DNA of 64,000 bases from Bacteroidota bacterium (lineage in GTDB: Bacteria; Bacteroidota; Bacteroidia; UKL13-3), in the NCBI GenBank assembly GCA_013298895.1, contig JAAFJM010000007.1:62001-126000 (forward strand). The letters run 5' to 3'. Positions 1 to 64,000 of this stretch are shown here, piece by piece (position 1 is the first letter of the stretch; each line of letters opens with the position of its first letter). The translations under genes were made by a program, and so were the position numbers. Below the pieces are notes generated by a model that searched no databases, had not been told where the DNA came from, and saw only the letters and a program-made list of their open reading frames with translations.

Positions 1-320
1 ATACTGTTTATCGTTTAGGATTGGCTCCAACTAGAGCAGCTGCTCGTCAATTGGTTGGCCATAGACATATTACAGTAAATGGTAAAGTTGTTAATATTTC
101 TTCTTATACTTTAAGACCAGGTGATATTGTAGCAGTTAGAGAAAAATCAAAATCAGTAGAGGTTATAGTTAACAGCCTAGCTAATTCTAATGTTAAACGT
201 TTCAATTGGTTATCATGGGATTCTTCATCACTTACTGGTACTTTCCTTTCTTTACCTGAGCGTGATCAAGTTCCTGAAAACATCAAAGAACAATTAATAG
301 TAGAGTTATACTCTAAATAA
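1..320 (+). CDS. rpsD: 30S ribosomal protein S4, 3' part
   Basis: This is the C-terminal part of ribosomal protein S4, a 16S rRNA-binding primary assembly protein of the small subunit. The reading frame is open from base 3, so the gene starts before the window; about 105 residues remain. The sequence [17 protein letters not shown] followed by [12 protein letters not shown] is the S4 RNA-binding domain, and the C-terminal tail is typical of the family. It lies 24 bases before rpoA, the usual rpsD-rpoA-rplQ order. The TTG at 21 is an internal leucine codon, not a start. Confidence 0.97.
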
Positions 321-344
321 TAATTTAAAAAAAGAATATTATAA

Positions 345-1337
345 ATGGCAATACTTGCTTTTCAAAAGCCTGACAAGGTTATCATGCATAAAGATACTGA
401 CTTTTTTGGTCAGTTCGAATTCCGTCCTCTTGAAAAAGGATACGGAGTTACTATTGGTAACTCTTTAAGAAGAATTTTATTGTCTTCACTTGAAGGTTAC
501 GCAATTACTTCCGTAAAAATAACTGGTGTAGATCATGAGTTTTCAACAGTTAAGGGTGTAATTGAAGATGTAACTGAAATAGTTCTTAATCTAAAACGTG
601 TGCGTTTCAAACGTACAATGGATGGGGTTGATAACGAAAAAATTTATATTAACATTAAAGGTCAAGAGCAATTTACTGCTGGCGATATTGCAAAGCATAC
701 TAACGCTTACAAAATACTTAACCCCGAGTTGGTAATTTGTAATATGGAAAGTTTTGTTCATTTGGAAGTTGAACTTGTTGTAGAAAAAGGTCGTGGATAT
801 TTGCCTGCTGATGAGAACCGTACTAAGGACTCTATTGTTGGTGTAATTCCAATAGACGCTGTTTTTACTCCAATCATAAATGTTAAATTTTTAGTTGAGG
901 ATTACCGTGTTGAACAAAAAACCGATTACGAAAAGTTAAATATTGAAATCAGTACTGATGGTTCAATTCATCCTGAAGAAGCTTTAAAAGAAGCTGCTAA
1001 AATATTAATTCAGCACTTTATGTTATTCAGTGACGAATTAATTACTTTGGATACTCAAGTAAAAGAAGTTCCACAGGAAGTAGATGAGAATTTACTACAT
1101 GTTCGCAAAATTCTTAAAACTCCTTTATCTGATTTGGATTTATCTGTTCGTGCCTATAATTGTTTAAAAGCAGCTGATATTAAATCGTTATCTGAATTGG
1201 TTAGTTTTGATATAGCTGACTTATTAAAATTCAGAAATTTTGGTAAGAAATCACTTTCAGAGTTAGAAGAGCTTGTTCGCGACAAAGGTTTAACCTTTGG
1301 GATGGATGTTGCTAAATTTAAATTAAACGAAGACTAG
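345..1337 (+). CDS. rpoA: DNA-directed RNA polymerase subunit alpha
   Basis: RNA polymerase alpha subunit, 330 residues, the usual length. It nucleates assembly of the core enzyme, and its C-terminal domain contacts upstream promoter DNA and activators. The N-terminal assembly domain (about 1-230) carries the signature [18 protein letters not shown] linker follows, then the C-terminal domain (about 250-325) with [16 protein letters not shown] and [14 protein letters not shown]. It starts at an ATG 24 bases after rpsD and ends 30 bases before rplQ, so the three are almost certainly co-transcribed. Confidence 0.98.
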
Positions 1338-1367
1338 TCGTAATAGTACGATATAAAAAAAAATATA

Positions 1368-1841
1368 ATGAGACACGGAAACAAACTTAATCATTTAGGT
1401 AGAACTGCACCTCACAGAAAAGCAATGTTAGCCAATATGGCTTCTTCATTGATTTTGCATAAAAGAATTACAACTACTTTAGCTAAAGCTAAGGCGCTAA
1501 GATTATTTGCTGAGCCTTTAATTACCAAATCAAAGACAGACTCTACACATAGCCGAAGAACTGTTTTTTCTTATTTAAAGCAAGCAGAAGCAGTTAAAGA
1601 ATTATTTGGACCTGTAGCTGCTAAGGTAGCTGATAGACCAGGTGGATATTTAAGAATTTTAAAGTTGATGAATCGTCAAGGTGATAATGCTGAAATGGCA
1701 ATTATTGAATTAGTTGACTTTAATGAGGCCATGCTTTCTATGAAAGCGGCTAAATCTACTGCTAAGAAAACGAGACGTGGAAGAGCTCCTAAGAAGGAAG
1801 AAGTAGCTACTACTGAGGTTGGTACAGAAACTGCAGAATAA
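1368..1841 (+). CDS. rplQ: 50S ribosomal protein L17
   Basis: Ribosomal protein bL17, 157 residues. The conserved core (about 1-118) opens with [20 protein letters not shown] and includes the typical [12 protein letters not shown] stretch. Beyond it is a lysine- and alanine-rich extension of roughly 35 residues ending in an acidic tail. Such basic tails are common in Bacteroidota L17 and are not needed to recognise the family. It is the last gene of the rpsD-rpoA-rplQ run and is followed at once by a strong hairpin terminator. Confidence 0.97.
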
Positions 1842-1858
1842 TTTTATAAATTTATTAG

Positions 1859-1896
1859 AAACTCCGATTATCTATTGATAGTCGGAGTTTTTTTTG
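1859..1896 (+). terminator. Rho-independent terminator after rplQ
   Basis: The stem ACTCCGATTATC (1861-1872) pairs with GATAGTCGGAGT (1877-1888) across a four-base loop, with one G-T pair, and is followed by a run of eight Ts. It ends the ribosomal operon. Confidence 0.9.
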
Positions 1897-1947
1897 CTTA
1901 AATTTCTTTTTATCATTTCTTTTATACTTCTTTGTATTTCATTTATT

Positions 1948-3054
1948 ATGTTAAATACCACACTTTTATTTATTACCTCATTTATTATTGTCCTTTTTGG
2001 GATTCCTTCAATTATAACAATTGCTAAACTCAAGGGTTTGTATGACTCACATAATGACAGGAAATTACATACAAGCAAGATACCACGATTGGGTGGATTA
2101 GCCATATTTGCTGCTTTTGCCATTTCTGTTTGCCTTTGGGCCGATTCTAATGTTCCTCGTTTACAATATTTAACTGCAGGTTTAATTGTTCTTTTTTTTT
2201 CAGGTTTGAAAGATGATATTATTGTAATATCGCCCATTAATAAATTGGTAATGCAAATTTTTTCTGCAAGTTTAGTTTGTATGGCAGAAGGTATTAGAAT
2301 TACAAGTTTTCAGGGTTTATTTGGTGTTAATGATATTTCTATTTATTTAAGTATACCAATAAGTATTTTTACACTTATTGTAATTACCAATGCTTTTAAT
2401 TTAATTGATGGGGTAGATGGACTCGCAGGCGGGCTTGGTTTGATAATTTCATTAGCCTTCGCTGCGTGGTTTTATCTTATTGGTGAATTTGGTTGGGCTA
2501 CAATTAGTTTCGCTTTAAGTGGTTCTCTTTTAGGTTTTTTATTTTTTAATTACGCCCCAGCTAAAATTTTTATGGGTGATGCAGGTTCATTGACCATCGG
2601 CTTTTTGATTTCGATTTTTACTTTAAAATTTATTGAGTTTGGAAATATTGTTAGAACAGATGGATTGTTATTAACTACAGCACCTATTATTGCAATTGCA
2701 GTTTTGATAATTCCTTTGTACGATACCTTGAGAGTTTTTATTTTAAGGATAGTAAATAAGCAGTCTCCTTTCAAAGCAGATAGAAATCATTTACATCATT
2801 GGCTTATAAAGATTGGATTAACGCATAATCAAGTTTGTTTAACACTTTATGTAACTAATGTGCTTTTTATTTTTGTGGCTGTTCTTTTACGAAATACAAA
2901 CATTATGGTATTAGCTTCAGTAATTGTTGGTATGGCTATTATATTAGGTCAATTACCTGTTTATATTCATAGGCATTTGATTACTGATATTGATGCTGAC
3001 GCAAATGAAATTGAACAAGAAATAGAAGAGTTACTAGGCAAGCAAAACAAATAA
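1948..3054 (+). CDS. MraY/WecA-family undecaprenyl-phosphate sugar-1-phosphate transferase
   Basis: A polytopic membrane enzyme of the MraY/WecA/TagO family. The family moves a sugar-1-phosphate (often GlcNAc-1-P) from a UDP-sugar to undecaprenyl phosphate, starting polysaccharide synthesis. Visible motifs are KLHTSKIPRLGG near the N-terminus, the catalytic aspartates in LIDGVDGLAGG and IFMGDAGS, and the His-rich NHLHHWL loop, with about ten hydrophobic segments between. I chose the ATG at 1948 (368 residues). An in-frame TTG at 1894 lies inside the T-run of the preceding terminator and is unlikely. Substrate specificity (WecA against MraY) cannot be fixed by eye, but the HxHH loop and length fit WecA/TagO better. 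It could feed the polysaccharide genes at 53-57 kb, which is inference. Confidence 0.88.
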   Translation: MLNTTLLFITSFIIVLFGIPSIITIAKLKGLYDSHNDRKLHTSKIPRLGGLAIFAAFAISVCLWADSNVPRLQYLTAGLIVLFFSGLKDDIIVISPINKLVMQIFSASLVCMAEGIRITSFQGLFGVNDISIYLSIPISIFTLIVITNAFNLIDGVDGLAGGLGLIISLAFAAWFYLIGEFGWATISFALSGSLLGFLFFNYAPAKIFMGDAGSLTIGFLISIFTLKFIEFGNIVRTDGLLLTTAPIIAIAVLIIPLYDTLRVFILRIVNKQSPFKADRNHLHHWLIKIGLTHNQVCLTLYVTNVLFIFVAVLLRNTNIMVLASVIVGMAIILGQLPVYIHRHLITDIDADANEIEQEIEELLGKQNK

Positions 3055-3092
3055 TATTAGTTATTATTATTTAGTAAACATATCCCTTTTTA

Positions 3093-4832
3093 ATGAGTTT
3101 TGACTTCAATGTTTTCGCATTAGTATTATTAATAATTGGAAGTGCTAATTTATTTCTAGCAGTTATCCTTTTTCAACGTAATGGCGAAATTGTTAAGTGG
3201 TTTGCTTCCTTGATGTTTTTTATTTCATTGTGGAGTATAGCTTATTCTTTTGAATTGGCTAGTTCAACTTTGGAGCAAATGTTATTTTTTATTAAGGTTG
3301 AATATTTGGGTATTGCCTTTTTGCCTGCAATTTGGGTTGTTTTTGTTTTAAATTTTGTAAATAAAGTTGAATGGTTAACTAAGGCCAATCTGTCCTTGAT
3401 TTTTTTTATTTCAATTATTGAATTCACACTCGTAATTTCGAACAATTACCACAAATTACAGTATAAAACCGTTACCATTGATAATTCCGATGGTATTCCT
3501 TTACTATCCTTTTCGCCTGGTATTGTTTACATTATTCATACAGTTTACTTTTACTGTATGCTTATTTTCGGCATGTATTTGTTAATTAATACGCTTGTCA
3601 AAGGCTATTTTATTTATAAAAAGCAGTACATCTCTATCATTTTAGCGGCATTGATTCCATGGATAACCAATTTGATTTATATAGTTGGTTATAGACCTTT
3701 TGGACATATAGATTTAACGCCCTATGCTTTCATAATTACTTCCTCTACCATTGCTTTTTCTCTATTAAGGCATAGTTTATTTAACTTAATTCCAATAGCT
3801 AGAGAAAAGGTCATTGAAAACATGAGTGAGGGTGTAATTATAATTGATTCACAATATAGAATTTTGGATATAAATTCAGTTGTTTTAAAATTTTTGAATG
3901 CGACTCATAATGAAATTATTGGTAAAAATTTACTCGAAATAATTGATGATAAAGCTTTATTAACTGAACATTTACAATTAGCAAATGGAATTCATTTTAC
4001 AATAAATACCCATAATAGAATATTTGATATAACTGCAAATGAAATAAACCCGATGAAAGGCGTTTATAAAGGAAGTTTATTAATATTTAGAGATATTACA
4101 GAAAGTGAGTTAGCAAAAGAAAAGCTAGAGAAACAAACCAAAGAATTAGAAGAACTTAATAGGTTAAAGGATAAATTGTTTTCAATAATTGCCCACGATT
4201 TAAAAGCTCCTTTTGCTAGTTTAGTTAGCATGCTCCGAATTGTTAGTGATGACGATATTTCGCATGATGAGTTTAAGCAGTATTTACCTAAATTGACAGA
4301 AAACGTAGATTATACCTCATCCTTGTTAGAAAATTTACTTAATTGGTCGAAAAGCCAAATTGATGCTGTAAAAATAGTTGTAGAACCAATATTGTTAAAG
4401 GATTTGGTTGAGGTTGAAATAACTTTTTTTAACAAATTATCAGCTGAAAAAAATATTCGAATTATTAACGAAATAACAAATGAATATCTTGTAAATGCTG
4501 ATAGAAATACTGTGCAATTAGTATTTAGGAATTTGTTTTCAAATGCTATTAAGTTTTGTAAATCTGGAGATTCAATCATAGTTTCAACACAAATTATCAA
4601 TGATAAAGAAACAGTTATTTTCAAAGATACGGGGATAGGTATGAGTGCTGATAAGGTGGAAAAATTATTTGGTTCTGAAACCTTTACCACCCTTGGTACC
4701 GATAATGAAAAAGGAACAGGCTTGGGTTTATTGCTTTGTAAAGATTTTTTAAATAAAACAGGTGGTAAAATTCATGTAGAAAGTGAAGTAGGAGTAGGAA
4801 CAACCTTTTATATTCAATTCAGTGGTAATTAA
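3093..4832 (+). CDS. 7TM sensor histidine kinase with PAS domain
   Basis: Membrane histidine kinase of 579 residues. Residues 1 to about 225 form seven hydrophobic segments like the 7TM histidine-kinase N-terminal domain. A PAS-like domain follows (about 240-340), then a coiled coil (KEKLEKQTKELEELNRLKDK) and the dimerisation/phosphoacceptor helix with H-box SIIAHDLKAPF. The ATPase domain has the N-box LVFRNLFSNAIKFCKSG, the G1 box FKDTGIGMS and the G2 box KGTGLGLLL, so it looks active. No response regulator is adjacent; the nearest is the single-domain receiver at 8901. The signal sensed is unknown. The start is an ATG 38 bases after the previous gene. Confidence 0.93.
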   Translation: MSFDFNVFALVLLIIGSANLFLAVILFQRNGEIVKWFASLMFFISLWSIAYSFELASSTLEQMLFFIKVEYLGIAFLPAIWVVFVLNFVNKVEWLTKANLSLIFFISIIEFTLVISNNYHKLQYKTVTIDNSDGIPLLSFSPGIVYIIHTVYFYCMLIFGMYLLINTLVKGYFIYKKQYISIILAALIPWITNLIYIVGYRPFGHIDLTPYAFIITSSTIAFSLLRHSLFNLIPIAREKVIENMSEGVIIIDSQYRILDINSVVLKFLNATHNEIIGKNLLEIIDDKALLTEHLQLANGIHFTINTHNRIFDITANEINPMKGVYKGSLLIFRDITESELAKEKLEKQTKELEELNRLKDKLFSIIAHDLKAPFASLVSMLRIVSDDDISHDEFKQYLPKLTENVDYTSSLLENLLNWSKSQIDAVKIVVEPILLKDLVEVEITFFNKLSAEKNIRIINEITNEYLVNADRNTVQLVFRNLFSNAIKFCKSGDSIIVSTQIINDKETVIFKDTGIGMSADKVEKLFGSETFTTLGTDNEKGTGLGLLLCKDFLNKTGGKIHVESEVGVGTTFYIQFSGN

Positions 4833-4928
4833 GTTTTTTAGTAGCATAATTTATTAAAATACTTGATTCTAGTCAATTGTTATCCAATTATTTGAGTTAA
4901 AATTTGTGTAAATAAATATTTACATAAA

Positions 4929-6344
4929 ATGATTATTAATCAAATATACACAGGATGTTTGGCTCATGCAGCATATTATATTGAAAGTAATGGCGAAGCA
5001 GCTATTTTTGATCCATTACGTGAGGTGGCTCCTTATTTGGAAAAAGCCAAACACGATAAAGCCAAAATAAAATATATTTTCGAAACACATTTTCATGCTG
5101 ATTTTGTATCGGGGCATATTGATTTAGCTAAAAAAGCCAATGCTTTGATTGTATACGGCCCAACTGCAAAACCTAATTTTGCAGCAATTGTAGCAGAGGA
5201 TAATCAAGAGTTTGAAGTAGGGAGTTGTAAAATTAAAGTAATTCATACTCCCGGACATACTTTAGAAAGTTCTTGTTATTTATTGATTGATGAAAATAAC
5301 CAAGAAAAAGGTTTAATAACTGGCGATACTTTATTCATTGGCGATGTAGGCAGGCCTGATTTAGCGCAACACGTTATAGCCGATTTAACTGAAGAAATTT
5401 TAGCAGGTCATTTATACGATTCGTTAAGAAATAAAATTATGCCATTGAGCGATGATTTGGTAATTTATCCTAATCATGGTGCCGGCAGTGCCTGCGGTAA
5501 AATGATGAGCAAAGAAACGGTTGACACCCTTGGGAATCAGAAGAAATTCAATTATGCACTTCGCCCTAATATGACCAAGGAAGAGTTTATAAAAGAGGTA
5601 TTAACTGGTTTAACCACTCCACCGGCTTATTTTCCTAAAAATGTATTGTTAAACATTAATGGTTACGAAAGTATTGACGAAATAATAAAACGAGGCATGC
5701 AGCCACTTACTATTTCGGCTTTTGAATTATTGTCAAAACAAGTTGATGTGCTGGTTTTAGACACACGAAATGCAAATGATTACAGCGAGGGAAGTGTGCC
5801 TTTGAGCATAAATATTGGCTTAGACAGTAACTTTGCTATGTGGGTTGGCGATTTAATAAGCGATATAAACCAAAAAATTATTATTGTAACTGATAAAGGC
5901 CGCGAAGAAGAAACCATTATTAGATTAGCACGCGTTGGTTACGATAAAACCATTGGATTTTTAGATGGTGGATTTAATATTTGGAAAAATAGTGGTCATG
6001 AATTTGATGTAATAGACCGAATTACAGCTCAAGAATTTGAGCAAATTTATAAAACAAAAAATACTTTGGTTATCGATGTTAGAAAAGCAAGCGAGTTTGA
6101 ATCAAGTCATGTAATTGGAGCCTTAAATATCCCATTAGTAAAAATTAACAATCATTTGGCTGAGTTTCCAAAAGATAGGTCATTTATTTTACATTGTGCT
6201 GGTGGATATAGAAGTATGGTGGCTGCATCTATTTTAAAACAAAGAGGTTGGAATAATTTTGTGGATGTAATTGGAGGATTTACCGAAATTTCAAAAACAA
6301 GTGTTCCCAAAACCAATTATATTGCGCCTGTAACTTTATTATAA
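4929..6344 (+). CDS. MBL-fold hydrolase with two rhodanese domains (persulfide dioxygenase-like)
   Basis: A three-domain protein of 471 residues. Residues 1 to about 250 are a metallo-beta-lactamase fold of the ETHE1/persulfide dioxygenase type, with iron-site motif ETHFHADFVSGH, IHTPGHTLES and LITGDTLFIGDVGRPDL. Two rhodanese domains follow (about 265-365 and 370-465). The first has no cysteine in its active-site loop (VTDKGREEET) and is probably not catalytic. The second has HCAGGYRS with the expected cysteine. Known relatives oxidise or transfer sulfane sulfur from persulfides in the cytoplasm. It is followed after two bases by a rhodanese-thioredoxin lipoprotein, so the pair is probably one operon for sulfide/persulfide handling. 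That role is inference from the families. Confidence 0.88.
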   Translation: MIINQIYTGCLAHAAYYIESNGEAAIFDPLREVAPYLEKAKHDKAKIKYIFETHFHADFVSGHIDLAKKANALIVYGPTAKPNFAAIVAEDNQEFEVGSCKIKVIHTPGHTLESSCYLLIDENNQEKGLITGDTLFIGDVGRPDLAQHVIADLTEEILAGHLYDSLRNKIMPLSDDLVIYPNHGAGSACGKMMSKETVDTLGNQKKFNYALRPNMTKEEFIKEVLTGLTTPPAYFPKNVLLNINGYESIDEIIKRGMQPLTISAFELLSKQVDVLVLDTRNANDYSEGSVPLSINIGLDSNFAMWVGDLISDINQKIIIVTDKGREEETIIRLARVGYDKTIGFLDGGFNIWKNSGHEFDVIDRITAQEFEQIYKTKNTLVIDVRKASEFESSHVIGALNIPLVKINNHLAEFPKDRSFILHCAGGYRSMVAASILKQRGWNNFVDVIGGFTEISKTSVPKTNYIAPVTLL

Positions 6345-6346
6345 AA

Positions 6347-7096
6347 ATGAAAATTATTAAATTTTTTACCACAGCAGTTATAGCGCTATTTTTTGTTATC
6401 AATATTTCATCTTGCCAAAATAATGCCAATGGAGCTGGCGGAAAGCTTGATGTAAATGCATTTGAGCAAAATATTAATGCCGATAAAAATATTCAATTAA
6501 TTGATGTAAGAACGCCTGGCGAATATGCCGAAGGTTTTATTGGAACTGCAAAAAACATTGATTGGAATGGCGATAACTTTGCTGCTGAAGCAGCCAAATT
6601 AGATAAAACCAAACCAGTATATGTATATTGTTTAGCTGGAGGCCGAAGCGCAAGTGCTGCTATTAAATTAAAAGAAATGGGTTTTGCCCAAGTATATGAT
6701 TTAAAAGGCGGTGTGAATGCTTGGCGCAATGCTACGAAACCAATTTCGGTTATTGGAAATGAACCAGTAAAACCTGCAACTACTGGCTTATCATTGGCCG
6801 ACTTAAATAAACAAATTGCAGATAATCAATTGGTATTGGTTGATGTATATGCACCATGGTGTGGCCCATGTAAAAAAATGGCTCCTTACTTGGCCGAAAT
6901 AGCTGAAGAGAAAAAAGATAAATTAACATTTATAAAAGTAAATGCTGACGAAAGCCAAGAAATAGTAAAAAACTTAAATGTAGAAGAATTGCCAACCCTA
7001 ATTCTTTATAAAAACGGTAAACGTGTTTACACCAATATTGGTTTAATTACCAAAGCAGATTTATTAAAAGTCATCGAAAATAATACAAATAAGTAA
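6347..7096 (+). CDS. rhodanese-thioredoxin fusion, probable lipoprotein
   Basis: Residues 1-23 are a signal peptide ending in ISSC, a weak lipobox with Cys23 as the likely lipidated residue. A rhodanese domain (about 35-135) has the active-site loop VYCLAGGRSAS with Cys95. A thioredoxin domain (about 145-249) has APWCGPCKKM (Cys172, Cys175) and the cis-proline motif ELPTLILY. The protein is probably exported and membrane-anchored, combining sulfur transfer with disulfide chemistry. It begins two bases after the MBL-rhodanese gene and ends before a clear terminator, so the two genes form a tight unit. The reading as a periplasmic partner for persulfide metabolism is inference. Confidence 0.88.
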   Translation: MKIIKFFTTAVIALFFVINISSCQNNANGAGGKLDVNAFEQNINADKNIQLIDVRTPGEYAEGFIGTAKNIDWNGDNFAAEAAKLDKTKPVYVYCLAGGRSASAAIKLKEMGFAQVYDLKGGVNAWRNATKPISVIGNEPVKPATTGLSLADLNKQIADNQLVLVDVYAPWCGPCKKMAPYLAEIAEEKKDKLTFIKVNADESQEIVKNLNVEELPTLILYKNGKRVYTNIGLITKADLLKVIENNTNK

Positions 7097-7116
7097 TATT
7101 CAATTACAATACTATT

Positions 7117-7149
7117 AAAAGCCTGTTTTGTTCAAAACAGGCTTTTTTT
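7117..7149 (+). terminator. Rho-independent terminator of the sulfur operon
   Basis: The stem AAAAGCCTGTTTTG pairs with CAAAACAGGCTTTTT across a two- to four-base loop and is followed by Ts. It ends the two-gene rhodanese operon. Confidence 0.9.
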
Positions 7150-7294
7150 GTTAGATTAAATACAAGTAAATAATATCAATATTATCGCAGCCCCAATATA
7201 ATCAATAAGTTAGCATGACAAAAATCAAGTACCATGAATTGAAGCCACTGTAAAGCGATTGCCTTTAATTAATTTTAGGAAGTAAACATATTGA

Positions 7295-7324
7295 TTGACT
7301 TATTTTTAATAATACTTACTTTTG
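7295..7324 (+). promoter_or_regulatory. Bacteroidota-type promoter for the PhaE-like gene
   Basis: A -7 box TACTTTTG (7317-7324) matches TAnnTTTG, and a TTG (7295-7297) lies 19 bases upstream as a -33 element. The start codon is 60 bases downstream at 7385. Confidence 0.6.
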
Positions 7325-7384
7325 CGCCCGATTTGAAACACTAATTTGTTCAAAATCAAACCAAAAAGTATAAAAACTACAATT

Positions 7385-8704
7385 ATGGAAAACAACACAA
7401 AAAACATGTTTGAAACTATGGCTGATATGCAAAAACAAGCTATGGAAACTATGACAAATGCTGCTAAGACTATGCAACAATCAATGGCAAATGGAACCAA
7501 TATTAATATGGATTCTGAAAACTTTAAAAAATGGTATGACGGCCAAATGAATTGGTTTAATCAAGTTAGTGGCGAAAATAATAACATGCATAATGGAATG
7601 GAGTTTTTTACAAACTACATGAACAAACAAAATGAAATGGCAAAACAATGGATGGAAATGAGTAAAAATATGATGCCAAACATTAATAATAGTTTTGATA
7701 TGAAAAACATGAATATGGATAGCATGATGAATGTATTCAACTCTTGGAAAAATACTATGACTGACAGCTATAATGAAATGATGAAAAATTTCAATAATGG
7801 TGAAACTAAGAATAATTTTTCTGATATGTTTAATAATTCAGAAATGTACATGAAAACCTTCCAGTTTTTTATGCCAATGATGAAAAGTTTAAACGATAAA
7901 ACTTTTACTCCTGAAATGTTTAAAAGTATGTTCAATACAGAAGCATATAAAGACATGATGGATAAAATGTTTAACATGAATCCTGATATGATGAAAAACT
8001 TTATGGATAATACCATGATGGCAAGCATGAAAGATAACATGTATAAAATGATGGATAATGGTAAAACAAATTACGATAACATGAAAAATAACATGGGTAA
8101 TATGTTTAACTCAAATCCAATAATGGACGGAATGATGAGTAATTACAATCAAATGTACACTCAAATGCAAACTTCAATGGCTCCATTAACCAAATTATTT
8201 GGCACTAATTCAAATATGGCAAGCATGGAAACTATGAAAGAATTAGTGGAAATGATGACTGAATACAATACTAAAAATAATCAAATGCAATACATGATGT
8301 ACACAACAGGCATGAAGGCAATGGATGATATGGCCGAAAATATGTACGCTAAGGTTAGAAATGGTGAAGATGTAAAGGAATTTGCAGATGTTTATAAAAA
8401 TTGGTTAAATACCAATGACAAGCACTTTGTTCAATTATTTGAAACTCCTGAATATTCAAAATTGATGAGTGAAGTTAGTGCATTGCAATTGAACCTTAAA
8501 GGAAAAATTGAAAAGCAAATGGAAAAATCATTAGAGAAATTTCCAATTATTAATCGCAGTGAGATGGATGAATTATACAAAACAATCCAAGAATTGAAAA
8601 AACGCATTAACACCCTTGAAAAAGAAAAGAGTAGTGTAGCTTCAATTGAGGTAAATGAAGAAGCTCCAAAAGCAGCGGCTAAAAAAACTACTAAGACCAC
8701 TTAG
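7385..8704 (+). CDS. methionine-rich PhaE-like protein (class III PHA synthase subunit family)
   Basis: A 439-residue protein with no signal peptide or membrane segment and about seventy methionines (roughly one residue in six). They occur mostly as NM, DM and MM pairs in amphipathic, Asn- and Lys-rich helices. The C-terminal part resembles PhaE, the accessory subunit of class III polyhydroxyalkanoate synthase. FPIINRSEMDELYKTIQELK matches the PhaE pattern of a Pro/Arg-Ser-Glu-x-Asp motif leading into a coiled coil, and a phasin-like Lys/Ala tail AAAKKTTKTT follows. The ATG at 7385 is preferred over a TTG at 7346. No phaC, phaA or phaB is in the window. It may coat or prime PHA granules, but that rests on a C-terminal motif only; a phasin-like protein is the alternative. 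Confidence 0.7.
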   Translation: MENNTKNMFETMADMQKQAMETMTNAAKTMQQSMANGTNINMDSENFKKWYDGQMNWFNQVSGENNNMHNGMEFFTNYMNKQNEMAKQWMEMSKNMMPNINNSFDMKNMNMDSMMNVFNSWKNTMTDSYNEMMKNFNNGETKNNFSDMFNNSEMYMKTFQFFMPMMKSLNDKTFTPEMFKSMFNTEAYKDMMDKMFNMNPDMMKNFMDNTMMASMKDNMYKMMDNGKTNYDNMKNNMGNMFNSNPIMDGMMSNYNQMYTQMQTSMAPLTKLFGTNSNMASMETMKELVEMMTEYNTKNNQMQYMMYTTGMKAMDDMAENMYAKVRNGEDVKEFADVYKNWLNTNDKHFVQLFETPEYSKLMSEVSALQLNLKGKIEKQMEKSLEKFPIINRSEMDELYKTIQELKKRINTLEKEKSSVASIEVNEEAPKAAAKKTTKTT

Positions 8705-8728
8705 TTCTATATTTTAAAATTTTTGCAT

Positions 8729-8766
8729 AAATCCTAGTTGAACTTGTTTAACTAGGATTTTTTTTG
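8729..8766 (+). terminator. Rho-independent terminator after the PhaE-like gene
   Basis: The inverted repeat AAATCCTAGTT (8729-8739) and AACTAGGATTT (8750-8760) has a ten-base loop and is followed by a T-run. Confidence 0.88.
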
Positions 8767-8900
8767 GCCTGATTCTAGCAGTTATTAATTTGAAAAAGAA
8801 CAGTAAATTTAAGTTAAAGCAGTGTTTATAGGGCTTGAGGTTATATTCTATTTCGTAATAGCGGTTTTTTATGGGAATTTTGGCTCAAAATGGGAGATAA

Positions 8901-9317
8901 ATGATAGATAAAATAAATTCGGAAAATATTTTACAACACAAATTAAATTTTAAAAAAATTTGTTTAATTGATGATGATGATATGCAGCATTGGTTAAATG
9001 TAAGAATTATTCATTCTATTGATAAAACGATTGAAATATATAGCTATTCAAGTGCAGAAATTGCGTTAAACGATTTGATGGTTAATAAAATAATACCTGA
9101 TGTGATTTTGTTAGATATAAATATGCCACTAATGGATGGTTGGGATTTTATTGAAGAAGTAGGTGCTAGAGAAATCAATATTCCAATTTACATGCTTACC
9201 TCTTCCATTGACAAAAACGACAACGATAAGGCGAAAAAGTATAAGGTCGTAAAAGGCTTTTTAAATAAACCATTAAAACAAGAAAAATTAGAATCTATTT
9301 TGTATTCAAATAATTAG
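8901..9317 (+). CDS. single-domain response regulator
   Basis: A 138-residue CheY-like receiver with no output domain. The acidic pair is in CLIDDDD (Asp24-25). The phosphoacceptor is Asp72 in ILLDINMPLMDG. The switch Thr/Ser is in MLTSS (100-101), and Lys123 is in FLNKPL. All the expected residues are present. Such proteins relay phosphate or act by protein contact. The histidine kinase at 3093-4832 has no adjacent regulator, but that gene is 4 kb away and in a different unit, so pairing is only a guess. The gene is convergent with crtYcd. Confidence 0.92.
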   Translation: MIDKINSENILQHKLNFKKICLIDDDDMQHWLNVRIIHSIDKTIEIYSYSSAEIALNDLMVNKIIPDVILLDINMPLMDGWDFIEEVGAREINIPIYMLTSSIDKNDNDKAKKYKVVKGFLNKPLKQEKLESILYSNN

Positions 9318-9331
9318 ACTGTTTTTTATAC

Positions 9332-10012
9332 TTATTTTCTATTCAATAAATATTCCATAACTGTTATTGGAATTAACAAACAGGTTAAGGCATAAATGGT
9401 ATCTTCAATCGGAATGGTAATTATGCGTAAACCAATAATTTCGTTAGCATTATAAAACACCACGGGCTCAGGCGTTACAGCTCCAGTTAACACACCATTT
9501 ACCACTAAAAAAGGAATTAAGTGCACTAAGTACGCAAACCAAAAATAACCCATATAGGGTTTCTTTAAATAAAACTGATGCCAAAGCAATAATATCAAAG
9601 CCAAAGAACAGTTTACCAAAGTGTAAGTTTTTTGGTAAAACACCAAGCAAGCCACTGCTAAAATTACTATAAAAAAATAATTTATATAAGTAACCAATGG
9701 CTTAAAAAATTTATCGGAGAAATAGGCTTTTAGGCAGGCATAAATAAACACACTGGCAAAAGGTACTACCACAAAAAAACTCCATTCTTCAATAGGTAAA
9801 TCGTTAAAACGATAGTGCCAAACATACTGATTATTAAAGCCCCAAACACCCGCTCGGGTAAACCAACCATCCCATAAAATAAAGAGTAATGCATTTAAGC
9901 CAATACCAATAAATAGAGGTTTAAACCATTTGTGAAAAGCTACTTTTTTATCGAAACTTAATGCGAAAGGACCAACAAAGGATACCACCATTAACCAAGC
10001 GTATAAACTCAT
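9332..10012 (-). CDS. crtYcd: lycopene beta-cyclase, CrtYcd fusion type
   Basis: A 226-residue integral membrane protein made of two homologous halves of about 110 residues, as in the fused CrtYc-CrtYd lycopene cyclases of Bacteroidota. Each half carries the Pro-x-Glu-Glu/Asp motif: LPIEEWSFF in the first and IPIEDTIYAL in the second. The enzyme cyclises one or both psi ends of lycopene to beta-ionone rings. It is the last gene of cruF-crtZ-crtYcd on the minus strand and begins three bases after crtZ ends, so they are co-transcribed. With cruF and crtD nearby, a one-ring product (gamma-carotene) is the likely use, which is inference. Confidence 0.88.
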   Translation of the reverse strand: MSLYAWLMVVSFVGPFALSFDKKVAFHKWFKPLFIGIGLNALLFILWDGWFTRAGVWGFNNQYVWHYRFNDLPIEEWSFFVVVPFASVFIYACLKAYFSDKFFKPLVTYINYFFIVILAVACLVFYQKTYTLVNCSLALILLLWHQFYLKKPYMGYFWFAYLVHLIPFLVVNGVLTGAVTPEPVVFYNANEIIGLRIITIPIEDTIYALTCLLIPITVMEYLLNRK

Positions 10013-10015
10013 GGC

Positions 10016-10468
10016 TTAATTGGTTGAATTAGGATTTTTCCAATATTTAAGCGGAACTATAAGCATTCCAAAGTTTTCGCCATGCTCTTTTCCTAAATAT
10101 TTATGATGGATTTTATGTGCCCTGCGAATGGCTTTTATATATCTGTTATCTAAACGCGACCAAAGTTTAAACCTTTGGTGAATAATTATTTCGTGAATAA
10201 TAAAATAAGCAAATCCATACAAAGAAATACCGATTCCAATATACAATCTAAAATCGTTGTACATTAAACCTGTTACATAACAATAAGCACTTGGAACGGC
10301 AAAGATTAAGAAGAAACTATCGTTTTTTTCAAAAAAACCTGGTTCTACTTGATGATGATCTTTATGCAAATACCAAAGTAAACCATGCATAATAAACTTG
10401 TGTGTAAACCAAGCCATAAACTCCATGAACCAAAAAGTAAGAAACACTACTAAAATATTAAACCACAT
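10016..10468 (-). CDS. crtZ: beta-carotene 3-hydroxylase
   Basis: A 150-residue membrane di-iron hydroxylase of the CrtZ type, which adds the 3-hydroxyl to a beta-ionone ring. The histidine clusters are visible: HKFIMH (23-28), HKDHH (35-39), then HEIIIHQRF and HKIHH, with hydrophobic segments between. The length fits CrtZ (about 150-175). It sits between cruF (62 bases upstream) and crtYcd (three bases downstream). In this setting it would hydroxylate the ring of a monocyclic carotenoid such as 1'-hydroxy-gamma-carotene or its didehydro form. Confidence 0.92.
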   Translation of the reverse strand: MWFNILVVFLTFWFMEFMAWFTHKFIMHGLLWYLHKDHHQVEPGFFEKNDSFFLIFAVPSAYCYVTGLMYNDFRLYIGIGISLYGFAYFIIHEIIIHQRFKLWSRLDNRYIKAIRRAHKIHHKYLGKEHGENFGMLIVPLKYWKNPNSTN

Positions 10469-10529
10469 ATATTTTTAAAATCGCTTTATTATACTAAACA
10501 CTTTAATTGTAAATTGTTTTTAGAAAAAT

Positions 10530-11174
10530 CTAATACCACCAATTCATTCCGGCAAAAAACACCAATTGCAAAGCATACAGCCAAGGTGCAATTTTATTGG
10601 TTAATGGTAACTCTAATTTTTGGTAAACAAACATAAAAGCAAAGGCAAAAATATACCAAGCGGTGTAGTTTTGAATAGGAATACTTCCATTTTTCCAGTA
10701 CCAAAAATCTAATTGCGGAGCTACATGTTCGATTAAAAAATCAACACACAACATAAGCAACGCACTTAAAGCAATTTTTATAATTGGGTTAACAGTATTT
10801 TGTTTACCTATTTTACTAAAAAACAATTCGGCCACATGCATAGAAACATAACAAAGCATTACCCAATTTAAACCAATAATTACAGGCACATCGGCCATTT
10901 TTAAGCCAAGGTTATTTCCATAAAAATACTGACCAAAAATTCTACCCGTGGTTACTCCCAAAAGTTCTAAAATATAACCAGCTTGAAAAACACCAATTGC
11001 CCAAATCCAGAAAAAAGTATTTTTAGGTTGATGGAAATAAAATAACACCACTGCACTGATAATTAAATTGATTGGCGAAAGTGATAATAAATCTAATTTA
11101 AAAACTGCCGAGCCAAAAAGCCCCACAGCATATAAAATGGCTAAAATTATTGTGGCAATATTTTCTTTTTTCAT
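10530..11174 (-). CDS. cruF: carotenoid 1,2-hydratase of the CruF type
   Basis: A 214-residue polytopic membrane protein of the carotenoid-synthesis family that includes CruF and the bisanhydrobacterioruberin hydratases. Recognisable stretches are GYILELLGVTTGRIFGQY, ADVPVIIGLNWVMLCY and the late DFLIEHVAPQLDFWYW. The family adds water across the C1-C2 double bond of an acyclic psi end group, giving a 1-hydroxyl. It is the first gene of the cruF-crtZ-crtYcd set and has a promoter-like TAAATTTG box (11186-11193, minus strand) just upstream. Assignment as CruF depends on the neighbours as well as the motifs. Confidence 0.82.
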   Translation of the reverse strand: MKKENIATIILAILYAVGLFGSAVFKLDLLSLSPINLIISAVVLFYFHQPKNTFFWIWAIGVFQAGYILELLGVTTGRIFGQYFYGNNLGLKMADVPVIIGLNWVMLCYVSMHVAELFFSKIGKQNTVNPIIKIALSALLMLCVDFLIEHVAPQLDFWYWKNGSIPIQNYTAWYIFAFAFMFVYQKLELPLTNKIAPWLYALQLVFFAGMNWWY

Positions 11175-11561
11175 TTACTTTTTGTCAAATTTAATTAATC
11201 CGTTCAAAGAATGGAAGAATCCAGTTTTGAAATTATTTAGTTATACTATCATTAACTTTGTTAATTAATTATAAAAACCACATAGATACATAGAAAACAT
11301 AGTTTAAATGCTATGTTCCTTTGTGGTTTATTTTTATAATATCAATATCATTAAACCCTTTTTAAAGATTTTCGTTCCATTCAGAATGACGAACAAAGCT
11401 ATGTTCTCTATGTTCCTATGTGGTTTAATTTTTCTATTGTAAAATCACTTTTAAAGTTTCATCACTCCACCTCGTTCCATTCAGAATGAAGATTTTTTTT
11501 TCAATTATTACTCGTTTCCTCAAGCTCAACGACCAAGGGCATTGAGCTTTTTGAAATGAAA
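11175..11561. repeat. intergenic region built of dispersed repeats (between cruF and crtD)
   Basis: No gene is seen in these 387 bases. A palindromic element at 11276-11328 starts AACCACATAGATACATAG and ends CTATGTTCCTTTGTGGTT. A half copy in the same sense as the right arm lies at 11399-11425. A third, complete copy is at 51383-51444. In addition the 18-mer TCGTTCCATTCAGAATGA occurs twice, at 11372-11389 and 11472-11489, exactly 100 bases apart. Confidence 0.85.
11186..11193 (-). promoter_or_regulatory. -7 box for the cruF-crtZ-crtYcd operon
   Basis: On the minus strand the sequence reads TAAATTTG, a match to TAnnTTTG. It ends 11 bases before the cruF start codon. No convincing -33 TTG is seen at the usual spacing. 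Confidence 0.4.
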
Positions 11562-13040
11562 TTACTTTCCATAATCATCCTTAATTAAACCAGCAGCAAT
11601 TTTAGCCGAATTTAAACACAAAGGAATTCCTCCTCCTGGATGCACCGAACCGCCACAAAAGTACAATCCTTTTATATCAGAACTAAAATTTTTATGCCTT
11701 AAAAATGCTGCATACCTATTATTACTTGCATTACCATAAAGCGCACCAAGGTGGCTGCTGGTTTTGCTTTCAATACTTCGTGGATCTAGTATATTTTCTG
11801 TTACAATGTGTTTTTCAATATCGGTTTTCAATAAACGATTTAATTTTGATACAATATTTTTCCGTGCTTCAGCAATTAATTCATCCCAATTTTGCCCTTG
11901 GTTATTGGGTGTATTTATCATTAAGAACCAATTCTCACAACCCGCAGGTGCATCATCTGGCTTGTATTTTGAGGTAATGTTAATGTAAATAGTTGGGTCG
12001 CTATAAATGGTTTTTTTATTAAAAATATAGTCAAATTCGGCTTGGTAATTTTCGGTAAAAAGTATGTTATGCAAATCTAACTCCGCAAATTGTTTGTTAA
12101 TTCCCCAATAAAAAATTAATGCTGAGGAAGACTTTTCTTGCACCAATATTTTTTCAGGATGTTTTACTTGAGGCAATAATTTTTTATAAGTTGGATAAAT
12201 ATCCATGTTCGATAAAACAATATCTGCTTCATAAAATTCCTCACCTACTTTTACACCTTTTACTTGCTTGTTATTTTCGGTTAAAACTATTTCAGAAACC
12301 TTTTTATTAAACTCAAATTTTACACCTAAACCCAAAGCCAATTGGTAAATACTTTGGCTAATTTGGTGCATGCCATTTTTAGGAAAAAAAGTTCCAATAT
12401 TACTTTCCAAATGCGGAATCATGTTTAGCAAAGCTGGTGACTGATATGGGTTACTGCCATTGTAAGTAGCAAATCTGTTAAAGTATTGAACCAACCTTTT
12501 ATCGGCAAAAATTTGCTCGTTTTCATGGTTCATGCTGTTAAACAAATTAAGTTTTGGAATACTTAAAATGCCTTTAAGTGTAGCTAAGTTTAAAAAGTTT
12601 TTTACCTTATGTAAACTGCTTTCTATAAAAATAGGCGTGGTAGTATTATACCTAAACTCAGCATTTTTAAGGTATTGAAAAAATGGTTTGGGATTGGTTA
12701 ATCCTAACTTTTGGTTTAACTCATTAGCCATTTTTTCTGGCTGATGGTAAGCTGTAAAACGTGTTCCATCTTCGTAAAAATAATTGCACGCCTTTTCTAA
12801 CTGCAAATATTCAAAACTGTTTTTATTTTGCTTTGCAATATCGTACAGTTCAAGCACAAGCTGAGGTAATGTAAAAAGCGAAGGACCAGCATCAAACCTA
12901 AAACCATGTTGAGTAAACTCGGTTAATTTTCCGCCAAAATAAGCATTGGCTTCCAAAACTGTTACTTTAAAGCCCATTGCTTGAAGCCTAACAGCACTGG
13001 CTAAGCCAGCTATTCCAGAGCCAATTATTACTATTTTCAT
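11562..13040 (-). CDS. crtD: carotenoid desaturase, probably 1-hydroxycarotenoid 3,4-desaturase
   Basis: A 492-residue FAD-dependent carotenoid desaturase of the CrtI/CrtD family. The N-terminal dinucleotide-binding motif is VIIGSGIAGLASAVRL, followed by EANAYFGGKL. The C-terminal signature is CGGSVHPGGGIPLCLNSAK. The HPGGGIPL form is typical of CrtD (3,4-desaturation of a 1-hydroxylated psi end), whereas CrtI proteins usually have HPGAGIPG. Proximity to cruF, which makes the 1-hydroxyl substrate, supports CrtD. A phytoene desaturase role is not excluded, since no other crtI is in the window. Its own promoter box lies 16 bases upstream of the ATG. Confidence 0.75.
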   Translation of the reverse strand: MKIVIIGSGIAGLASAVRLQAMGFKVTVLEANAYFGGKLTEFTQHGFRFDAGPSLFTLPQLVLELYDIAKQNKNSFEYLQLEKACNYFYEDGTRFTAYHQPEKMANELNQKLGLTNPKPFFQYLKNAEFRYNTTTPIFIESSLHKVKNFLNLATLKGILSIPKLNLFNSMNHENEQIFADKRLVQYFNRFATYNGSNPYQSPALLNMIPHLESNIGTFFPKNGMHQISQSIYQLALGLGVKFEFNKKVSEIVLTENNKQVKGVKVGEEFYEADIVLSNMDIYPTYKKLLPQVKHPEKILVQEKSSSALIFYWGINKQFAELDLHNILFTENYQAEFDYIFNKKTIYSDPTIYINITSKYKPDDAPAGCENWFLMINTPNNQGQNWDELIAEARKNIVSKLNRLLKTDIEKHIVTENILDPRSIESKTSSHLGALYGNASNNRYAAFLRHKNFSSDIKGLYFCGGSVHPGGGIPLCLNSAKIAAGLIKDDYGK

Positions 13041-13056
13041 CTTTGATTTATAACCC

Positions 13057-13088
13057 CAAATGTAACATTGGGTTTTTAATTGTTACAA
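13057..13088 (-). promoter_or_regulatory. promoter of crtD
   Basis: On the minus strand a -7 box TACATTTG (13057-13064) lies 21 bases downstream of a TTG at the end of a T-run (-33). The crtD ATG begins 16 bases after the box. Confidence 0.6.
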
Positions 13089-13148
13089 AAAAATAAAAAA
13101 TAGCTTTTTCTATTCTTTCACTTATTATATTTTTAGTAATTTGCGCCC

Positions 13149-14183
13149 ATGTTTAATGAACCTGAAATAACAAAATTAGAAACAATTGGCGAATTTGGCT
13201 TAATTAAACAACTTACGCAACACATTGAATTAAAGAACAATACACTTAAAGGTGTAGGCGATGATGCCGCAGTTATTAATCCTACTAACGGAAAAGTTAC
13301 TTTGGTTTCAACCGATATGTTGCTAGAAGGAATTCATTTTGATTTAAGTTATTTTCCTTTAAAACATTTGGGTTATAAGGCTGTAAGCGTAAATGCAAGC
13401 GACATTTATGCCATGAATGGAACGCCCAAACAAATTACAGTTTCCTTAGGAATTAGCAGTAAATTTAGTGTAGAAGCTATTCAAGAAATTTACGAAGGCA
13501 TTAATTTAGCCTGCGAAAAATATAAAATTGATATTATTGGTGGCGATACCACTTCAAGCAAACAAGGTTTGGTAATTAGTGTAACCGTAATTGGCGAAGC
13601 TGCTGAAAACGAAGTGGTTTACAGAAATGGTGCAAAAGAATATGATTTGGTTTGTGTAACGGGCGATTTAGGCGGTGCTTATGCTGGTTTTCAGTTATTA
13701 GAACGCGAAAAGCGTGTGTTTATTAATAATCCAGATTTGCAGCCTGATTTAGCTGGACACGATTATATTTTGGAACGTCAATTAAAACCCGAGGCTAGAA
13801 AAGACATTATTGAAATGTTTAAGGCTTTGGAAATTGTACCAACAGCTATGATTGATGTGAGTGATGGTTTGGCATCTGAAATTTTTCATTTGGCCGATCA
13901 ATCAAAAATGGGAATTACCATTTACGAAGAAAAAATTCCAATTGATGCCACTACTTACAATATGGCGCGCGAGTTAGATTTAGATCCAACTTTAACTGCT
14001 TTAAGCGGTGGCGAAGATTATGAATTGTTATTTACCATTAAACAAAGCGATTATAAAAAATTAGAAAACCATCCTGATTTTACCGTAATTGGCCATGTTA
14101 CCAAACCTGAAGAAGGTGTAAACATGATTAGCAAAGGCGGTCAAAAACACGAGTTAAAAGCTCAAGGTTGGAAAGCATTTTAG
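13149..14183 (+). CDS. thiL: thiamine-monophosphate kinase
   Basis: ThiL, 344 residues, phosphorylates thiamine monophosphate to the cofactor thiamine diphosphate in the cytoplasm. It belongs to the AIR-synthase/ThiL fold. Visible motifs are GIGDDAAVI (here GVGDDAAVI), STDMLLEGIHFDL, the HLGYKAVSVNASDIYAMNG helix, GGDTT, and DVSDGLASE with LSGGEDYELLF in the second half. The ATG at 13149 lies five bases after a promoter-like TAATTTG, so the mRNA may be nearly leaderless. The gene stands alone and is followed by repeats. Confidence 0.96.
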   Translation: MFNEPEITKLETIGEFGLIKQLTQHIELKNNTLKGVGDDAAVINPTNGKVTLVSTDMLLEGIHFDLSYFPLKHLGYKAVSVNASDIYAMNGTPKQITVSLGISSKFSVEAIQEIYEGINLACEKYKIDIIGGDTTSSKQGLVISVTVIGEAAENEVVYRNGAKEYDLVCVTGDLGGAYAGFQLLEREKRVFINNPDLQPDLAGHDYILERQLKPEARKDIIEMFKALEIVPTAMIDVSDGLASEIFHLADQSKMGITIYEEKIPIDATTYNMARELDLDPTLTALSGGEDYELLFTIKQSDYKKLENHPDFTVIGHVTKPEEGVNMISKGGQKHELKAQGWKAF

Positions 14184-14190
14184 AGAATAA

Positions 14191-14250
14191 CGTCATTGCA
14201 AGGCATGAAGCAATCTCACTTGAGATTGCCACGCTACGCTCGCAATGACG
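14191..14250. repeat. 60-bp palindromic repeat (CGTCATTGC family)
   Basis: The arms CGTCATTGC (14191-14199) and GCAATGACG (14242-14250) enclose an inner palindrome CAATCTCACTTGAGATTG (14211-14228). A remnant of the right arm, sharing CGCAATGACGAATA, is found at 51515-51528. Confidence 0.8.
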
Positions 14251-14270
14251 AATATTAAAAATAAACAAAT

Positions 14271-14295
14271 GGCTAGCTGCCAGAAGCCAGCTGCC
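14271..14295. repeat. GCTAGCTGCC / GCCAGCTGCC intergenic repeat
   Basis: Short repeat copy upstream of purQ, related to the AGCTGGCTTCTAGC-type sequences that fill the gaps of the metH cluster (39970-40026, 40392-40530, 41523-41622). Confidence 0.6.
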
Positions 14296-14308
14296 GAAAG
14301 CTATAAGA

Positions 14309-15001
14309 ATGAAAATAGGTGTATTAATATTTCCGGGAAGTAATTGCGATAAAGACGCAGTTTGGGCATTTCAAAACATGTTTGGCCAAGAAGTAGTAGA
14401 ACTTTGGCATAAAGATACTGATTTACAAAATGTAGATTTGGTGTTTTTGCCAGGTGGTTTTAGCTATGGCGATTATTTACGCAGCGGTGCAATTGCCCGT
14501 TTTTCGCCTATTATGCAAAGTGTAATTGAATTTGCCAATAATGGCGGATTGGTTTGGGGAGTTTGCAACGGTTTTCAAATTTTATGCGAAAGCGGTTTAT
14601 TGCCAGGCGCATTATTGCATAACGACCATCAGAAGTTTAATTGTAAAAATGTTTTTATAAAAACCGAAACCAATAACAGTAAAATTACCAGTTTAAATGA
14701 AGTTGGAAAAGCTTTGAAAATTCCTATTGCGCATGGCGAAGGTAGATTTTATTGCAATGATGAATTATTGCAAGAGTTAAAAGCAAACGACCAAATATTA
14801 TTTAGATACTGCGATGAAAATGGAAATGTTTCTGCTGAAACAAATCCGAATGGTGCATTAGATAATATTGCTGGAATTTGTAATAAAAATCGCAATGTAT
14901 TTGGCATGATGCCTCACCCTGAACGCGCTTTAGATGCTGATATTTACAACACTGATGGCCGCATTATGTTTGAGAGTTTGTCGAGTTTGGTTAATAGCTA
15001 A
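14309..15001 (+). CDS. purQ: phosphoribosylformylglycinamidine synthase, glutaminase subunit
   Basis: PurQ, 230 residues, is the class I glutamine amidotransferase subunit that supplies ammonia to PurL for the FGAR to FGAM step of purine synthesis. The catalytic triad is visible: Cys86 in [13 protein letters not shown], and His203 and Glu205 in [10 protein letters not shown]. The N-terminus [19 protein letters not shown] is typical. purL and purS are not in the window, so the gene is not clustered with its partners. The upstream gap is filled by two repeats, and a third begins at the stop codon. Confidence 0.96.
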
Positions 15002-15033
15002 TAGTTGACAGTTGTTGGTTGTCAGTTGATTGG
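15001..15033 (+). repeat. CAACTGACAAC-type repeat, left copy
   Basis: Reads TAGTTGACAGTTG then TTGGTTGTCAGTTG. It is the inverted counterpart of the copy at 16005-16038; together they enclose the two unknown genes at 15054-16001. A third copy is at 37262-37288. Confidence 0.7.
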
Positions 15034-15053
15034 TTTTTTAATCAAGTAAAGAA

Positions 15054-15416
15054 ATGAAATTGACAGCTAATAAAGTATATTCGACTATGTTAACATTGTT
15101 TCCTTCTCAAAACGATTTTTCACAATCAGATTATGAAGAGGAATTAAATGAACTATTTGACTTTGGTGTTGACACCGTGGAAAAATTTAATAACTTAATG
15201 ACTAGGCATCGAACAATGTTATTGAAAATCGATGGCGAACCATTAGACGACCAACACTTGAAATGGTATCGAGAGGACAAATCAATTGACAACCTTGAAC
15301 TAAAAATTGAAAATGGATTTTGGTTTTCATTTCAGGGGCTGATACGCATTGGACTTGAACTTGAGTTTGGAGAGAAATATATTCTATATGCAAACAAACG
15401 TGATGGTTTAATTTGA
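15054..15416 (+). CDS. hypothetical protein
   Basis: I do not recognise this 120-residue protein. It has no signal peptide or membrane segment. The first half is acidic and helical (NDFSQSDYEEELNELFDFG), and the second half has alternating hydrophobic residues ending in a beta-like tail ILYANKRDGLI. It has an ATG start and is followed after 15 bases by a lipoprotein gene in the same direction. Both lie between inverted copies of the CAACTGACAAC repeat. The composition looks like a real small soluble protein, but no function can be offered. Confidence 0.6.
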   Translation: MKLTANKVYSTMLTLFPSQNDFSQSDYEEELNELFDFGVDTVEKFNNLMTRHRTMLLKIDGEPLDDQHLKWYREDKSIDNLELKIENGFWFSFQGLIRIGLELEFGEKYILYANKRDGLI

Positions 15417-15431
15417 ATAAGTAAGAAAAAA

Positions 15432-16001
15432 ATGAAATTGACTTCCTTCTATTTTACATTTATATGTATTAGCTTGCTTAGTTGTAGTAATAATAAAACA
15501 ACTAGGCAATTTAAAAATGAAATAGAAGAAAAAGTAATTTATCAAAACTATATTTATCCTATTGATAAAACTATAAATGAAAAAGACTTAAGAATAGATT
15601 CTTCTCAAAGTGAAGTTTACCGTGTTTGGGTTTTAAATGAAAAACCATCTAAGAGTTTTATATTCACCTTAGAAAATAAAAATGATTCTATAACCCTCTC
15701 TAAAAAATGTTTTATTTGGAACAATGGAATTCCTGTCAAAGCTGACTCTTTAATTGAAAATGTTACTAAAAAAATTAGGTTAAAAGTTTGGTTAGATTTT
15801 AAAGAAAAAATTTCTGACAGTTATTTTTGGAATTTATCAAACAATAAAGATGATGGTGAATTTTTATGTTGCAACACTTATATTTTGGAAGGAAAAAGGC
15901 ATAGAAATATAGAGGAAAATAATTACAATTTATTCTATCTTCCATGTGGTTATGGCAGTTTACGAAATGCATTCAGTGATTTATTTGAATTGACTAAATA
16001 A
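15432..16001 (+). CDS. hypothetical lipoprotein
   Basis: A 189-residue protein with a lipoprotein signal peptide: hydrophobic residues 5-17, then the lipobox LLSC with Cys18. The rest is hydrophilic and Lys/Asn-rich, with no domain I recognise. The motif FLCCNTY (about residue 145) holds a Cys pair. It follows the unknown gene at 15054 by 15 bases and is probably co-transcribed with it. After it comes an inverted copy of the repeat that follows purQ, so the pair looks like an accessory insertion between purQ and dtd. Confidence 0.65.
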   Translation: MKLTSFYFTFICISLLSCSNNKTTRQFKNEIEEKVIYQNYIYPIDKTINEKDLRIDSSQSEVYRVWVLNEKPSKSFIFTLENKNDSITLSKKCFIWNNGIPVKADSLIENVTKKIRLKVWLDFKEKISDSYFWNLSNNKDDGEFLCCNTYILEGKRHRNIEENNYNLFYLPCGYGSLRNAFSDLFELTK

Positions 16002-16004
16002 ACT

Positions 16005-16038
16005 ACTATCAACTGACAACTATCAACCATCAACTACT
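16005..16038 (-). repeat. CAACTGACAAC-type repeat, right copy
   Basis: Reads CTATCAACTGACAACTATC followed by AACCATCAACTACT, the reverse complement type of the copy at 15001-15033. Confidence 0.7.
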
Positions 16039-16045
16039 CCAAAAA

Positions 16046-16498
16046 CTATTCCTTCATCTTACTATCAATCATAATTGTCACAGGACCATTATTGGTTAAG
16101 CTGATTTGCATATCAGCACCAAATGATCCTGTGGCTATTTTTTTGCCTAAAAGTTCTTCCAATTTTGCTATCATTTTTTCATACAGAGGAATGGCAAATT
16201 CAGGCCTGCTAGCTTTGATATATGAAGGTCGGTTTCCTTTTTTAGTAGATGCAAAAAGCGTAAATTGACTTACTAGTAAAATATCGGCATTGGCATCTAG
16301 GAGTGAAATATTCATTACGCCATTTTCATCGTTAAACACCCTGAGGTTTACTATTTTTTGAGCCAACCAATTGATATCCTCTTCGATGTCGGCATCCTCA
16401 ATTCCTAACAAAATTAATAATCCATTTCCAATTTCTGAAAATAGTTTATTATCAATATGTACTTGAGCTTTTGTAACTCGTTGGATAATAATGCGCAT
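16046..16498 (-). CDS. dtd: D-aminoacyl-tRNA deacylase
   Basis: Dtd, 150 residues, hydrolyses D-aminoacyl-tRNAs and so keeps D-amino acids out of proteins. The family motifs are MRIIIQRVTKAQVHID at the start, LLVSQFTLFASTKKGNRPS in the middle and the cross-subunit Gly-Pro motif NNGPVTIMID at the end. The length is typical. On the minus strand it follows the broken DUF559 gene by three bases, so it may be transcribed from rsgA onward. Confidence 0.96.
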   Translation of the reverse strand: MRIIIQRVTKAQVHIDNKLFSEIGNGLLILLGIEDADIEEDINWLAQKIVNLRVFNDENGVMNISLLDANADILLVSQFTLFASTKKGNRPSYIKASRPEFAIPLYEKMIAKLEELLGKKIATGSFGADMQISLTNNGPVTIMIDSKMKE

Positions 16499-16501
16499 GT
16501 G

Positions 16502-17410
16502 TTAGTTATTATAAATCTTATTTGTTTCTTCAATTACTCTAATTATTTTTTTAAAACACAAAAAATCATTATGAGTAAAACTCTTGTTTTTATTTAACTC
16601 AAACCAATAAATTATTGGATGGAACTTACCTATTTTATAATTGTATATGTTATTTGGTATGGTTTTAAAAAACTGCTCTTGTGAAAATTGTTCGGGAGCA
16701 AAATTCCCTTCCGAAGGAGGGGTGTACCGATAATTATCGGTAGAAGATCGGGGTGGCAAAATCAATGTATTTCCATCAAAATTATCAGTATAATTCTCAA
16801 TAAAAAAAACCTCTAACTCTTGCATTACATAAGTTAAACGTTTAAAAACATCAATTACTTTTATTCTAAAAATCTTTAACCCCAACTGCTTTAAATATGC
16901 TTCTCTTTCATTATCTTACTCTACTTTACTATCGTGGCTAGAACCATCTATTTCAATAACCAAACCGAACCTTTTAACATAGAAATCGACTATATAGTTA
17001 CCAATAACTCGTTGCCTATCAAAGTCAATATTATGAAAAACACCTTTGGTTACTTGTTTCCAAAACAATACTTCCGATAAATTTCGTGCTTGCCTTAACT
17101 GCTTTGCTTTTTCTTTCAAATTAGGGTTAAAAGGCAGTTCTGTAATTGGATTTTGAGTTAAAATAATATCATTAATAGCAATAACTCTATATGGCTTTTT
17201 TAACTCCCCGGTCTGCGACCACCCCTCTTTTTGAGGGGAATTTGACAGCCCGCACTTTTTGAATTCAATATTAGAAGAGCCATTTTTATCATCAATAAAT
17301 GCTTTCAACAGTATAGCCAAATTTTCAGAAAATGATTCACTCTGAATATTTTCAACTTTAACAAGTTGGTTTAAATAGGTAAAATATTCTTCAAAAGTCA
17401 TTTCATACAA
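16502..17410 (-). pseudogene. DUF559-domain (endonuclease-like) gene with an in-frame stop
   Basis: Read as one frame of about 302 codons, this is a DUF559 protein of the restriction-endonuclease-like fold. LRQARNLSEVLFWKQV, DFDRQRVIGNYIVDFYVKRF and VIEIDGSSHD hold the conserved core, followed by EREAYLKQLGLKIFRI. The core is cut by a single TAA (16916-16918) between DSKVE and DNEREAYL, where relatives usually have Tyr (TAT). The downstream part has no ATG at its head. Two GC-rich palindromic elements lie inside the frame: 17206-17252 with the hairpin CCCCTC-N5-GAGGGG, and 16704-16758 with the 18-bp palindrome TACCGATAATTATCGGTA. The gene is probably inactive. Stop read-through or a sequencing error would be the alternatives. 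Confidence 0.82.
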
Positions 17411-17412
17411 CC

Positions 17413-18336
17413 CTAATTAAACACATCTTCGTTGGCCATGATGCTGAGGTAACTTTGATAACGTTCGGCTGGAATAATGCCTTGTTCAATGGCTTCTAAA
17501 ACCGCGCATTGAGGTTCGTTCATGTGTTTGCAATTATTGAATTTACATTTACCAATATAGGGTTTCATTTCTTTAAAATAATGCGATAGTTCTGCATTGT
17601 TTAAATCCACTACACCAAACTCTCTAATTCCGGGTGTATCAATAATAAATCCACCAAAACTTAAAGGATGCATTTGTGCAAAAGTGGTGGTATGTTGCCC
17701 ATTAAAACTCGATTTTGAAATTTCGCCCGTTTTTAAGTTTAAGTTAGGCTCAATTCCGTTTAATAACGATGATTTTCCTACACCCGAATGACCAGCAACT
17801 AAAGTGGTTTTATCTTTCAATAAAGCCTTTACTTCATCTAACCCTATTTGGTCATTTACGGAAGTTTTTATGTAATTATACCCAACCTGATTATGATATA
17901 AATGAATAGTATCGTTCAATATATCTTCCAATATATCCGTACATAAATCCACTTTATTAAAAATAATGGTAGTTGGAATATGGTAAGCTTCGGCCGTAGC
18001 TAAAAAACGATCAATAAAACCTAACGAAGTAGTAGGAAAAGCAATAGTTACCATTAATATAGCTTGATCAATATTACTAGCTATAATATGTGTTTGTTTT
18101 GAAAGATTGCTGGCCTTACGAATGATATAATTTTTTCGGTTTTCAATTGAAAAAATTACCCCATTTTCACTGTTGGGTTCCATTTCAAAATTTACTTTAT
18201 CGCCAACGGTTACAGGATTGGTGTGTTTTAAACCTTGCAATCTAAACTTACCTTTTAACCGACAATTTACGATTTGCAAATCGGGTTTCATTACTTCGTA
18301 CCAACTTCCCGTTGATTTTACAACAATTCCTTCCAT
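17413..18336 (-). CDS. rsgA: ribosome small subunit biogenesis GTPase RsgA
   Basis: RsgA (YjeQ), 307 residues, a circularly permuted GTPase that acts late in 30S maturation. It has an N-terminal OB fold (about 1-65), then the permuted GTPase with FNKVDL (G4) before GHSGVGKSSLLNG (G1), TTTFAQM and DTPGIREFG (G3). It ends with a zinc-binding domain containing CKFNNCKHMNEPQCAV. All key residues are present. Its start overlaps the crcB stop by one base, and it is followed by the DUF559 pseudogene after two bases. Confidence 0.96.
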   Translation of the reverse strand: MEGIVVKSTGSWYEVMKPDLQIVNCRLKGKFRLQGLKHTNPVTVGDKVNFEMEPNSENGVIFSIENRKNYIIRKASNLSKQTHIIASNIDQAILMVTIAFPTTSLGFIDRFLATAEAYHIPTTIIFNKVDLCTDILEDILNDTIHLYHNQVGYNYIKTSVNDQIGLDEVKALLKDKTTLVAGHSGVGKSSLLNGIEPNLNLKTGEISKSSFNGQHTTTFAQMHPLSFGGFIIDTPGIREFGVVDLNNAELSHYFKEMKPYIGKCKFNNCKHMNEPQCAVLEAIEQGIIPAERYQSYLSIMANEDVFN

Positions 18337-18722
18337 TAGCTTTTAATTGAAAATCCTATGTAAGCAAAAGCAATACAAGTAATATTGCTCAATAAAATAT
18401 AAGTAAACGCTTGTTTAAATAATTGCTGTTTAAACATCAAAACTGTTTCGAAAGCAAAAGCAGAATAAGTAGTGAAACCACCTAATACGCCAACTATAAG
18501 CAGCAATTTGATGGTATCGAAATGATTGGGGTTGCTGAGCGGAGTCGAAGCATTTAAAAATAAAGCATAACACAAACCAATGCAAAAGCAGCCTATGGCA
18601 TTTACCAAAAAAGTGTTAATTGGAAACTGTACTTGGGTATAATCTTTTAGCAATACAGAAAACAAATAGCGTAAAACCGCTCCCAAAGCACCTCCAAGGG
18701 CTACAAAAATTATTGATTTCAT
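18336..18722 (-). CDS. crcB: fluoride ion channel CrcB/Fluc
   Basis: A 128-residue four-helix membrane protein of the Fluc/CrcB family, a dimeric channel that expels fluoride. Typical motifs are GGALGAVLRY near the start, FPINTFLVNAIGCFCIGL in the second helix and GVLGGFTTYSAFAFET in the third. I chose the ATG at 18722; a TTG three codons earlier is less likely. The loop between helices 2 and 3 (NASTPLSNPNHF) is encoded by a GC-richer sequence, TGAGCGGAGTCGAAGCA on the plus strand at 18536-18552. This looks like a dispersed intergenic repeat that has entered the gene. A -7 box (TATATTTG, 18729-18736) lies so close that the mRNA should be leaderless or nearly so. Confidence 0.93.
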   Translation of the reverse strand: MKSIIFVALGGALGAVLRYLFSVLLKDYTQVQFPINTFLVNAIGCFCIGLCYALFLNASTPLSNPNHFDTIKLLLIVGVLGGFTTYSAFAFETVLMFKQQLFKQAFTYILLSNITCIAFAYIGFSIKS

Positions 18723-18728
18723 GAAAGG

Positions 18729-18736
18729 CAAATATA
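18729..18736 (-). promoter_or_regulatory. -7 box of crcB
   Basis: TATATTTG on the minus strand, matching TAnnTTTG. The crcB ATG begins six bases after the box, leaving no room for a normal 5' untranslated region. Confidence 0.5.
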
Positions 18737-18900
18737 AACTAAATTGAAAGATTGCATGATTAAAAGATTAAGTGAGTTTTGATTTTTGATCTTTGATTTT
18801 TGTCTTGATGCTAATGAATTAAATACTTATGGTGAACTTCACAAATCATAAATCATAATTCACAAATTTAACCTACTTTCGCTTTCTTTTTTTGAAAAAT

Positions 18901-19773
18901 ATGATAAAATCAATGACTGGTTTTGGGCAAGCTGAAACCGATACGGACCAATTTTTATGCAAAGTAGATATTAAAGCTTTAAATGGTAAGTTTTTAGATA
19001 TTAATATTCGTATGCCCCGCAATTTGCAAAATAAGGAGTTGGAGCTGCGCAATGATTTATCGAAAAAGCTAGAAAGAGGCAGTATTAGCATTAGTATTAA
19101 TATTACAAGCAAAAATACCAACGATTCATATTTGCCCATCAATCAAGATGTAGCGCAATTTTATTTAAGCCAAATAAACAGCCTTTCTACACAAACTAAT
19201 ATACCAAGTAGCCAACTATTTAAATCAATTTTTGATTTTCCCGGAATTATTCAAAGCAAGGAAGATGAAGGCACCAATGAAGATGATTGGAAAATAATTG
19301 TGAATACTGTTAACAATGCCTTGGTTGAGTTTAATAAATTTAGAACACGCGAAGGTGAAATTTTAGCAGCAGAATTGATTAATTTATGCCAAAGTATTCA
19401 AGGTAAATTGATTGCGTTAGCACCTTTTGAAACAGCAAGAATAGAAAATGTAAGGGCTAAAATAGCTAAGGAGTTAAGTAGTTTACAAACTGATTTAATT
19501 GATAAAAACCGTTTTGAACAAGAGTTGATTTATTATATTGAAAAACTAGATATTAACGAGGAAAAATCGAGGTTAACCGAGCATTGCACTTTCTTTTTAG
19601 AAACTTTAAACCAAGATACTAATGGTAAAAAATTAGGTTTTATAGTTCAAGAAATGGGCAGAGAAATAAATACCATTGGTAGCAAAAGCAACGATAGCAA
19701 TATGCAGCGATTGGTGGTAGAAATGAAAGATGAATTAGAGAAAATTAAGGAACAAATCAATAATATTTGCTAA
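18901..19773 (+). CDS. yicC: YicC family endoribonuclease-like protein
   Basis: A 290-residue YicC-family protein, linked in other bacteria to RNA turnover and stationary-phase survival. The N-terminal signature is IKSMTGFGQAE, followed by the NGKFLDINIRMPR region. The C-terminal domain carries EMGREINTIGSKSND and a terminal coiled stretch. The ATG at 18901 gives the conserved start; a TTG at 18892 is three codons earlier. It heads a plus-strand run yicC-gmk-nadD, the order commonly seen in Bacteroidota. A TACTTTCG box lies about 20 bases upstream. Confidence 0.93.
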   Translation: MIKSMTGFGQAETDTDQFLCKVDIKALNGKFLDINIRMPRNLQNKELELRNDLSKKLERGSISISINITSKNTNDSYLPINQDVAQFYLSQINSLSTQTNIPSSQLFKSIFDFPGIIQSKEDEGTNEDDWKIIVNTVNNALVEFNKFRTREGEILAAELINLCQSIQGKLIALAPFETARIENVRAKIAKELSSLQTDLIDKNRFEQELIYYIEKLDINEEKSRLTEHCTFFLETLNQDTNGKKLGFIVQEMGREINTIGSKSNDSNMQRLVVEMKDELEKIKEQINNIC

Positions 19774-19889
19774 GCACTTTAGCCACAGATTACAAAGAAA
19801 ATTTGATTGATTTGTTAAAATAATAATTAAAGTAACCGGCAATTTCTGCGTTTATCTGCGAAATCTGCGGGAAATATAGAATAGAATAA

Positions 19890-20453
19890 ATGAATAAAGT
19901 AATTATATTTTGTGCGCCAAGTGGCAGCGGAAAAACCACCATTGTAAAACATTTATTAAGTGTAAATAAGCAGTTGGCTTTTTCAGTATCAGCTTGTACA
20001 CGCGCGCAAAGAGCCAATGAAGTGCATGGTAAAGATTATTATTTTTTAACTCACGAAGATTTTAAAAACAAACTGGTTCATGGTGAGTTTTTAGAGTACG
20101 AAGAGGTGTATGGAGGTAATTTTTACGGTACTTTAAAGTCTGAAATTGACAGGATTTGGGCTGAAGGTAAAGTAGTGATTTTTGATGTAGATGTAGTGGG
20201 TGGATTGAACCTTAAAAAGCATTTTGAAGATAAAGCCTTGGCCATTTTTGTAAAACCACCAAGTGTGGAAATTTTGGCGCAAAGGTTAAAAGAACGTTCT
20301 ACCGAAACTGAAGAAACCTTGCAAGTTAGAATTGGTAAAGCTGTGCTGGAATTGGCTTACGAAAATAAGTTTGAAACGGTGTTATTAAACGAAAATTTAC
20401 CTGAAGCATTGCAAAAAGCAGAACAATTAGTAAATGATTTTATAGCAAAATAA
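19890..20453 (+). CDS. gmk: guanylate kinase
   Basis: Guanylate kinase, 187 residues, converts GMP to GDP with ATP. The P-loop is CAPSGSGKTTIVKHLL. The GMP-binding region has SACTRAQRANEVHGKDYYFL and GEFLEYEEVYGGNFYGT. The lid region follows with RLKERSTETEE. All are typical of the family. It lies 116 bases after yicC, and three bases separate it from nadD. The gap before it holds a dispersed repeat with AGCCACAGAT and two TCTGCG phrases. Confidence 0.96.
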   Translation: MNKVIIFCAPSGSGKTTIVKHLLSVNKQLAFSVSACTRAQRANEVHGKDYYFLTHEDFKNKLVHGEFLEYEEVYGGNFYGTLKSEIDRIWAEGKVVIFDVDVVGGLNLKKHFEDKALAIFVKPPSVEILAQRLKERSTETEETLQVRIGKAVLELAYENKFETVLLNENLPEALQKAEQLVNDFIAK

Positions 20454-20456
20454 ACA

Positions 20457-21032
20457 ATGAAAATAGGTTTGTTATTTGGGTCGTTTAATCCCATTCACAC
20501 AGGGCATTTATTAATAGCCAATTACATGGTAGAATATACCGAGTTGGATAAAATTTGGTTTGTGGTTAGTCCGCAAAATCCATTTAAAGTAAACGATGAA
20601 TTGCTTGATGAAAATTTGCGTTTAAAAATGATAGAAATGGCTATAGCCGATGATAACAGATTTGAAGCATGCAATATTGAATTTGGAATGCCCAAACCCA
20701 ATTATACCTATTTAACCCTAACAACGCTTACTGAAAAATATCCTGAACATCAGTTTACACCCATTATTGGTGGAGATAATTTACAGAGTTTTCATTTATG
20801 GAAAAACTACGAAAGCATTTTAGAAAACTATCAGCTATTTGTATACCGCAGGGCTGGATTTCATGAAAATCCATTATTAGCCAACCACAAAAAAATTAGT
20901 TTATACGAGGTTCCTTTGCTCAATATTTCATCTACTTATATTAGAGAAACATTACAAGCAGGTAAATCAATCAGGTATTTGGTGCCAAAAGTTGTTAAAG
21001 AATTTATAGACGAAAATAATTTGTATCGATAA
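20457..21032 (+). CDS. nadD: nicotinate-nucleotide adenylyltransferase
   Basis: NadD, 191 residues, transfers AMP from ATP to nicotinate mononucleotide in NAD synthesis. The nucleotidyltransferase motif GSFNPIHTGHLLIANYM holds the expected HxGH (HTGH), and the C-terminal ISSTYIRE motif is the ATP-binding ISSTxIR signature. The length is normal. It starts three bases after gmk ends, so translation of the two is probably coupled. Confidence 0.96.
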   Translation: MKIGLLFGSFNPIHTGHLLIANYMVEYTELDKIWFVVSPQNPFKVNDELLDENLRLKMIEMAIADDNRFEACNIEFGMPKPNYTYLTLTTLTEKYPEHQFTPIIGGDNLQSFHLWKNYESILENYQLFVYRRAGFHENPLLANHKKISLYEVPLLNISSTYIRETLQAGKSIRYLVPKVVKEFIDENNLYR

Positions 21033-21150
21033 TTTTCCGTTTATATAATTATTCGGCTGATATAATAAAACTAAGGTTTAATTGAAACTAATAATTGGTT
21101 TCATTTGTAAATTATTAAACATTAAACAAGTGTCAAAGACAAAAAAACGG

Positions 21151-22236
21151 ATGATAATATTTATTGCAATTTTACTTAGTTTATCAACAGGAAGCTATTT
21201 GTTTTTAGAACAAAAACAATTTGGACAATTGCCAACTGGAACCAGATTGGAACGAATAAAAAAGTCACCCAATTACCGAGATGGGTCTTTCCAAAACCAA
21301 CATTTTACGCCTGATTTGGCAGAAGGCACTAGTTACTGGGATATTTTAAAAGCGTATTTGAACAAACCCAAAAACACGGAGCCACCACATTCATTACCTT
21401 TTGTAAAAACCAATTTAAATAATCTTGATACTAATAAAACTCAAATTATTTGGTTTGGACATTCAAGTTATTTAATAAAAACCAATGGTTTGACTTTATT
21501 GGTAGATCCTGTTTTTAGTGGCAATGCTTCGCCTGTTAGTTTTTTTGGAAAAAATTTTAGCGGTAGCAATGAATATAAAATAAGCGATTTTCCTCAAATA
21601 GATATGGTTATCATTACACACGATCATTACGATCATATGGATTATAAAACGATAACAGAACTAAAAAATAAAACTAAACATTTTTATACTTCGTTAGGGG
21701 CAGGGGCACATTTGAATTTATGGGGTATTAACGACTCGCTTATTACCGAATTTGATTGGTGGGACTCAATAAAAGTTACCGATAACATAATTCTAACGGC
21801 TGCTCCAGGTCGTCATTTTTCTGGCAGAAAATTTAAAAGAAATCAAAGTTTATGGGCTTCATATATTTTACAAACTCCCACCGAAAAAATATTTTTAGGA
21901 GGGGATAGTGGATTTGATACTCATTTTAAGGAAATTGGACAAAAATATGGTCCCTTTGATTTGGCTATATTAGAATGTGGTCAATACAATAAAATGTGGG
22001 GTTATATTCACATGATGCCTGAAGAGGTGGTTCAAGCTGCCATTGATTTAAAAGCTAACGTATTAATGCCCGTACATTGGAGTAAATTTACTTTGGCTTT
22101 GCATCCTTGGAATGAGCCTATAAAAAAAGTAACAGCTAGGGCCAAAGAAATGAATATGCCTATAACAACGCCATTGATTGGAGAAGTAATTACAATTAAT
22201 GAAAATTATCCTGACAGCATTTGGTGGGAGTTTTAG
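21151..22236 (+). CDS. MBL-fold hydrolase, NAPE-PLD/RomA-like, membrane-anchored
   Basis: A metallo-beta-lactamase fold protein of about 361 residues with an N-terminal hydrophobic segment (IIFIAILLSLSTGSYLF), so probably exported or membrane-anchored. The metal-binding motif is ITHDHYDHMD, preceded by IIWFGHSSYLIKTNG and followed by APGRHFSGR, GGDSGFDTHF and MPVHWSKF. This set is typical of the branch related to N-acylphosphatidylethanolamine phospholipase D and RomA. The substrate is unknown. The start is uncertain: ATG at 21151, GTG at 21130 and TTG at 21082 are all in frame. The ATG is preferred because it leaves a normal signal anchor. The gene ends at a bidirectional terminator shared with parB. 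Confidence 0.85.
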   Translation: MIIFIAILLSLSTGSYLFLEQKQFGQLPTGTRLERIKKSPNYRDGSFQNQHFTPDLAEGTSYWDILKAYLNKPKNTEPPHSLPFVKTNLNNLDTNKTQIIWFGHSSYLIKTNGLTLLVDPVFSGNASPVSFFGKNFSGSNEYKISDFPQIDMVIITHDHYDHMDYKTITELKNKTKHFYTSLGAGAHLNLWGINDSLITEFDWWDSIKVTDNIILTAAPGRHFSGRKFKRNQSLWASYILQTPTEKIFLGGDSGFDTHFKEIGQKYGPFDLAILECGQYNKMWGYIHMMPEEVVQAAIDLKANVLMPVHWSKFTLALHPWNEPIKKVTARAKEMNMPITTPLIGEVITINENYPDSIWWEF

Positions 22237-22240
22237 ATAA

Positions 22241-22273
22241 AAAAGCCAACTTTATTAAAGTTGGCTTTTTTTA
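22241..22273. terminator. bidirectional terminator between the MBL gene and parB
   Basis: AAAAAGCCAACTTT and AAAGTTGGCTTTTT form a stem with A- and T-runs on both sides, fitting the two convergent genes. Confidence 0.9.
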
Positions 22274-22282
22274 TAGAATCAA

Positions 22283-23194
22283 TTACGATAGCATATCTAA
22301 AATTTTATTCAAGTCGGCTTCAGATTTAAAAGGAATAGTAATATTTCCTTTTCCTTTTTCATCATTGGTAATTTTTACTTTATTACCAAATTTATCGGTT
22401 AATAGTTTTTGAAACTCAGTTACTACTTCACTTAAAGGTATTTTTGAAACTTTTTTGCTTTTAGGTTTTTCATCTTCAATTAGTGATTGATCTTGTTTTG
22501 CTCTTTCACTAGCCTCGCGCACCAAAGCTTCTACCTGACGAACAGACAAATCTTTTAAAACCATTTCGTTAAATAAATACTGCTGCTCATCGGCATTGTC
22601 AATATTTATAATGGCACGTGCGTGACCCATCGAAATTTTATCGTCTCTTAAAGCTGCTTGAATATTATCAGGCAATTTTAATAAACGCATGTAATTATTA
22701 ACTGTACTGCGGTTTTTACCAACTCTATCACCTAATTCCTCTTGGTTTAATTTACATTCGTCCATAAGACGTTTGTAACTTAAAGCCACTTCCATAGCGT
22801 TTAAATTTTCGCGTTGAATATTTTCAATCAATGCCATTTCTAGCATTCCTTGGTCATCGGCTAAGCGAATATATGCCGGAATTTTTTCTAAACCTGCAAT
22901 ACGAGAGGCGCGCGTTCTGCGTTCTCCACTAATTAATTGGTACCTATCAAATCCAATTTTACGAACAGTAATAGGCTGAATTACTCCATGTACTTTTATA
23001 CTTTCGGCTAATTCGTTTAATTCTTCTTCTTTAAAATCCGTTCTGGGTTGGAAGGGATTTGCTTCTACTTGCGAAATAGGAACTTCGCTAATAGAATTAA
23101 CCGGCTTCGATTCGGTTGTTGTAATATCAGTTGCGGCATTTTCAAGTAATGCACTTAATCCTCGTCCTAATGCGTTTCTGCGTGGGTTACTCAT
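22283..23194 (-). CDS. parB: chromosome partitioning protein ParB
   Basis: ParB, 303 residues, a CTPase that binds parS and spreads along DNA for chromosome segregation. It opens with RRNALGRGLSALLE. The CTP-binding/N-terminal domain contains NPFQPRTDF, GVIQPITVRK and LISGERRTRASR. The helix-turn-helix KNRSTVNNYMRLLKLP follows, and the C-terminal dimerisation domain contains GKGNITIPFKSEADL. It lies 30 bases after parA and is chromosomal in type. Confidence 0.96.
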   Translation of the reverse strand: MSNPRRNALGRGLSALLENAATDITTTESKPVNSISEVPISQVEANPFQPRTDFKEEELNELAESIKVHGVIQPITVRKIGFDRYQLISGERRTRASRIAGLEKIPAYIRLADDQGMLEMALIENIQRENLNAMEVALSYKRLMDECKLNQEELGDRVGKNRSTVNNYMRLLKLPDNIQAALRDDKISMGHARAIINIDNADEQQYLFNEMVLKDLSVRQVEALVREASERAKQDQSLIEDEKPKSKKVSKIPLSEVVTEFQKLLTDKFGNKVKITNDEKGKGNITIPFKSEADLNKILDMLS

Positions 23195-23224
23195 TTTATA
23201 TCTTTCTACTACTTTTTTTGTCTA

Positions 23225-24037
23225 CTAATTTAACGATTGTGTGTCTGAATTTGGATTATTAAAACCCTCAATTAAGCCATTTTTTGCTAATAATTCTTTT
23301 GCAAGATTCATGTAATTGATTGAGCCACGACTTTCTGCATCATGAAGAATTACTGGTTTTCCAAAACTTGGAGCCTCGCTTAACTTAGTATTACGTTGAA
23401 TAATGGTATCAAAAACCAATTGTTGAAAATGCATTTTAACCTCTTCAACCACTTGGTTACTTAAGCGTAAACGCATATCGTACATGGTTAATAATATACC
23501 TTCAATTTGTAAATTGGTATTTAAACTTTGTTGTACAATTTTAATGGTGTTTAGTAATTTACCTAAACCCTCTAGTGCAAAATACTCGCACTGAACTGGA
23601 ACTATAACACTATCGCTAGCTACTAAAGCATTGGTGGTAATTAAACCTAAACTTGGCGAGCAATCAATAATGATAAAATCGTAATCTTTTCTAATAGAAT
23701 CTAATGCAAATTTTAACAACTTTTCTCTGTTAGGTAAATTAACCAATTCAATTTCAGCACCAACCAAGTCGATATTTGAAGGGAGTAAATCCATGTATTG
23801 CAGCTCTGTATGCACTATTGCATTAGAGGTTGGAGTCTCATTAACCATCACTTCGTACAAACCAGTTGAAACTTCACGCGGATCAAATCCTGTACCTGAA
23901 GCTGAATTAGCCTGAGGATCAGCATCTACCAATAAAGTTTTAAACTCTAAAGCTGCTAAACTTGCCGATAAATTAATGGCAGTTGTAGTTTTTCCAACTC
24001 CACCTTTTTGATTTGCTATTGCTATTATTTTTGCCAT
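23225..24037 (-). CDS. parA: chromosome partitioning ATPase ParA (Soj)
   Basis: ParA/Soj, 270 residues, a deviant-Walker-A ATPase that drives segregation with ParB. The deviant Walker A motif is NQKGGVGKTTTAINL. Other features are DADPQANSASG, the Walker B IIIDCSPSLG and the late FGKPVILHDAESRGS. The length and the parA-parB order are normal. The 408 bases upstream separate it from a divergent sigma factor and contain a parS-like half site. Confidence 0.97.
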   Translation of the reverse strand: MAKIIAIANQKGGVGKTTTAINLSASLAALEFKTLLVDADPQANSASGTGFDPREVSTGLYEVMVNETPTSNAIVHTELQYMDLLPSNIDLVGAEIELVNLPNREKLLKFALDSIRKDYDFIIIDCSPSLGLITTNALVASDSVIVPVQCEYFALEGLGKLLNTIKIVQQSLNTNLQIEGILLTMYDMRLRLSNQVVEEVKMHFQQLVFDTIIQRNTKLSEAPSFGKPVILHDAESRGSINYMNLAKELLAKNGLIEGFNNPNSDTQSLN

Positions 24038-24445
24038 GCTAAGTATTTGTTCAACGTAATTTTATATTTTTTTTTGAAATTAAAATATTTAGTATTTAAC
24101 CAATTGGTTTTTAAATAAACACCAATTATTTTTAAGTTTTCTTCTAACCAAATAACGCCATTTGGCAAGGTAACATATGCACTCCTTGTCAACATGTGTG
24201 TTGATAACTGAGCTTTGGTTTTGCAGAGTGCTAATAGTTAATAAAATAGTTGTGGAACAATAATATTTGTTGTTTCACGAATTGAAATAAGCTTGCATTG
24301 GAAATTTAAAATATTGTTGAATAATCCTGACTTTATTTAAATTATTCATTGTCAAATCTTTTTATTTAAATTTTTGTTTTTAGAAAAAACAAGAAGTTAC
24401 TAGGCAACCTTTTTATAAAAGTGTGTCTATTTAGCAGTAAATGGA
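24038..24445. other. intergenic region upstream of parA with a parS-like half site
   Basis: No gene is seen. At 24271-24278 there is TGTTTCAC, a full half of the parS consensus TGTTTCACGTGAAACA. After three extra bases comes TTGAAATA, matching six of eight bases of the other half. Other palindromes are AACCAATTGGTT (24098-24109) and TCAACA-TGTG-TGTTGA (24189-24204). Promoters for parA and for the sigma gene must lie here, but I see no clear TAnnTTTG box. Confidence 0.4.
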
Positions 24446-25003
24446 ATGAAGGATTTTACCGATCAAGAAATCATATTAGGTTGTATCAAGGAAGATAGTC
24501 GTTTTCAACGCCTGTTTTTTGACAAATACTATTCTAAAATGTTTGCTATTTGTATCAGGTTTGCCAAAAATGAAGATGAAGCTAAAGATATTTTACAAGA
24601 AGGATTTATAAAAGCATTTGAAGGAATAAAAAAATTTAAAACTGAAAGTAGCTTGAGTACTTGGTTAAGCAGGATAATGATTAACCATGCCATAAATTAC
24701 TTAAAAGCAAAAAATAAAAATTCATTTTTATCCATTAGTGAAAATGAGTTTTTGGTTCCCGATTTACCCGATTTTGATAACGAATTGGTAAAAGAACTTT
24801 CGCCCGATGAAGCTTTGAGTTTATTGCAGAAATTACCCGATGGCTATCGAACAGTGGTTAATTTATATGCCATTGAAGGTTTAAGCCATAAGCAAATAAG
24901 TCAAAATTTGGGCATTAGTGAGGGAACATCCAAATCTCAATTATCGAAAGGAAGAGCCATTTTAAAAAAATTAGTTAATAGTTTAAATACGTATGTTTTA
25001 TAA
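24446..25003 (+). CDS. ECF RNA polymerase sigma factor
   Basis: A 185-residue extracytoplasmic-function sigma factor. Region 2 (about 15-85) includes FFDKYYSKMFAICIRF, DEAKDILQEGFIKAF and the core-binding STWLSRIMINHAINYL. Region 4 (about 125-180) includes LPDGYRTVVNLYAIEGLSH and an HTH, ISQNLGISEGTSKSQLSKGR. It overlaps the next gene, a membrane protein, by 11 bases, the usual arrangement of an ECF factor and its anti-sigma partner. Its regulon is unknown. The PKD/T9SS gene two places downstream may be a target. Confidence 0.93.
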   Translation: MKDFTDQEIILGCIKEDSRFQRLFFDKYYSKMFAICIRFAKNEDEAKDILQEGFIKAFEGIKKFKTESSLSTWLSRIMINHAINYLKAKNKNSFLSISENEFLVPDLPDFDNELVKELSPDEALSLLQKLPDGYRTVVNLYAIEGLSHKQISQNLGISEGTSKSQLSKGRAILKKLVNSLNTYVL

Positions 25004-26324
25004 CAAGGACGATGAGTTTTTTAAATTACTTGGTGATAAAATTAGCCAAGTAACGCCAAAGCAGCCCACTAATGGTGATTGGGCAAGCTTTGATAAGGCT
25101 TATCGCGCCCATAAACAAGCAAATAAAAAGCGTAAAATGGTTATTTTTATTTGGTTTAGTGTTTTAACTGTTTCGTTATTTGGTTTTTATGCTATTTATT
25201 CAAACAAAAATACTCATAACCAAGTAAATATTGTAGAAACAACTGAAAATAAGGAAATAGCAAAAAGTGAAGTAAGGCCAACACCATTGGAGATTGATAC
25301 AAAAACTGAAATAACAACTCCAAGAATTGTAAAAAATAAAACCAAGCTAACACCAAATAAAGATGCGGTTACTAGCTTAAATGATAAGCAAAGGATTCAA
25401 AAATTTAAAGTCAAAAGTAATAATAGCACTTTTAGAAATGAATCGAATATTGCAAATCATAATACTTTTAATAGAACTGATAGCCAATATGAATTGATTA
25501 AGAATTATAGTGATGTAACCATTTTAGCAAGCAGCAATAAAGCATTGGGTTTGAGTGAGCCACAATTTATTAGCATTCAAAATAAAAAATTATTTAAAAC
25601 TGAAATTTACTCAGTAAATACTAATTCGGCAAAAAATGAAACTATCAAAATCAAAGGAAAATTAAAGGTAAACCTAGCTTATGCAGAGTTAGGTTATTTG
25701 TTGCAAAGCAATGTTTATAAACAGTTTAATCATTCAAATGATTTATTTTTTAATGGAGTAGGGGCTAAAGCAGGCTTACAAATAGGTAATAATTGGAGTT
25801 TAAATTTTGGTTTAAGTGCTTTGTTTTTTAATCAAACCAAAATAAATAAAAATGCTTTTGTAACTACCGAAAAGCATATTGAAAGCATTGATACCACCAT
25901 TAAATATAATGCTTTTTACAAAAGACTAATGATGCAAATAGATACTGTAATGAGTGAAAGAAATGTGGAGCATCAAACAAATAGTTCATATCAAAACAGT
26001 GTTGCTTTTTACAACTTACCAATAGAAATACGTTATCAACTAGGAAATGAAAAACGCGGTGTTTATGGGGCTTTAGGTGTTACTGGCACTGTAGTTTATC
26101 AACTTGAAACTAAAATACAAAATATTGGATTGGTTAATGAAACTAGCCAAAGCAACAATAATTACCAATTATTGTTTGCACCAACTTTGGGTGTGGGTGC
26201 TTACCAAAAACTTTATCATAAGTGGGCACTTAATTTTTCGGCCAATTTTTTAAAATATATAAATGGCTCTTTACATCAGCCTAATACCATACAAATACAA
26301 ACCGGTTTAAAGTATAATTTTTAA
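24993..26324 (+). CDS. membrane protein with anti-sigma-like N-terminus and beta-barrel-like C-terminus
   Basis: A 443-residue protein with a short N-terminal cytoplasmic part (1-47), one membrane segment (about 48-68, VIFIWFSVLTVSLFGFYAIY), a long low-complexity Lys/Thr/Asn region, and a C-terminal half (about 225-443) with alternating strands. That half resembles outer-membrane beta-barrel domains (GVGAKAGLQIGNNWSLNFGL, ALGVTGTVVYQ) and ends in aromatic LKYNF. The layout, and the 11-base overlap with the sigma gene, suggest a membrane-bound anti-sigma factor whose outer part reaches the outer membrane. That role is inference, as no anti-sigma motif is certain. A structural hypothetical protein is the alternative. 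Confidence 0.7.
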   Translation: MFYNKDDEFFKLLGDKISQVTPKQPTNGDWASFDKAYRAHKQANKKRKMVIFIWFSVLTVSLFGFYAIYSNKNTHNQVNIVETTENKEIAKSEVRPTPLEIDTKTEITTPRIVKNKTKLTPNKDAVTSLNDKQRIQKFKVKSNNSTFRNESNIANHNTFNRTDSQYELIKNYSDVTILASSNKALGLSEPQFISIQNKKLFKTEIYSVNTNSAKNETIKIKGKLKVNLAYAELGYLLQSNVYKQFNHSNDLFFNGVGAKAGLQIGNNWSLNFGLSALFFNQTKINKNAFVTTEKHIESIDTTIKYNAFYKRLMMQIDTVMSERNVEHQTNSSYQNSVAFYNLPIEIRYQLGNEKRGVYGALGVTGTVVYQLETKIQNIGLVNETSQSNNNYQLLFAPTLGVGAYQKLYHKWALNFSANFLKYINGSLHQPNTIQIQTGLKYNF

Positions 26325-26349
26325 AGAAAAAACAATTAATTTATATAAC

Positions 26350-28611
26350 ATGAAAAATAAAATTTTTAACACCATGAATTTACGTAAAGTGTTTTTAACA
26401 CTGCAATTTTTTCTGCTTTCTGCTATAGCCCTATTGGCTCAGCCTTGTGCTACTAAATTTGATTATTACAAAAATGCTAAAACAGTAGTTTTTGTAAATA
26501 AATCAGAATGGCATATCGGTATCAATACTTTTTACTGGAATTTTGGAGATGGCAGCCCTGTTTTAAACAATGGCGATTACCAATTAAGCCATAATTACAC
26601 CCAAGCTGGCAAATACCGTGTTTGTTTGGTTGATAGTTTATGCACTAGCAATGCCGTGTATTGCGATAGCATTGTGGTAAGCAATTCAAAAGAAGTGAAT
26701 GCCAAATTTAGAATTGTTGATTTAGGAAATGGCAATTATTTTTTTAGCGATTCAAGCACTACTTCTGGTTCTCCAATCGTTACCTATCAATGGGATTTTG
26801 GTGATGGAGTTACCAGTAATGACATTTTAGTGAAACATAATTACCATGCTACAGGTCAGTATATTGTAAGTTTAACTATTTTGGATAGCAACAATAATTT
26901 TGATATATACCACGATACGCTGAATGTAACTGTTAACACGCCTTGTTTTGCTGATTTTGATTTTGAATACATTGATAATCAATTTAAATTTAAAAACTTA
27001 AGCACTAGCCCTGATACGAACGTTAACTTTACTTGGGTATTTGGCGATAATTCAAATGCAAGTAATTTAATAGATCCAATTCACAAATATGCAGCAGCTG
27101 GAAATTATGAAGTAAAATTATACATGTTTGGTCCAAGTTGTGGCGATACCATTCAAAAAACCATAAATCAGCCTGATACAGCATTGTGTAATATAAGCTT
27201 TAACAGTCTAGTTAACTACCAAAAAGTATTGTTCACAGTGACTTCAAGTAATACTGAACCATTGTTCGAAAAATACTTAATTGACTTTGGTGATTTAAAC
27301 CAAGATTATATGGAAAGCAACACTACCTCGCATATTTATTCCGATACAGGAAGTTATAAGGTTTGTGTTTATTCGTATGTTAATTTATGTGGCGTTCAGT
27401 TAGTTAGTTGTAAAACCATTAGAATTGATAGCTTAACAGCAATTTGTAAAGCTAATTTTGATATATATAGCAGTGCATTCAGTGCAGTTGCTTATAATGC
27501 ATCAATAGCCTATGGCAGTTCTATCCCTTCAAATATTACTTTAAAATGGGGTGATGGATTTATTTACTCTGGAGTAGACAGCGGAATGTTTAACCATACT
27601 TATGCTAACGAAGGAAGTTACAATGTAACTTTAATAATGAATAATCCTGCAGGTTGTATTGATTCAATCACAAAAATTGTGAGTGTTGGACCTGAATATA
27701 TATTAAGTGGAACTATTAGACAAGGTGGTTTGCCTGCATATTATTCAGGAGTATACGTTTATAGTTACGATTCAGTTTCAGGATTATTATACAAAAATAA
27801 TTATACCAGCACCGATGAAAATGGTAATTATTCAATCAGTTTGAAAAAAGGTTTTTATTTGGTGCAAGCCGATTTTGCTTTCGATCCGTTTAATAATGGT
27901 TTTTACTTACCAACTTATTATAAAAATAAATTGAATTGGGATTTTGCGGATGTTATTTATATTGCTTCAAATAGAGATTCGGTTGATATTGACTTAATTC
28001 CATTCACTTACGATTCGGCAGGAATAGGAACCATTTCAGGTTTTGTTAAATATGGAACAGGCGTAGTGGATCAAAATGGACCAATAGAAGTAGGCAAACC
28101 TGCCGACAAAATGTTGGTTTATTTGATTGACGATAAAGGCAAAGCAGTATCGTACACGCACACCGATACAGATGGTAAATTTGATTTTGGAAAAGTACCA
28201 ATTGGAAATTATAAAGTTTGGGGTGAAATGGCCGGAAAACAAACCATTCCTGCTTTGGCAAATATTAACACTTCAGTAAATAAAGTTTCAGGTATAAACA
28301 TAATTATTGGAAAAAATACAGTTAGCACATCTATTAATCAACAACCAAAAGTTAAAGAAACAGCATCATTTAACGTTTATCCAAATCCAACTAATGGAAT
28401 AGTTAAAATTGATTGGGAAACCTCAGGTCAAAAACCTAATTCTGTTCAGATATTTGATATTACTGGTAAGTTATTAGTTACTAAAAATATAGAGGCTTAC
28501 GATTTAAATGCAGAATTAAATATAGCAGAATACACCAATGGCTTGTATTTGGTTAAAATAATTTCGAAAGATGGAAATACGGTAGTTAAAAAAGTTTTTA
28601 AACAAGACTAA
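26350..28611 (+). CDS. PKD-repeat secreted protein with T9SS sorting domain
   Basis: A 753-residue secreted protein. The signal peptide covers about 1-31 (FFLLSAIALLAQ). At least four PKD-type domains follow, marked by YWNFGDGSPV, YQWDFGDGVTS, FTWVFGDNSNAS and LKWGDGF. Next come two carboxypeptidase-regulatory-like segments (about 455-560 and 565-655). The C-terminal 75 residues are a type A type IX secretion sorting domain (FNVYPNPTNGIVKI, IFDITGKLL, GLYLVKI). It should cross the outer membrane through T9SS and be displayed on or shed from the surface, with an adhesive role likely. It is third in line after a sigma factor and a possible anti-sigma gene (25-base gap), and is followed by a terminator. 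Confidence 0.9.
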   Translation: MKNKIFNTMNLRKVFLTLQFFLLSAIALLAQPCATKFDYYKNAKTVVFVNKSEWHIGINTFYWNFGDGSPVLNNGDYQLSHNYTQAGKYRVCLVDSLCTSNAVYCDSIVVSNSKEVNAKFRIVDLGNGNYFFSDSSTTSGSPIVTYQWDFGDGVTSNDILVKHNYHATGQYIVSLTILDSNNNFDIYHDTLNVTVNTPCFADFDFEYIDNQFKFKNLSTSPDTNVNFTWVFGDNSNASNLIDPIHKYAAAGNYEVKLYMFGPSCGDTIQKTINQPDTALCNISFNSLVNYQKVLFTVTSSNTEPLFEKYLIDFGDLNQDYMESNTTSHIYSDTGSYKVCVYSYVNLCGVQLVSCKTIRIDSLTAICKANFDIYSSAFSAVAYNASIAYGSSIPSNITLKWGDGFIYSGVDSGMFNHTYANEGSYNVTLIMNNPAGCIDSITKIVSVGPEYILSGTIRQGGLPAYYSGVYVYSYDSVSGLLYKNNYTSTDENGNYSISLKKGFYLVQADFAFDPFNNGFYLPTYYKNKLNWDFADVIYIASNRDSVDIDLIPFTYDSAGIGTISGFVKYGTGVVDQNGPIEVGKPADKMLVYLIDDKGKAVSYTHTDTDGKFDFGKVPIGNYKVWGEMAGKQTIPALANINTSVNKVSGINIIIGKNTVSTSINQQPKVKETASFNVYPNPTNGIVKIDWETSGQKPNSVQIFDITGKLLVTKNIEAYDLNAELNIAEYTNGLYLVKIISKDGNTVVKKVFKQD

Positions 28612-28631
28612 CAGTTGAAATACCTTTTTAT

Positions 28632-28664
28632 AAAACCTGAATCAGAAATGGTTCAGGTTTTTTT
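28632..28664 (+). terminator. Rho-independent terminator of the PKD gene
   Basis: AAACCTGAA and TTCAGGTTT form the stem and Ts follow. The same hairpin recurs at 30488-30516 on the far side of the Ohr cassette. Confidence 0.85.
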
Positions 28665-28704
28665 ATGGCCCTATAATAGAAAAACCCTTGATTAATTATA
28701 ATCA
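28636..28704 (+). repeat. left copy of a ~70-bp direct repeat enclosing the HxlR-Ohr-VOC cassette
   Basis: Both copies read CTGAATCAGAAATG, then TTCAGG with Ts, a short ATGG-GCC spacer, and AATAGAAAAACCCTTGATTA followed by TATAATCA. The left copy stops at TAATCA and lacks the closing AAGGGTTT arm that completes a second terminator in the right copy (30487-30556). The segment between them (about 1.8 kb) therefore looks inserted into, or duplicated with, the terminator region of the PKD gene. Confidence 0.85.
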
Positions 28705-28986
28705 TCATCCTTTCCGAATTCTGAAGGCTAACCTTTGAAAAAAGACTGTTGAATCAAAATGAATAAAGAGTTCTCAATTTGATTTTTAGCCAGCTGGAGC
28801 GGTTTTGCATGCCGCACTTAATTGCTAAAAGCATTTGCTTTGCAAAAATAGCTAAGCATTTTAATAAGTAGATTGCAAATCGTCCCCGATTTATTGGAAT
28901 TATTTGATCTGAACCTTAAACTATAGCATAAATCAAATACCAATAAACTGAATATTTTTTACGTTCCCTATTTTGTCTTAATTAAG
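28705..28986. other. intergenic, no gene seen
   Basis: AT-rich stretch between the left direct repeat and the end of the HxlR-type gene. I see no gene, terminator or clear repeat in it. Confidence 0.5.
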
Positions 28987-29415
28987 CTAATTCTTCTCTT
29001 TTAACTCTTTCAGTTTATTTTTCATAATATCTTGTACAAAAGCATCCCTATTTTCTTTAGACATTTTAACAATTGCTTTTTGTTCAGGATACACCTCGCA
29101 GTATGTTGCACCCCAAAAAATTATCTCCATTATTATTGGATAAATATCTATACCCTTTTGGGTTAATTTATATTTAAATTTTGATTTACTACCTACAAAG
29201 ATTTCTTTAGTTATCAAACCTTCTTTTTCTAAAACTACAAGTTTATCTGCTAACACATTGGTAGCAATACCTTCATCCATTTTCAATAAATCCCCATAAG
29301 TTTCCTTTCCAAAATAAACCAAATCTCTCATAATTAATAGAGACCATTTATCTCCAAAAATGTCTAATGATTGCGATAACCCGCAGCTCGATCTCGTCTT
29401 TTTTATATCTACCAT
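28987..29415 (-). CDS. HxlR/DUF24-family transcriptional regulator
   Basis: A 142-residue winged-helix regulator of the HxlR (DUF24) family. The core is SLDIFGDKWSLLIMRDLVYFG, followed by the recognition region with ATNVLADKLVVLEKEGLI. Cys11 (in SSCGLSQS) is in the position used by thiol-based sensors such as YodB, HypR and QorR to detect electrophiles or oxidants; a second Cys106 is near the C-terminus. It is divergent from the ohr gene, and the 130-base gap holds two perfect palindromes sharing ACTTG-N7-CAAGT, the likely operators. Repression of both directions with redox release is inference from the family and the site positions. Confidence 0.9.
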   Translation of the reverse strand: MVDIKKTRSSCGLSQSLDIFGDKWSLLIMRDLVYFGKETYGDLLKMDEGIATNVLADKLVVLEKEGLITKEIFVGSKSKFKYKLTQKGIDIYPIIMEIIFWGATYCEVYPEQKAIVKMSKENRDAFVQDIMKNKLKELKEKN

Positions 29416-29430
29416 AAAAATTATTTCCTA

Positions 29431-29453
29431 TTTACTTGCAAATTACAAGTAAA
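29431..29453. promoter_or_regulatory. putative HxlR operator 1
   Basis: Perfect palindrome TTTACTTG-N7-CAAGTAAA. It shares the core ACTTG-N7-CAAGT with operator 2, whose centre is 35 bases away. It sits close to the regulator's own start and covers the -33 TTG (29436-29438) of the ohr promoter. Confidence 0.75.
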
Positions 29454-29459
29454 TGCTTT

Positions 29460-29467
29460 TATATTTG
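29460..29467 (+). promoter_or_regulatory. -7 box of the ohr-VOC operon
   Basis: TATATTTG matches TAnnTTTG; a TTG at 29436-29438 gives 21-base spacing. The box overlaps the left end of operator 2, so a bound repressor would block it. Confidence 0.65.
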
Positions 29468-29490
29468 TACTTGTTATTTGCAAGTACAAA
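29464..29490. promoter_or_regulatory. putative HxlR operator 2
   Basis: Perfect palindrome TTTGTACTTG-N7-CAAGTACAAA. It overlaps the -7 box of ohr on the left. On the right it overlaps a minus-strand TACTTTTG box (29487-29494) that would serve the regulator gene. Confidence 0.8.
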
Positions 29491-29494
29491 AGTA
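29487..29494 (-). promoter_or_regulatory. -7 box of the HxlR gene
   Basis: TACTTTTG on the minus strand, a match to TAnnTTTG. It overlaps the right end of operator 2, which suggests autoregulation. Confidence 0.5.
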
Positions 29495-29545
29495 GTCAAT
29501 TAAAAACAATTTAAAAATCAAATATTAATAACTAAAATTTAAAAA

Positions 29546-29962
29546 ATGGAAAAATTGTATGAAGCAGAAGTGACAACGTTAGCAGGCAGAAACGGTCACG
29601 CAAAATCATCAGATGGATTATTGGATTTAGATGTAAGATTCCCGAAAGAAATGGGTGGTGCTGGAGGCGCTACAAATCCTGAACAACTTTTCGCAGCAGC
29701 TTGGTCGGCTTGTTTTGGAACAAGTGTAACAGTTGCAGCCGGAATAGAAAAAATTAAAATTGGAGAAGTATCTGTTACTGCTAAAATTGCCGTAATACAT
29801 GATAACGGTAATTTTGATCTTGGAGCCCATCTGCTAGTTAAAATAAATGATGTAGACTACGATACTGCGCAAAAACTGGTAGAAGCCACAAAATCTATTT
29901 GTTCTTATTCAAAAGCAACAAAAGCGAATATCAACGCCATTTATGAAGTTGTGCCTAACTAA
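29546..29962 (+). CDS. ohr: organic hydroperoxide resistance protein (Ohr/OsmC family)
   Basis: A 138-residue Ohr-type peroxidase, which reduces organic and lipid hydroperoxides through two cysteines. Cys56 is in AAWSACFGTS and Cys119 in SICSYSKAT, the positions and contexts of the peroxidatic and resolving cysteines. The N-terminal GRNGHAKSSDGLLDLDV and GGAGGATNPEQLFAA are characteristic of Ohr rather than OsmC. It is followed after 48 bases by a VOC-family gene in the same direction, and is probably controlled by the divergent HxlR regulator through the two palindromes upstream. Confidence 0.93.
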   Translation: MEKLYEAEVTTLAGRNGHAKSSDGLLDLDVRFPKEMGGAGGATNPEQLFAAAWSACFGTSVTVAAGIEKIKIGEVSVTAKIAVIHDNGNFDLGAHLLVKINDVDYDTAQKLVEATKSICSYSKATKANINAIYEVVPN

Positions 29963-30010
29963 TTTTAAAACAAAAAACTCAAATAAATACTCAAATAAAC
30001 TTTAACAAAC

Positions 30011-30376
30011 ATGGTAAATACTTTAAATTGGTTTGAAATACCAGCAACAGATTTCGAAAGAGCAAAAACTTTTTATGCAAAAGTTTTAGATGTTCAAATT
30101 TATGACGACCCTAATAGGGCATATGCCTACTTACCTTCTGATCCAGAAAAAGGTGGATTTGGCGGAGCAATTGGTTTTGGCGAAAACTTTGTTCCTGCAA
30201 TAACTGGCACAACTATTTACCTCGATGGTGGAAATGATCTTTCAGTTCCATTAAGCAGAGTAGAAAGTGCCGGTGGAAAAGTTATTCTACCCAAAACTGC
30301 TATTGGGAACAACGGCTTTATTGCACTTTTTATTGATACTGAAGGAAACAAGGTGGGATTCCATTCAATGGGTTAA
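30011..30376 (+). CDS. VOC family (glyoxalase-like) protein
   Basis: A 121-residue single-module vicinal-oxygen-chelate protein. It begins NWFEIPATDFERAKTFYAKV, the usual start of the family, and ends with FIALFIDTEGNKVGFHSM, where the late metal-binding Glu region lies. Members include glyoxalases and resistance proteins; the substrate here is unknown. It follows ohr by 48 bases and is enclosed with it inside the direct repeats, so a part in detoxifying reactive aldehydes or electrophiles is plausible but inferred. Confidence 0.85.
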   Translation: MVNTLNWFEIPATDFERAKTFYAKVLDVQIYDDPNRAYAYLPSDPEKGGFGGAIGFGENFVPAITGTTIYLDGGNDLSVPLSRVESAGGKVILPKTAIGNNGFIALFIDTEGNKVGFHSMG

Positions 30377-30486
30377 TACTCATCGAAAGAGCAATAAATA
30401 TTCTTATTTTTACTGTAATATCCATATTAACATATCAAGAATAAGATACCTTTATAGTAACTTTTAAAATGACTCCTCTTTCAAAA

Positions 30487-30556
30487 TCTGAATCAGAAAT
30501 GATTCAGGTTTTTTTTATGGGCCTAAAATAGAAAAACCCTTGATTAGCTATAATCA
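30487..30556 (+). repeat. right copy of the ~70-bp direct repeat
   Basis: Matches 28636-28704 with a few differences. It continues past the shared segment into AAGGGTTTTT, completing the second terminator that is cut short in the left copy. This suggests the right side is the original junction. Confidence 0.85.
30488..30516 (+). terminator. Rho-independent terminator after the VOC gene
   Basis: Stem CTGAATC / GATTCAG with a six-base loop and a run of Ts; a duplicate of the PKD gene terminator. Confidence 0.85.
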
Positions 30557-30566
30557 AGGGTTTTTA
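30534..30566. terminator. second, bidirectional-looking terminator
   Basis: AAACCCTTGATTA pairs with TAATCAAGGGTTT across a short loop, with A- and T-runs outside. Confidence 0.85.
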
Positions 30567-30779
30567 CTTTATATGAATTAGAAAAAAGTATTATTGATTA
30601 GTATTTAGCAATCACTGTGCCAAAAGTATCAATATTGCGACATATTTTTCTAAATTACTGTTCTTTAGTTGTTTGTGTTTTTTATGTTTGCAACCAAACT
30701 GTGTTGTGTTCTATTAAGTGTATCCATTTCCATAAAATAAAACACTTTTTTGGATACATTTATTGTGTAAATGGACACA

Positions 30780-31517
30780 TTATAGTTTTCTATTATACAA
30801 ATCGCGAATGCAAACGCTGGCTACTGTGCAACCAAATACGGCTGGCATATAACTTATTGTTCCCACTACCGATTTTTTACGGGTATCGTTTGGTGTTTCT
30901 ACCACTTGGTATTCTGGCATGCGTTGTTCATCGCTAAACACAGCTTTAACGCCTTTATAAACACCTAAGCGATGTAAATATTTGCGCACATATTTTGCTA
31001 AATGGCAGTTGTAAGTTTCCGAAATATCGGCCACTCTCAAACGAGTTGGATCAACTTTTGAACCTGCACCCATTGAACTAACTATTGGAATACCTCTATC
31101 AATACAAGCTTTAATAAAATAAACTTTTGGCGAAAGGGTGTCAATACAATCAACTGCATAATCAAATTTGTTGTTATTTAAAACTTCTTCGGTTATTTGG
31201 TCGCGGAAATAAACTGGTAAAACTTGTAACTCTAAATCAGGATTGATATCTAACAAACGTTCAGCCAAAACATCGGCTTTTATTTTATGTTCGGTACTTT
31301 TTAAAGCAGGAATTTGTCTGTTTCTGTTAGTAGGGTCAACTGTGTCTGCGTCTACTATAGTCATTTTTCCAACACCTGCACGGGCTATCATTTCGGCACA
31401 AATACCGCCCACACCACCTAAACCAACCACCAACACATTAGAGTTAATTAACGTTTTTAACTTATCAGGTCCAAGCAAAAGCTCGGTTCTTCCCATCCAG
31501 AGTTGTACTTCTTTCAT
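30780..31517 (-). CDS. tcdA: tRNA threonylcarbamoyladenosine dehydratase
   Basis: A 245-residue E1-like (ThiF superfamily) protein of the TcdA/CsdL type, which cyclises t6A37 in tRNA with ATP. The N-terminal WMGRTELLLGPDKLKTL leads into the ATP-binding VLVVGLGGVGGICAEMIARAG. DADTVDPTNRNRQIPAL and the later DCIDTLSPKVYFIKAC are characteristic of TcdA. The length is normal. It follows tatD by three bases, and a promoter-like TAACTTTG box lies inside the tail of tatD (31550-31557, minus strand). Confidence 0.93.
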   Translation of the reverse strand: MKEVQLWMGRTELLLGPDKLKTLINSNVLVVGLGGVGGICAEMIARAGVGKMTIVDADTVDPTNRNRQIPALKSTEHKIKADVLAERLLDINPDLELQVLPVYFRDQITEEVLNNNKFDYAVDCIDTLSPKVYFIKACIDRGIPIVSSMGAGSKVDPTRLRVADISETYNCHLAKYVRKYLHRLGVYKGVKAVFSDEQRMPEYQVVETPNDTRKKSVVGTISYMPAVFGCTVASVCIRDLYNRKL

Positions 31518-31520
31518 GTT

Positions 31521-32183
31521 TTAAAAGTTATTATTTTTAAAAAGGAGCGCAAAGTTAGAAAAGATTTGATTTTTTAAAACAGTTTCTTCTATTTCAATAA
31601 TTTGTGATGCCTTTTCGTAAATATTATTAATTAAAAGTGGGGTAGTGTCCGTTTCTAAAAATAGGCGGTTTAGTGGAATTTTATTCAATACTAAACTGGC
31701 ATTCGATTGCGGATTAAATAAATATTTACCTACACTAAAATACACATTTTTAAAAGCCAAAAGCTGTTGCAAGGTTTCATCATTGCCCGAAAAACCATGC
31801 AGCACAAAATTAACTTGACTATGTTGTTTGGCAAAAGCTGCAAAATCGGCATACGCTTTTACGCAATGCACTATTACAGGTAATTGATATTGCGCAGCTA
31901 AGCTTATTTGCTTTTCAAAAGCCAACAATTGCGGTTCAATAGGAGTTTTAATGGCCCTGTCAAGCCCGCATTCGCCAATGGCAATCATTTGAGTATGGTT
32001 TTGTTCAATAACTTGTAATGCCCAATTTAAATCGGTTTTATGCACATGCCACGGATGCAAACCAATTGAAACCGGATAATTGACTTTACTAAAATCAATG
32101 GTTTTTAAAAAGCCATTTCTAATGGCTATTTCTCCAGTTACGCGTGGTTTTCGGTGTGTGTGTAAATTAATGTATTGGCTCAT
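31521..32183 (-). CDS. TatD family hydrolase
   Basis: A 220-residue TIM-barrel metallohydrolase of the TatD family; relatives act as metal-dependent DNases. Metal ligands expected in the family are visible: HTH (residues 8-10), the GECGLD glutamate, HCVKA, HGFSG and LETDTTP. The protein is slightly shorter than usual (about 250-260), mainly at the N-terminus. It shares one base with the upstream glycosyltransferase-like gene and is three bases from tcdA, so it is part of a minus-strand operon. Confidence 0.88.
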   Translation of the reverse strand: MSQYINLHTHRKPRVTGEIAIRNGFLKTIDFSKVNYPVSIGLHPWHVHKTDLNWALQVIEQNHTQMIAIGECGLDRAIKTPIEPQLLAFEKQISLAAQYQLPVIVHCVKAYADFAAFAKQHSQVNFVLHGFSGNDETLQQLLAFKNVYFSVGKYLFNPQSNASLVLNKIPLNRLFLETDTTPLLINNIYEKASQIIEIEETVLKNQIFSNFALLFKNNNF

Positions 32184-33685
32184 TATTTCCTATCAAACTT
32201 ATAAATATAATAAGTTTGGTTTTCGTTACCGTAAGGGTTTAACCAATGCATAAATTTGTCCAAAAAACTAGGGTCTATGGTGGTTAAATATTCAACTTTA
32301 CCAAAACTTTTTATACAAGGCGTAAGTCTGTTTACCAATTTTTCAGCTTCGCCAATTACCAAATAATTGGGCAATTCAGCCTTTTCGGTATGCAATTGGG
32401 TTAACAAGGTATCTGCTGGAATTTCTTTGGTTATATTGTAATACGGAACCCATTTTTGTAAATAATAACGAGGCATTAATACAGTACCCGAATTACTACT
32501 TTCTAAAATAAATGAGTTTACATCGGTTTTTTTAGATAAATAATTCATGGCTTCTACTCGGCTTAACTTGGTTGATGAGGGGGTTAAAGCTATTAAAACT
32601 ATGGTGTTAAATACCCAAAAGAATTTCCAACTGCCAGCTACAAACTTTTTGTTTTTAAGTAAAAATGCATTGGTTTCTTTTACTTGATTAAAAGTAATTA
32701 CACCTGCCATAACTATAAATGGAATTACGGGCAAAATGAAACGTTCTTGTTTATTAGGAAAAGCTGAATGAAATACAAAAAACAAAAATGCAGGTAAAAA
32801 CAATACCAAATATTTGCGCCAGCTTAAAGCAAATCCGTAAGCTAAAAATAAACTAACTGGTGGAATTAAAATACCACCTACCAATAGCAAATAATTATAC
32901 CAATCGCCTACAATGTAATTATACGCATTGGCAGCATTATAAACCGAGTAAGCTAGAAACTCAGCAAATGGTTTCCCCCAAATTACCATATCTACACTTA
33001 CTTGAAAAACCAATATTGATAGAACAACTCCTACACCATAAAAGAATGCATTTTTAAACTGATGTTGAATCCAAACTACCAAGCCTAATCCAGCTATAAA
33101 AGTAGATGTTTGAAACCTAATAGAAAATGCCAAACCTGTAACAAAACCTGCAAGTAAGTATTGCATTATTTTTTTATTATCGTTACTTACCACTAACCAA
33201 GTTCCATAAATCAATGGTGGAATGCAAACTACCTCTACCAAATTCCTTACGCTTAACATAGGAATAAACCAAAGCAATGCACATAACCAAGCCACTAACT
33301 TGGCATCGTTTACATTGCTTAATTTTTCAGTAATTTTAAAAGCATATTTTACCACAATTAATGAAAGCAAAGCATGAAAAAGCCTTACAATAAACATTTT
33401 GGTATTAGGCTCTATTATGCCCAAAAGCGCTAAAAATTTAAAGAAGTAATAATGAAAACCTGTGTAAAGCAATACATGTCCGGTAGCTACTGCATTTGGG
33501 TTCATTGGACCAGGTAACCATTGGCTATCGTCTCGGCCATCAATCCAACTTTGAGCAACTTCAATAATTAAAAAGTGGTCATCGCTCATGCCATAACCTT
33601 GGCTAAAAATTACAGCTACTAATCTAACTAAAAATGCCACAATCAATATGGCATTTAAAGGTTGTTCTTGATAAAATTTTTTCAT
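32183..33685 (-). CDS. GT-C type membrane glycosyltransferase (Alg9/GT22-like)
   Basis: A 500-residue protein with about ten to twelve hydrophobic segments. The first extracytoplasmic loop after helix 1 holds the acidic pair SDDHFLIIEVAQSW, which fits the catalytic loop of lipid-phosphate-sugar dependent GT-C transferases. PNKQERFILPVIPFIVM is a motif of the GT22 (Alg9/PIG-B-like) branch. The donor and acceptor are unknown. It lies between tatD (one-base overlap) and scoB (13-base gap) on the minus strand. An ArnT/GT39-like protein is the alternative. Confidence 0.78.
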   Translation of the reverse strand: MKKFYQEQPLNAILIVAFLVRLVAVIFSQGYGMSDDHFLIIEVAQSWIDGRDDSQWLPGPMNPNAVATGHVLLYTGFHYYFFKFLALLGIIEPNTKMFIVRLFHALLSLIVVKYAFKITEKLSNVNDAKLVAWLCALLWFIPMLSVRNLVEVVCIPPLIYGTWLVVSNDNKKIMQYLLAGFVTGLAFSIRFQTSTFIAGLGLVVWIQHQFKNAFFYGVGVVLSILVFQVSVDMVIWGKPFAEFLAYSVYNAANAYNYIVGDWYNYLLLVGGILIPPVSLFLAYGFALSWRKYLVLFLPAFLFFVFHSAFPNKQERFILPVIPFIVMAGVITFNQVKETNAFLLKNKKFVAGSWKFFWVFNTIVLIALTPSSTKLSRVEAMNYLSKKTDVNSFILESSNSGTVLMPRYYLQKWVPYYNITKEIPADTLLTQLHTEKAELPNYLVIGEAEKLVNRLTPCIKSFGKVEYLTTIDPSFLDKFMHWLNPYGNENQTYYIYKFDRK

Positions 33686-33698
33686 TTAAAAATACATG

Positions 33699-34352
33699 TT
33701 AAATGCTCATTTCAAACACATTGTCGGCTATAACTAAGCGTCCTTCGGTTTTCGATTTGATATAATCAATGGTAACACCTGGTGCATATTCCAATAGTTT
33801 AAAACCTTCTTCGGTAATTTCAAAAACACCTAATTCGGTAACTACTTTTTTAACACAACCTAAGCCTGTGATAGGTAATGAACATTTGCTTAAAAGTTTC
33901 GATTCGCCAGCTTTATTTACATGCTGCATAGCTACAATAATATTTTTAGCTGATGCCACTAAATCCATTGCACCACCCATTCCTTTTACCATTTTTCCTG
34001 GAATTTTCCAGTTGGCTATATCTCCATTATCAGCTACTTCCATAGCACCTAATACGGTTAAATCAACTCTTCCGCTTCTAATCATACCAAAACTCATAGC
34101 ACTATCAAAAAAGCTAGAACCTTTTTTAGTAGTTACAGTTTGTTTTCCAGCATTGATTAAATCAGCATCTACTTCTTCTTCGTATGGAAAAGGTCCAATT
34201 CCTAAAAGTCCATTTTCCGATTGCAGGATTACTTCAATTCCTTCAGGAACATAATTTGCCACCAAAGTAGGAATGCCAATTCCTAAATTTACATAATATC
34301 CGTCTTTTAATTCTTTTGCAATTCGTTTTGCAATGCCAAATTTATCTAACAT
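33699..34352 (-). CDS. scoB: 3-oxoacid CoA-transferase subunit B
   Basis: A 217-residue beta subunit of a family I CoA-transferase (succinyl-CoA:3-ketoacid or acetoacetate type). YYVNLGIGIPTLVANYVP precedes the catalytic Glu46 in QSENGLLG, and GGAMDLV and LPITGLGCVKKV follow, as in ScoB/AtoA. These enzymes need an alpha subunit, usually encoded next door. None is present here, where the gene stands between two GT-C type membrane protein genes. The partner is presumably elsewhere on the genome. The precise acyl substrate cannot be told from the sequence. Confidence 0.93.
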   Translation of the reverse strand: MLDKFGIAKRIAKELKDGYYVNLGIGIPTLVANYVPEGIEVILQSENGLLGIGPFPYEEEVDADLINAGKQTVTTKKGSSFFDSAMSFGMIRSGRVDLTVLGAMEVADNGDIANWKIPGKMVKGMGGAMDLVASAKNIIVAMQHVNKAGESKLLSKCSLPITGLGCVKKVVTELGVFEITEEGFKLLEYAPGVTIDYIKSKTEGRLVIADNVFEMSI

Positions 34353-34359
34353 AGTTTTA

Positions 34360-35976
34360 TTATTCGTTATTAACCGAAGTTACTGGGTTTATATTGTCAA
34401 TTATTATTATTTTACTGGTGTCAATATTATTATAAATACACCAATCATTCAAGGTTTTTCGGTTATGTTTTTCCCAAAAGCTTCCAAAATTTTGCGGAGC
34501 ATTGCTCGAATAACCGTTAATACTCTTCATTTGATGGGCTTGCGCATACAAAGTAGCATCTAAATGAAATTTAAAGTTTTTCCAATCATCGCCTTCGCTT
34601 ACTATGGCTAAAATAGGTTTTTTACAGTTGCCAATTTGAGTTTCTATGGTTTTGTATCGGTTTAAAATGGTCTCTTTTTTTGTTCTGGTTAGTTTGCTAG
34701 CATCTACATGGTTATCTATGAACAATAAGGCAAACAAACTTATAAAAATGAGCAAACTCCATTTTTTATACTTTAAAAATAAGTCATTTAAAAATAGCAC
34801 ATTGGCAAATACTATTAAAGTAAAAATTACGGTAATTACCCTCACCAATACCGATAAACTACCAAAGCCAGGTAAGTAATAAAAAATGGCTAACACACTG
34901 TATTTATTGGCAAACAATAAACTGCAAATGATAGCCATACCAATGGCTACTACTAAAAATCTATTGGAATCTTTTTTCTTAAAAGTAAAAAAGGTGTAGC
35001 TAACTAATAACCCAATAGCAAATACTCCCATAAAAAACTCATTTAACCACCATCTATCGGCCAATAAGTTTTTACCATAATTATTGGTAAAGGCCCAGGT
35101 GCTAGCATCGTTAGCTAAAGTATAGCTGGTAAAAGTGGGCATTAGGTGCAATACTTCGCTAAATTTATGCAAACTTACATGTTTTGCCACCTCTATATAG
35201 TTTTGCATGTAAAGCGCTAATAAACCAACAATTATTATGGTATAAGCAATGGTTTTTATGCTTTGAATTTTATTAATAAACAGTTGTATTATAAAATCAA
35301 ACTTGCGCATGATGAGGGCATAACATGCAAAAAATATTACCAATAAATATACTGATAGAAAAGCATAATAAACGCCCAAAACAAATTGCAAAGCAACAGC
35401 TAATACCAAATAATAATAGTATTTAGGTTTGGCAAGAGTAGCTAAATTATAAGCAGCTAAAACTATTACGGGCAATAAAAAACGGATATTGAGTTGGGTA
35501 AAATTACATTGCCCAAACATGATCATGGAAAAAGTAAACAAGTAGGCTCCTAAAATGGCTACATAACTATTTTTTGTAATTTTATAAAAACAATAAAATG
35601 CTACAAAATAATTGAGTACAAATATGCTTAACCACCAACATTGATAAGCTGTTTCTCTATCAAAATGCAAGGCTCTATAAATGGCATAAAGGGGTAATGT
35701 TCCCACCATATTATCCGATAAAGCCAACGTGTTTTTAGCAGGATAAAAAAAGGTAGCATCGTAAAACGAAGGTTGATTGCCTATTAAGTATTGGTAGCCA
35801 TGTTCTAATACAAAGTTTATAAACCTTGCATCTCCTATATCGCCTGGCATATAGCTAAAATTGGTTTTTACTAAACTTAACGGGAAATTGTAAAACCCAA
35901 TTCCAAAACATACCAAAAGCAATAGTGCTTGTAGCCATACTTGTTTGGTGGTGTATTGGGATAAAAATTTAATCAT
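34360..35976 (-). CDS. polytopic membrane protein, possible GT-C glycosyltransferase
   Basis: A 538-residue protein with about twelve hydrophobic segments and a soluble C-terminal tail of about 90 residues. The first external loop contains PGDIGDARFINFVLEHG and a later FFYPAKNTLALSDN, a pattern seen in uncharacterised GT-C-like proteins of Bacteroidota where Asp residues after helix 1 are conserved. No firm family can be given. It is the first gene of the minus-strand run ending with tcdA, with a TATATTG-type box about ten bases upstream (around 35990). A role in glycan or glycolipid synthesis is plausible but unproven. Confidence 0.65.
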   Translation of the reverse strand: MIKFLSQYTTKQVWLQALLLLVCFGIGFYNFPLSLVKTNFSYMPGDIGDARFINFVLEHGYQYLIGNQPSFYDATFFYPAKNTLALSDNMVGTLPLYAIYRALHFDRETAYQCWWLSIFVLNYFVAFYCFYKITKNSYVAILGAYLFTFSMIMFGQCNFTQLNIRFLLPVIVLAAYNLATLAKPKYYYYLVLAVALQFVLGVYYAFLSVYLLVIFFACYALIMRKFDFIIQLFINKIQSIKTIAYTIIIVGLLALYMQNYIEVAKHVSLHKFSEVLHLMPTFTSYTLANDASTWAFTNNYGKNLLADRWWLNEFFMGVFAIGLLVSYTFFTFKKKDSNRFLVVAIGMAIICSLLFANKYSVLAIFYYLPGFGSLSVLVRVITVIFTLIVFANVLFLNDLFLKYKKWSLLIFISLFALLFIDNHVDASKLTRTKKETILNRYKTIETQIGNCKKPILAIVSEGDDWKNFKFHLDATLYAQAHQMKSINGYSSNAPQNFGSFWEKHNRKTLNDWCIYNNIDTSKIIIIDNINPVTSVNNE

Positions 35977-36325
35977 AGATATTGGAGCGCAATATAATGA
36001 ACCAAAATGGGCTGCAAATTATAGTTTCAATAAAAAAATAAAATTATGTGAAAAATTATTTGTTATGAAGTAAGTGCTTGCTACCTTGCCTTTATTCTAT
36101 ATAAACGTTTAATTAAACGTCTATACAATGATTTATTACAGCCAAAGGCTGCTAAATAGCATTCGTATTCAGTCATGCTTTAAGCATCTTCCTTTAATTA
36201 ATTAATTAATTAGTTAAATATTTTATATCAACTACCCCAACAACAATAAAAACGAAATAAGAGCGTGGGATTTTCAAAAAGAAAGTATTAGGAAAATTGA
36301 GTATTATTGAAGGGAAATAAAACTA
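35977..36325. other. intergenic region with palindromes
   Basis: No gene is seen. It holds the perfect palindrome ACGTTTAATTAAACGT (36105-36120), related to a sequence near 57179, and about five tandem TTAA/TAAT units (36195-36213). It separates divergent genes. Confidence 0.6.
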
Positions 36326-36886
36326 TTGAGTAGCGCATATATAGAAATTAGCTGTAATTTTATGAAAATAGCTGTCAGAAATAACGAATTAGTATTTAGA
36401 AAAGGAAAAACTGAGAATTGGATTGCTTCAATGTCATACCTAGATTATTCCTTAAACTTTATTTTTAATGAGTCAATTTTCAAAAAAAGTGAAAGTGATT
36501 TTTTAATAGATTGGAAACTTGTTGAAAAGTTTATTAATCATTTTATAAGTAATCTTGAGTCAATTCAATTCATAGGCTCAACCTCGATTCAAGAGTTTCA
36601 AAAGAATGTTCATTTAAATGATTCCGATTATAGAAAAGAAATTGGGAATTTTGAAATTGACGAAATCGAATTAATAGATTTTAGAAAACGAGTTGATTAT
36701 GACCAGAACAATAATGAGTTTAAATTATATAATTTTAAATATAATGTAACTTTCTTTTTTGAAAGAGCTAACAATGGATATTCTGAATCGGCAGATGCTT
36801 TTCCAGAATATCCATACATCGCTCAATTTTCCAATCATAATTCATTAACTTTAATGGGTGTCTTTAACGACATTTGGAGTTCTTAA
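36326..36886 (+). CDS. hypothetical protein
   Basis: I do not recognise this 186-residue protein. It has no signal peptide or membrane segment, and is rich in Phe, Tyr, Asn and acidic residues. The second half reads as beta strands (FKYNVTFFFERA) and ends LMGVFNDIWSS. Size and composition recall the many small immunity-type proteins, but no motif supports that. The first in-frame codon is TTG at 36326; the ATG at 36362 (174 residues) is an equally good start. It stands alone, followed by a terminator and the 90-bp tandem array, in a repeat-rich gap before metH2. Confidence 0.5.
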   Translation: MSSAYIEISCNFMKIAVRNNELVFRKGKTENWIASMSYLDYSLNFIFNESIFKKSESDFLIDWKLVEKFINHFISNLESIQFIGSTSIQEFQKNVHLNDSDYRKEIGNFEIDEIELIDFRKRVDYDQNNNEFKLYNFKYNVTFFFERANNGYSESADAFPEYPYIAQFSNHNSLTLMGVFNDIWSS

Positions 36887-36942
36887 AAATAATCAAAAAT
36901 GACATTATTTGACGTGTTCAAACAACAAAATAATATTACAAA

Positions 36943-36979
36943 AAAACCGCTTTAGTATTAAAACTAAAGCGGTTTTTAT
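36943..36979. terminator. Rho-independent terminator after the 36326 gene
   Basis: AACCGCTTTAGT (36945-36956) pairs with ACTAAAGCGGTT (36963-36974) with a six-base loop, an A-run before and a T-run after. Confidence 0.9.
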
Positions 36980-37024
36980 TTTTATAATTAATTATCGTAT
37001 AACCCAAGTGAGTTGATAACTCTG

Positions 37025-37256
37025 TAACCGTCTGACGCCTTGCCAACGCAAACCTCAACGCAATCGTCTGACGGTATGTGCTTCGAATTTCTTTTTTCGA
37101 ATTTCCTATTCAAATAACCGTCTGACGCCTTGCCAACGCAAACCTTAACGCAATCGTTTGACGGTATGTTATTCGAATTTCTTTATTCGAATTTCCTATT
37201 CAAATAACCGTCTGACGCCTTACCAACACAAACCTTAACGTAATCGTCAGACGGTA
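37025..37256. repeat. three-unit tandem repeat, 90-bp period, hairpin-forming
   Basis: Units start at 37025, 37115 and 37205 with TAACCGTCTGACGCCTT. Each has a 52-base body ending in GACGGTA; its ends (ACCGTCTGACG and CGTCWGACGGT) pair as an imperfect stem, perfect in unit 3. Inside each body CAACGCAA recurs, exactly in unit 1. The 38-base linkers are nearly identical and carry TTCGAATTTC twice. Because the linkers are conserved this is a tandem array and not a CRISPR. Confidence 0.9.
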
Positions 37257-37288
37257 ATTTCTAACAACTATCAACTGCCAACTAACAA

Positions 37289-39961
37289 CTAATTATCGTA
37301 ACCCAAATTAGGAGCTAACCATTTTTCAACGTAATCAATGCTTACGCCTTTGCGTTTGGCATATTCTTCTACTTGGTCTTTTTGAATTTTACCTACTGCA
37401 AAATATTTACTTGCTTCGTTGGCAAAATAAAAACCACTTACTGCCGAAGCCGGATACATGGCAAAGTTTTCAGTTAATACAATTCCTGCGTTTTCCTCTG
37501 CGTGTAATATATCAAACAACTTACGTTTTTCTGTATGGTCTGGGCAGGCAGGATAACCTGGCGCAGGACGAATACTGTTATATTTTTCACGTATAATTTC
37601 ATCATCGGTTAATTGCTCGTTAGGTGCAAAACCCCAATATTCTTTTCTAACCAATTCGTGCATTTTTTCTGCAAAAGCCTCGGCCAATCTATCGGCAATG
37701 GCTTTAATCATAATGCTATTGTAGTCGTCATGGTCTTTTTCGTATGCTTCTACCAAAGGTTCAATTCCAATTCCGGCAGTTACCGCAAACATGCCTAAAT
37801 AATCTTTTTTGCCACTTTCTTTCGGTGCCACAAAATCAGCCAAACATAAGTAGGGTTGTCCATCGGCTTTTTCGCCTTGCTGACGCAAATAGTTGAAAGT
37901 TGTTGGTTGTCCGTTGTTAGAAATAATTACATCATCACCAACAGCATTTGCTTCATAAAAACCAATTACTCCGCGTGCGGTAAGTAGTTTTTCGTTAATT
38001 ACTTTATCGAGCATTTTGTTGGCATCGTCAAATAATTTTTTGGCTTCAATGCCTACTATTTCATCATTAAAAATAGTAGGATAACGCCCCACTAATTCCC
38101 AAGTTAAAAAGAAAGGAGTCCAATCAATTCGTTGGCGCAATTCTTCTAACGGAAAATTATCAAATACTTTTGTTCCTAAAAATTTAGGTGCAACAATATT
38201 GTCAAAACTCACCGAAATTTTATTGGTTCTTGCTTTTGTTAAATCAACTGAGTTTTTATCTTTTTTACGGTTTTTATAATCAATTCTAAATTGTTCGTAT
38301 TCGTCTTTAAACTTCTTTTCCGAAGCTGCTCGTTGGTCAGGACTGATTAAACTTGCCGCCACAGGCACACTTTTACTTGCATCTAACACATGTACAACTG
38401 GTCCGCTATAAACTGGGTCAATTTTTACTGCTGTGTGCGCACGGCTGGTTGTGGCTCCTCCAATTAACAATGGAATTTTCATTCCTAAACGTTCCATTTC
38501 TTTGGCTACATGCACCATTTCATCCAAACTTGGTGTAATCAATCCACTTAAACCAATTACATCTACATTTTCTTTAATGGCAGTTTCCAAAATTTTATCA
38601 GCAGGAACCATTACCCCAATATCAATTATTTCGTAATTGTTACAAGCCAATACCACACCTACAATGTTTTTACCAATATCATGCACATCGCCTTTAACAG
38701 TTGCCATTAAAATACGCCCTTGGTTGGTGGTCATATTTCCATTTTTACGCTTCTCCTCTTCCATGTAAGGCATTAAAACAGCCACTGCTTTTTTCATTAC
38801 ACGTGCACTTTTAACTACCTGCGGTAAAAACATTTTTCCAGCACCAAACAAATCACCCACAATGTTCATTCCAGCCATTAACGGGCCTTCAATCACTTCA
38901 AGTGGTTTGTCGTAAATTAACCTTGCCTCTTCGGTATCGGCTTCCACAAACTCAACAATTCCTTTTATTAATGCATGACTCAAACGCTCTTGAACCGTTC
39001 CTTTGCGCCATTCATCATCTACAATACTTTCTTTTCCTTTTCCTTTAACACGTTCTGCAAGCTCTAATAAACGTTCGGTGGCATCGTCTCTTCTGTCCAA
39101 TAAAACATCTTCTACATGTTCTAACAATTCTTTGTCAATCTCGCTATACACTTCCAATTGACTTGGGTTTACAATGCCCATATCCATACCATTATTGATA
39201 GCATGAAATAAAAACGCTGAGTGCATGGCTTCACGTACTTTATCATTTCCTCTGAACGAAAAAGAAACATTGGATACGCCACCACTAACTTTTGCACCTG
39301 GCAAATTTTCTTTAATCCATTTTGTTCCGTTAAAGAAATCTAAAGCATTTTTTCTATGCTCTTCCATGCCAGTTGCAACAGGAAAAATATTAGGATCAAA
39401 AATGATATCACCCGCAGGGAAATGAACTTTTTCAGTTAAAACTCTATAAGCTCTTTCTGCAATTTCAATTCTGCGTTCGTAGTTATCTGCTTGTCCTTGT
39501 TCGTCAAAAAGCATTACAATTACTGCAGCTCCAAAACGTTTAACAATTTTAGCTTGGCGGATAAATTCTTCTTCGCCACCTTTCAACGAGATAGAATTTA
39601 CCACACATTTACCTTGCACACATTTTAATCCAGCTTCTATAATTTCCCATTTAGAAGAATCTATCATAATTGGAACACGTGAAATATCTGGCTCTGATGC
39701 AATCAAATTTAAAAAGCGCACCATTGATTCTACCCCATCAATCATTCCTTCATCCATATTGATGTCTATGATTTGCGCTCCGCCTTCTACCTGCTGACGA
39801 GCAACAGCCAAGGCTTCTTCAAAATTACCTTCACGAATAAGGCGTAGAAACATTTTAGAACCCGTTACATTGGTTCTTTCTCCCACATTTACAAAATTGG
39901 TATCTTTAGTAATTACCAATGGCTCCAAGCCCGAAAGGCGTAATGTATAATCTTTGTTCAT
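37289..39961 (-). CDS. metH: methionine synthase, pterin-, cobalamin- and SAM-binding part (MetH2)
   Basis: An 890-residue protein equal to the C-terminal three modules of cobalamin-dependent methionine synthase. Residues about 15-290 are the methyltetrahydrofolate-binding barrel ([28 protein letters not shown]). Residues about 310-400 are the helical cap, and 400-540 the B12-binding domain with DVHDIGKN and [13 protein letters not shown]. Residues about 570-890 are the reactivation domain with [15 protein letters not shown]. The homocysteine module is the separate gene at 40514. Both halves have complete domain boundaries, so this is a split enzyme and not a broken one. The operon is headed by a SAM-I riboswitch. 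Confidence 0.95.
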
Positions 39962-39969
39962 TTTTTTTG

Positions 39970-40026
39970 CTTCTAGCAGCTGGCTTCTAGCATCTAGCCA
40001 GAAGCTAGTGCCAGAGGCCAGAGGCT
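39970..40026. repeat. AGCTGGCTTCTAGC-type repeats between metH2 and the four-helix-bundle gene
   Basis: CTTCTAGCAGCTGGCTTCTAG, CATCTAGCCAGAAGCTAG and CCAGAGGCCAGAGG fill the gap. The same phrases occupy the other gaps of this cluster. Confidence 0.75.
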
Positions 40027-40028
40027 CT

Positions 40029-40391
40029 TTACTTATTGTCTTGTTTAATCTTCAAAATCAAATTATTTATCTGTTTTTGAATTTTATTTATTTCATTAAT
40101 TAAAGGTACTATGGTTTCTTCGTTTGTAAAGCCAATTTCCTTGCACAATAGGAGTTGGGTTTCTAATTCAAAAGAAGAACCAATTGCTATTTCTAAAAAC
40201 CTTTTAAATTCTTTATCACTATTTCTGCTAGTACCTTCAGCAATATTAGAAGGTATTGAAACCGCTGCTCTGCATATTTGAGAAATCAATCCAAACTTTT
40301 CTTCTTTGGGCAAACTCAATGAAAATTGATATACTAATTTAACCAAGTTCATGCTGTCATTCCAAATGTCGTATTTTTTAAAATCTCTCAT
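40029..40391 (-). CDS. four-helix bundle protein (23S rRNA intervening-sequence protein family)
   Basis: A 120-residue protein of the four-helix-bundle family first seen in 23S rRNA intervening sequences and related to the accessory protein of diversity-generating retroelements. The signature is [21 protein letters not shown] followed by [21 protein letters not shown]. No reverse transcriptase or rRNA gene is near. The gene lies between the two halves of metH, with dispersed repeats on both sides. It could be co-transcribed with them, but there is no known link to methionine synthesis. Its function is unknown; it looks like an inserted accessory gene. Confidence 0.9.
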
Positions 40392-40530
40392 TTTTTTGCT
40401 ACTGGCTTTCGGCTGCTAGCCTCTGGCCAATTTCAATTTTGTTTTATAATAATCTTCTTTTTTATATGCTAAAACTAGCTATAAGTTGTCTGCCATAAGC
40501 CAGCTGCTAGAGGCTAGTTGCTAGAAGCCT
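40392..40530. repeat. GCTAGCCTCTGGCC-type repeats between the bundle gene and metH1
   Basis: Two blocks, 40392-40432 and 40469-40530, carry TTTCGGCTGCTAGCCTCTGG and AAGCCAGCTGCTAGAGGC, the latter with TAGTTGCTAGAAGCCTCC. The second block includes the metH1 stop codon (40514-40516) and its last five codons, so the MetH1 C-terminus EASSN is repeat-encoded. Confidence 0.75.
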
Positions 40531-41518
40531 CCTGCAAAATCCTCGGTTCATACTTCGCTGCCATTTCTGCAATAGCTTTGATATGATCTGGAGTAGTTCC
40601 GCAACAGCCACCTAAAATATTTACCAATCCTTCCTTGCAAAATTCTTCCACTTGTTTTGCCATTGCTGCCGGGCTTTCATCGTATTGTCCAAACTCGTTA
40701 GGCAAACCTGCATTTGGATACGCACTTACATAAAATGGCGAATGTGTTGACATTACCTGTAAATACGGACGCAATGCACTTGCTCCTAATGCACAATTTA
40801 AACCAATGCTCATTAAAGGTGCATGTTGCATACTTATTAAAAATGCCTCTGTTGTTTGACCTGATAATGTTCTGCCCGAAGCATCTGTAATGGTTCCTGA
40901 AATCATAACTGGATAATGTTTTCCAAGTTCTTCAAAAACTTCATCAACTGCATATAATGCAGCTTTTGCGTTTAAAGTATCAAAAATGGTTTCAATCAAT
41001 AAAATATCAACACCACCTTCAATTAATTTAATAGCTTGTTGTTTATATGCCTTTACCAATTCATCAAAAGTAGTAGCTCTGTAACCTGGGTCGTTTACAT
41101 CTGGGCTAATGGATAAAGTTCTGTTAGTTGGTCCCATTGCACCTGCAACAAATCTAGGTTTGTGTGGTTCTTTTGTAGTCATTTCATCAGCTACTTCTCT
41201 GGCAATTTTTGCTGAGTAATAATTGATGTCATCAACCAAATGTTCTAAATGATAATCGGCTTGCGCAATTGTAGTTCCACTAAAAGTATTGGTTTCAACA
41301 ATGTCTGCGCCTGCCTCAAAATACAAACGATGAATGCCTTTAATAATTTCAGGACGAGTAATTGAAAGTAAATCATTGTTTCCCTTTAAAGGATGCGCAT
41401 GATTTGCCAAAGCCTCATTTCTAAAATCAGCTTCTTCCAATTTATGTCGTTGAATCATGGTACCCATTGCACCATCCAAAATCACAATTTTTTTCTTTAG
41501 TATGTCGTATATGTTCAT
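40514..41518 (-). CDS. metH: methionine synthase, homocysteine-binding part (MetH1)
   Basis: A 334-residue homocysteine S-methyltransferase barrel equal to the N-terminal module of MetH. It opens with the typical [20 protein letters not shown]. The zinc-binding cysteines are in IGLNCALGA and in [12 protein letters not shown] near the C-terminus. It supplies homocysteine binding to the MetH2 protein, which carries folate and cobalamin. The gene is first in the operon behind a SAM-I riboswitch, with a 165-base gap filled by dispersed repeats. Its last residues are encoded by one of those repeats. Confidence 0.93.
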
Positions 41519-41682
41519 TTTTTATTTTGCCTCTAGCTACTAGCTTCTGGCTACTAGCAATTTTATTTAAAACACAAAAGCTTTGCCAGCGGCCAAAAGC
41601 CAGCTGCCAGTTGCTAAAGATTATCCAGTAAACTTTTTCCGATTGGGTGTTTGATAGCAGCTCGTAACCGAGGCATTCATTC
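41519..41682. repeat. leader segment between riboswitch and metH1, with dispersed repeats
   Basis: Contains CTCTAGCTACTAGCTTCTGG and CTACTAGC at 41526-41553, and GCCAGCGGCCAAAAGCCAGC with TGCCAGTTGCTAAAG at 41585-41619. A small hairpin CTCG-GTTA-CGAG (41661-41672, read on the minus strand) follows the aptamer. I see no U-tract terminator, so how the switch acts is not shown by the sequence. Confidence 0.65.
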
Positions 41683-41786
41683 ACTTATCAGTTCTCTCTT
41701 TTGGAGATAGGTATTGGCACTCTGCTACTTGGGGTAGTTTTGCCAAGACATCATAGGGCCTATTCCCTCCGTCTTTCTGGATAAGT
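41683..41786 (-). promoter_or_regulatory. SAM-I (S-box) riboswitch aptamer upstream of metH1
   Basis: Read on the minus strand, all four helices of the S-box can be drawn. P1 pairs ACTTATC (41786-41780) with GATAAGT (41689-41683). P2 pairs AAGAC with GTCTT around GGAGGGAATAGGCCCTATGA, which matches the conserved core. P3 pairs CTAC with GTAG inside GGCA/TGCC. P4 pairs TCTC with GAGA. The gene controlled, metH1, is a classic target. SAM binding would be expected to lower expression. Confidence 0.92.
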
Positions 41787-41790
41787 AGTG

Positions 41791-41798
41791 CAAATATA
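41791..41798 (-). promoter_or_regulatory. -7 box of the metH operon
   Basis: TATATTTG on the minus strand. The aptamer begins five bases downstream of the box, where transcription should start. A TTG in the loop of the hairpin at 41802-41834 is at the right distance to be the -33 element. Confidence 0.7.
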
Positions 41799-41801
41799 GA
41801 A

Positions 41802-41834
41802 AAGATTTATTGAATACAAAATTCAATAAATCTT
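41802..41834 (-). terminator. perfect hairpin, probable ccmF terminator
   Basis: AAGATTTATTGAAT and ATTCAATAAATCTT pair over 14 of 14 bases with a five-base loop and a short T-run on the minus strand. It lies 30 bases after the ccmF stop. Confidence 0.7.
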
Positions 41835-41863
41835 CAATTAAAAATGGGGAGAAAAAAAATTCT

Positions 41864-44410
41864 TTAAATAGTTTTGCTGTTAATTTCTTTTGTCTGAATT
41901 CTTTTTAAAATGGATAAAAAGAATCCTATGATCATAATAATAGTTCCGGCCCAAACTAAGTTAATCCAAGGAAAAACAATGGCTTTCATAATGATGAAAT
42001 TACCCGTATTGTCTTTTTCCGATGTTTCAATGGTTATTTTTTTAGTTTCAGGATTTACTTCCTTAAAGCTAAACTTGGTTTTTATTTCTTCGCTGTAAGC
42101 ATCAAAACTAGCCACTTGCCTATCTTTTATGCCATAAAGCGGTGTAATGTTATATACATTATCAAGTGTATGAATGGCTATTTCTGCACCAATTAATATT
42201 TCCGATTGGTTTACATTATTGCTTTTTTGCACATTAGAACTGATGCTTTTTAAAACACAAAATGCGTTACTCAAATAAATGGTATCGCCTTGCGCTAACT
42301 CATGTTTTTTAGTATTTACAAATTTAGCTTCTTTCTTTTCGGCCGGCACTGAACTAACGTATGTAAATACATCGTGGCTTAAATAATGTTTGGTATCGGG
42401 GTTAGCCACCAAACCAAACTTAGGATTTATTTGTGCATTTGGATACAAGTTAAATTCATAATCAACTTTGCCTGTTTCTTTGTTTAGTTTTTTATAATTT
42501 ACTTGGTAAAAAGTATTTACCCATTGTTGGCTATCGCCTACATAAGTAATTTCGTAATCCGACATTTTTAGTGGTTTACCACCTTCTAAATACACATTTT
42601 CAATATTGTTTTTGTCGTCAAACTCAGGGTTTAAAACTTTACCGCTTTCGTTTATAGAAATTACTTTTTTATTGGCCGATGAAACCAAAACACCCACTAA
42701 TAAAACACCAAAACCAATATGCGCAACTGATGCGCCTACTAATTTTACCTTACCTTTAAAAATTGGTTTTAATAAACTTCCGTTACCAATTATGGCATAA
42801 ACAGCAGCAAACAATAAAGATATGAATACATAATTTTCTATCTTAAAGGCAAAGAATAAAACAAATGCAATTACACCTGAAATTATAAAATGTGTTATGA
42901 TTTTTTTAATGCCATCAGCACCATTTTTTTTGTATTTTAAAACATGGGCTACCGCTGTTAAAGTAGCAATAATAATTGCCAAAGGCATTTGCCATTTATT
43001 GTAATGATTTATTACATCGGTAGGAGGGGCCAATTTTAAATCGAACATTTTGTTAAATACGGGAATAGAGGTAGTTAAAATAATTTGGAAAGCCGAAATA
43101 CCAAGCATTAAACTGCCTATAAACATCCAAAACTCGCGGGTATAAATTTCATCATCTTTTTTGCTCGATGGAATGTATTTAGCTAAGTAATAAATATTCG
43201 AAATTACTGACAATGAGCCAATAACAATTAGAGGCCATTTGTTGATGTTTAATTTTTCGCTTAATAAAATACCAATCACCAATAAGATTAATGCACCAAA
43301 ATTGATCCAGAAAATTAAAGGTTTTTTCTCCAAAACCAATGGCACAATCCAAACAAACATCAATACAAAAAGCAATAATTGTCCGCTCATACCTAAATCG
43401 GTAAACGAGTGAACAGATGAGTTACCTAATACCCCACTTCTGGTTAAAAAAGTAGCATACAATACCAAAATAAAGGTTAAAATAATAAAGGCAAAAGTAG
43501 CTTGTAAAGCATTGCCTGTAGCTTTATAAATAAGCATTAAGTGCAAGCCTGCAATTAAAGTTAACCAAGGCACTAGTGATGCATTTTCTACAGGATCCCA
43601 AGCCCAATAGCCACCAAAACTTAAACTTTCGTAAGCCCAAAATCCACCCATAATAATACCAGTTCCCAATACCATAACACTTACCAATGCCCATGGTAAA
43701 GCTGGCTTTATCCATTCGCTAAATTGTTTACGCATTAAAGCTGCAATGGCAAAAGCAAACGGAACCACTGTAGTAGCAAAACCAAAAAACAATGTTGGTG
43801 GATGAATTACCATCCAATAGTTTTGTAATAATGGGTTTAAACCATTGCCATCTTTTATCTTGCTTAAATAATCAGGTTGTTTAAAAATAGGTGCATTGCC
43901 CATGGCATTACGCAATAATTCAAAAGGGGTGCTACCAAATTTTATTCCCCAAATTTTTACTCCTAAAAGCATACTGGTTAAAGCTATTTGCGATAGCATA
44001 ACCACAAACATTACAGGATTGGTCCAAGTTTTGGCAGTAGCTAAAATTAACCAACCAATAACCATCTGCCAAAAAATCCAAAGTAAAAAACTACCCTCTT
44101 GACCTTCCCAAAAGCACGAAATCATGAAATGAACAGGCAAATCGCGGCTGCTATGTTGCCATGCATAATGGTATTCAAAATAGTGTTTGTAAATAATAAA
44201 AAACAGCGCGCTAATGATGGTAAGCACTGCCAATGTGTGCACATAAAAACTTAGTTTAGCTGTTTTGGCCCAATGGGTTTCTTGTGGTTTTTTTTCGGCA
44301 AAGTAGTAACTAACTGCTGATAATATAGATGTAATAAAACTGAAAACCACCGCCATGCGGCCTAAGTTTCCAATCCATAAATGTTCACCTTCAAAAATTA
44401 TATTGCTCAT
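41864..44410 (-). CDS. ccmF: cytochrome c maturation heme lyase subunit CcmF
   Basis: An 848-residue polytopic membrane protein of the CcmF family, which attaches heme to apocytochrome c on the outer side of the inner membrane. The heme-handling tryptophan-rich motif GGYWAWDPVENASLVPWL is intact. The conserved histidine loops are visible (YHYAWQHSSRDLP, MVIHPPTLFFGF), as is TFLTRSGVLGNSSVHSF. A long extracytoplasmic segment (about 590-800) precedes a last helix near the C-terminus, and the protein is somewhat longer than proteobacterial CcmF. A TACATTTG promoter box lies at 44428-44435 (minus strand), 17 bases before the ATG. The other ccm genes are 2.4 kb away at 46784-48004. Confidence 0.94.
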   Translation of the reverse strand: MSNIIFEGEHLWIGNLGRMAVVFSFITSILSAVSYYFAEKKPQETHWAKTAKLSFYVHTLAVLTIISALFFIIYKHYFEYHYAWQHSSRDLPVHFMISCFWEGQEGSFLLWIFWQMVIGWLILATAKTWTNPVMFVVMLSQIALTSMLLGVKIWGIKFGSTPFELLRNAMGNAPIFKQPDYLSKIKDGNGLNPLLQNYWMVIHPPTLFFGFATTVVPFAFAIAALMRKQFSEWIKPALPWALVSVMVLGTGIIMGGFWAYESLSFGGYWAWDPVENASLVPWLTLIAGLHLMLIYKATGNALQATFAFIILTFILVLYATFLTRSGVLGNSSVHSFTDLGMSGQLLLFVLMFVWIVPLVLEKKPLIFWINFGALILLVIGILLSEKLNINKWPLIVIGSLSVISNIYYLAKYIPSSKKDDEIYTREFWMFIGSLMLGISAFQIILTTSIPVFNKMFDLKLAPPTDVINHYNKWQMPLAIIIATLTAVAHVLKYKKNGADGIKKIITHFIISGVIAFVLFFAFKIENYVFISLLFAAVYAIIGNGSLLKPIFKGKVKLVGASVAHIGFGVLLVGVLVSSANKKVISINESGKVLNPEFDDKNNIENVYLEGGKPLKMSDYEITYVGDSQQWVNTFYQVNYKKLNKETGKVDYEFNLYPNAQINPKFGLVANPDTKHYLSHDVFTYVSSVPAEKKEAKFVNTKKHELAQGDTIYLSNAFCVLKSISSNVQKSNNVNQSEILIGAEIAIHTLDNVYNITPLYGIKDRQVASFDAYSEEIKTKFSFKEVNPETKKITIETSEKDNTGNFIIMKAIVFPWINLVWAGTIIMIIGFFLSILKRIQTKEINSKTI

Positions 44411-44427
44411 GTAATAAATTTAAACGG

Positions 44428-44435
44428 CAAATGTA
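44428..44435 (-). promoter_or_regulatory. -7 box of ccmF
   Basis: TACATTTG on the minus strand, matching TAnnTTTG, ends 17 bases before the ccmF start codon. Confidence 0.5.
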
Positions 44436-44672
44436 AGTAAAGCTAAGTAATGAAAACGGATAAAAAAAGTATGAGTGAAGTCAAGTAGTTTTGGGGTGTT
44501 TAAGTTCTGAGTGTTTGATTGCGTATATGCGTATGTGTTTATGATCTGAGTGTTTAACTATTGATATTAAAATAGAGAAACTTGATATAAATAATAAATA
44601 ACATTGACATAATTTGGTTTTTCTGGTTTAATGAATATTTTTGATTTTCTAACAAATTAAAAACATTAACAA

Positions 44673-45647
44673 ATGGAACAAACAACTACTGAACAAACAG
44701 TTGAAGAACAAAAAAATTACACACTTGGTTTTCATGGAACAGGAAGTGAACTTTTCGGAATTATCATTGTAAATTGGTTACTAACAGTAATTACTTTGGG
44801 ATTTTACTATCCGTGGGCAAAAGCCAAACAATTAAGCTATATGTTTGGCGCAACATCTTTAAATAATGATCGTTTTGCATTTCATGGTACTGGTAAAGAA
44901 ATGTTCAAAGGTTTTATAAAGGCCTTAATAATTTTTGTGGTGTTGTATGGAATTCTTATTGTTTCAGTTGTATTTCATATAGAAATTTTAGGGTTTGCAA
45001 TATTCTATATTGGATTTCTTGGTTTAATTCCTTTGGCTATTCATGGAACATACAAGTACAGAATGTCAAGAACTTCTTGGAGAGGGATTCGATTTGGTTA
45101 CAGAGGAGAAAGAGGTCAATTATTTGGCGTATTTATTAAAGGAATTTTGTTATCAATATTAACCATTGGTATTTATGGTTCTTGGTTTGCCATGAATTTA
45201 AGAAATTATATTTTTAGCAATATCAAGTTTGGTAATATTGAATTTAAATCCAACGCAAGAGGAAGCAGTTATTTTGTATTAGTACTCAAAGGTTATTTTT
45301 TATCTATTATTACATTGGGTATTTATTCCTTTTGGTGGATGAGTGAGATTTTTGCTTTTTATGTTAACAACATAAGTATGCATAAAGATGACAAAGAGAT
45401 TATGTTAAAATCTACAGCAACTGGAGTTGGCTTTTTAGGATTAATTTTAGGAAATTTATTAATTATTGTATTCACCTTAGGATTAGGATTTGCATGGACA
45501 CAGGTTCGCACCATGAACTTTTTTGCAAATAATATTGAATTAGAAGGAAATATTGATTTAGATACCATTAGCCAAACTGAAGATGAGTTTACAGATGCTA
45601 CAGGCGAGGATGTAAGTGACTTTTTAGATTTAGACATTACATTGTAA
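44673..45647 (+). CDS. DUF898 (YjgN-like) membrane protein
   Basis: A 324-residue integral membrane protein of the DUF898/YjgN family, with about six to eight hydrophobic segments. Repeated motifs are FHGTGSELFGI, FHGTGKEMFKG, TLGFYYPWAKAKQLSY and RTSWRGIRFGYRG; FHGTG near the start and the W-RG(I/L) motif are typical. The C-terminal 40 residues are acidic. The function of the family is unknown. The stop codon overlaps the start of the next gene (TAATG), an M48 peptidase; this pairing of DUF898 with M48 recurs in other bacteria and suggests a joint envelope role. Confidence 0.88.
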   Translation: MEQTTTEQTVEEQKNYTLGFHGTGSELFGIIIVNWLLTVITLGFYYPWAKAKQLSYMFGATSLNNDRFAFHGTGKEMFKGFIKALIIFVVLYGILIVSVVFHIEILGFAIFYIGFLGLIPLAIHGTYKYRMSRTSWRGIRFGYRGERGQLFGVFIKGILLSILTIGIYGSWFAMNLRNYIFSNIKFGNIEFKSNARGSSYFVLVLKGYFLSIITLGIYSFWWMSEIFAFYVNNISMHKDDKEIMLKSTATGVGFLGLILGNLLIIVFTLGLGFAWTQVRTMNFFANNIELEGNIDLDTISQTEDEFTDATGEDVSDFLDLDITL

Positions 45648-46729
45648 TGCAGGATATCAAAGCAATTTATTTTGATGGAAATTCATCCATTGCACAATCA
45701 ATTGATTTTGTATTGGATGAAAAAAATGCAATTTTTATTTTCGGCTCTCCACAATTGGGTAATGCAAAACATTCAGTTATGGATGCTAAAATTTCAAATC
45801 ATAGTGGTTTGTTAATTATTGAATTTGGTACTAGTCCGATTCAAACCATAAAAATTGATGACGCTGAATACATAAAATATCTGAAAAATTATTTAAGCGC
45901 AAACGGAATCCAAACATGGTATCAAAAGCTTATTAATTTAGGCGTAAAAGTACATTTGTTAATAGCACTTAGTATTTTAGGATTAATTGCAGGCTCTTAC
46001 TTTTTTGTTTTGCCTTTTGTGGCCGAACAAGCAGTGGTTTTAGTGCCTAAATCTTATGATGATAAGATGGGTGAAGAGTTTTACCAACATTTTGTAGAAT
46101 ACAATGTTATTGATTCAGCTAAAACCAAACAATTGGAGGAATTTGCTCAAAAACTACAATTTAATAATTCACAAAAACTTCATTTTACAGTGGTTAAGTC
46201 AGATATTGTAAATGCATTTGCATTGCCCGATGGGCACATCATAGTATTTACAGGTTTGTTAGATTTGATGCAAAATTATGAAGAATTGGTAGCTTTACTT
46301 GGCCATGAGGCAACACATGTAAACGAGCGACATTCTGTTAAAATGCTTTGCAGAAACATAGCTGGTTATTTATTAATTTCGGCTATTTTAAGCGATGCAA
46401 ATGGTGTAATTGCTACGATTGCTGATAATGCAAATGGAATTTATTCTTTAACTTTTTCTAGAGGTTTTGAGCGAGAAGCCGATTTAAAAGGTTTTGAAAT
46501 AATGAAAGTGAACAAAGTTAATCCAAACGGAATGAGTAACTTGTTTTTACGACTGAAAGAAGGAAATAAAATTGATATTGAAATTCCTGAATTTTTAAGT
46601 TCACATCCGGTAACTGATGCCAGAATTGAATACGTGAATGAAACAATAAAAAGTGATACTTATAAATACCAAACCAATTTGGAACTAAAAAAAATATTTG
46701 AAGCAATAAAGAATACTACTTCAGAATAA
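45647..46729 (+). CDS. M48 family metallopeptidase
   Basis: A 360-residue membrane-anchored zinc peptidase. The N-terminal ~100 residues are cytoplasmic, a membrane segment follows (LLIALSILGLIAGSYFFVL), and the peptidase domain then carries the zinc motif LLGHEATHVNERHSVKM and the third ligand in FEREADLKGFEIM. NAFALPDGHIIVFTGLL is also typical of M48. It overlaps the DUF898 gene by one base, so the two are translated together. They form a plus-strand island between minus-strand ccm genes, and end at a terminator. Confidence 0.92.
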   Translation: MQDIKAIYFDGNSSIAQSIDFVLDEKNAIFIFGSPQLGNAKHSVMDAKISNHSGLLIIEFGTSPIQTIKIDDAEYIKYLKNYLSANGIQTWYQKLINLGVKVHLLIALSILGLIAGSYFFVLPFVAEQAVVLVPKSYDDKMGEEFYQHFVEYNVIDSAKTKQLEEFAQKLQFNNSQKLHFTVVKSDIVNAFALPDGHIIVFTGLLDLMQNYEELVALLGHEATHVNERHSVKMLCRNIAGYLLISAILSDANGVIATIADNANGIYSLTFSRGFEREADLKGFEIMKVNKVNPNGMSNLFLRLKEGNKIDIEIPEFLSSHPVTDARIEYVNETIKSDTYKYQTNLELKKIFEAIKNTTSE

Positions 46730-46751
46730 AATCTTTAAATACAATAAACAA

Positions 46752-46778
46752 AAAAAAGAGGCCGAAAGCCTCTTTTTT
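46752..46778. terminator. bidirectional terminator between the M48 gene and ccmE
   Basis: AAAAGAGGC and GCCTCTTTT with a CGAAA loop, A-run before and T-run after, serving convergent genes. Confidence 0.9.
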
Positions 46779-46783
46779 GTTTT

Positions 46784-47167
46784 TTATGATTTTACTTGAT
46801 TATCAGTGTATTTACTAGGGCATTTTAACAAAATTTTGCTGGCTTCAAAATGGTCAGTTTCCATTTTTCCAATAATTACTATTTTTTCACTTCTTTCAAA
46901 ATCAGCTGGTTCTGGAGCGTGGTAAACTACTTTTTGCTCTTGTCCTTTTTCGTCAATTAAGTAAAAGCTAAAGTAATTGGCATCTTTTTTAGGGTCAAAA
47001 TATTTTTCTTTTTGGCGGTTTAAAGTTCCCACCACATGAAATTCTTTTCCGGGGTTTTCGGCTGCTACCGAAAAGTTTTCGTAGCTACTTGCATCGCTAG
47101 TGGTGCTTATAATGGCGCCAATAGCAATGGCTATTAACACTATAATGATGATACTCGATTTTTTCAT
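46784..47167 (-). CDS. ccmE: cytochrome c maturation heme chaperone CcmE, Cys-type
   Basis: A 127-residue CcmE, which carries heme from CcmC to CcmF in the periplasm. It has an N-terminal membrane anchor (IIIIVLIAIAIGAII) and an OB-fold domain with FHVVGTLNRQ, VVYHAPEPADF and VIIGKM. The heme-binding motif near the C-terminus is CPSKY (Cys116, Tyr120), a CxxxY form, where most bacteria have HxxxY. CxxxY versions are known from archaea and some bacteria with a variant System I. It follows ccmD by four bases and is the last gene of ccmC-ccmD-ccmE. Confidence 0.9.
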   Translation of the reverse strand: MKKSSIIIIVLIAIAIGAIISTTSDASSYENFSVAAENPGKEFHVVGTLNRQKEKYFDPKKDANYFSFYLIDEKGQEQKVVYHAPEPADFERSEKIVIIGKMETDHFEASKILLKCPSKYTDNQVKS

Positions 47168-47171
47168 TTTC

Positions 47172-47348
47172 TTATTTTTTATCTTTATTTTCTAATTTAC
47201 GTAAGCGTAAATCCATCATTACTAGGTAACCGCAAAGTAAGGTAAAAATAATAGCAATTACGGTTACTACTACATCCATTTTGCCATTTCCAAATAAATC
47301 AGTCATTTGGCTAGCATCTATTTTAGCTTGATTTGTTATAAAATTCAT
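47172..47348 (-). CDS. ccmD: CcmD-like small membrane protein
   Basis: A 58-residue protein. It has a short N-terminal part, one membrane segment (MDVVVTVIAIIFTLLCGYLV) and a basic tail (MDLRLRKLENKDKK). That matches CcmD, a single-span helper that stabilises the CcmC-heme-CcmE complex. CcmD sequences are poorly conserved, so position counts most: the ATG overlaps the ccmC stop (ATGA), and ccmE starts four bases after its stop. The coding frame is closed on both sides by its neighbours, which supports a real gene. Confidence 0.85.
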   Translation of the reverse strand: MNFITNQAKIDASQMTDLFGNGKMDVVVTVIAIIFTLLCGYLVMMDLRLRKLENKDKK

Positions 47349-48004
47349 GTTAAGTTACTTAATTTTTTAGTTCTTTTGCCAATATCGGCTATCCAAAATC
47401 CAATTAAAATCCAACCCATTACTGCAGGGTAAAATACCATTCTCAGGCGACTATCTAAATCGTAAGAATTAAAACCAGGGTTTCCACCATTTCCTGGGTG
47501 CAAAGAGTCGGTTAAACGAGGTAAAATAAATACCAAAACAACGTAAATAGGGAAACAAAAAATATTGAATACAGCCGAAATACGCGCGCGCTTTTCTTCA
47601 TCAACGATGCTGCTGCGTAATACAAAATAAGCGGCATATAAAAGCATGGCTACAGCTGCAGCGTTTAATTTAGGATCGTTGGTCCAATATGCGCCCCAAG
47701 TGTTTTTAGCCCAAATCATTCCAGTACACAATCCAGCTACTCCAAAAAACATGGCTGTATTAGCAAATACTTCAGCCTCAGAATCGTAATTTAAATTTAC
47801 GGTGTTTTTATTATTTAAAGTTTGAATTGATTTGATAAATGAAAAAAGCAATAAGCTTATCATGGTAAACCACATGGGCACATGAAAATACAAATTACGA
47901 ATACTGTTTTCTAAAATGGGTAAATTAGGAACTGCACCAAATAAACCCTGTATAATAGAATAGAGTACTAAAATAAAACCGGCTATTTTCCACCATTTAA
48001 TCAT
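47345..48004 (-). CDS. ccmC: cytochrome c biogenesis heme handling protein CcmC
   Basis: A 219-residue membrane protein of the CcmC/CcsA family with about six hydrophobic segments. The tryptophan-rich motif is WAKNTWGAYWTNDPKLNAAA, followed by a conserved helix. Histidines on both sides are in YFHVPMWF near the start and SLHPGNGGNPG near the end. It loads heme onto CcmE. It begins the ccmC-ccmD-ccmE operon, with ATGA coupling to ccmD. CcmA/CcmB transporter genes are not in the window. Confidence 0.92.
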   Translation of the reverse strand: MIKWWKIAGFILVLYSIIQGLFGAVPNLPILENSIRNLYFHVPMWFTMISLLLFSFIKSIQTLNNKNTVNLNYDSEAEVFANTAMFFGVAGLCTGMIWAKNTWGAYWTNDPKLNAAAVAMLLYAAYFVLRSSIVDEEKRARISAVFNIFCFPIYVVLVFILPRLTDSLHPGNGGNPGFNSYDLDSRLRMVFYPAVMGWILIGFWIADIGKRTKKLSNLT

Positions 48005-48203
48005 AGTGCGAAAGTATAAAAAATGAAATTGTAAATTTTAAAGTATGATAATATTTATAGTTTTTGTACTATTGCAGTTCAACCAAGGCTAAAAATACTG
48101 AGCAAGTGTAGGTGATAAAAACTTTTTTAAAGTTTTTTTTCATTAATGCTTGTATTTAAAAATAAAAATCAGATATTTGCAGCCCTTATAAAAGAAAAAA
48201 GCG

Positions 48204-48434
48204 ATGAGAGTTTGTGATTTAACTGGTAAAAAAGCATTGAAAGGTAATAACGTTTCGCATTCGAATACAAAAACCAAAAGACGTTTTTATCCAAATTTAC
48301 AAGATAAAAAATTTTATATTCCTGAAGAAGGTCAATGGATTACTTTGCGTGTAAGCACAAAAGCCATTAAAACTATTTCTAAAAAAGGAATTTCGAAAGT
48401 GTTAAACGATTTTGTTAAAAACGGCAAAATTTAA
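48204..48434 (+). CDS. rpmB: 50S ribosomal protein L28
   Basis: Ribosomal protein bL28, 76 residues. The signature is CDLTGKKALKGNNVSHSNTK followed by KRRFYPNLQDKKFYIPEEG, and the length fits Bacteroidota L28. It is the first gene of rpmB-rpmG-DUF4295, a fixed order in this phylum. An upstream ATATTTGCAGCCC sequence around 48173-48185 resembles a start region with a near-consensus -7 box. Confidence 0.97.
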   Translation: MRVCDLTGKKALKGNNVSHSNTKTKRRFYPNLQDKKFYIPEEGQWITLRVSTKAIKTISKKGISKVLNDFVKNGKI

Positions 48435-48451
48435 TTTAGGAGATTCAAGCA

Positions 48452-48634
48452 ATGGCAAAAAAAGGTAACAGAATTCAAGTGATAATGGAATGTACTGAAC
48501 ATAAAAACTCAGGCATGCCAGGAACTAGCCGTTATATCACAACTAAAAACAAAAAAAATACAACTGAGCGTTTAGAATTGAAAAAATACAATCCAATTTT
48601 AAAGCGTAAAACTGTACACAAAGAAATTAAGTAA
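48452..48634 (+). CDS. rpmG: 50S ribosomal protein L33
   Basis: Ribosomal protein bL33, 60 residues. The typical segments are [35 protein letters not shown] and a Lys-rich end. Only one cysteine remains, so no zinc ribbon is formed. Unusually for this phylum, a clear AGGAG (48438-48442) lies nine bases before the ATG. It starts 17 bases after rpmB. Confidence 0.97.
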
Positions 48635-48664
48635 TTAACCCTTAAATATAAAGGAATTTAAACT

Positions 48665-48814
48665 ATGGCAAAGAAAGTAGTTGCAACGTTAAAAACAGGA
48701 TCTGGTAAAGATTACGCTAAAGTTTACCGTGCAGTAAAAAACAAAAAAGGAGCTTACTCTTTTAAAACTGAAATTGTACCTAACGAAAATGTTAAGGCTG
48801 CTTTTAAAGCATAA
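48665..48814 (+). CDS. DUF4295 family small ribosome-associated protein
   Basis: A 49-residue basic protein starting MAKKVVATLKTGSGKDYAKV and continuing with KNKKGAYSFKTEIVP. It is the DUF4295 family, found in Bacteroidota directly after rpmB and rpmG. I recall it being described as a phylum-specific large-subunit protein (bL38) in a Flavobacterium ribosome structure; I cannot verify that here. AAGGA (48651-48655) lies nine bases before the ATG, the same spacing as for rpmG. A terminator follows at once. Confidence 0.9.
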   Translation: MAKKVVATLKTGSGKDYAKVYRAVKNKKGAYSFKTEIVPNENVKAAFKA

Positions 48815-48838
48815 TTTCATTTTTTAATTAATATAATG

Positions 48839-48871
48839 AAAAGCATTCTGGAGTTATTCAGAATGCTTTTT
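48839..48871 (+). terminator. Rho-independent terminator after rpmB-rpmG-DUF4295
   Basis: AAAGCATTCTG and CAGAATGCTTT pair with an eight-base loop; Ts follow. Confidence 0.9.
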
Positions 48872-48950
48872 GTGTTTTTGAAAATTAGATTTTACCCCAG
48901 GTATTATTTGTTTTCAAAGTCAATTAAATAGTACTATCAAAAAAATTACC

Positions 48951-49901
48951 ATGGGAATTTTCAACTTTTTCAGTAAAGAAAAAAAAGAAAAGCTTGATCA
49001 AGGTTTAGAAAAAACCAAGACGAGTTTATTTGATAAAATAAGCAAAGCCATTGCCGGTAAATCATCAGTTGATGATGATTTTTTAGACCAACTAGAGGAA
49101 ATTCTGGTTAGCTCTGATGTGGGTATTCATACCACGCTTAAAATTATTGAACGATTGCAAACTCGAGTGGCTAAAGATAAATACGTAGGCACTTCTGAGT
49201 TAAATGCCATGTTAAAGCAAGAAATTGCTTTATTGCTAGATGAAAACAAAAACGAAAATTTAAGCAGTTTTGAAAATTTACCAGGACAAAAACCTTATGT
49301 AATTATGGTAGTTGGGGTAAATGGCGTGGGTAAAACTACCACCATTGGTAAGTTGGCCAATCAGTTTAAAAAAGCTGGCAAAAAGGTAGTTTTGGGTGCA
49401 GGCGATACTTTTAGAGCTGCGGCTGTAGAACAATTAAAAATTTGGGGAACTAGAAATGGTGTTCATGTGGTAAGCCATGGAATGAATACCGATCCTGCTT
49501 CGGTAGCTTTTGATGCGGTGCAGTATGCCAAAGATAATGATGCTGATGTTTGTATTATAGATACAGCAGGACGTTTGCATAACAAAATTGGTTTAATGGA
49601 TGAACTTTCAAAAATTAAACGTGTAATGAGCAAGGTGCAAGAAGGAACTCCACACGAAGTATTATTGGTTTTGGATGCAAGTACAGGTCAAAATGCTTTT
49701 GAACAAGCCAAACAATTTACAGCTGCTACTGAAGTTAATGCATTGGCATTGACAAAATTAGATGGAACAGCAAAAGGTGGTGTGGTAATTGGCATTGCCG
49801 ATCAATTCAAAATTCCAGTAAAATATATTGGTGTGGGCGAGGGAATTGATGATTTACAAGTTTTCAATAAAGTTGAATTTGTAGATTCGTTGTTTAATTA
49901 A
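48951..49901 (+). CDS. ftsY: signal recognition particle receptor FtsY
   Basis: FtsY, 316 residues, the SRP receptor GTPase that docks ribosome-SRP complexes at the membrane. It has a short N-terminal region, then the N domain (about 20-100) and the NG GTPase: VNGVGKTTTIGKLANQF (G1), GDTFRAAAVEQLKIW, DTAGRLHNK (G3) and LTKLDGTAKGG (G4/G5). The long acidic N-terminal extension of proteobacterial FtsY is absent, as in other Bacteroidota. Its position behind the DUF4295 gene is common in the phylum. Confidence 0.97.
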   Translation: MGIFNFFSKEKKEKLDQGLEKTKTSLFDKISKAIAGKSSVDDDFLDQLEEILVSSDVGIHTTLKIIERLQTRVAKDKYVGTSELNAMLKQEIALLLDENKNENLSSFENLPGQKPYVIMVVGVNGVGKTTTIGKLANQFKKAGKKVVLGAGDTFRAAAVEQLKIWGTRNGVHVVSHGMNTDPASVAFDAVQYAKDNDADVCIIDTAGRLHNKIGLMDELSKIKRVMSKVQEGTPHEVLLVLDASTGQNAFEQAKQFTAATEVNALALTKLDGTAKGGVVIGIADQFKIPVKYIGVGEGIDDLQVFNKVEFVDSLFN

Positions 49902-50011
49902 CTAAGCCAAAGATTTCTCAGAAAAATAAAATAATAGACTCCGCATAAAACTACACTTCTTTTCAATTTAGCTAAATATGAAATCAGTGAAATCTGTGGC
50001 TAAAACTATAC

Positions 50012-51322
50012 ATGAAGACAAAAAACAAAAAACAAGATAAGATAAATATAATTACACTTGGTTGTAGCAAAAATATTGTTGACAGCGAAGTGTTATACAG
50101 TCAGTTAAAGGCTAACGACATGGATGTTACGCATGAATCTACCAAGGATGATGCGAATATCATTGTAATTAATACTTGCGGTTTTATTGATAATGCCAAA
50201 CAAGAAAGTATTGATACTATTTTACGTTATGCCGAGGCTAAACAAGCAGGAGAGATTGATAAACTTTATGTGACAGGCTGTTTGAGCCAACGCTATAAAC
50301 CCGATTTAGAAAAAGAAATTACTGATGTAGATGAGTATTTTGGTACTTTACATTTACCTCAATTACTTAAAACTTTGGGTGCCGATTACAAACATGAATT
50401 AATTGGCGAACGTTTGTTAACCACGCCAAGCCATTATGCTTATTTAAAAATTTCGGAAGGTTGTGATAGACCGTGTTCGTTTTGTGCCATTCCAATTATG
50501 CGTGGCAAACACGTTTCAAAAACTTTTGAGCAATTAGAAACTGAAGTTAAAAATTTGGTAAAAAATGGTACCAAAGAAATTTTGATGATTGCGCAAGACA
50601 GTACTTATTATGGTTTAGACATTTATGGCGACCGTAAATTGGCTGAATTAATGCGTAGAATTTCAGATGTGGATGGATTAGAATGGTTGCGTTTACATTA
50701 TGCTTACCCAAGTCAGTTTCCTATGGACGCCTTGGATGTAATGGCTGAACGCAGCAACATTTGTAAATATATTGATATTCCTTTGCAGCATACCAGCGAT
50801 AATATGTTGAAAATTATGCGTAGAGGAATTACAAGCAAACGAACTCAAGAAGTGGTTGATTCTATTAGAGAAAAAGTTCCAGGAATAGCCATAAGAACTA
50901 CTTTAATAGCTGGCCATCCGGGCGAAACTGAACAAGATTTTAAAGATTTATGCAAATTTGTAGAGCATAATCAATTTGATAGGTTAGGTATTTTTACTTA
51001 CAGCCACGAAGATGGAACACATGCCGGAACCATGGTGGACGATGTGCCTCAAGAAGTGAAAGAAGAACGCGCTGCAATTGTAATGGAAATTCAACAAGGA
51101 ATTTCTGCAAAAATAAACCAACAAAAAATTGGCAATACTTATAAAGTGCTTTTTGATAGAAAAGAAAATGGCATGTGGGTTGGTCGTACTGAGTTTGATA
51201 GTCCTGAGGTTGATAACGAAGTGTTGGTAGATGCTAAAAAATATTATGCTAAAATTGGTGATTTCGCCAATGTACAAATTGAAAGTGCCGAAGATTTTGA
51301 CTTGTATGGTAAAATAGTTTAA
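50012..51322 (+). CDS. rimO: ribosomal protein S12 methylthiotransferase RimO
   Basis: RimO, 436 residues, a radical-SAM methylthiotransferase that modifies an aspartate of ribosomal protein S12. The N-terminal cluster-binding domain has ITLGCSKNIVDSE and INTCGFIDNAKQES. The radical-SAM motif is SEGCDRPCSFCAIP (CxxxCxxC). A C-terminal TRAM domain (about 370-436) completes the enzyme. GCSKN and the CAIP ending distinguish RimO from MiaB. Upstream lies a dispersed repeat (AAATCTGTGGCTAAA at 49990-50004), inverted with respect to the one before gmk. Confidence 0.96.
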   Translation: MKTKNKKQDKINIITLGCSKNIVDSEVLYSQLKANDMDVTHESTKDDANIIVINTCGFIDNAKQESIDTILRYAEAKQAGEIDKLYVTGCLSQRYKPDLEKEITDVDEYFGTLHLPQLLKTLGADYKHELIGERLLTTPSHYAYLKISEGCDRPCSFCAIPIMRGKHVSKTFEQLETEVKNLVKNGTKEILMIAQDSTYYGLDIYGDRKLAELMRRISDVDGLEWLRLHYAYPSQFPMDALDVMAERSNICKYIDIPLQHTSDNMLKIMRRGITSKRTQEVVDSIREKVPGIAIRTTLIAGHPGETEQDFKDLCKFVEHNQFDRLGIFTYSHEDGTHAGTMVDDVPQEVKEERAAIVMEIQQGISAKINQQKIGNTYKVLFDRKENGMWVGRTEFDSPEVDNEVLVDAKKYYAKIGDFANVQIESAEDFDLYGKIV

Positions 51323-51382
51323 AAAATAAAAGTCATTAGTCAGTCAGTCTAAAAAAATAAATGTATTTTGAGTAAAATAAAA

Positions 51383-51444
51383 AACCACATAGATACATAG
51401 GTTACATAGTTTGCAAGCTATGTTTTCTATGTTTCTATGTGGTT
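51383..51444. repeat. palindromic ACCACATAG repeat, complete copy
   Basis: Begins AACCACATAGATACATAGG and ends CTATGTTTCTATGTGGTT, forming a long imperfect hairpin. Same family as 11276-11328 and 11399-11425. A remnant of the CGTCATTGC family follows at 51515-51528. Confidence 0.85.
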
Positions 51445-51541
51445 CAATTTTTTTATAATTAAAATAGAAATCTGAAGTTATTTTATTTTGATTTTTTTGA
51501 AAAAAATTACTCATCGCAATGACGAATAACAAAAAACATCA

Positions 51542-53137
51542 ATGTCAATAAATATTCCAATGGCCAATACTGGCCTCATACCGAGTATCACTAAAGATTA
51601 TTTAGAGCAAAAAGCGGCTTTAAAACCTTTTTACAAATATGAGCCCAATATTGACTCGTTTGCAGAAGTAATTAAAAATAAGCATTTTACAGAAGAAAAT
51701 AGAAATGTTTTAGTGGAAGCATTATTGAAGCAATATAAAAATGCGGAAATTGCTTTAAGTGAAAATGATAGAACATATTTAAATACGTTATCGCTTAAAA
51801 ATGCCAATACGTTTACAGTAACTACTGGTCATCAATTAGCTTTGTTTACTGGGCCTTTGTACTTTATTTATAAAATTGCTACCATCATTAATTTAGCCAA
51901 TCAGTTAAAGGCCAAATACCCACAACAAAATTTTGTGCCTGTATTTTGGATGGCGAGTGAAGACCACGATTTTGAAGAAATTGGCAGCATTTATTTATTT
52001 GGTAAAGAAATTAAATGGCAAAAGGAAAGTAATTCAAAACCTGTTGGACATTTAGATAATGAAGGAATTGACGCATTAATTGAACAATTAATTCCAATTT
52101 TGGGTGAAAGAGACAAAGCCAAGAAATGGATCAAATTATTGCAGGAAAGTTATTTAACCAACAATAATTTTAGCATTGGAACTCGAAAATTGGTTCATGA
52201 ATTATTTAAAAACCAAGGTTTGGTAATAATTGATGCAGATGATAAAGCTTTAAAAACGCTTTTAAAACCAGTAATGGTAAGAGATATTTTTGAGCAAAAA
52301 AGTTTCAACGCCATTCAAAACACCAATAAAGCCTTAAGCGAAAACTATAAGTTACAAATAAATGGGAGGGAAGTGAACTTTTTTTACTTGCATCCTGAAT
52401 TTGGCCGCAGGTTAATTAAAGCCGAAAATAATCAGTTTAAATTAAACGATACTTCAGTAGTTTTTACTGCTGATGAATTAAAATCTGAAGTGGAGAAATA
52501 TCCAGAACGATTCAGTCCAAATGTGGTTTTACGTCCTGTATATCAGGAGTTGATATTGCCTAATTTGGCTTATATTGGAGGTCCGGCAGAGGTGGCTTAT
52601 TGGCTGCAATTGCAACAAGTTTTTGAAGCACATCAAGTACCGTTTCCAGTAATTATGCAGCGCAATTCTTATTTATTGTTAGGTAAATCAACCAAAGATA
52701 AAATAGAAAAAATGGGCTTAACCATAGCCGATATGTTATTGGCTGATGCTGATTTAACCGAAAAATATTTACAAAAACAGTCAGCCACTAGTTTTATGGA
52801 AAATGCCAATCAGGTGGATGCTTTATTGCAACAAATGATTGACGAAGTAAAAAACATTGACCCAAATACGGGGAAAGAATTGTTGCAATACAAGTTAGAA
52901 GCTAAAAAAACATTGATTACACATTTTAAAACCTATAAAAAAGCCCGCGAACAAAAGCAAGAAGACAATATTACCAAGTTGTTAAAATTAAAAGAACGCG
53001 TGTTTCCAAATGGCACTTTTCAAGAAAGAATTGAAAACGTGATGATGCACGATATCAATATGTTTGACGATTTGATAACCAAAGTACTTGAAAACGCCAA
53101 TACCTTTAGTAATGATTTGATTGTGTTGGAGGCTTAA
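51542..53137 (+). CDS. bshC: putative bacillithiol cysteine ligase BshC
   Basis: BshC, 531 residues, the enzyme thought to add cysteine to glucosaminyl-malate in the last step of bacillithiol synthesis. Family stretches are VTTGHQLALFTGPLYFIYKI, FVPVFWMASEDHDFEE, and LVPNLAYIGGPAE-like ILPNLAYIGGPAEVAYWLQL in the Rossmann-like core, followed by a C-terminal coiled coil (about 400-500). bshA and bshB are not in the window. The gene is convergent with the O-antigen ligase gene and shares its last four bases. Confidence 0.95.
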   Translation: MSINIPMANTGLIPSITKDYLEQKAALKPFYKYEPNIDSFAEVIKNKHFTEENRNVLVEALLKQYKNAEIALSENDRTYLNTLSLKNANTFTVTTGHQLALFTGPLYFIYKIATIINLANQLKAKYPQQNFVPVFWMASEDHDFEEIGSIYLFGKEIKWQKESNSKPVGHLDNEGIDALIEQLIPILGERDKAKKWIKLLQESYLTNNNFSIGTRKLVHELFKNQGLVIIDADDKALKTLLKPVMVRDIFEQKSFNAIQNTNKALSENYKLQINGREVNFFYLHPEFGRRLIKAENNQFKLNDTSVVFTADELKSEVEKYPERFSPNVVLRPVYQELILPNLAYIGGPAEVAYWLQLQQVFEAHQVPFPVIMQRNSYLLLGKSTKDKIEKMGLTIADMLLADADLTEKYLQKQSATSFMENANQVDALLQQMIDEVKNIDPNTGKELLQYKLEAKKTLITHFKTYKKAREQKQEDNITKLLKLKERVFPNGTFQERIENVMMHDINMFDDLITKVLENANTFSNDLIVLEA

Positions 53138-54573
53138 TTTTCTTCTGGAATATTGTTAGAATGATATTGCCTTAATGCTGTGATGATAGCAAAACTACCC
53201 CAAAGGATAATAGCAATTTTATCTGTTTCGCTGTAATTGTTCAATAGGCCATGAATTAGAAAAGTGCTAAGGCCAACAAGGGTTGATGTGGCTAATATTT
53301 TCACTTCAATATTATTTGTATTGAAAATCAATTTATAACCATTGCTGTAGGCAACTGCTATAATAGCCAAAAAGGTAAGTAACCCTAGCCAACCACTTTC
53401 AGCTAGAGGTCCTAAATATTCACTATGACAGGTTCCATTATCGCCAAAATAAGTCGTAATGGGAGTTTCAAATTCTGGCTCTTGGTATACGCCATATTGA
53501 AATGAATAAGTTCCTGGACCAAAACCCAAAAATGGTTTTACTTTATTCATGTTTATAGCTGCCACATAACGGTTAACACGTTCAAGATTTGAAACATCGT
53601 TATTTATATTACTTACTGATTCTAGGTGCCTATCAAAGCCTTCAGCGCTATTTTGTTTATTAAATGAAAGTTGGTAAATGATATCGTTGCTGTTCAAAAT
53701 TATAATTACAATAAAAACGGATAAAGCAACTATTAGCGTACGGAATTTAATTTTTAACCAAATTAAAATAAGTAATCCAAAGGCACCTGCTAAACTTATC
53801 CAAGCTGCTCTGGTATAACTAAATATTACCCCTAATAAAAAAATCAAGAGTGTTATAATTGTAATAGCGAGTAACCAAGAGGGTATTTTTAACCTAAAGG
53901 CATAAATTATATTAAGGAGTAAATAGGGTATAAAAAATGCTAATGCAGCTGCGTAAACGCCATGTCCTACATAAAAAGGCTGCATGATAGTAAACGATAC
54001 AATTTGAGCAAAATCGTACTGACTATGCCTCACAAAAGTATATAAAACCACAATTACTAAACCAACGATGTGAAGCCATAAAAAGGCATGTATATTTTTT
54101 ATATTTTTAAATAGGACTACTGTTAAAAAATAGAAGGTAGTAATATACCAAATGCGCGCAATTACAAACTTAACAGATACCAAAACCATTTGACTAAAAA
54201 AGGTATCGAAAATGAGCCATGCTAAGTTTATAAAAATAGCAATGGTTATAGGTTGTTTAAAAATCCTATAATCATAATTACCATCAATAATAAATTTGAA
54301 TAAAACAGTTGCGGTAAGTAGTATTAGTAAAGGTTCATCTGGTAAACTAATCCCAAGTCCACCTCCAATATCTTCATACTCAATTGACAATGGAATAATG
54401 AAAGATAATAATAAAATAAGTAAATCGGAACGGTAAATGGCTGTAATTAAAACCAAAATTACCAATGGAAAAACACCAAGCCAATTAAATCCAAGTGTTA
54501 AAGCAATAGCATTAAGTATAATAAAACCAATACTAATACCATAAAACCAATTCTTACTTTGATTTAGTTCCAA
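53134..54573 (-). CDS. O-antigen ligase family protein
   Basis: A 479-residue protein with about twelve hydrophobic segments and a large external loop (about 300-390), in the layout of the WaaL/O-antigen ligase superfamily. The loop and flanks contain RVNRYVAAINMNKVKPFLGF, GFGPGTYSF and CHSEYLGPLAESGWLGLL; the last (His-Ser-Glu) is a hallmark of the family. It probably joins polysaccharide to a lipid or protein acceptor, or polymerises repeat units. It is the last gene of the minus-strand set flippase-Wzz-ligase, three bases after the Wzz gene, and overlaps bshC by four bases at the 3' ends. Confidence 0.9.
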   Translation of the reverse strand: MELNQSKNWFYGISIGFIILNAIALTLGFNWLGVFPLVILVLITAIYRSDLLILLLSFIIPLSIEYEDIGGGLGISLPDEPLLILLTATVLFKFIIDGNYDYRIFKQPITIAIFINLAWLIFDTFFSQMVLVSVKFVIARIWYITTFYFLTVVLFKNIKNIHAFLWLHIVGLVIVVLYTFVRHSQYDFAQIVSFTIMQPFYVGHGVYAAALAFFIPYLLLNIIYAFRLKIPSWLLAITIITLLIFLLGVIFSYTRAAWISLAGAFGLLILIWLKIKFRTLIVALSVFIVIIILNSNDIIYQLSFNKQNSAEGFDRHLESVSNINNDVSNLERVNRYVAAINMNKVKPFLGFGPGTYSFQYGVYQEPEFETPITTYFGDNGTCHSEYLGPLAESGWLGLLTFLAIIAVAYSNGYKLIFNTNNIEVKILATSTLVGLSTFLIHGLLNNYSETDKIAIILWGSFAIITALRQYHSNNIPEEN

Positions 54574-54576
54574 AAC

Positions 54577-55581
54577 TTAAGCATTAATGTTAATTTGACG
54601 AATTTTTTCGTTAAATAATAAAATAACACAACCTAACATAAATGATCCAAACATGGAAACTGCAACAATTAACCATCTGATAGGGTATTCTTTTTTTTCT
54701 GCTGGAGTAGCTTGTTGAAGTAAAAATACGTTACTTAAATTAGCATTTACATCCACATTTGCTTGTTCCAATTTTTTTCTTAACTCGCTTAATTTATCAA
54801 GTTCTAATACCAAGGTTTCCTGCGATGAAAGCGCTTCAGAACCATACAAAGCTAAACTACTTTGTTGTTTGGTAATGTATGCTTGATTACCGCCTTTACC
54901 TGCTAATTCGGTTATGGCTTTTGACTGCTCTTCAAAACTATAAACTCCTTTTGCACCTAGGTCGCGCATGGTTTGTTTGATGCTATTAACCTCTGCTTCT
55001 TTGTTTTTATATTGCTGCTCAATAATAGCTAATGCTTGTAAAGCCACACGTCTTTGAACATCTGTTTTTACACTATCTAAAATTAGTACAATTCCATTGG
55101 CAATTTCTGCTGCTTTTTCAGGAACTTCATCCAAAACATTTACTTCTATTGAGGCAAAGGGTGTTTTATGGACACTTATATGTCGGGTAAAAAGTTTACC
55201 CATTTTGTAATTTTTTTCAGTATCTGATTCTTTTATGTGATAGTGTTCACGTAATCCGTAATTATTGATAACCCTATTTTTTAAGTTATCACTTTCAAGC
55301 ATTTGAATGAATTGTTGGGCAGTAGCTTGTTCACCAAACTCCAATGGATCTTTTGATTTTATTCGAGTATCCGACAGTAAAGCACTTGAAATGGAGTTAT
55401 TGGTAGATGGATAAAAAATAGCAGTAGATTTGTACAAAGGTTTTATAAACCAAGGACTTGAAAAAATGATGGCTGCAATTCCAGCACCTATAGAAATTAT
55501 ACTGAGAGGCTTTTTATACTTTATTAAAAATTTTACTACATCAACTAATTCAAAGTAGTACGTTCTTTTATCTTGACTCAT
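54577..55581 (-). CDS. Wzz/chain-length determinant family protein
   Basis: A 334-residue inner-membrane protein with two membrane segments (about 25-45 and 303-323), enclosing a mainly helical periplasmic part with a coiled coil (about 170-290). It begins VDVVKFLIKYKKPLSIISIG and ends with a Pro-rich approach EKKEYPIRWLIV to the second helix. This layout is that of polysaccharide co-polymerases that set chain length. There is no C-terminal tyrosine kinase. It lies between the flippase (50-base gap) and the ligase (3-base gap) genes. Confidence 0.9.
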   Translation of the reverse strand: MSQDKRTYYFELVDVVKFLIKYKKPLSIISIGAGIAAIIFSSPWFIKPLYKSTAIFYPSTNNSISSALLSDTRIKSKDPLEFGEQATAQQFIQMLESDNLKNRVINNYGLREHYHIKESDTEKNYKMGKLFTRHISVHKTPFASIEVNVLDEVPEKAAEIANGIVLILDSVKTDVQRRVALQALAIIEQQYKNKEAEVNSIKQTMRDLGAKGVYSFEEQSKAITELAGKGGNQAYITKQQSSLALYGSEALSSQETLVLELDKLSELRKKLEQANVDVNANLSNVFLLQQATPAEKKEYPIRWLIVAVSMFGSFMLGCVILLFNEKIRQININA

Positions 55582-55631
55582 TTCTTAAATATGTTAGTTC
55601 AAAAATATAAAAATATATTTAGGTGTAAAAT

Positions 55632-57071
55632 TTAATTGAATTTGCTTTTAGCTAAATTAGCTAGCTGCTTTATATCCAACAGTTTAAAAACAAAAATTGA
55701 TAACCCTCCAATTAGGCATAATATAGTTAACGACACAAGCAGAGAAATAGTATAGGTTTTACATAACAGTGCAACTATGCATAACATTATAAAAAGCATC
55801 AATAATTTTAAAAAAATTACTTTATTAAATTCTAGTTTAAGTACTTTGTAAGCAAAATAACAATTGGTAATGCCAATAAATGTTTGTGTAATTATGGCTG
55901 CGTAAGCTGCGCCAAGTGCCTGATATTTGGGTATTAGTAGAAGGTTTAAGCCAAAATTAGTTATTAAGGCAATGAGGGCTAAAATATTTAAAATTTTAAG
56001 CGATGCATTAGCCGTTAACAATGTTCCAAAAATGTACATAAAGCATAAAGGAATAAAGCATAAAATTACCCATCCAAAAACTTGCGTTGCGTAATCATTG
56101 GCTTTTGGCGATAGCATAACTAATATTTCGCTTTGGAAGAAAAAACAAGCAACTCCAAATATAAAACTGGGAGCAATCAATAAACCTAAAGCTGTATTTA
56201 CCAAAGGTTCTAGCTTTTGCTTTTCGGCTATCATTTTTGAAAAAATAGGGAGTAAAAGCATGGCAACTAATGCTGCCATCATGTTAGCGGCTTCTAATAA
56301 TCTGTAGCCAAGGGCATAAATTCCATCGTGGTAATCGCCATCGGGTAATAGTTTTCCTATCAGTATATTATCTACACGCGTGTAAAGTGTCATTAACAAA
56401 GCTAGCAACGCATAAGGAGCAGTTTTTTTATAAATATCCCAAAGAATAACTTTATCAAAAACCAAAGTAATCTTGCTTATTTTTTTACTGATAAAAGTAA
56501 AAGAAATGGCAGCACTTATGCCATAAGCCAAAGTTTGGGCGTAAACAAAATTGGTAATATTTAATTCAAAAATATTGGTAAATAGTAAAATAGAACAAAA
56601 TATAATCATCAAAAGTCTATCTAAAACCGAAAAAATAGAATCTGTTTTAAAAAGCTGCAAACCACTTACATTGCTTCTGAAATAAATATGAAAAAACGAT
56701 AACACTTGGTTAAACGAAAGCATAAAAATTAAGAACCAAATGCTTTTATCGTAATTTAAAATGACAGCTAAAATTAAAGTAGTTACTATGTAAAGTGCTG
56801 AAAAAAATATTTTTATGGTTAGTAATGCAGAAAACTGTTTTTCTAATAAATTGGGGTTTTTAGCTAAGTTAGAAGTGGTGTAATTGCCAATACCAAAGTC
56901 TAACAAAACCGAAAGCAGCAATACAAAATTGAATAAAATATAATATTGGCCATAAGCCTCAAAACCCAAACGATTTTGCACCGCCCTATCAATTCCTAAA
57001 ATCCAAAATGGTTTGATAAGGAGGTTAACACCCATCATAATGATAAGATTGAGTACAAAGGTTTTTCTCAT
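55632..57071 (-). CDS. polysaccharide flippase (Wzx/oligosaccharide flippase family)
   Basis: A 479-residue protein with about fourteen hydrophobic segments, of the MATE/MVF-like polysaccharide flippase family (Wzx). Typical stretches are NLIIMMGVNLLIKPFWILGI, LGFEAYGQYYILFNF and YTRVDNILIGKLLPDGDYH. It should move lipid-linked repeat units across the inner membrane for the Wzz and ligase proteins encoded downstream. It heads this minus-strand set. A TATATTTG box (57080-57087) lies only eight bases before the ATG, so the mRNA leader is very short. Confidence 0.92.
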   Translation of the reverse strand: MRKTFVLNLIIMMGVNLLIKPFWILGIDRAVQNRLGFEAYGQYYILFNFVLLLSVLLDFGIGNYTTSNLAKNPNLLEKQFSALLTIKIFFSALYIVTTLILAVILNYDKSIWFLIFMLSFNQVLSFFHIYFRSNVSGLQLFKTDSIFSVLDRLLMIIFCSILLFTNIFELNITNFVYAQTLAYGISAAISFTFISKKISKITLVFDKVILWDIYKKTAPYALLALLMTLYTRVDNILIGKLLPDGDYHDGIYALGYRLLEAANMMAALVAMLLLPIFSKMIAEKQKLEPLVNTALGLLIAPSFIFGVACFFFQSEILVMLSPKANDYATQVFGWVILCFIPLCFMYIFGTLLTANASLKILNILALIALITNFGLNLLLIPKYQALGAAYAAIITQTFIGITNCYFAYKVLKLEFNKVIFLKLLMLFIMLCIVALLCKTYTISLLVSLTILCLIGGLSIFVFKLLDIKQLANLAKSKFN

Positions 57072-57079
57072 TGGCTGCG

Positions 57080-57087
57080 CAAATATA
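57080..57087 (-). promoter_or_regulatory. -7 box of the flippase-Wzz-ligase operon
   Basis: TATATTTG on the minus strand, eight bases before the start codon. Confidence 0.5.
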
Positions 57088-57524
57088 GATTTATTTATTT
57101 TGTAAAGTACAAATTCAATAAACTAGCATTCACAGAAAAAAGAATACCAATTACAGAAACATATATCCACTGTAAAGCCGTTTAATTAAATGTCTCTTTC
57201 TTGCCATAAGAAAACCATTGGATTTCCTAATAATTAGTTAGAGACGTTGCACTGCAAAGTCTTTTTACATGGAGATGCATGTTACGTCTCTACAATTTCC
57301 CGCACCAAATTATGTTAATTTAAACTTACCCTTGAATAAACGAATTTTAAATAAATAAATTTTATCAAGTAGCAGATAGTATGGATATAGCACGAATTTG
57401 TTTATTAGTCTCGCTAATCAAACATAAATAAAACAAAAAAAATTTGTTATAAACTGCAACGGATTTTTTCAATATTCAATTCAAAAAATTTCTAATTTTC
57501 TAATCTTTCAATTTTCTAATCTAC
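57088..57524. repeat. intergenic region with dispersed repeats
   Basis: No gene is seen. TAGAGACGT (57239-57247) and ACGTCTCTA (57284-57292) form the ends of a palindromic element with GTTGCACTGCAA inside. CCACTGTAAAGC (57167-57178) also occurs at 7245-7256, in both places followed by TTTAATTAA. The end of the region (57483-57524) is built of TTTCTAATTTTCTAATC phrases. Confidence 0.7.
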
Positions 57525-58973
57525 TTAATAAACATAAGTACTAAACACCATTCGGCCTCCGTTTGGCATTATTCCTTCCATTACTACTTGGCCTCTTACT
57601 TGTTCAAAATCGGCTATCAATTCTTCGGGTTTTTCGTATTGTTTTTTGTTTAAGGCTATCAATATAAAACCTTCGCTTAAGCCAATATTGGCAATTTTTC
57701 CGTTTCTAATATTGTAAATTTTGATACCGTTTTTAATACCTAATTTGTCTTTTTCTAATTTAGGTAAAGCTTGAAAATCGGCACCCAAACTTTCAGAACT
57801 TACTGTTCCTTTGCGTAAAATAGCGGTATTGCCTTCTTTGTTAATTAAAGTAAAGCTAGTTTCAGTTTCTTTTCCACCGCGCAAGTAAGTAAATTTAGCT
57901 TTATCGCCCGGGCGCATATAAGCCAAATACTCATCAAAAATGGCTTTACTATCAATTCCTTTATCATTAATTTTTACTATTACATCACCTGTTCTTATGC
58001 CAGCTTTATCGGCAGGACTTTCGGCCAATACTGAACTTACATACACACCTAAGTTATTGCTAATATTTAATTTTTGTGCCAAACGCGAATCTATATCGGC
58101 AATGTCCATTCCGGTATAACCACGTTGTACTTCTTTAAAATCAATCAAATCTTTGATAATTTTTGAAACAATATTAGAAGGAATAGCAAATCCATAACCA
58201 ATATAACTACCTGTTTGACTAGAAATAGCAGTATTAATTCCAACTAAGCGGCCTTCTAAATCAACCAAAGCACCACCACTATTTCCTGGGTTAATAGCTG
58301 CATCGGTTTGAATAAACGATTCAATTGGAAATTGATTGTTTACAATATTGATATTACGACCTTTTGCGCTTACAATTCCTGCTGTAACAGTTGAGGTAAG
58401 GTTAAACGGATTTCCTACAGCCAAAACCCATTCGCCAATTTGAACATTATCGCTATTGCCAAATACTATATGCGGCAATTGTTTGGCTTCAATTTTTAAA
58501 ACGGCAATATCCGTTGAAGGGTCGCTACCAACCAATTTAGCTTGGTAAGATTGTTTTTTATTGTTTAAAATAACCTCAATAGTATTGGCATCTTTAATTA
58601 CATGGTAATTGGTAACTATGTATCCATTTTCAGAAACTATAACACCACTACCCGAACTAGCTACTGGCCCACGTTGACCAAAAAAATCGAAGCTGTTAAA
58701 AAAATCGAAACTTGGGTCAATATAATTACGCTGATTGCTTAGGGTTTTTATAAAAACCACGCTTGGTGTGCTACTAGCCGATGCTTTAATAAAATCGGTG
58801 TTGTTAATTGCTGCCCCTTTATAATTTACTGCTTCAACATTGTTTCCATTTGACGAATTTCGTTCGGTAAAATCTTGTACTAATACAGTAGGGGAGTGCA
58901 TTTTATAAAACACATAAGAACCTACAATTCCACTAAAAAAACTAACTGCTACAAATGCTACTTTTTTCAACAT
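57525..58973 (-). CDS. HtrA/DegP-like periplasmic serine protease
   Basis: A 482-residue trypsin-like protease with an N-terminal signal anchor (VAFVAVSFFSGIVGSYVFY), one protease domain and one or two PDZ domains. The catalytic triad is visible: His in IVTNYHVIKDAN, Asp in STDIAVLKIE and Ser in NPGNSGGALVDLEG. The first PDZ (about 285-385) has LGVYVSSVLAESPADKAGI. The C-terminal ~90 residues form a weaker PDZ-like domain. It degrades or refolds damaged envelope proteins. It lies 15 bases after the DUF1573 gene, so the two may be co-transcribed. Confidence 0.95.
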   Translation of the reverse strand: MLKKVAFVAVSFFSGIVGSYVFYKMHSPTVLVQDFTERNSSNGNNVEAVNYKGAAINNTDFIKASASSTPSVVFIKTLSNQRNYIDPSFDFFNSFDFFGQRGPVASSGSGVIVSENGYIVTNYHVIKDANTIEVILNNKKQSYQAKLVGSDPSTDIAVLKIEAKQLPHIVFGNSDNVQIGEWVLAVGNPFNLTSTVTAGIVSAKGRNINIVNNQFPIESFIQTDAAINPGNSGGALVDLEGRLVGINTAISSQTGSYIGYGFAIPSNIVSKIIKDLIDFKEVQRGYTGMDIADIDSRLAQKLNISNNLGVYVSSVLAESPADKAGIRTGDVIVKINDKGIDSKAIFDEYLAYMRPGDKAKFTYLRGGKETETSFTLINKEGNTAILRKGTVSSESLGADFQALPKLEKDKLGIKNGIKIYNIRNGKIANIGLSEGFILIALNKKQYEKPEELIADFEQVRGQVVMEGIMPNGGRMVFSTYVY

Positions 58974-58988
58974 ATACTTTTATTAATT

Positions 58989-60125
58989 TTATCTAACAAT
59001 ATTTGCTCTTATGGAAATATTAACCTCTGGTTTTTCTGGGTCATTAGTAATTAGGGTTATTCCTCTAATGTCAAGCCCAACCACATTAAATGAAGTATAG
59101 TCAACCTTCATTTTTATTTTTTGCTTAGGTTTTATAACCATGCTTTCAAGCTCTAAATTAACGCAATTACACGAAGGCTTAGCCTTTCTTATAATTAAGT
59201 CACTTTTACCTTTATTGGTTAAAACAAAGTAAGTTATTGAACTATCACGGTGACCAATATTTCCAAAATCGTGCAAAATTCTATCAATGGTAAATTTTGG
59301 CGCTTTTTTTAGTTGTTTTGGCGTTAAAACTGAAAAATCTTCACTAACATTTGAGTTAATATAAATAATTTTTACTGGAATGGAGTCATCATTGGTATAT
59401 AATTTTATTTGTTGGCTATGATCTCCAAAACCATGATCAAGTCTTGGCCAAAACTTAATTAGTAAATCAATATCTGTATTAGGAATTAATTCAAAACTAC
59501 TACCAGAAACGACAATATTTGAAGGTGTTTCAATTCGATTTACTATAATTTTTTTATTGCTTAAATTATACATTTTAAGGTAAGTACTATCTGTTTTTCC
59601 AGGATTTACATTAAATTTAAATGTGTTGTTATTTACTGCCAAAAGTCCATACTGATAAGTATAAGTAGAGTTAAATTCATACTTTGCAGGAGCCACATTT
59701 CCTTTTATGAAAATAGTGGTTTTTCCTTCTTCAGTATTTAAAAATAGGTTTATTGATTTATCAAAATAACCAGGTCTGCCCATAGGGTTGAAAACTGCCT
59801 TAATGTTTCCAACTGCACCAGGTTCAATTGGTTGTGTAGTATATTCGGTTTTAGTACAGCCGCACTCTGCTTGTATATCTTTTATTTTTAAAGGAATGCT
59901 TCCTATGTTTTTAATTGCAAAATTATAAGAAACCAATCCACCATTTTCATTTATAATACCAAAGTCGTGAAGTTTTTCTTCAAGAATAAATTTTGCATAT
60001 TTTTCGGCTACTTTTACTTCAGTTGTGGCAGCTTTTAAAGTGTTTTGTTTGTTCTTGTTTTTTTGCGCAAATGCAATATTGCCATGGATTAAAAGGCAAA
60101 CTACTACTATAATTATTTTATTCAT
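58989..60125 (-). CDS. secreted DUF1573 protein
   Basis: A 378-residue protein with a signal peptide (IIIVVVCLLIHGNIAFAQ). It carries two DUF1573 domains with immunoglobulin-like strands, at about 45-150 (HDFGIINENGG, IQAECGCTKTEY) and about 275-378 (HDFGNIGHRDSS, AKPSCNCVNLEL). Each has a Cys-x-Cys pair in the same position, as is typical of this Bacteroidota-rich family. The function is unknown. It stands 15 bases upstream of the htrA-like gene, so an envelope role is likely but unproven. Confidence 0.9.
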   Translation of the reverse strand: MNKIIIVVVCLLIHGNIAFAQKNKNKQNTLKAATTEVKVAEKYAKFILEEKLHDFGIINENGGLVSYNFAIKNIGSIPLKIKDIQAECGCTKTEYTTQPIEPGAVGNIKAVFNPMGRPGYFDKSINLFLNTEEGKTTIFIKGNVAPAKYEFNSTYTYQYGLLAVNNNTFKFNVNPGKTDSTYLKMYNLSNKKIIVNRIETPSNIVVSGSSFELIPNTDIDLLIKFWPRLDHGFGDHSQQIKLYTNDDSIPVKIIYINSNVSEDFSVLTPKQLKKAPKFTIDRILHDFGNIGHRDSSITYFVLTNKGKSDLIIRKAKPSCNCVNLELESMVIKPKQKIKMKVDYTSFNVVGLDIRGITLITNDPEKPEVNISIRANIVR

Positions 60126-60242
60126 TTTTTATTTTATATGCTGTAATGATTGATTAAATTGGGTTTAAGTTGCTTGTTTAATTTGGATAAAGAATTTTTA
60201 AAAAATAGTATAAACCAATATTCTGGTTTGAAGACAAAGAAA

Positions 60243-61034
60243 CTAATTAATAATTTCAAAATTATCGTTATCTAACCACACTGGAAATGCTTTTCTATAA
60301 GTTTTTAATTCAGGCAAATGTATGGTAAAAGTAGTTTCATACTCCTCGTGAGTTAACTCATTCAATAATTTTCCTTGAGGATTATATAATGCCGATTGTC
60401 CGCTATAATTTATTTGATTTCCATCTTCACCAACTCTATTCACAGTGGCTATATAACATTGGTTTTCAATTGCCCTTGCTTGGTTAAGTACCTGCCAATG
60501 CGTGATGCGTTTTTCGGGCCAACTAGCTACTACAATCATTAAATCATAATCAAATTGTTCTGTGCGTTTTAGCCAAATAGGAAACCTCAAATCATAGCAA
60601 ATAAAAGGGGCAATTTTCCATCCTTTATATTCAATACAAATTCTGCTATTTCCTGGGGTGTAGTGTTTGTTTTCTTCACCCATTCTAAACAAGTGTGCTT
60701 TATTGTAAAATTGCACATTCCCATCAGGTGTTATAAATAAAAATCTATTGTAGTATTGGCTGTTTTCTACAATAATTAAACTACCACATATAGCAGTGTT
60801 TTTAACCAATGCCACTTCCTTCATCCAATTTACTGTAAATCCATCCATTGGTTCGGCTAGTTTACTGCTATTCATAGTAAAACCGGTCGAAAACATTTCA
60901 GGTAAAATAATTAAATTTGTTGGTTCGGTAATTTCAAAAATTCTATTGGTGAATTGTTGAATATTGGTCCGTTTATCTTCCCAAAAAAGATTGCTTTGAA
61001 TGAGCGTAATTCTTAACGAGTCTGCTGTTGTCAT
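60243..61034 (-). CDS. omega-amidase (Nit2-like nitrilase family)
   Basis: A 263-residue carbon-nitrogen hydrolase. The catalytic triad is visible as Glu46 in ILPEMFSTGF, Lys in YNKAHLFRMGEE and Cys in PFICYDLRFPIW. It resembles YafV/Nit2-type omega-amidases, which hydrolyse alpha-ketoglutaramate and related monoamides. It follows a methionine/glutamine-type aminotransferase gene by 28 bases on the same strand. In known cases that pair runs the last step of methionine salvage, the amidase removing the 2-oxo product of glutamine. That role is inferred from the pairing. Confidence 0.9.
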   Translation of the reverse strand: MTTADSLRITLIQSNLFWEDKRTNIQQFTNRIFEITEPTNLIILPEMFSTGFTMNSSKLAEPMDGFTVNWMKEVALVKNTAICGSLIIVENSQYYNRFLFITPDGNVQFYNKAHLFRMGEENKHYTPGNSRICIEYKGWKIAPFICYDLRFPIWLKRTEQFDYDLMIVVASWPEKRITHWQVLNQARAIENQCYIATVNRVGEDGNQINYSGQSALYNPQGKLLNELTHEEYETTFTIHLPELKTYRKAFPVWLDNDNFEIIN

Positions 61035-61062
61035 TTTGGGTTAAATTTGATAATAAGTTAAA

Positions 61063-62217
61063 TTATATTTTCATGAGTTTTTCCGCAGCTTTTTCAAGTG
61101 TTTCATTTTGCTTAGCAAAACAAAAACGCAGCAATTGATTATCAGTTTGCTTATGATAAAATACCGACACAGGAATGCTTGCAATTTTATGTTCTTTTGT
61201 TAATCTTACGGCAAAATCTGTGTCTTTTTCTTGTGTTATTTTTCCGTAATTTAATAGTTGAAAGTAGCTTCCTTGACAAGGCATTAATTTAAAGTTGGAG
61301 CCTTTAATTAGTTTCCTAAAGTAATCTCGTTTTTCTTGATAAAAGTCCGACAGTTCAAGGTAAACACTTTTATCATCAAAAAAATCGGACATGGCATATT
61401 GGATTGGAGTATTGGTGCTAAATGCCATAAATTGATGCACTTTTCGCAACTCTACAGTTAAATTAGCAGGTGCTAAAATATAGCCCATTTTCCAACCTGT
61501 GGTGCTGTATGTTTTTCCAAATGATGATATGATAAAGCTACGCTCTGCCAATGCCGGAAAACGAGCCACACTTTGGTGTTCTACTTTATCAAAAACCATG
61601 TGTTCATATACTTCATCACTGCAAATAATTACATCTGTACCACGAACAATTTTTTCTAATTTTTGTAAATCTTGTGCACTTAAAATACTGCCTGTGGGAT
61701 TATGTGGGGTATTTATTAAAATCATTTTGGTTTTGAAATTAACCAATTTTTTCACCTCGTTCCAATCAATTTTAAACTCAGGTAGTTTTAACTCTACGAA
61801 CACTGCCCTACCTCCATTAAGTTCAATGGCTGGCACATAACTATCATAACAAGGCTCAATGATGATTACTTCATCTCCCTCTCTGATCATGGCACTCATT
61901 ACAGCATAAATACCATGAGTAGCGCCCGGTATAATGGTTACTTCGGTATTGGCATCATATTGGGCTGAATAAAGTTCATAAGTTTTTTGAGCAATTTTTT
62001 CGCGCAAGCTAAGTAAACCAGGCATTGGCGCATATTGGTTCATACCAGCTTTCATGTATTTATTAACTAACTCAATTAACTTTGGCGATACTTCAAAATC
62101 AGGAAAACCTTGTGCTAAATTGATTGCTTGATGTTCGTTTGCAAGTGCTGTCATAACAGCAAAAATACTTGTATTGGCTTTTGGAAGTTTTGATTTTATG
62201 GAACCATTAAATTGCAT
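61063..62217 (-). CDS. PLP-dependent aminotransferase, methionine/glutamine transaminase type
   Basis: A 384-residue class I/II aminotransferase of the branch holding YbdL and kynurenine/glutamine transaminase K. It begins with LPKANTSIFAVMTALANEHQ and NLAQGFPDFE. The pyridoxal lysine is in SSFGKTYSTTGWKMGYI, the Asp-x-x-Tyr motif is CSDEVYEHMVF, and NTPHNPTGS precedes them. Members use methionine, glutamine or aromatic amino acids. Its pairing with the omega-amidase gene points to 4-methylthio-2-oxobutyrate amination with glutamine. Confidence 0.92.
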   Translation of the reverse strand: MQFNGSIKSKLPKANTSIFAVMTALANEHQAINLAQGFPDFEVSPKLIELVNKYMKAGMNQYAPMPGLLSLREKIAQKTYELYSAQYDANTEVTIIPGATHGIYAVMSAMIREGDEVIIIEPCYDSYVPAIELNGGRAVFVELKLPEFKIDWNEVKKLVNFKTKMILINTPHNPTGSILSAQDLQKLEKIVRGTDVIICSDEVYEHMVFDKVEHQSVARFPALAERSFIISSFGKTYSTTGWKMGYILAPANLTVELRKVHQFMAFSTNTPIQYAMSDFFDDKSVYLELSDFYQEKRDYFRKLIKGSNFKLMPCQGSYFQLLNYGKITQEKDTDFAVRLTKEHKIASIPVSVFYHKQTDNQLLRFCFAKQNETLEKAAEKLMKI

Positions 62218-62598
62218 AGTGCAATATGCAAATATTGCTTTTACATCTCCAAACCTTTAAAAACATTGTGAATAAATTGTTTTTTAATTGGGTATTATTG
62301 GCATTGAAACCTTGTTTTTTGCAAGGCTGATTTTTAACTTTTTGTTTTAGTCAAGAGTTTTATAAATTTAATGTATCTTTTTGCCCATTACAATGTTGAA
62401 CTAATTTTTTGTTTAGCAATGTATAAAAAAATTCTTCAGTTATATGCCATATTTGACTTAGAATGAAATTTTAAGCATAAAGCAAATAATGTTTTTACCT
62501 AGGATATTGTGATTATAAATAAAATAAGTAAAATTTAAGTTTAGCAGTCAAATTTTAATAAACAAACGCTTAATTTTGACCAGATTTTTTATTTAAAA
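62218..62598. other. intergenic region, promoter only
   Basis: No gene, terminator or repeat family is recognised in these 381 AT-rich bases. A TAATTTTG box (62571-62578, plus strand) fits a -7 element for the DUF1223 gene, 20 bases before its ATG; no clear -33 TTG precedes it. Confidence 0.45.
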
Positions 62599-63372
62599 AT
62601 GAAATACAAAACTTTTAATAAACTAACCTTAACATTTACCTATCTTTTTGTTTTGAGTAATTTTGGTTATAGCCAACTACTTAAACAGCCTGAAAAAAAA
62701 GGTTTTATGCCTGTAGTATTGATCGAAAATTTTAGTTCTGAAGGTTGCAGCAGCTGCCCTGAGGCCGATAAGTTTTTGGGAGAGGTAATACATTTAGCCG
62801 ATAGTACCTCCAAGCCTGTATATGTATTAGATTTTCATGTGGATGTTTGGAATAGGAGTGGTTGGGTGGATAAATACAGCGATTCACTTTATACCCAAAG
62901 GCAAATGAACTATGTGGTTAAAAAGGATAGTATTCCTATGTACACACCACAAAGTTTTTTAAATGGAATACTTTCTGTTCCTGGTTCCGATAAAAAAAGC
63001 ATCACTAATTTTATAAAACAAACTTTATCAAGGCCAAGTGAAAATTTTTTGAAGCTGAATGCCTTTCAAACTCATCCTGATACACTTATTTTAGAGTATG
63101 AAATATTTGGCAACACAGATAGTTTATTGATAAATTATGCCATAACCGATAATAATATTTATTCTAAAGTTACTGCTGGCGAAAATGCAGGAAAATTACT
63201 GCATCATCACAATGTGGTAAGGCTTTTTAAAACAGATAAAGTAAAGGGAAATAAGGGTAAATCATACTGGATTATACCAAAAGGATTTAATTTTAAACAA
63301 ACACGTATAACCGCGTATGTTCAGCATGAAAAAACTTGGTTTGTTACTGCAGCCGATCAGTTAACAAACTAG
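62599..63372 (+). CDS. secreted DUF1223 (thioredoxin-like) protein
   Basis: A 257-residue protein with a signal peptide (about 1-25, LTFTYLFVLSNFGYSQ). The DUF1223 family has a thioredoxin-like fold. The signature IENFSSEGCSSCPEADKFL holds a CxxC pair, and FHVDVWNRSGWVDKYS and YTPQSFLNG are also typical. The family is periplasmic and its function is unknown, perhaps redox. It stands alone with its own promoter-like box. Confidence 0.9.
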   Translation: MKYKTFNKLTLTFTYLFVLSNFGYSQLLKQPEKKGFMPVVLIENFSSEGCSSCPEADKFLGEVIHLADSTSKPVYVLDFHVDVWNRSGWVDKYSDSLYTQRQMNYVVKKDSIPMYTPQSFLNGILSVPGSDKKSITNFIKQTLSRPSENFLKLNAFQTHPDTLILEYEIFGNTDSLLINYAITDNNIYSKVTAGENAGKLLHHHNVVRLFKTDKVKGNKGKSYWIIPKGFNFKQTRITAYVQHEKTWFVTAADQLTN

Positions 63373-63516
63373 TAGTTTAATAAAGTAAATTACTTCAAAA
63401 CTGCTTGTAATCAGTATTAATAAAAAGGATAATCAAAATTTGTGAACCAAACATCCGTAAAAAACTATTACATTTGAAGCCTAAAACTATTTAATTTAAA
63501 TACTTTTAAAAATAAT

Positions 63517-64000
63517 ATGACTCAAACACAAAAGAATGTAATGCTAGTTCCTGTTGATTTTAGCGAAATTAGCCTAAACGCCTTAGAACATGCAGCACAA
63601 ACTGCAAAGCATTTTGATAACGATTTAATTATTCTAAGTATAGTTGAAGAAAATTTGTTGACTTCAATTTTTAGCAATAATGAAGAGAAGGAAGCACAAG
63701 CACGTGAAAAAACAATTCCTGAATTGGAAAAATTGGCAGTTTCTATAGAAGAGAAATATGGAGTTAGCTGTAAGCCTGAGGTTAGAGTTGGAAGAATTTA
63801 CAAAACTGTAATTGAAACAGCTGTTGAATTTGGTTGTGATTGTATCATTATGGGAACTCACGGTGCTAGTGGATTTACACGTATAGTTGGAAGTAACGCT
63901 GGTAAGGTAATAAACTATAGTACTGTACCGGTAATTGTAGTAAAAAGCAATAAAGTGAATAACGCGTACAAAAATATTGTTTTCCCTCTTGATTTGTCGG
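63517..64000 (+). CDS. universal stress protein, 5' part
   Basis: The first 161 codons of a universal stress protein; the gene runs past the window. It begins VMLVPVDFSEISLNALEHAA, and the ATP-binding loop is MGTHGASGFTRIVGSNAGKV followed by STVPVIVVK. After a short linker a second start-like segment, NIVFPLDLS, begins at the window edge, so the full protein probably has two tandem Usp domains (about 280 residues), the common form in Bacteroidota. Confidence 0.93.
   Translation, partial: MTQTQKNVMLVPVDFSEISLNALEHAAQTAKHFDNDLIILSIVEENLLTSIFSNNEEKEAQAREKTIPELEKLAVSIEEKYGVSCKPEVRVGRIYKTVIETAVEFGCDCIIMGTHGASGFTRIVGSNAGKVINYSTVPVIVVKSNKVNNAYKNIVFPLDLS

Follow-up and report, generated by a model that had tools for sequence, protein, structure and literature searches.

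The array downstream of metH2

The window (here, the whole 64,000-nucleotide stretch of DNA that was analysed, from a Bacteroidota bacterium) contains a tandem array at 37025-37256, reported by Tandem Repeats Finder with a period of 90, 2.6 copies, 92% matches, and a score of 401. As an earlier note made from the letters alone had it, the array lies in a gene-free gap beside an uncharacterised open reading frame (ORF) and downstream of metH2, from whose stop codon the nearest hairpin unit is separated by 33 nt. In the following list, '+' for hairpin units denotes the strand of the covariance model R1 described below (the metH2 sense strand being the reverse complement), and '.' denotes that no strand is assigned:

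36326..36886, +: ORF of 186 aa with a sub-threshold match only, to DUF6398 (E 0.0011)
36942..36977,.: inverted repeat I4, a hairpin resembling a terminator and bordered by T-runs on either side, on the far side of the array from metH2
36986..36999,.: 14-nt partial repeat (family D3, 93%) of the end of metH2 at 37287-37300
37025..37075, +: REP hairpin unit 1 (R1 match 76.4 bits; fold z -4.3)
37076..37114,.: linker 1, a heptanucleotide-type repeat (TTCGAATTTC x2), a repeat of its own
37115..37165, +: REP hairpin unit 2, with a T.T mismatch and one G.T wobble (R1 match 74.9 bits)
37166..37204,.: linker 2, of the same kind as linker 1 (repeat analysis, Tandem Repeats Finder)
37205..37255, +: REP hairpin unit 3, whose perfect stem is unusual in the family (R1 match 70.8 bits)
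37257..37292: CAACT-type short repeat adjoining the array
37289..39961, -: metH2 (methionine synthase pterin-binding, B12-binding, and activation domains); the array is situated downstream of its stop codon

The window was compared with a genus set of ten genomes that includes its own, designated G000. The T-runs of the hairpin at 36942..36977 and of its counterpart in G006 were read by eye. The copy of the metH2 end at 36986..36999, across the array from the gene itself, may be a trace of local duplication, short two-copy families being of a kind that can also arise by chance. Runs similar to the CAACT-type repeat occur near metH2 in G001, G007, and G008.

Elsewhere in the window, a SAM riboswitch (RF00162, 41682-41787, minus strand, 68.6 bits) precedes the other methionine-synthase part, ORF 40514-41518 (minus strand; named by eye). 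Between the two methionine-synthase genes lies a 120-aa ORF (40029-40391, minus strand) that looks like one of the four-helix-bundle proteins associated with 23S intervening sequences. An Rfam scan of the window at gathering score returned that riboswitch as its sole match and no hairpin family, and a known Rfam RNA was therefore rejected as the identity of the array.

The three units, each 51 nt long, start at 37025, 37115, and 37205, and the first two are 94% identical across 90 nt. The stem of the unit bodies is ACCGTCTGACG/CGTCWGACGGT. Units 1, 2, and 3 fold with energies of -16.4, -14.6, and -19.0 kcal/mol, respectively, and only 0, 1, and 0 of 200 dinucleotide shuffles of each fold equally well. 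Repeat detection and folding thus bear out the three-unit hairpin array with a 90-bp period described in the earlier note. That note had also described nearly exact 38-base linkers along with its three units; the linkers number two and not three, are of the same kind, and measure 38-39 nt each. Its description of the stems was right in giving one mismatch (a central T.T) to unit 1 and a perfect stem to unit 3, and incomplete for unit 2, in which a G.T wobble accompanies the T.T mismatch.

Distribution of the hairpin family

A BLAST search with the array found four further places in its own genome, plus copies in related genomes. The covariance model R1 was built from 42 copies (alignment A1, from which one candidate without a second arm was excluded) and matches 127 copies, including the three of the window, at 100 sites in nine of the ten genomes of the genus, with 6-29 copies per genome. 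The highest number (29) is that of G009, which also carries an intact gene of the transposase discussed below, and the search of G005 found no hairpin. By shared neighbour genes, the 100 sites fall into 42 clusters, 19 of which span at least two genomes. Copies measure 47-53 nt, with 23-29 nt between the arms, and eleven of the 127 overlap mechanical ORF calls. The family has the attributes by which REPs are generally defined, as in PMC12306157: it is extragenic, palindromic, and short, shares a common consensus, and is present in many copies.

The earlier note had proposed a wider search for the unit, with absence elsewhere as the outcome that would leave a simple local duplication. That reading, a local duplication with no wider family, accords with the variation in copy number at metH2 among species; it is refuted because 127 copies are dispersed through the genus, and we give it practically no chance.

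At the family level, R1 matches at E 0.001 in 13 of 64 genomes, and an exact paired-arm pattern occurs in 12 of the 64, compared with none for a reversed control pattern. Copies in a sister genus (g8) have the same arms and a short loop (7-9 nt between arms). Paired arms were found in 13 genomes of a phylum sample of 395, and the reversed control in three; several of these copies lie 3-18 nt past stop codons, mostly in the opposite polarity, and some prove to be simple tandem repeats of a different type. Six named records with an exact match are labelled Bacteroidetes, two of them as Chitinophaga pinensis, and one is from a pond.

A viral origin was rejected: 11 IMG/VR matches to CCGTCTGACGN{22,34}CGTCTGACGG are other sequences, namely blocks or tandem repeats of CCGTCTGACGG. 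Ten of these 11 viral contigs (L191-L201) share a conserved block with repeated CCGTCTGACGG that is unrelated to the hairpin family. The Neisseria DNA uptake sequence shares CCGTCTGA with the hairpin.

Two further repeat arrangements were seen in G009. At 2500-2790 of locus L160, copies of the hairpin, three in all, alternate with another palindrome-like sequence (CGATAGCTATCG and similar ones), in the manner of a two-repeat mosaic element, and the starts of contigs C85 and C114 carry long runs of a 14-nt unit, TTCGAATTTCGTGC.

Structure of the hairpin

Covariation was counted in 128 distinct copies of 130 matches (gene context and polarity, below, refer to the 127 R1 matches), using alignment A2, which was fitted to model R1; alignment A1, which was not, shows similar kinds of change. 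Stem cells are paired in 89% of cases, and 118 cells are changed on both sides, where shuffles give 58 and slid structures 6-18; counted by whole pairs, the six that show a two-sided change are not distinguishable from the 5.2 of the shuffles. The outermost pair is AU in 50 copies, UA in 39, CG in 19, and unpaired in 20. Complementary outer triplets come in ten different kinds and are fully Watson-Crick in 88 of 127 copies. The hairpin is under structural constraint, and its outer stem pairs covary.

The central position is T.T in 126 of the 128 distinct copies and T-A in the other two, one of which is unit 3 of the window. The mismatch is therefore the norm of the family and the 'perfect' unit 3 the exception, which overturns the suggestion in the earlier note that the mismatches reflect ongoing divergence or compensatory drift.

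Because every arm is nearly self-complementary, covariation between arms was compared with covariation within an arm. A palindromic operator array, in which each CGTC-T-GACG arm would be a site for a dimeric DNA-binding protein, is in keeping with that self-complementarity. Changes of the first arm base, however, are tracked by the hairpin partner (MI 0.39) and not by the partner inside the arm (MI 0.017). Hairpin pairing, not a within-arm palindrome, explains the covariation; an operator in each arm was rejected on these values, and the 'protein binding array' of the earlier note, in this form, is extremely improbable.

Among orthologous copies (23 hand-picked groups rather than every site), differences per site amount to 0.073 in arms, 0.159 in loops, and 0.19-0.25 in flanks; detection favours intact arms, so the low arm divergence overstates the constraint. 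Wobble pairs lean towards the sense RNA in the outer stem (34 versus 19) and towards the other strand in the inner helix (68 versus 22), and thus indicate no clear strand.

The associated RAYT gene

Searches with PF01797 found many Y1 transposases. At 53 loci drawn from part of these matches (some of them overlapping), the sole hairpin lies 172 nt from a Y1 gene of G008; among a further 59 loci, exact hairpins are present in three, namely L379 (chosen for its hairpin), L380, and L381. Save at the one G008 locus, the Y1 transposases found by PF01797 showed no linkage to the hairpins, a misleading outcome, as the cognate RAYTs score too low for this profile and were missed by it. In L381 (1-1100; G242), some 300 nt separate a GGTCAGACGG..CCGTCAGACC hairpin from a RAYT that belongs to a different branch.

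The cognate RAYT was first detected as a weak match (E 3.6e-4) in G016, a genome of sister genus g8. Its gene is intact (194 aa) and lies between two inverted hairpins, the arm cores of which are 20 nt and 6 nt away. A tblastn search of the sampled loci with this protein found the same gene in G009 and G000, both at about 64.6%. In G009 it is intact (197 aa) and lies between inverted arm cores, the upstream one ending 26 nt short of the start and the downstream one beginning 16 nt beyond the stop. In G000, the genome of the window, it is broken by in-frame stops at codons 107, 179, and 185; two complete hairpins detected by R1 stand upstream, and a degenerate downstream copy is seen by pattern only, unreported by R1. 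In all three genomes, the first hairpin lies 0-3 nt past the stop of the same carboxyl-transferase gene (identified by PF01039 in G016), and the flanks align across them. A fourth homologue, in G085 (genus g2), is 49% identical; there (L277, 1381-2620), the RAYT has variant hairpins on either side, densely arrayed head to tail.

The hairpin-flanked proteins match NCBIfam NF047646 (REP-associated tyrosine transposase) at E 1.8e-13, 3.9e-15, and 1.3e-20, with scores of 50.6-73.8 bits that lie under the curated cut-off of 80, and contain the motifs NHFH and YIHQNP. In a PDB profile search of up to E 0.1, the only match is TnpA-REP 4er8 (E 0.0016, best stretch 26 residues). A tree of RAYTs places them in a clade with relatives from G130, G229, and G404 (support 99/98, for L380, L170, L350, L374, and L377 in a tree computed without L277 of G085). 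Those relatives are flanked by other hairpins, which in G130 also have a central mismatch (by eye).

A REPtron is defined by the same inverted hairpins on both sides of a Y1/HUH gene, an arrangement found with an intact gene in G009 and G016 and, in weaker form, in G000 (broken gene, degenerate downstream copy) and G085 (variant hairpins). Since the same inverted hairpins flank the RAYT gene, the units make up a REP family accompanied by its REPtron, which is an established type of system. Among the three identities offered in the earlier note, the 'mobile small-repeat cluster' has accordingly fared best: the units belong to a dispersed REP element, copies of which flank a RAYT gene.

A RAYT of the hairpin-flanked type was found in two of the nine hairpin-bearing genomes of the genus; none was found in the fetched flanks (up to 2.5 kb) of hairpins in the other seven, one of which has 18 copies. 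G016, conversely, has an intact gene and few hairpins (two exact pairs, one model match), so the presence of the gene does not by itself account for how many copies there are.

History at orthologous sites

Across the genus, metH2 is 93-99% identical, some matches being partial. Past its stop, three units are found in G000 and one each in G001, G004, G006, G007, and G008; G005 has none, and G003 retains only a one-arm remnant, as expected from a deletion between arms (G002 and G009, in which the gene end is not covered, were left out of this comparison). The terminators past the metH2 hairpins, read by eye, are of one type in G000 and G006 and of another in G001, G004, G007, and G008.

The linker pattern occurs in all ten genomes of the genus, including G005, where R1 found no hairpin, and the linker is thus a repeat in its own right that the duplication carried along. 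For the array of the window, the most likely origin is that one REP was duplicated in tandem along with a linker of heptanucleotide repeats. At another site, one copy is present in G001, G002, and G004 and two in G008, the duplicated stretch including flank. Sites without the hairpin were identified by blastn of joined flanks at a hexapeptide-protein gene and metH2 in G003 and at an AIR-carboxylase gene in G005; an exact insertion junction was sought at these hairpin-free sites, and none was obtained. Sites are shared between species, and copy number changes locally.

Position relative to genes

By mechanical ORF calls, on which all gene context rests, the 127 copies divide into 43 with convergent neighbours, 59 with neighbours in the same direction, seven with divergent neighbours, 11 that overlap an ORF call, and seven at contig ends. 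Where the model-3' side faces the end of a gene (102 copies), a stop codon is less than 15 nt away in 43 copies, compared with 6 of the 57 copies whose 5' side does so (Fisher p 3e-5, the copies not being independent). Counted by site cluster (up to 15 nt, n=42), the tally is 18 sense versus 4 antisense: 14 clusters are sense only, none is antisense only, and four are both. In 92 copies the closest stop facing the hairpin is on the sense side and in 24 on the opposite side, while 11 copies have none. On the sense strand of the gene, the usual order is stop, 2-8 nt, and a hairpin with an A.A mismatch. Copies show a preference for the region 3' of genes and for one orientation there. The neighbours are, by eye, varied housekeeping genes, four of which were confirmed by Pfam (inositol monophosphatase, hexapeptide protein, AIR carboxylase, and phosphofructokinase). 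Integron attC sites also combine a post-stop position with a single-strand hairpin.

GC-rich stem-loops 3' of genes, 43 of 127 of them between convergent genes, are what a family of intrinsic transcription terminators would look like. This reading was rejected, and is very improbable, on account of the missing T-run: none of the 58 copies within 60 nt of a stop has one directly after its stem. A separate terminator-like site lies downstream of 16 of these 58 (37 of 635 in a shuffle control), and a canonical terminator (by eye) follows the metH2 copies in G000, G001, G004, G006, G007, and G008.

The same polarity invites another explanation, namely that the hairpin is an RNA element of the 3' UTR first and, however it arose, is kept by selection directly behind stop codons because it protects mRNA 3' ends or slows termination. 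The one-sided distances to the stop, the absence of clusters that are antisense only, the lower divergence of arms than of flanks at orthologous sites, and the place of the metH2 hairpin between stop and terminator all speak for it, and REPs of Escherichia coli within 15 nt of a stop are reported to lower translation (PMC12306157). Against it, arm conservation is partly built into detection, the host genes (by eye) have no common theme, the metH2 unit has been lost in G003, wobble pairs lean to opposite strands in outer stem and inner helix, and near-stop copies in distant families are mostly of opposite polarity. As the primary account of the family, it appears unlikely to us. A role in the mRNA like that reported for those E. 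coli REPs is possible, and the 'structured RNA array' of the earlier note may survive in this sense, as a secondary role of the hairpins.

Comparison with known systems

REP/RAYT systems (REPtrons, exemplified by E. coli TnpA-REP and the RAYT groups) resemble the present family in their dispersed intergenic hairpins, often near gene 3' ends, in the inverted hairpin pair that flanks a Y1/HUH RAYT gene, and in an irregular stem. Unlike them, the present family is without the 5' GT[AG]G tag, has units that are single or head-to-tail, leaves 23-29 nt between arms (7-9 in g8), and shows a one-sided polarity to stops in the genus. Its units are also longer, at 47-53 nt, than the 14-40 nt given for E. 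coli in PMC12306157.

The family best fits the description of TnpA-Y1 subclass 2.6 by Quentin et al. 2018 (PMC6006769), the comparison resting on published motif and size. That paper describes RAYT-like genes in Bacteroidetes with 'atypical secondary structures' on their flanks, copies of which occur elsewhere in the genome, and a YIH[QN]NP motif; the mean size is 179 aa there and 194-197 aa here. The HUH motif differs, being NH[LIV]H there and NHFH here.

CGTC-tagged REPs (Di Nocera et al. 2013 [PMC3733652]) share with the present family the CGTC motif, the location near gene ends, and a reported occurrence in Bacteroidetes. As characterised there, however, their CGTC is unpaired, the stem is 8-9 bp, the loop 4-5, and the tail CCA-like, and they have no attached transposase, whereas here CGTC is paired in the stem, the loop is long (23-29 nt between arms), and a RAYT is attached; the hairpin thus falls outside the CGTC super-family as delimited there. 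It likewise lacks the mark of the GTAG super-family of the same source, GT[AG]G 5' of the stem, in its flank frequencies, which show a conserved A on one side and an AGTT-like sequence on the other (AACT on the opposite strand). The hairpin is atypical for a REP in having neither a GT[AG]G tag nor an unpaired CGTC tag, and in its conserved mismatch and long loop. Among the matches listed in a full-text literature search for CGTCTGACG, none was on such a repeat by title and start of abstract, and among those listed for REPs in Bacteroidetes, there was no description of the present family.

Origin and significance of the family

The units are very probably a REP family that belongs to a RAYT of Bacteroidota type, a reading that takes in both spread by the RAYT and tandem duplication at metH2. 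The hairpins are dispersed in the genus and flank the RAYT gene as an inverted pair, and the RAYT is most likely the enzyme that spread them, transposition being deduced from sequence. This RAYT, an HUH/tyrosine single-strand nuclease, would have recognised the mismatched hairpin in single-stranded DNA and have cut and pasted copies into new sites. Many copies would then have been inherited vertically as the RAYT degenerated or disappeared. The three units at metH2 would derive from a single inherited REP, multiplied by tandem duplication together with the heptanucleotide-repeat linker, and a hairpin once placed there would be transcribed in the metH2 3' UTR, ahead of the terminator.

A more tentative proposal, to which we assign a low probability, is that the genus has kept RAYT hairpins as standing post-stop RNA elements: mismatched, in sense polarity behind the stops of housekeeping genes, retained after decay or loss of the transposase, and still acting on translation termination or mRNA 3' ends.

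The hairpin family is a new REP family with its RAYT, within a known kind of system, and this sequence-level description of an atypical Bacteroidota family has a practical consequence for annotation. RAYTs of this kind score no higher than the PF01797 cut-off (21.6 bits for the G016 protein, against a cut-off of 23), so a search with that profile can miss them. With its conserved mismatch at the centre and no tag, the hairpin suggests another mode of recognition of hairpin DNA by an HUH transposase. Because the RAYT is intact, broken, or not found among related genomes, a REP population can be followed site by site from its birth through its spread to its decay.
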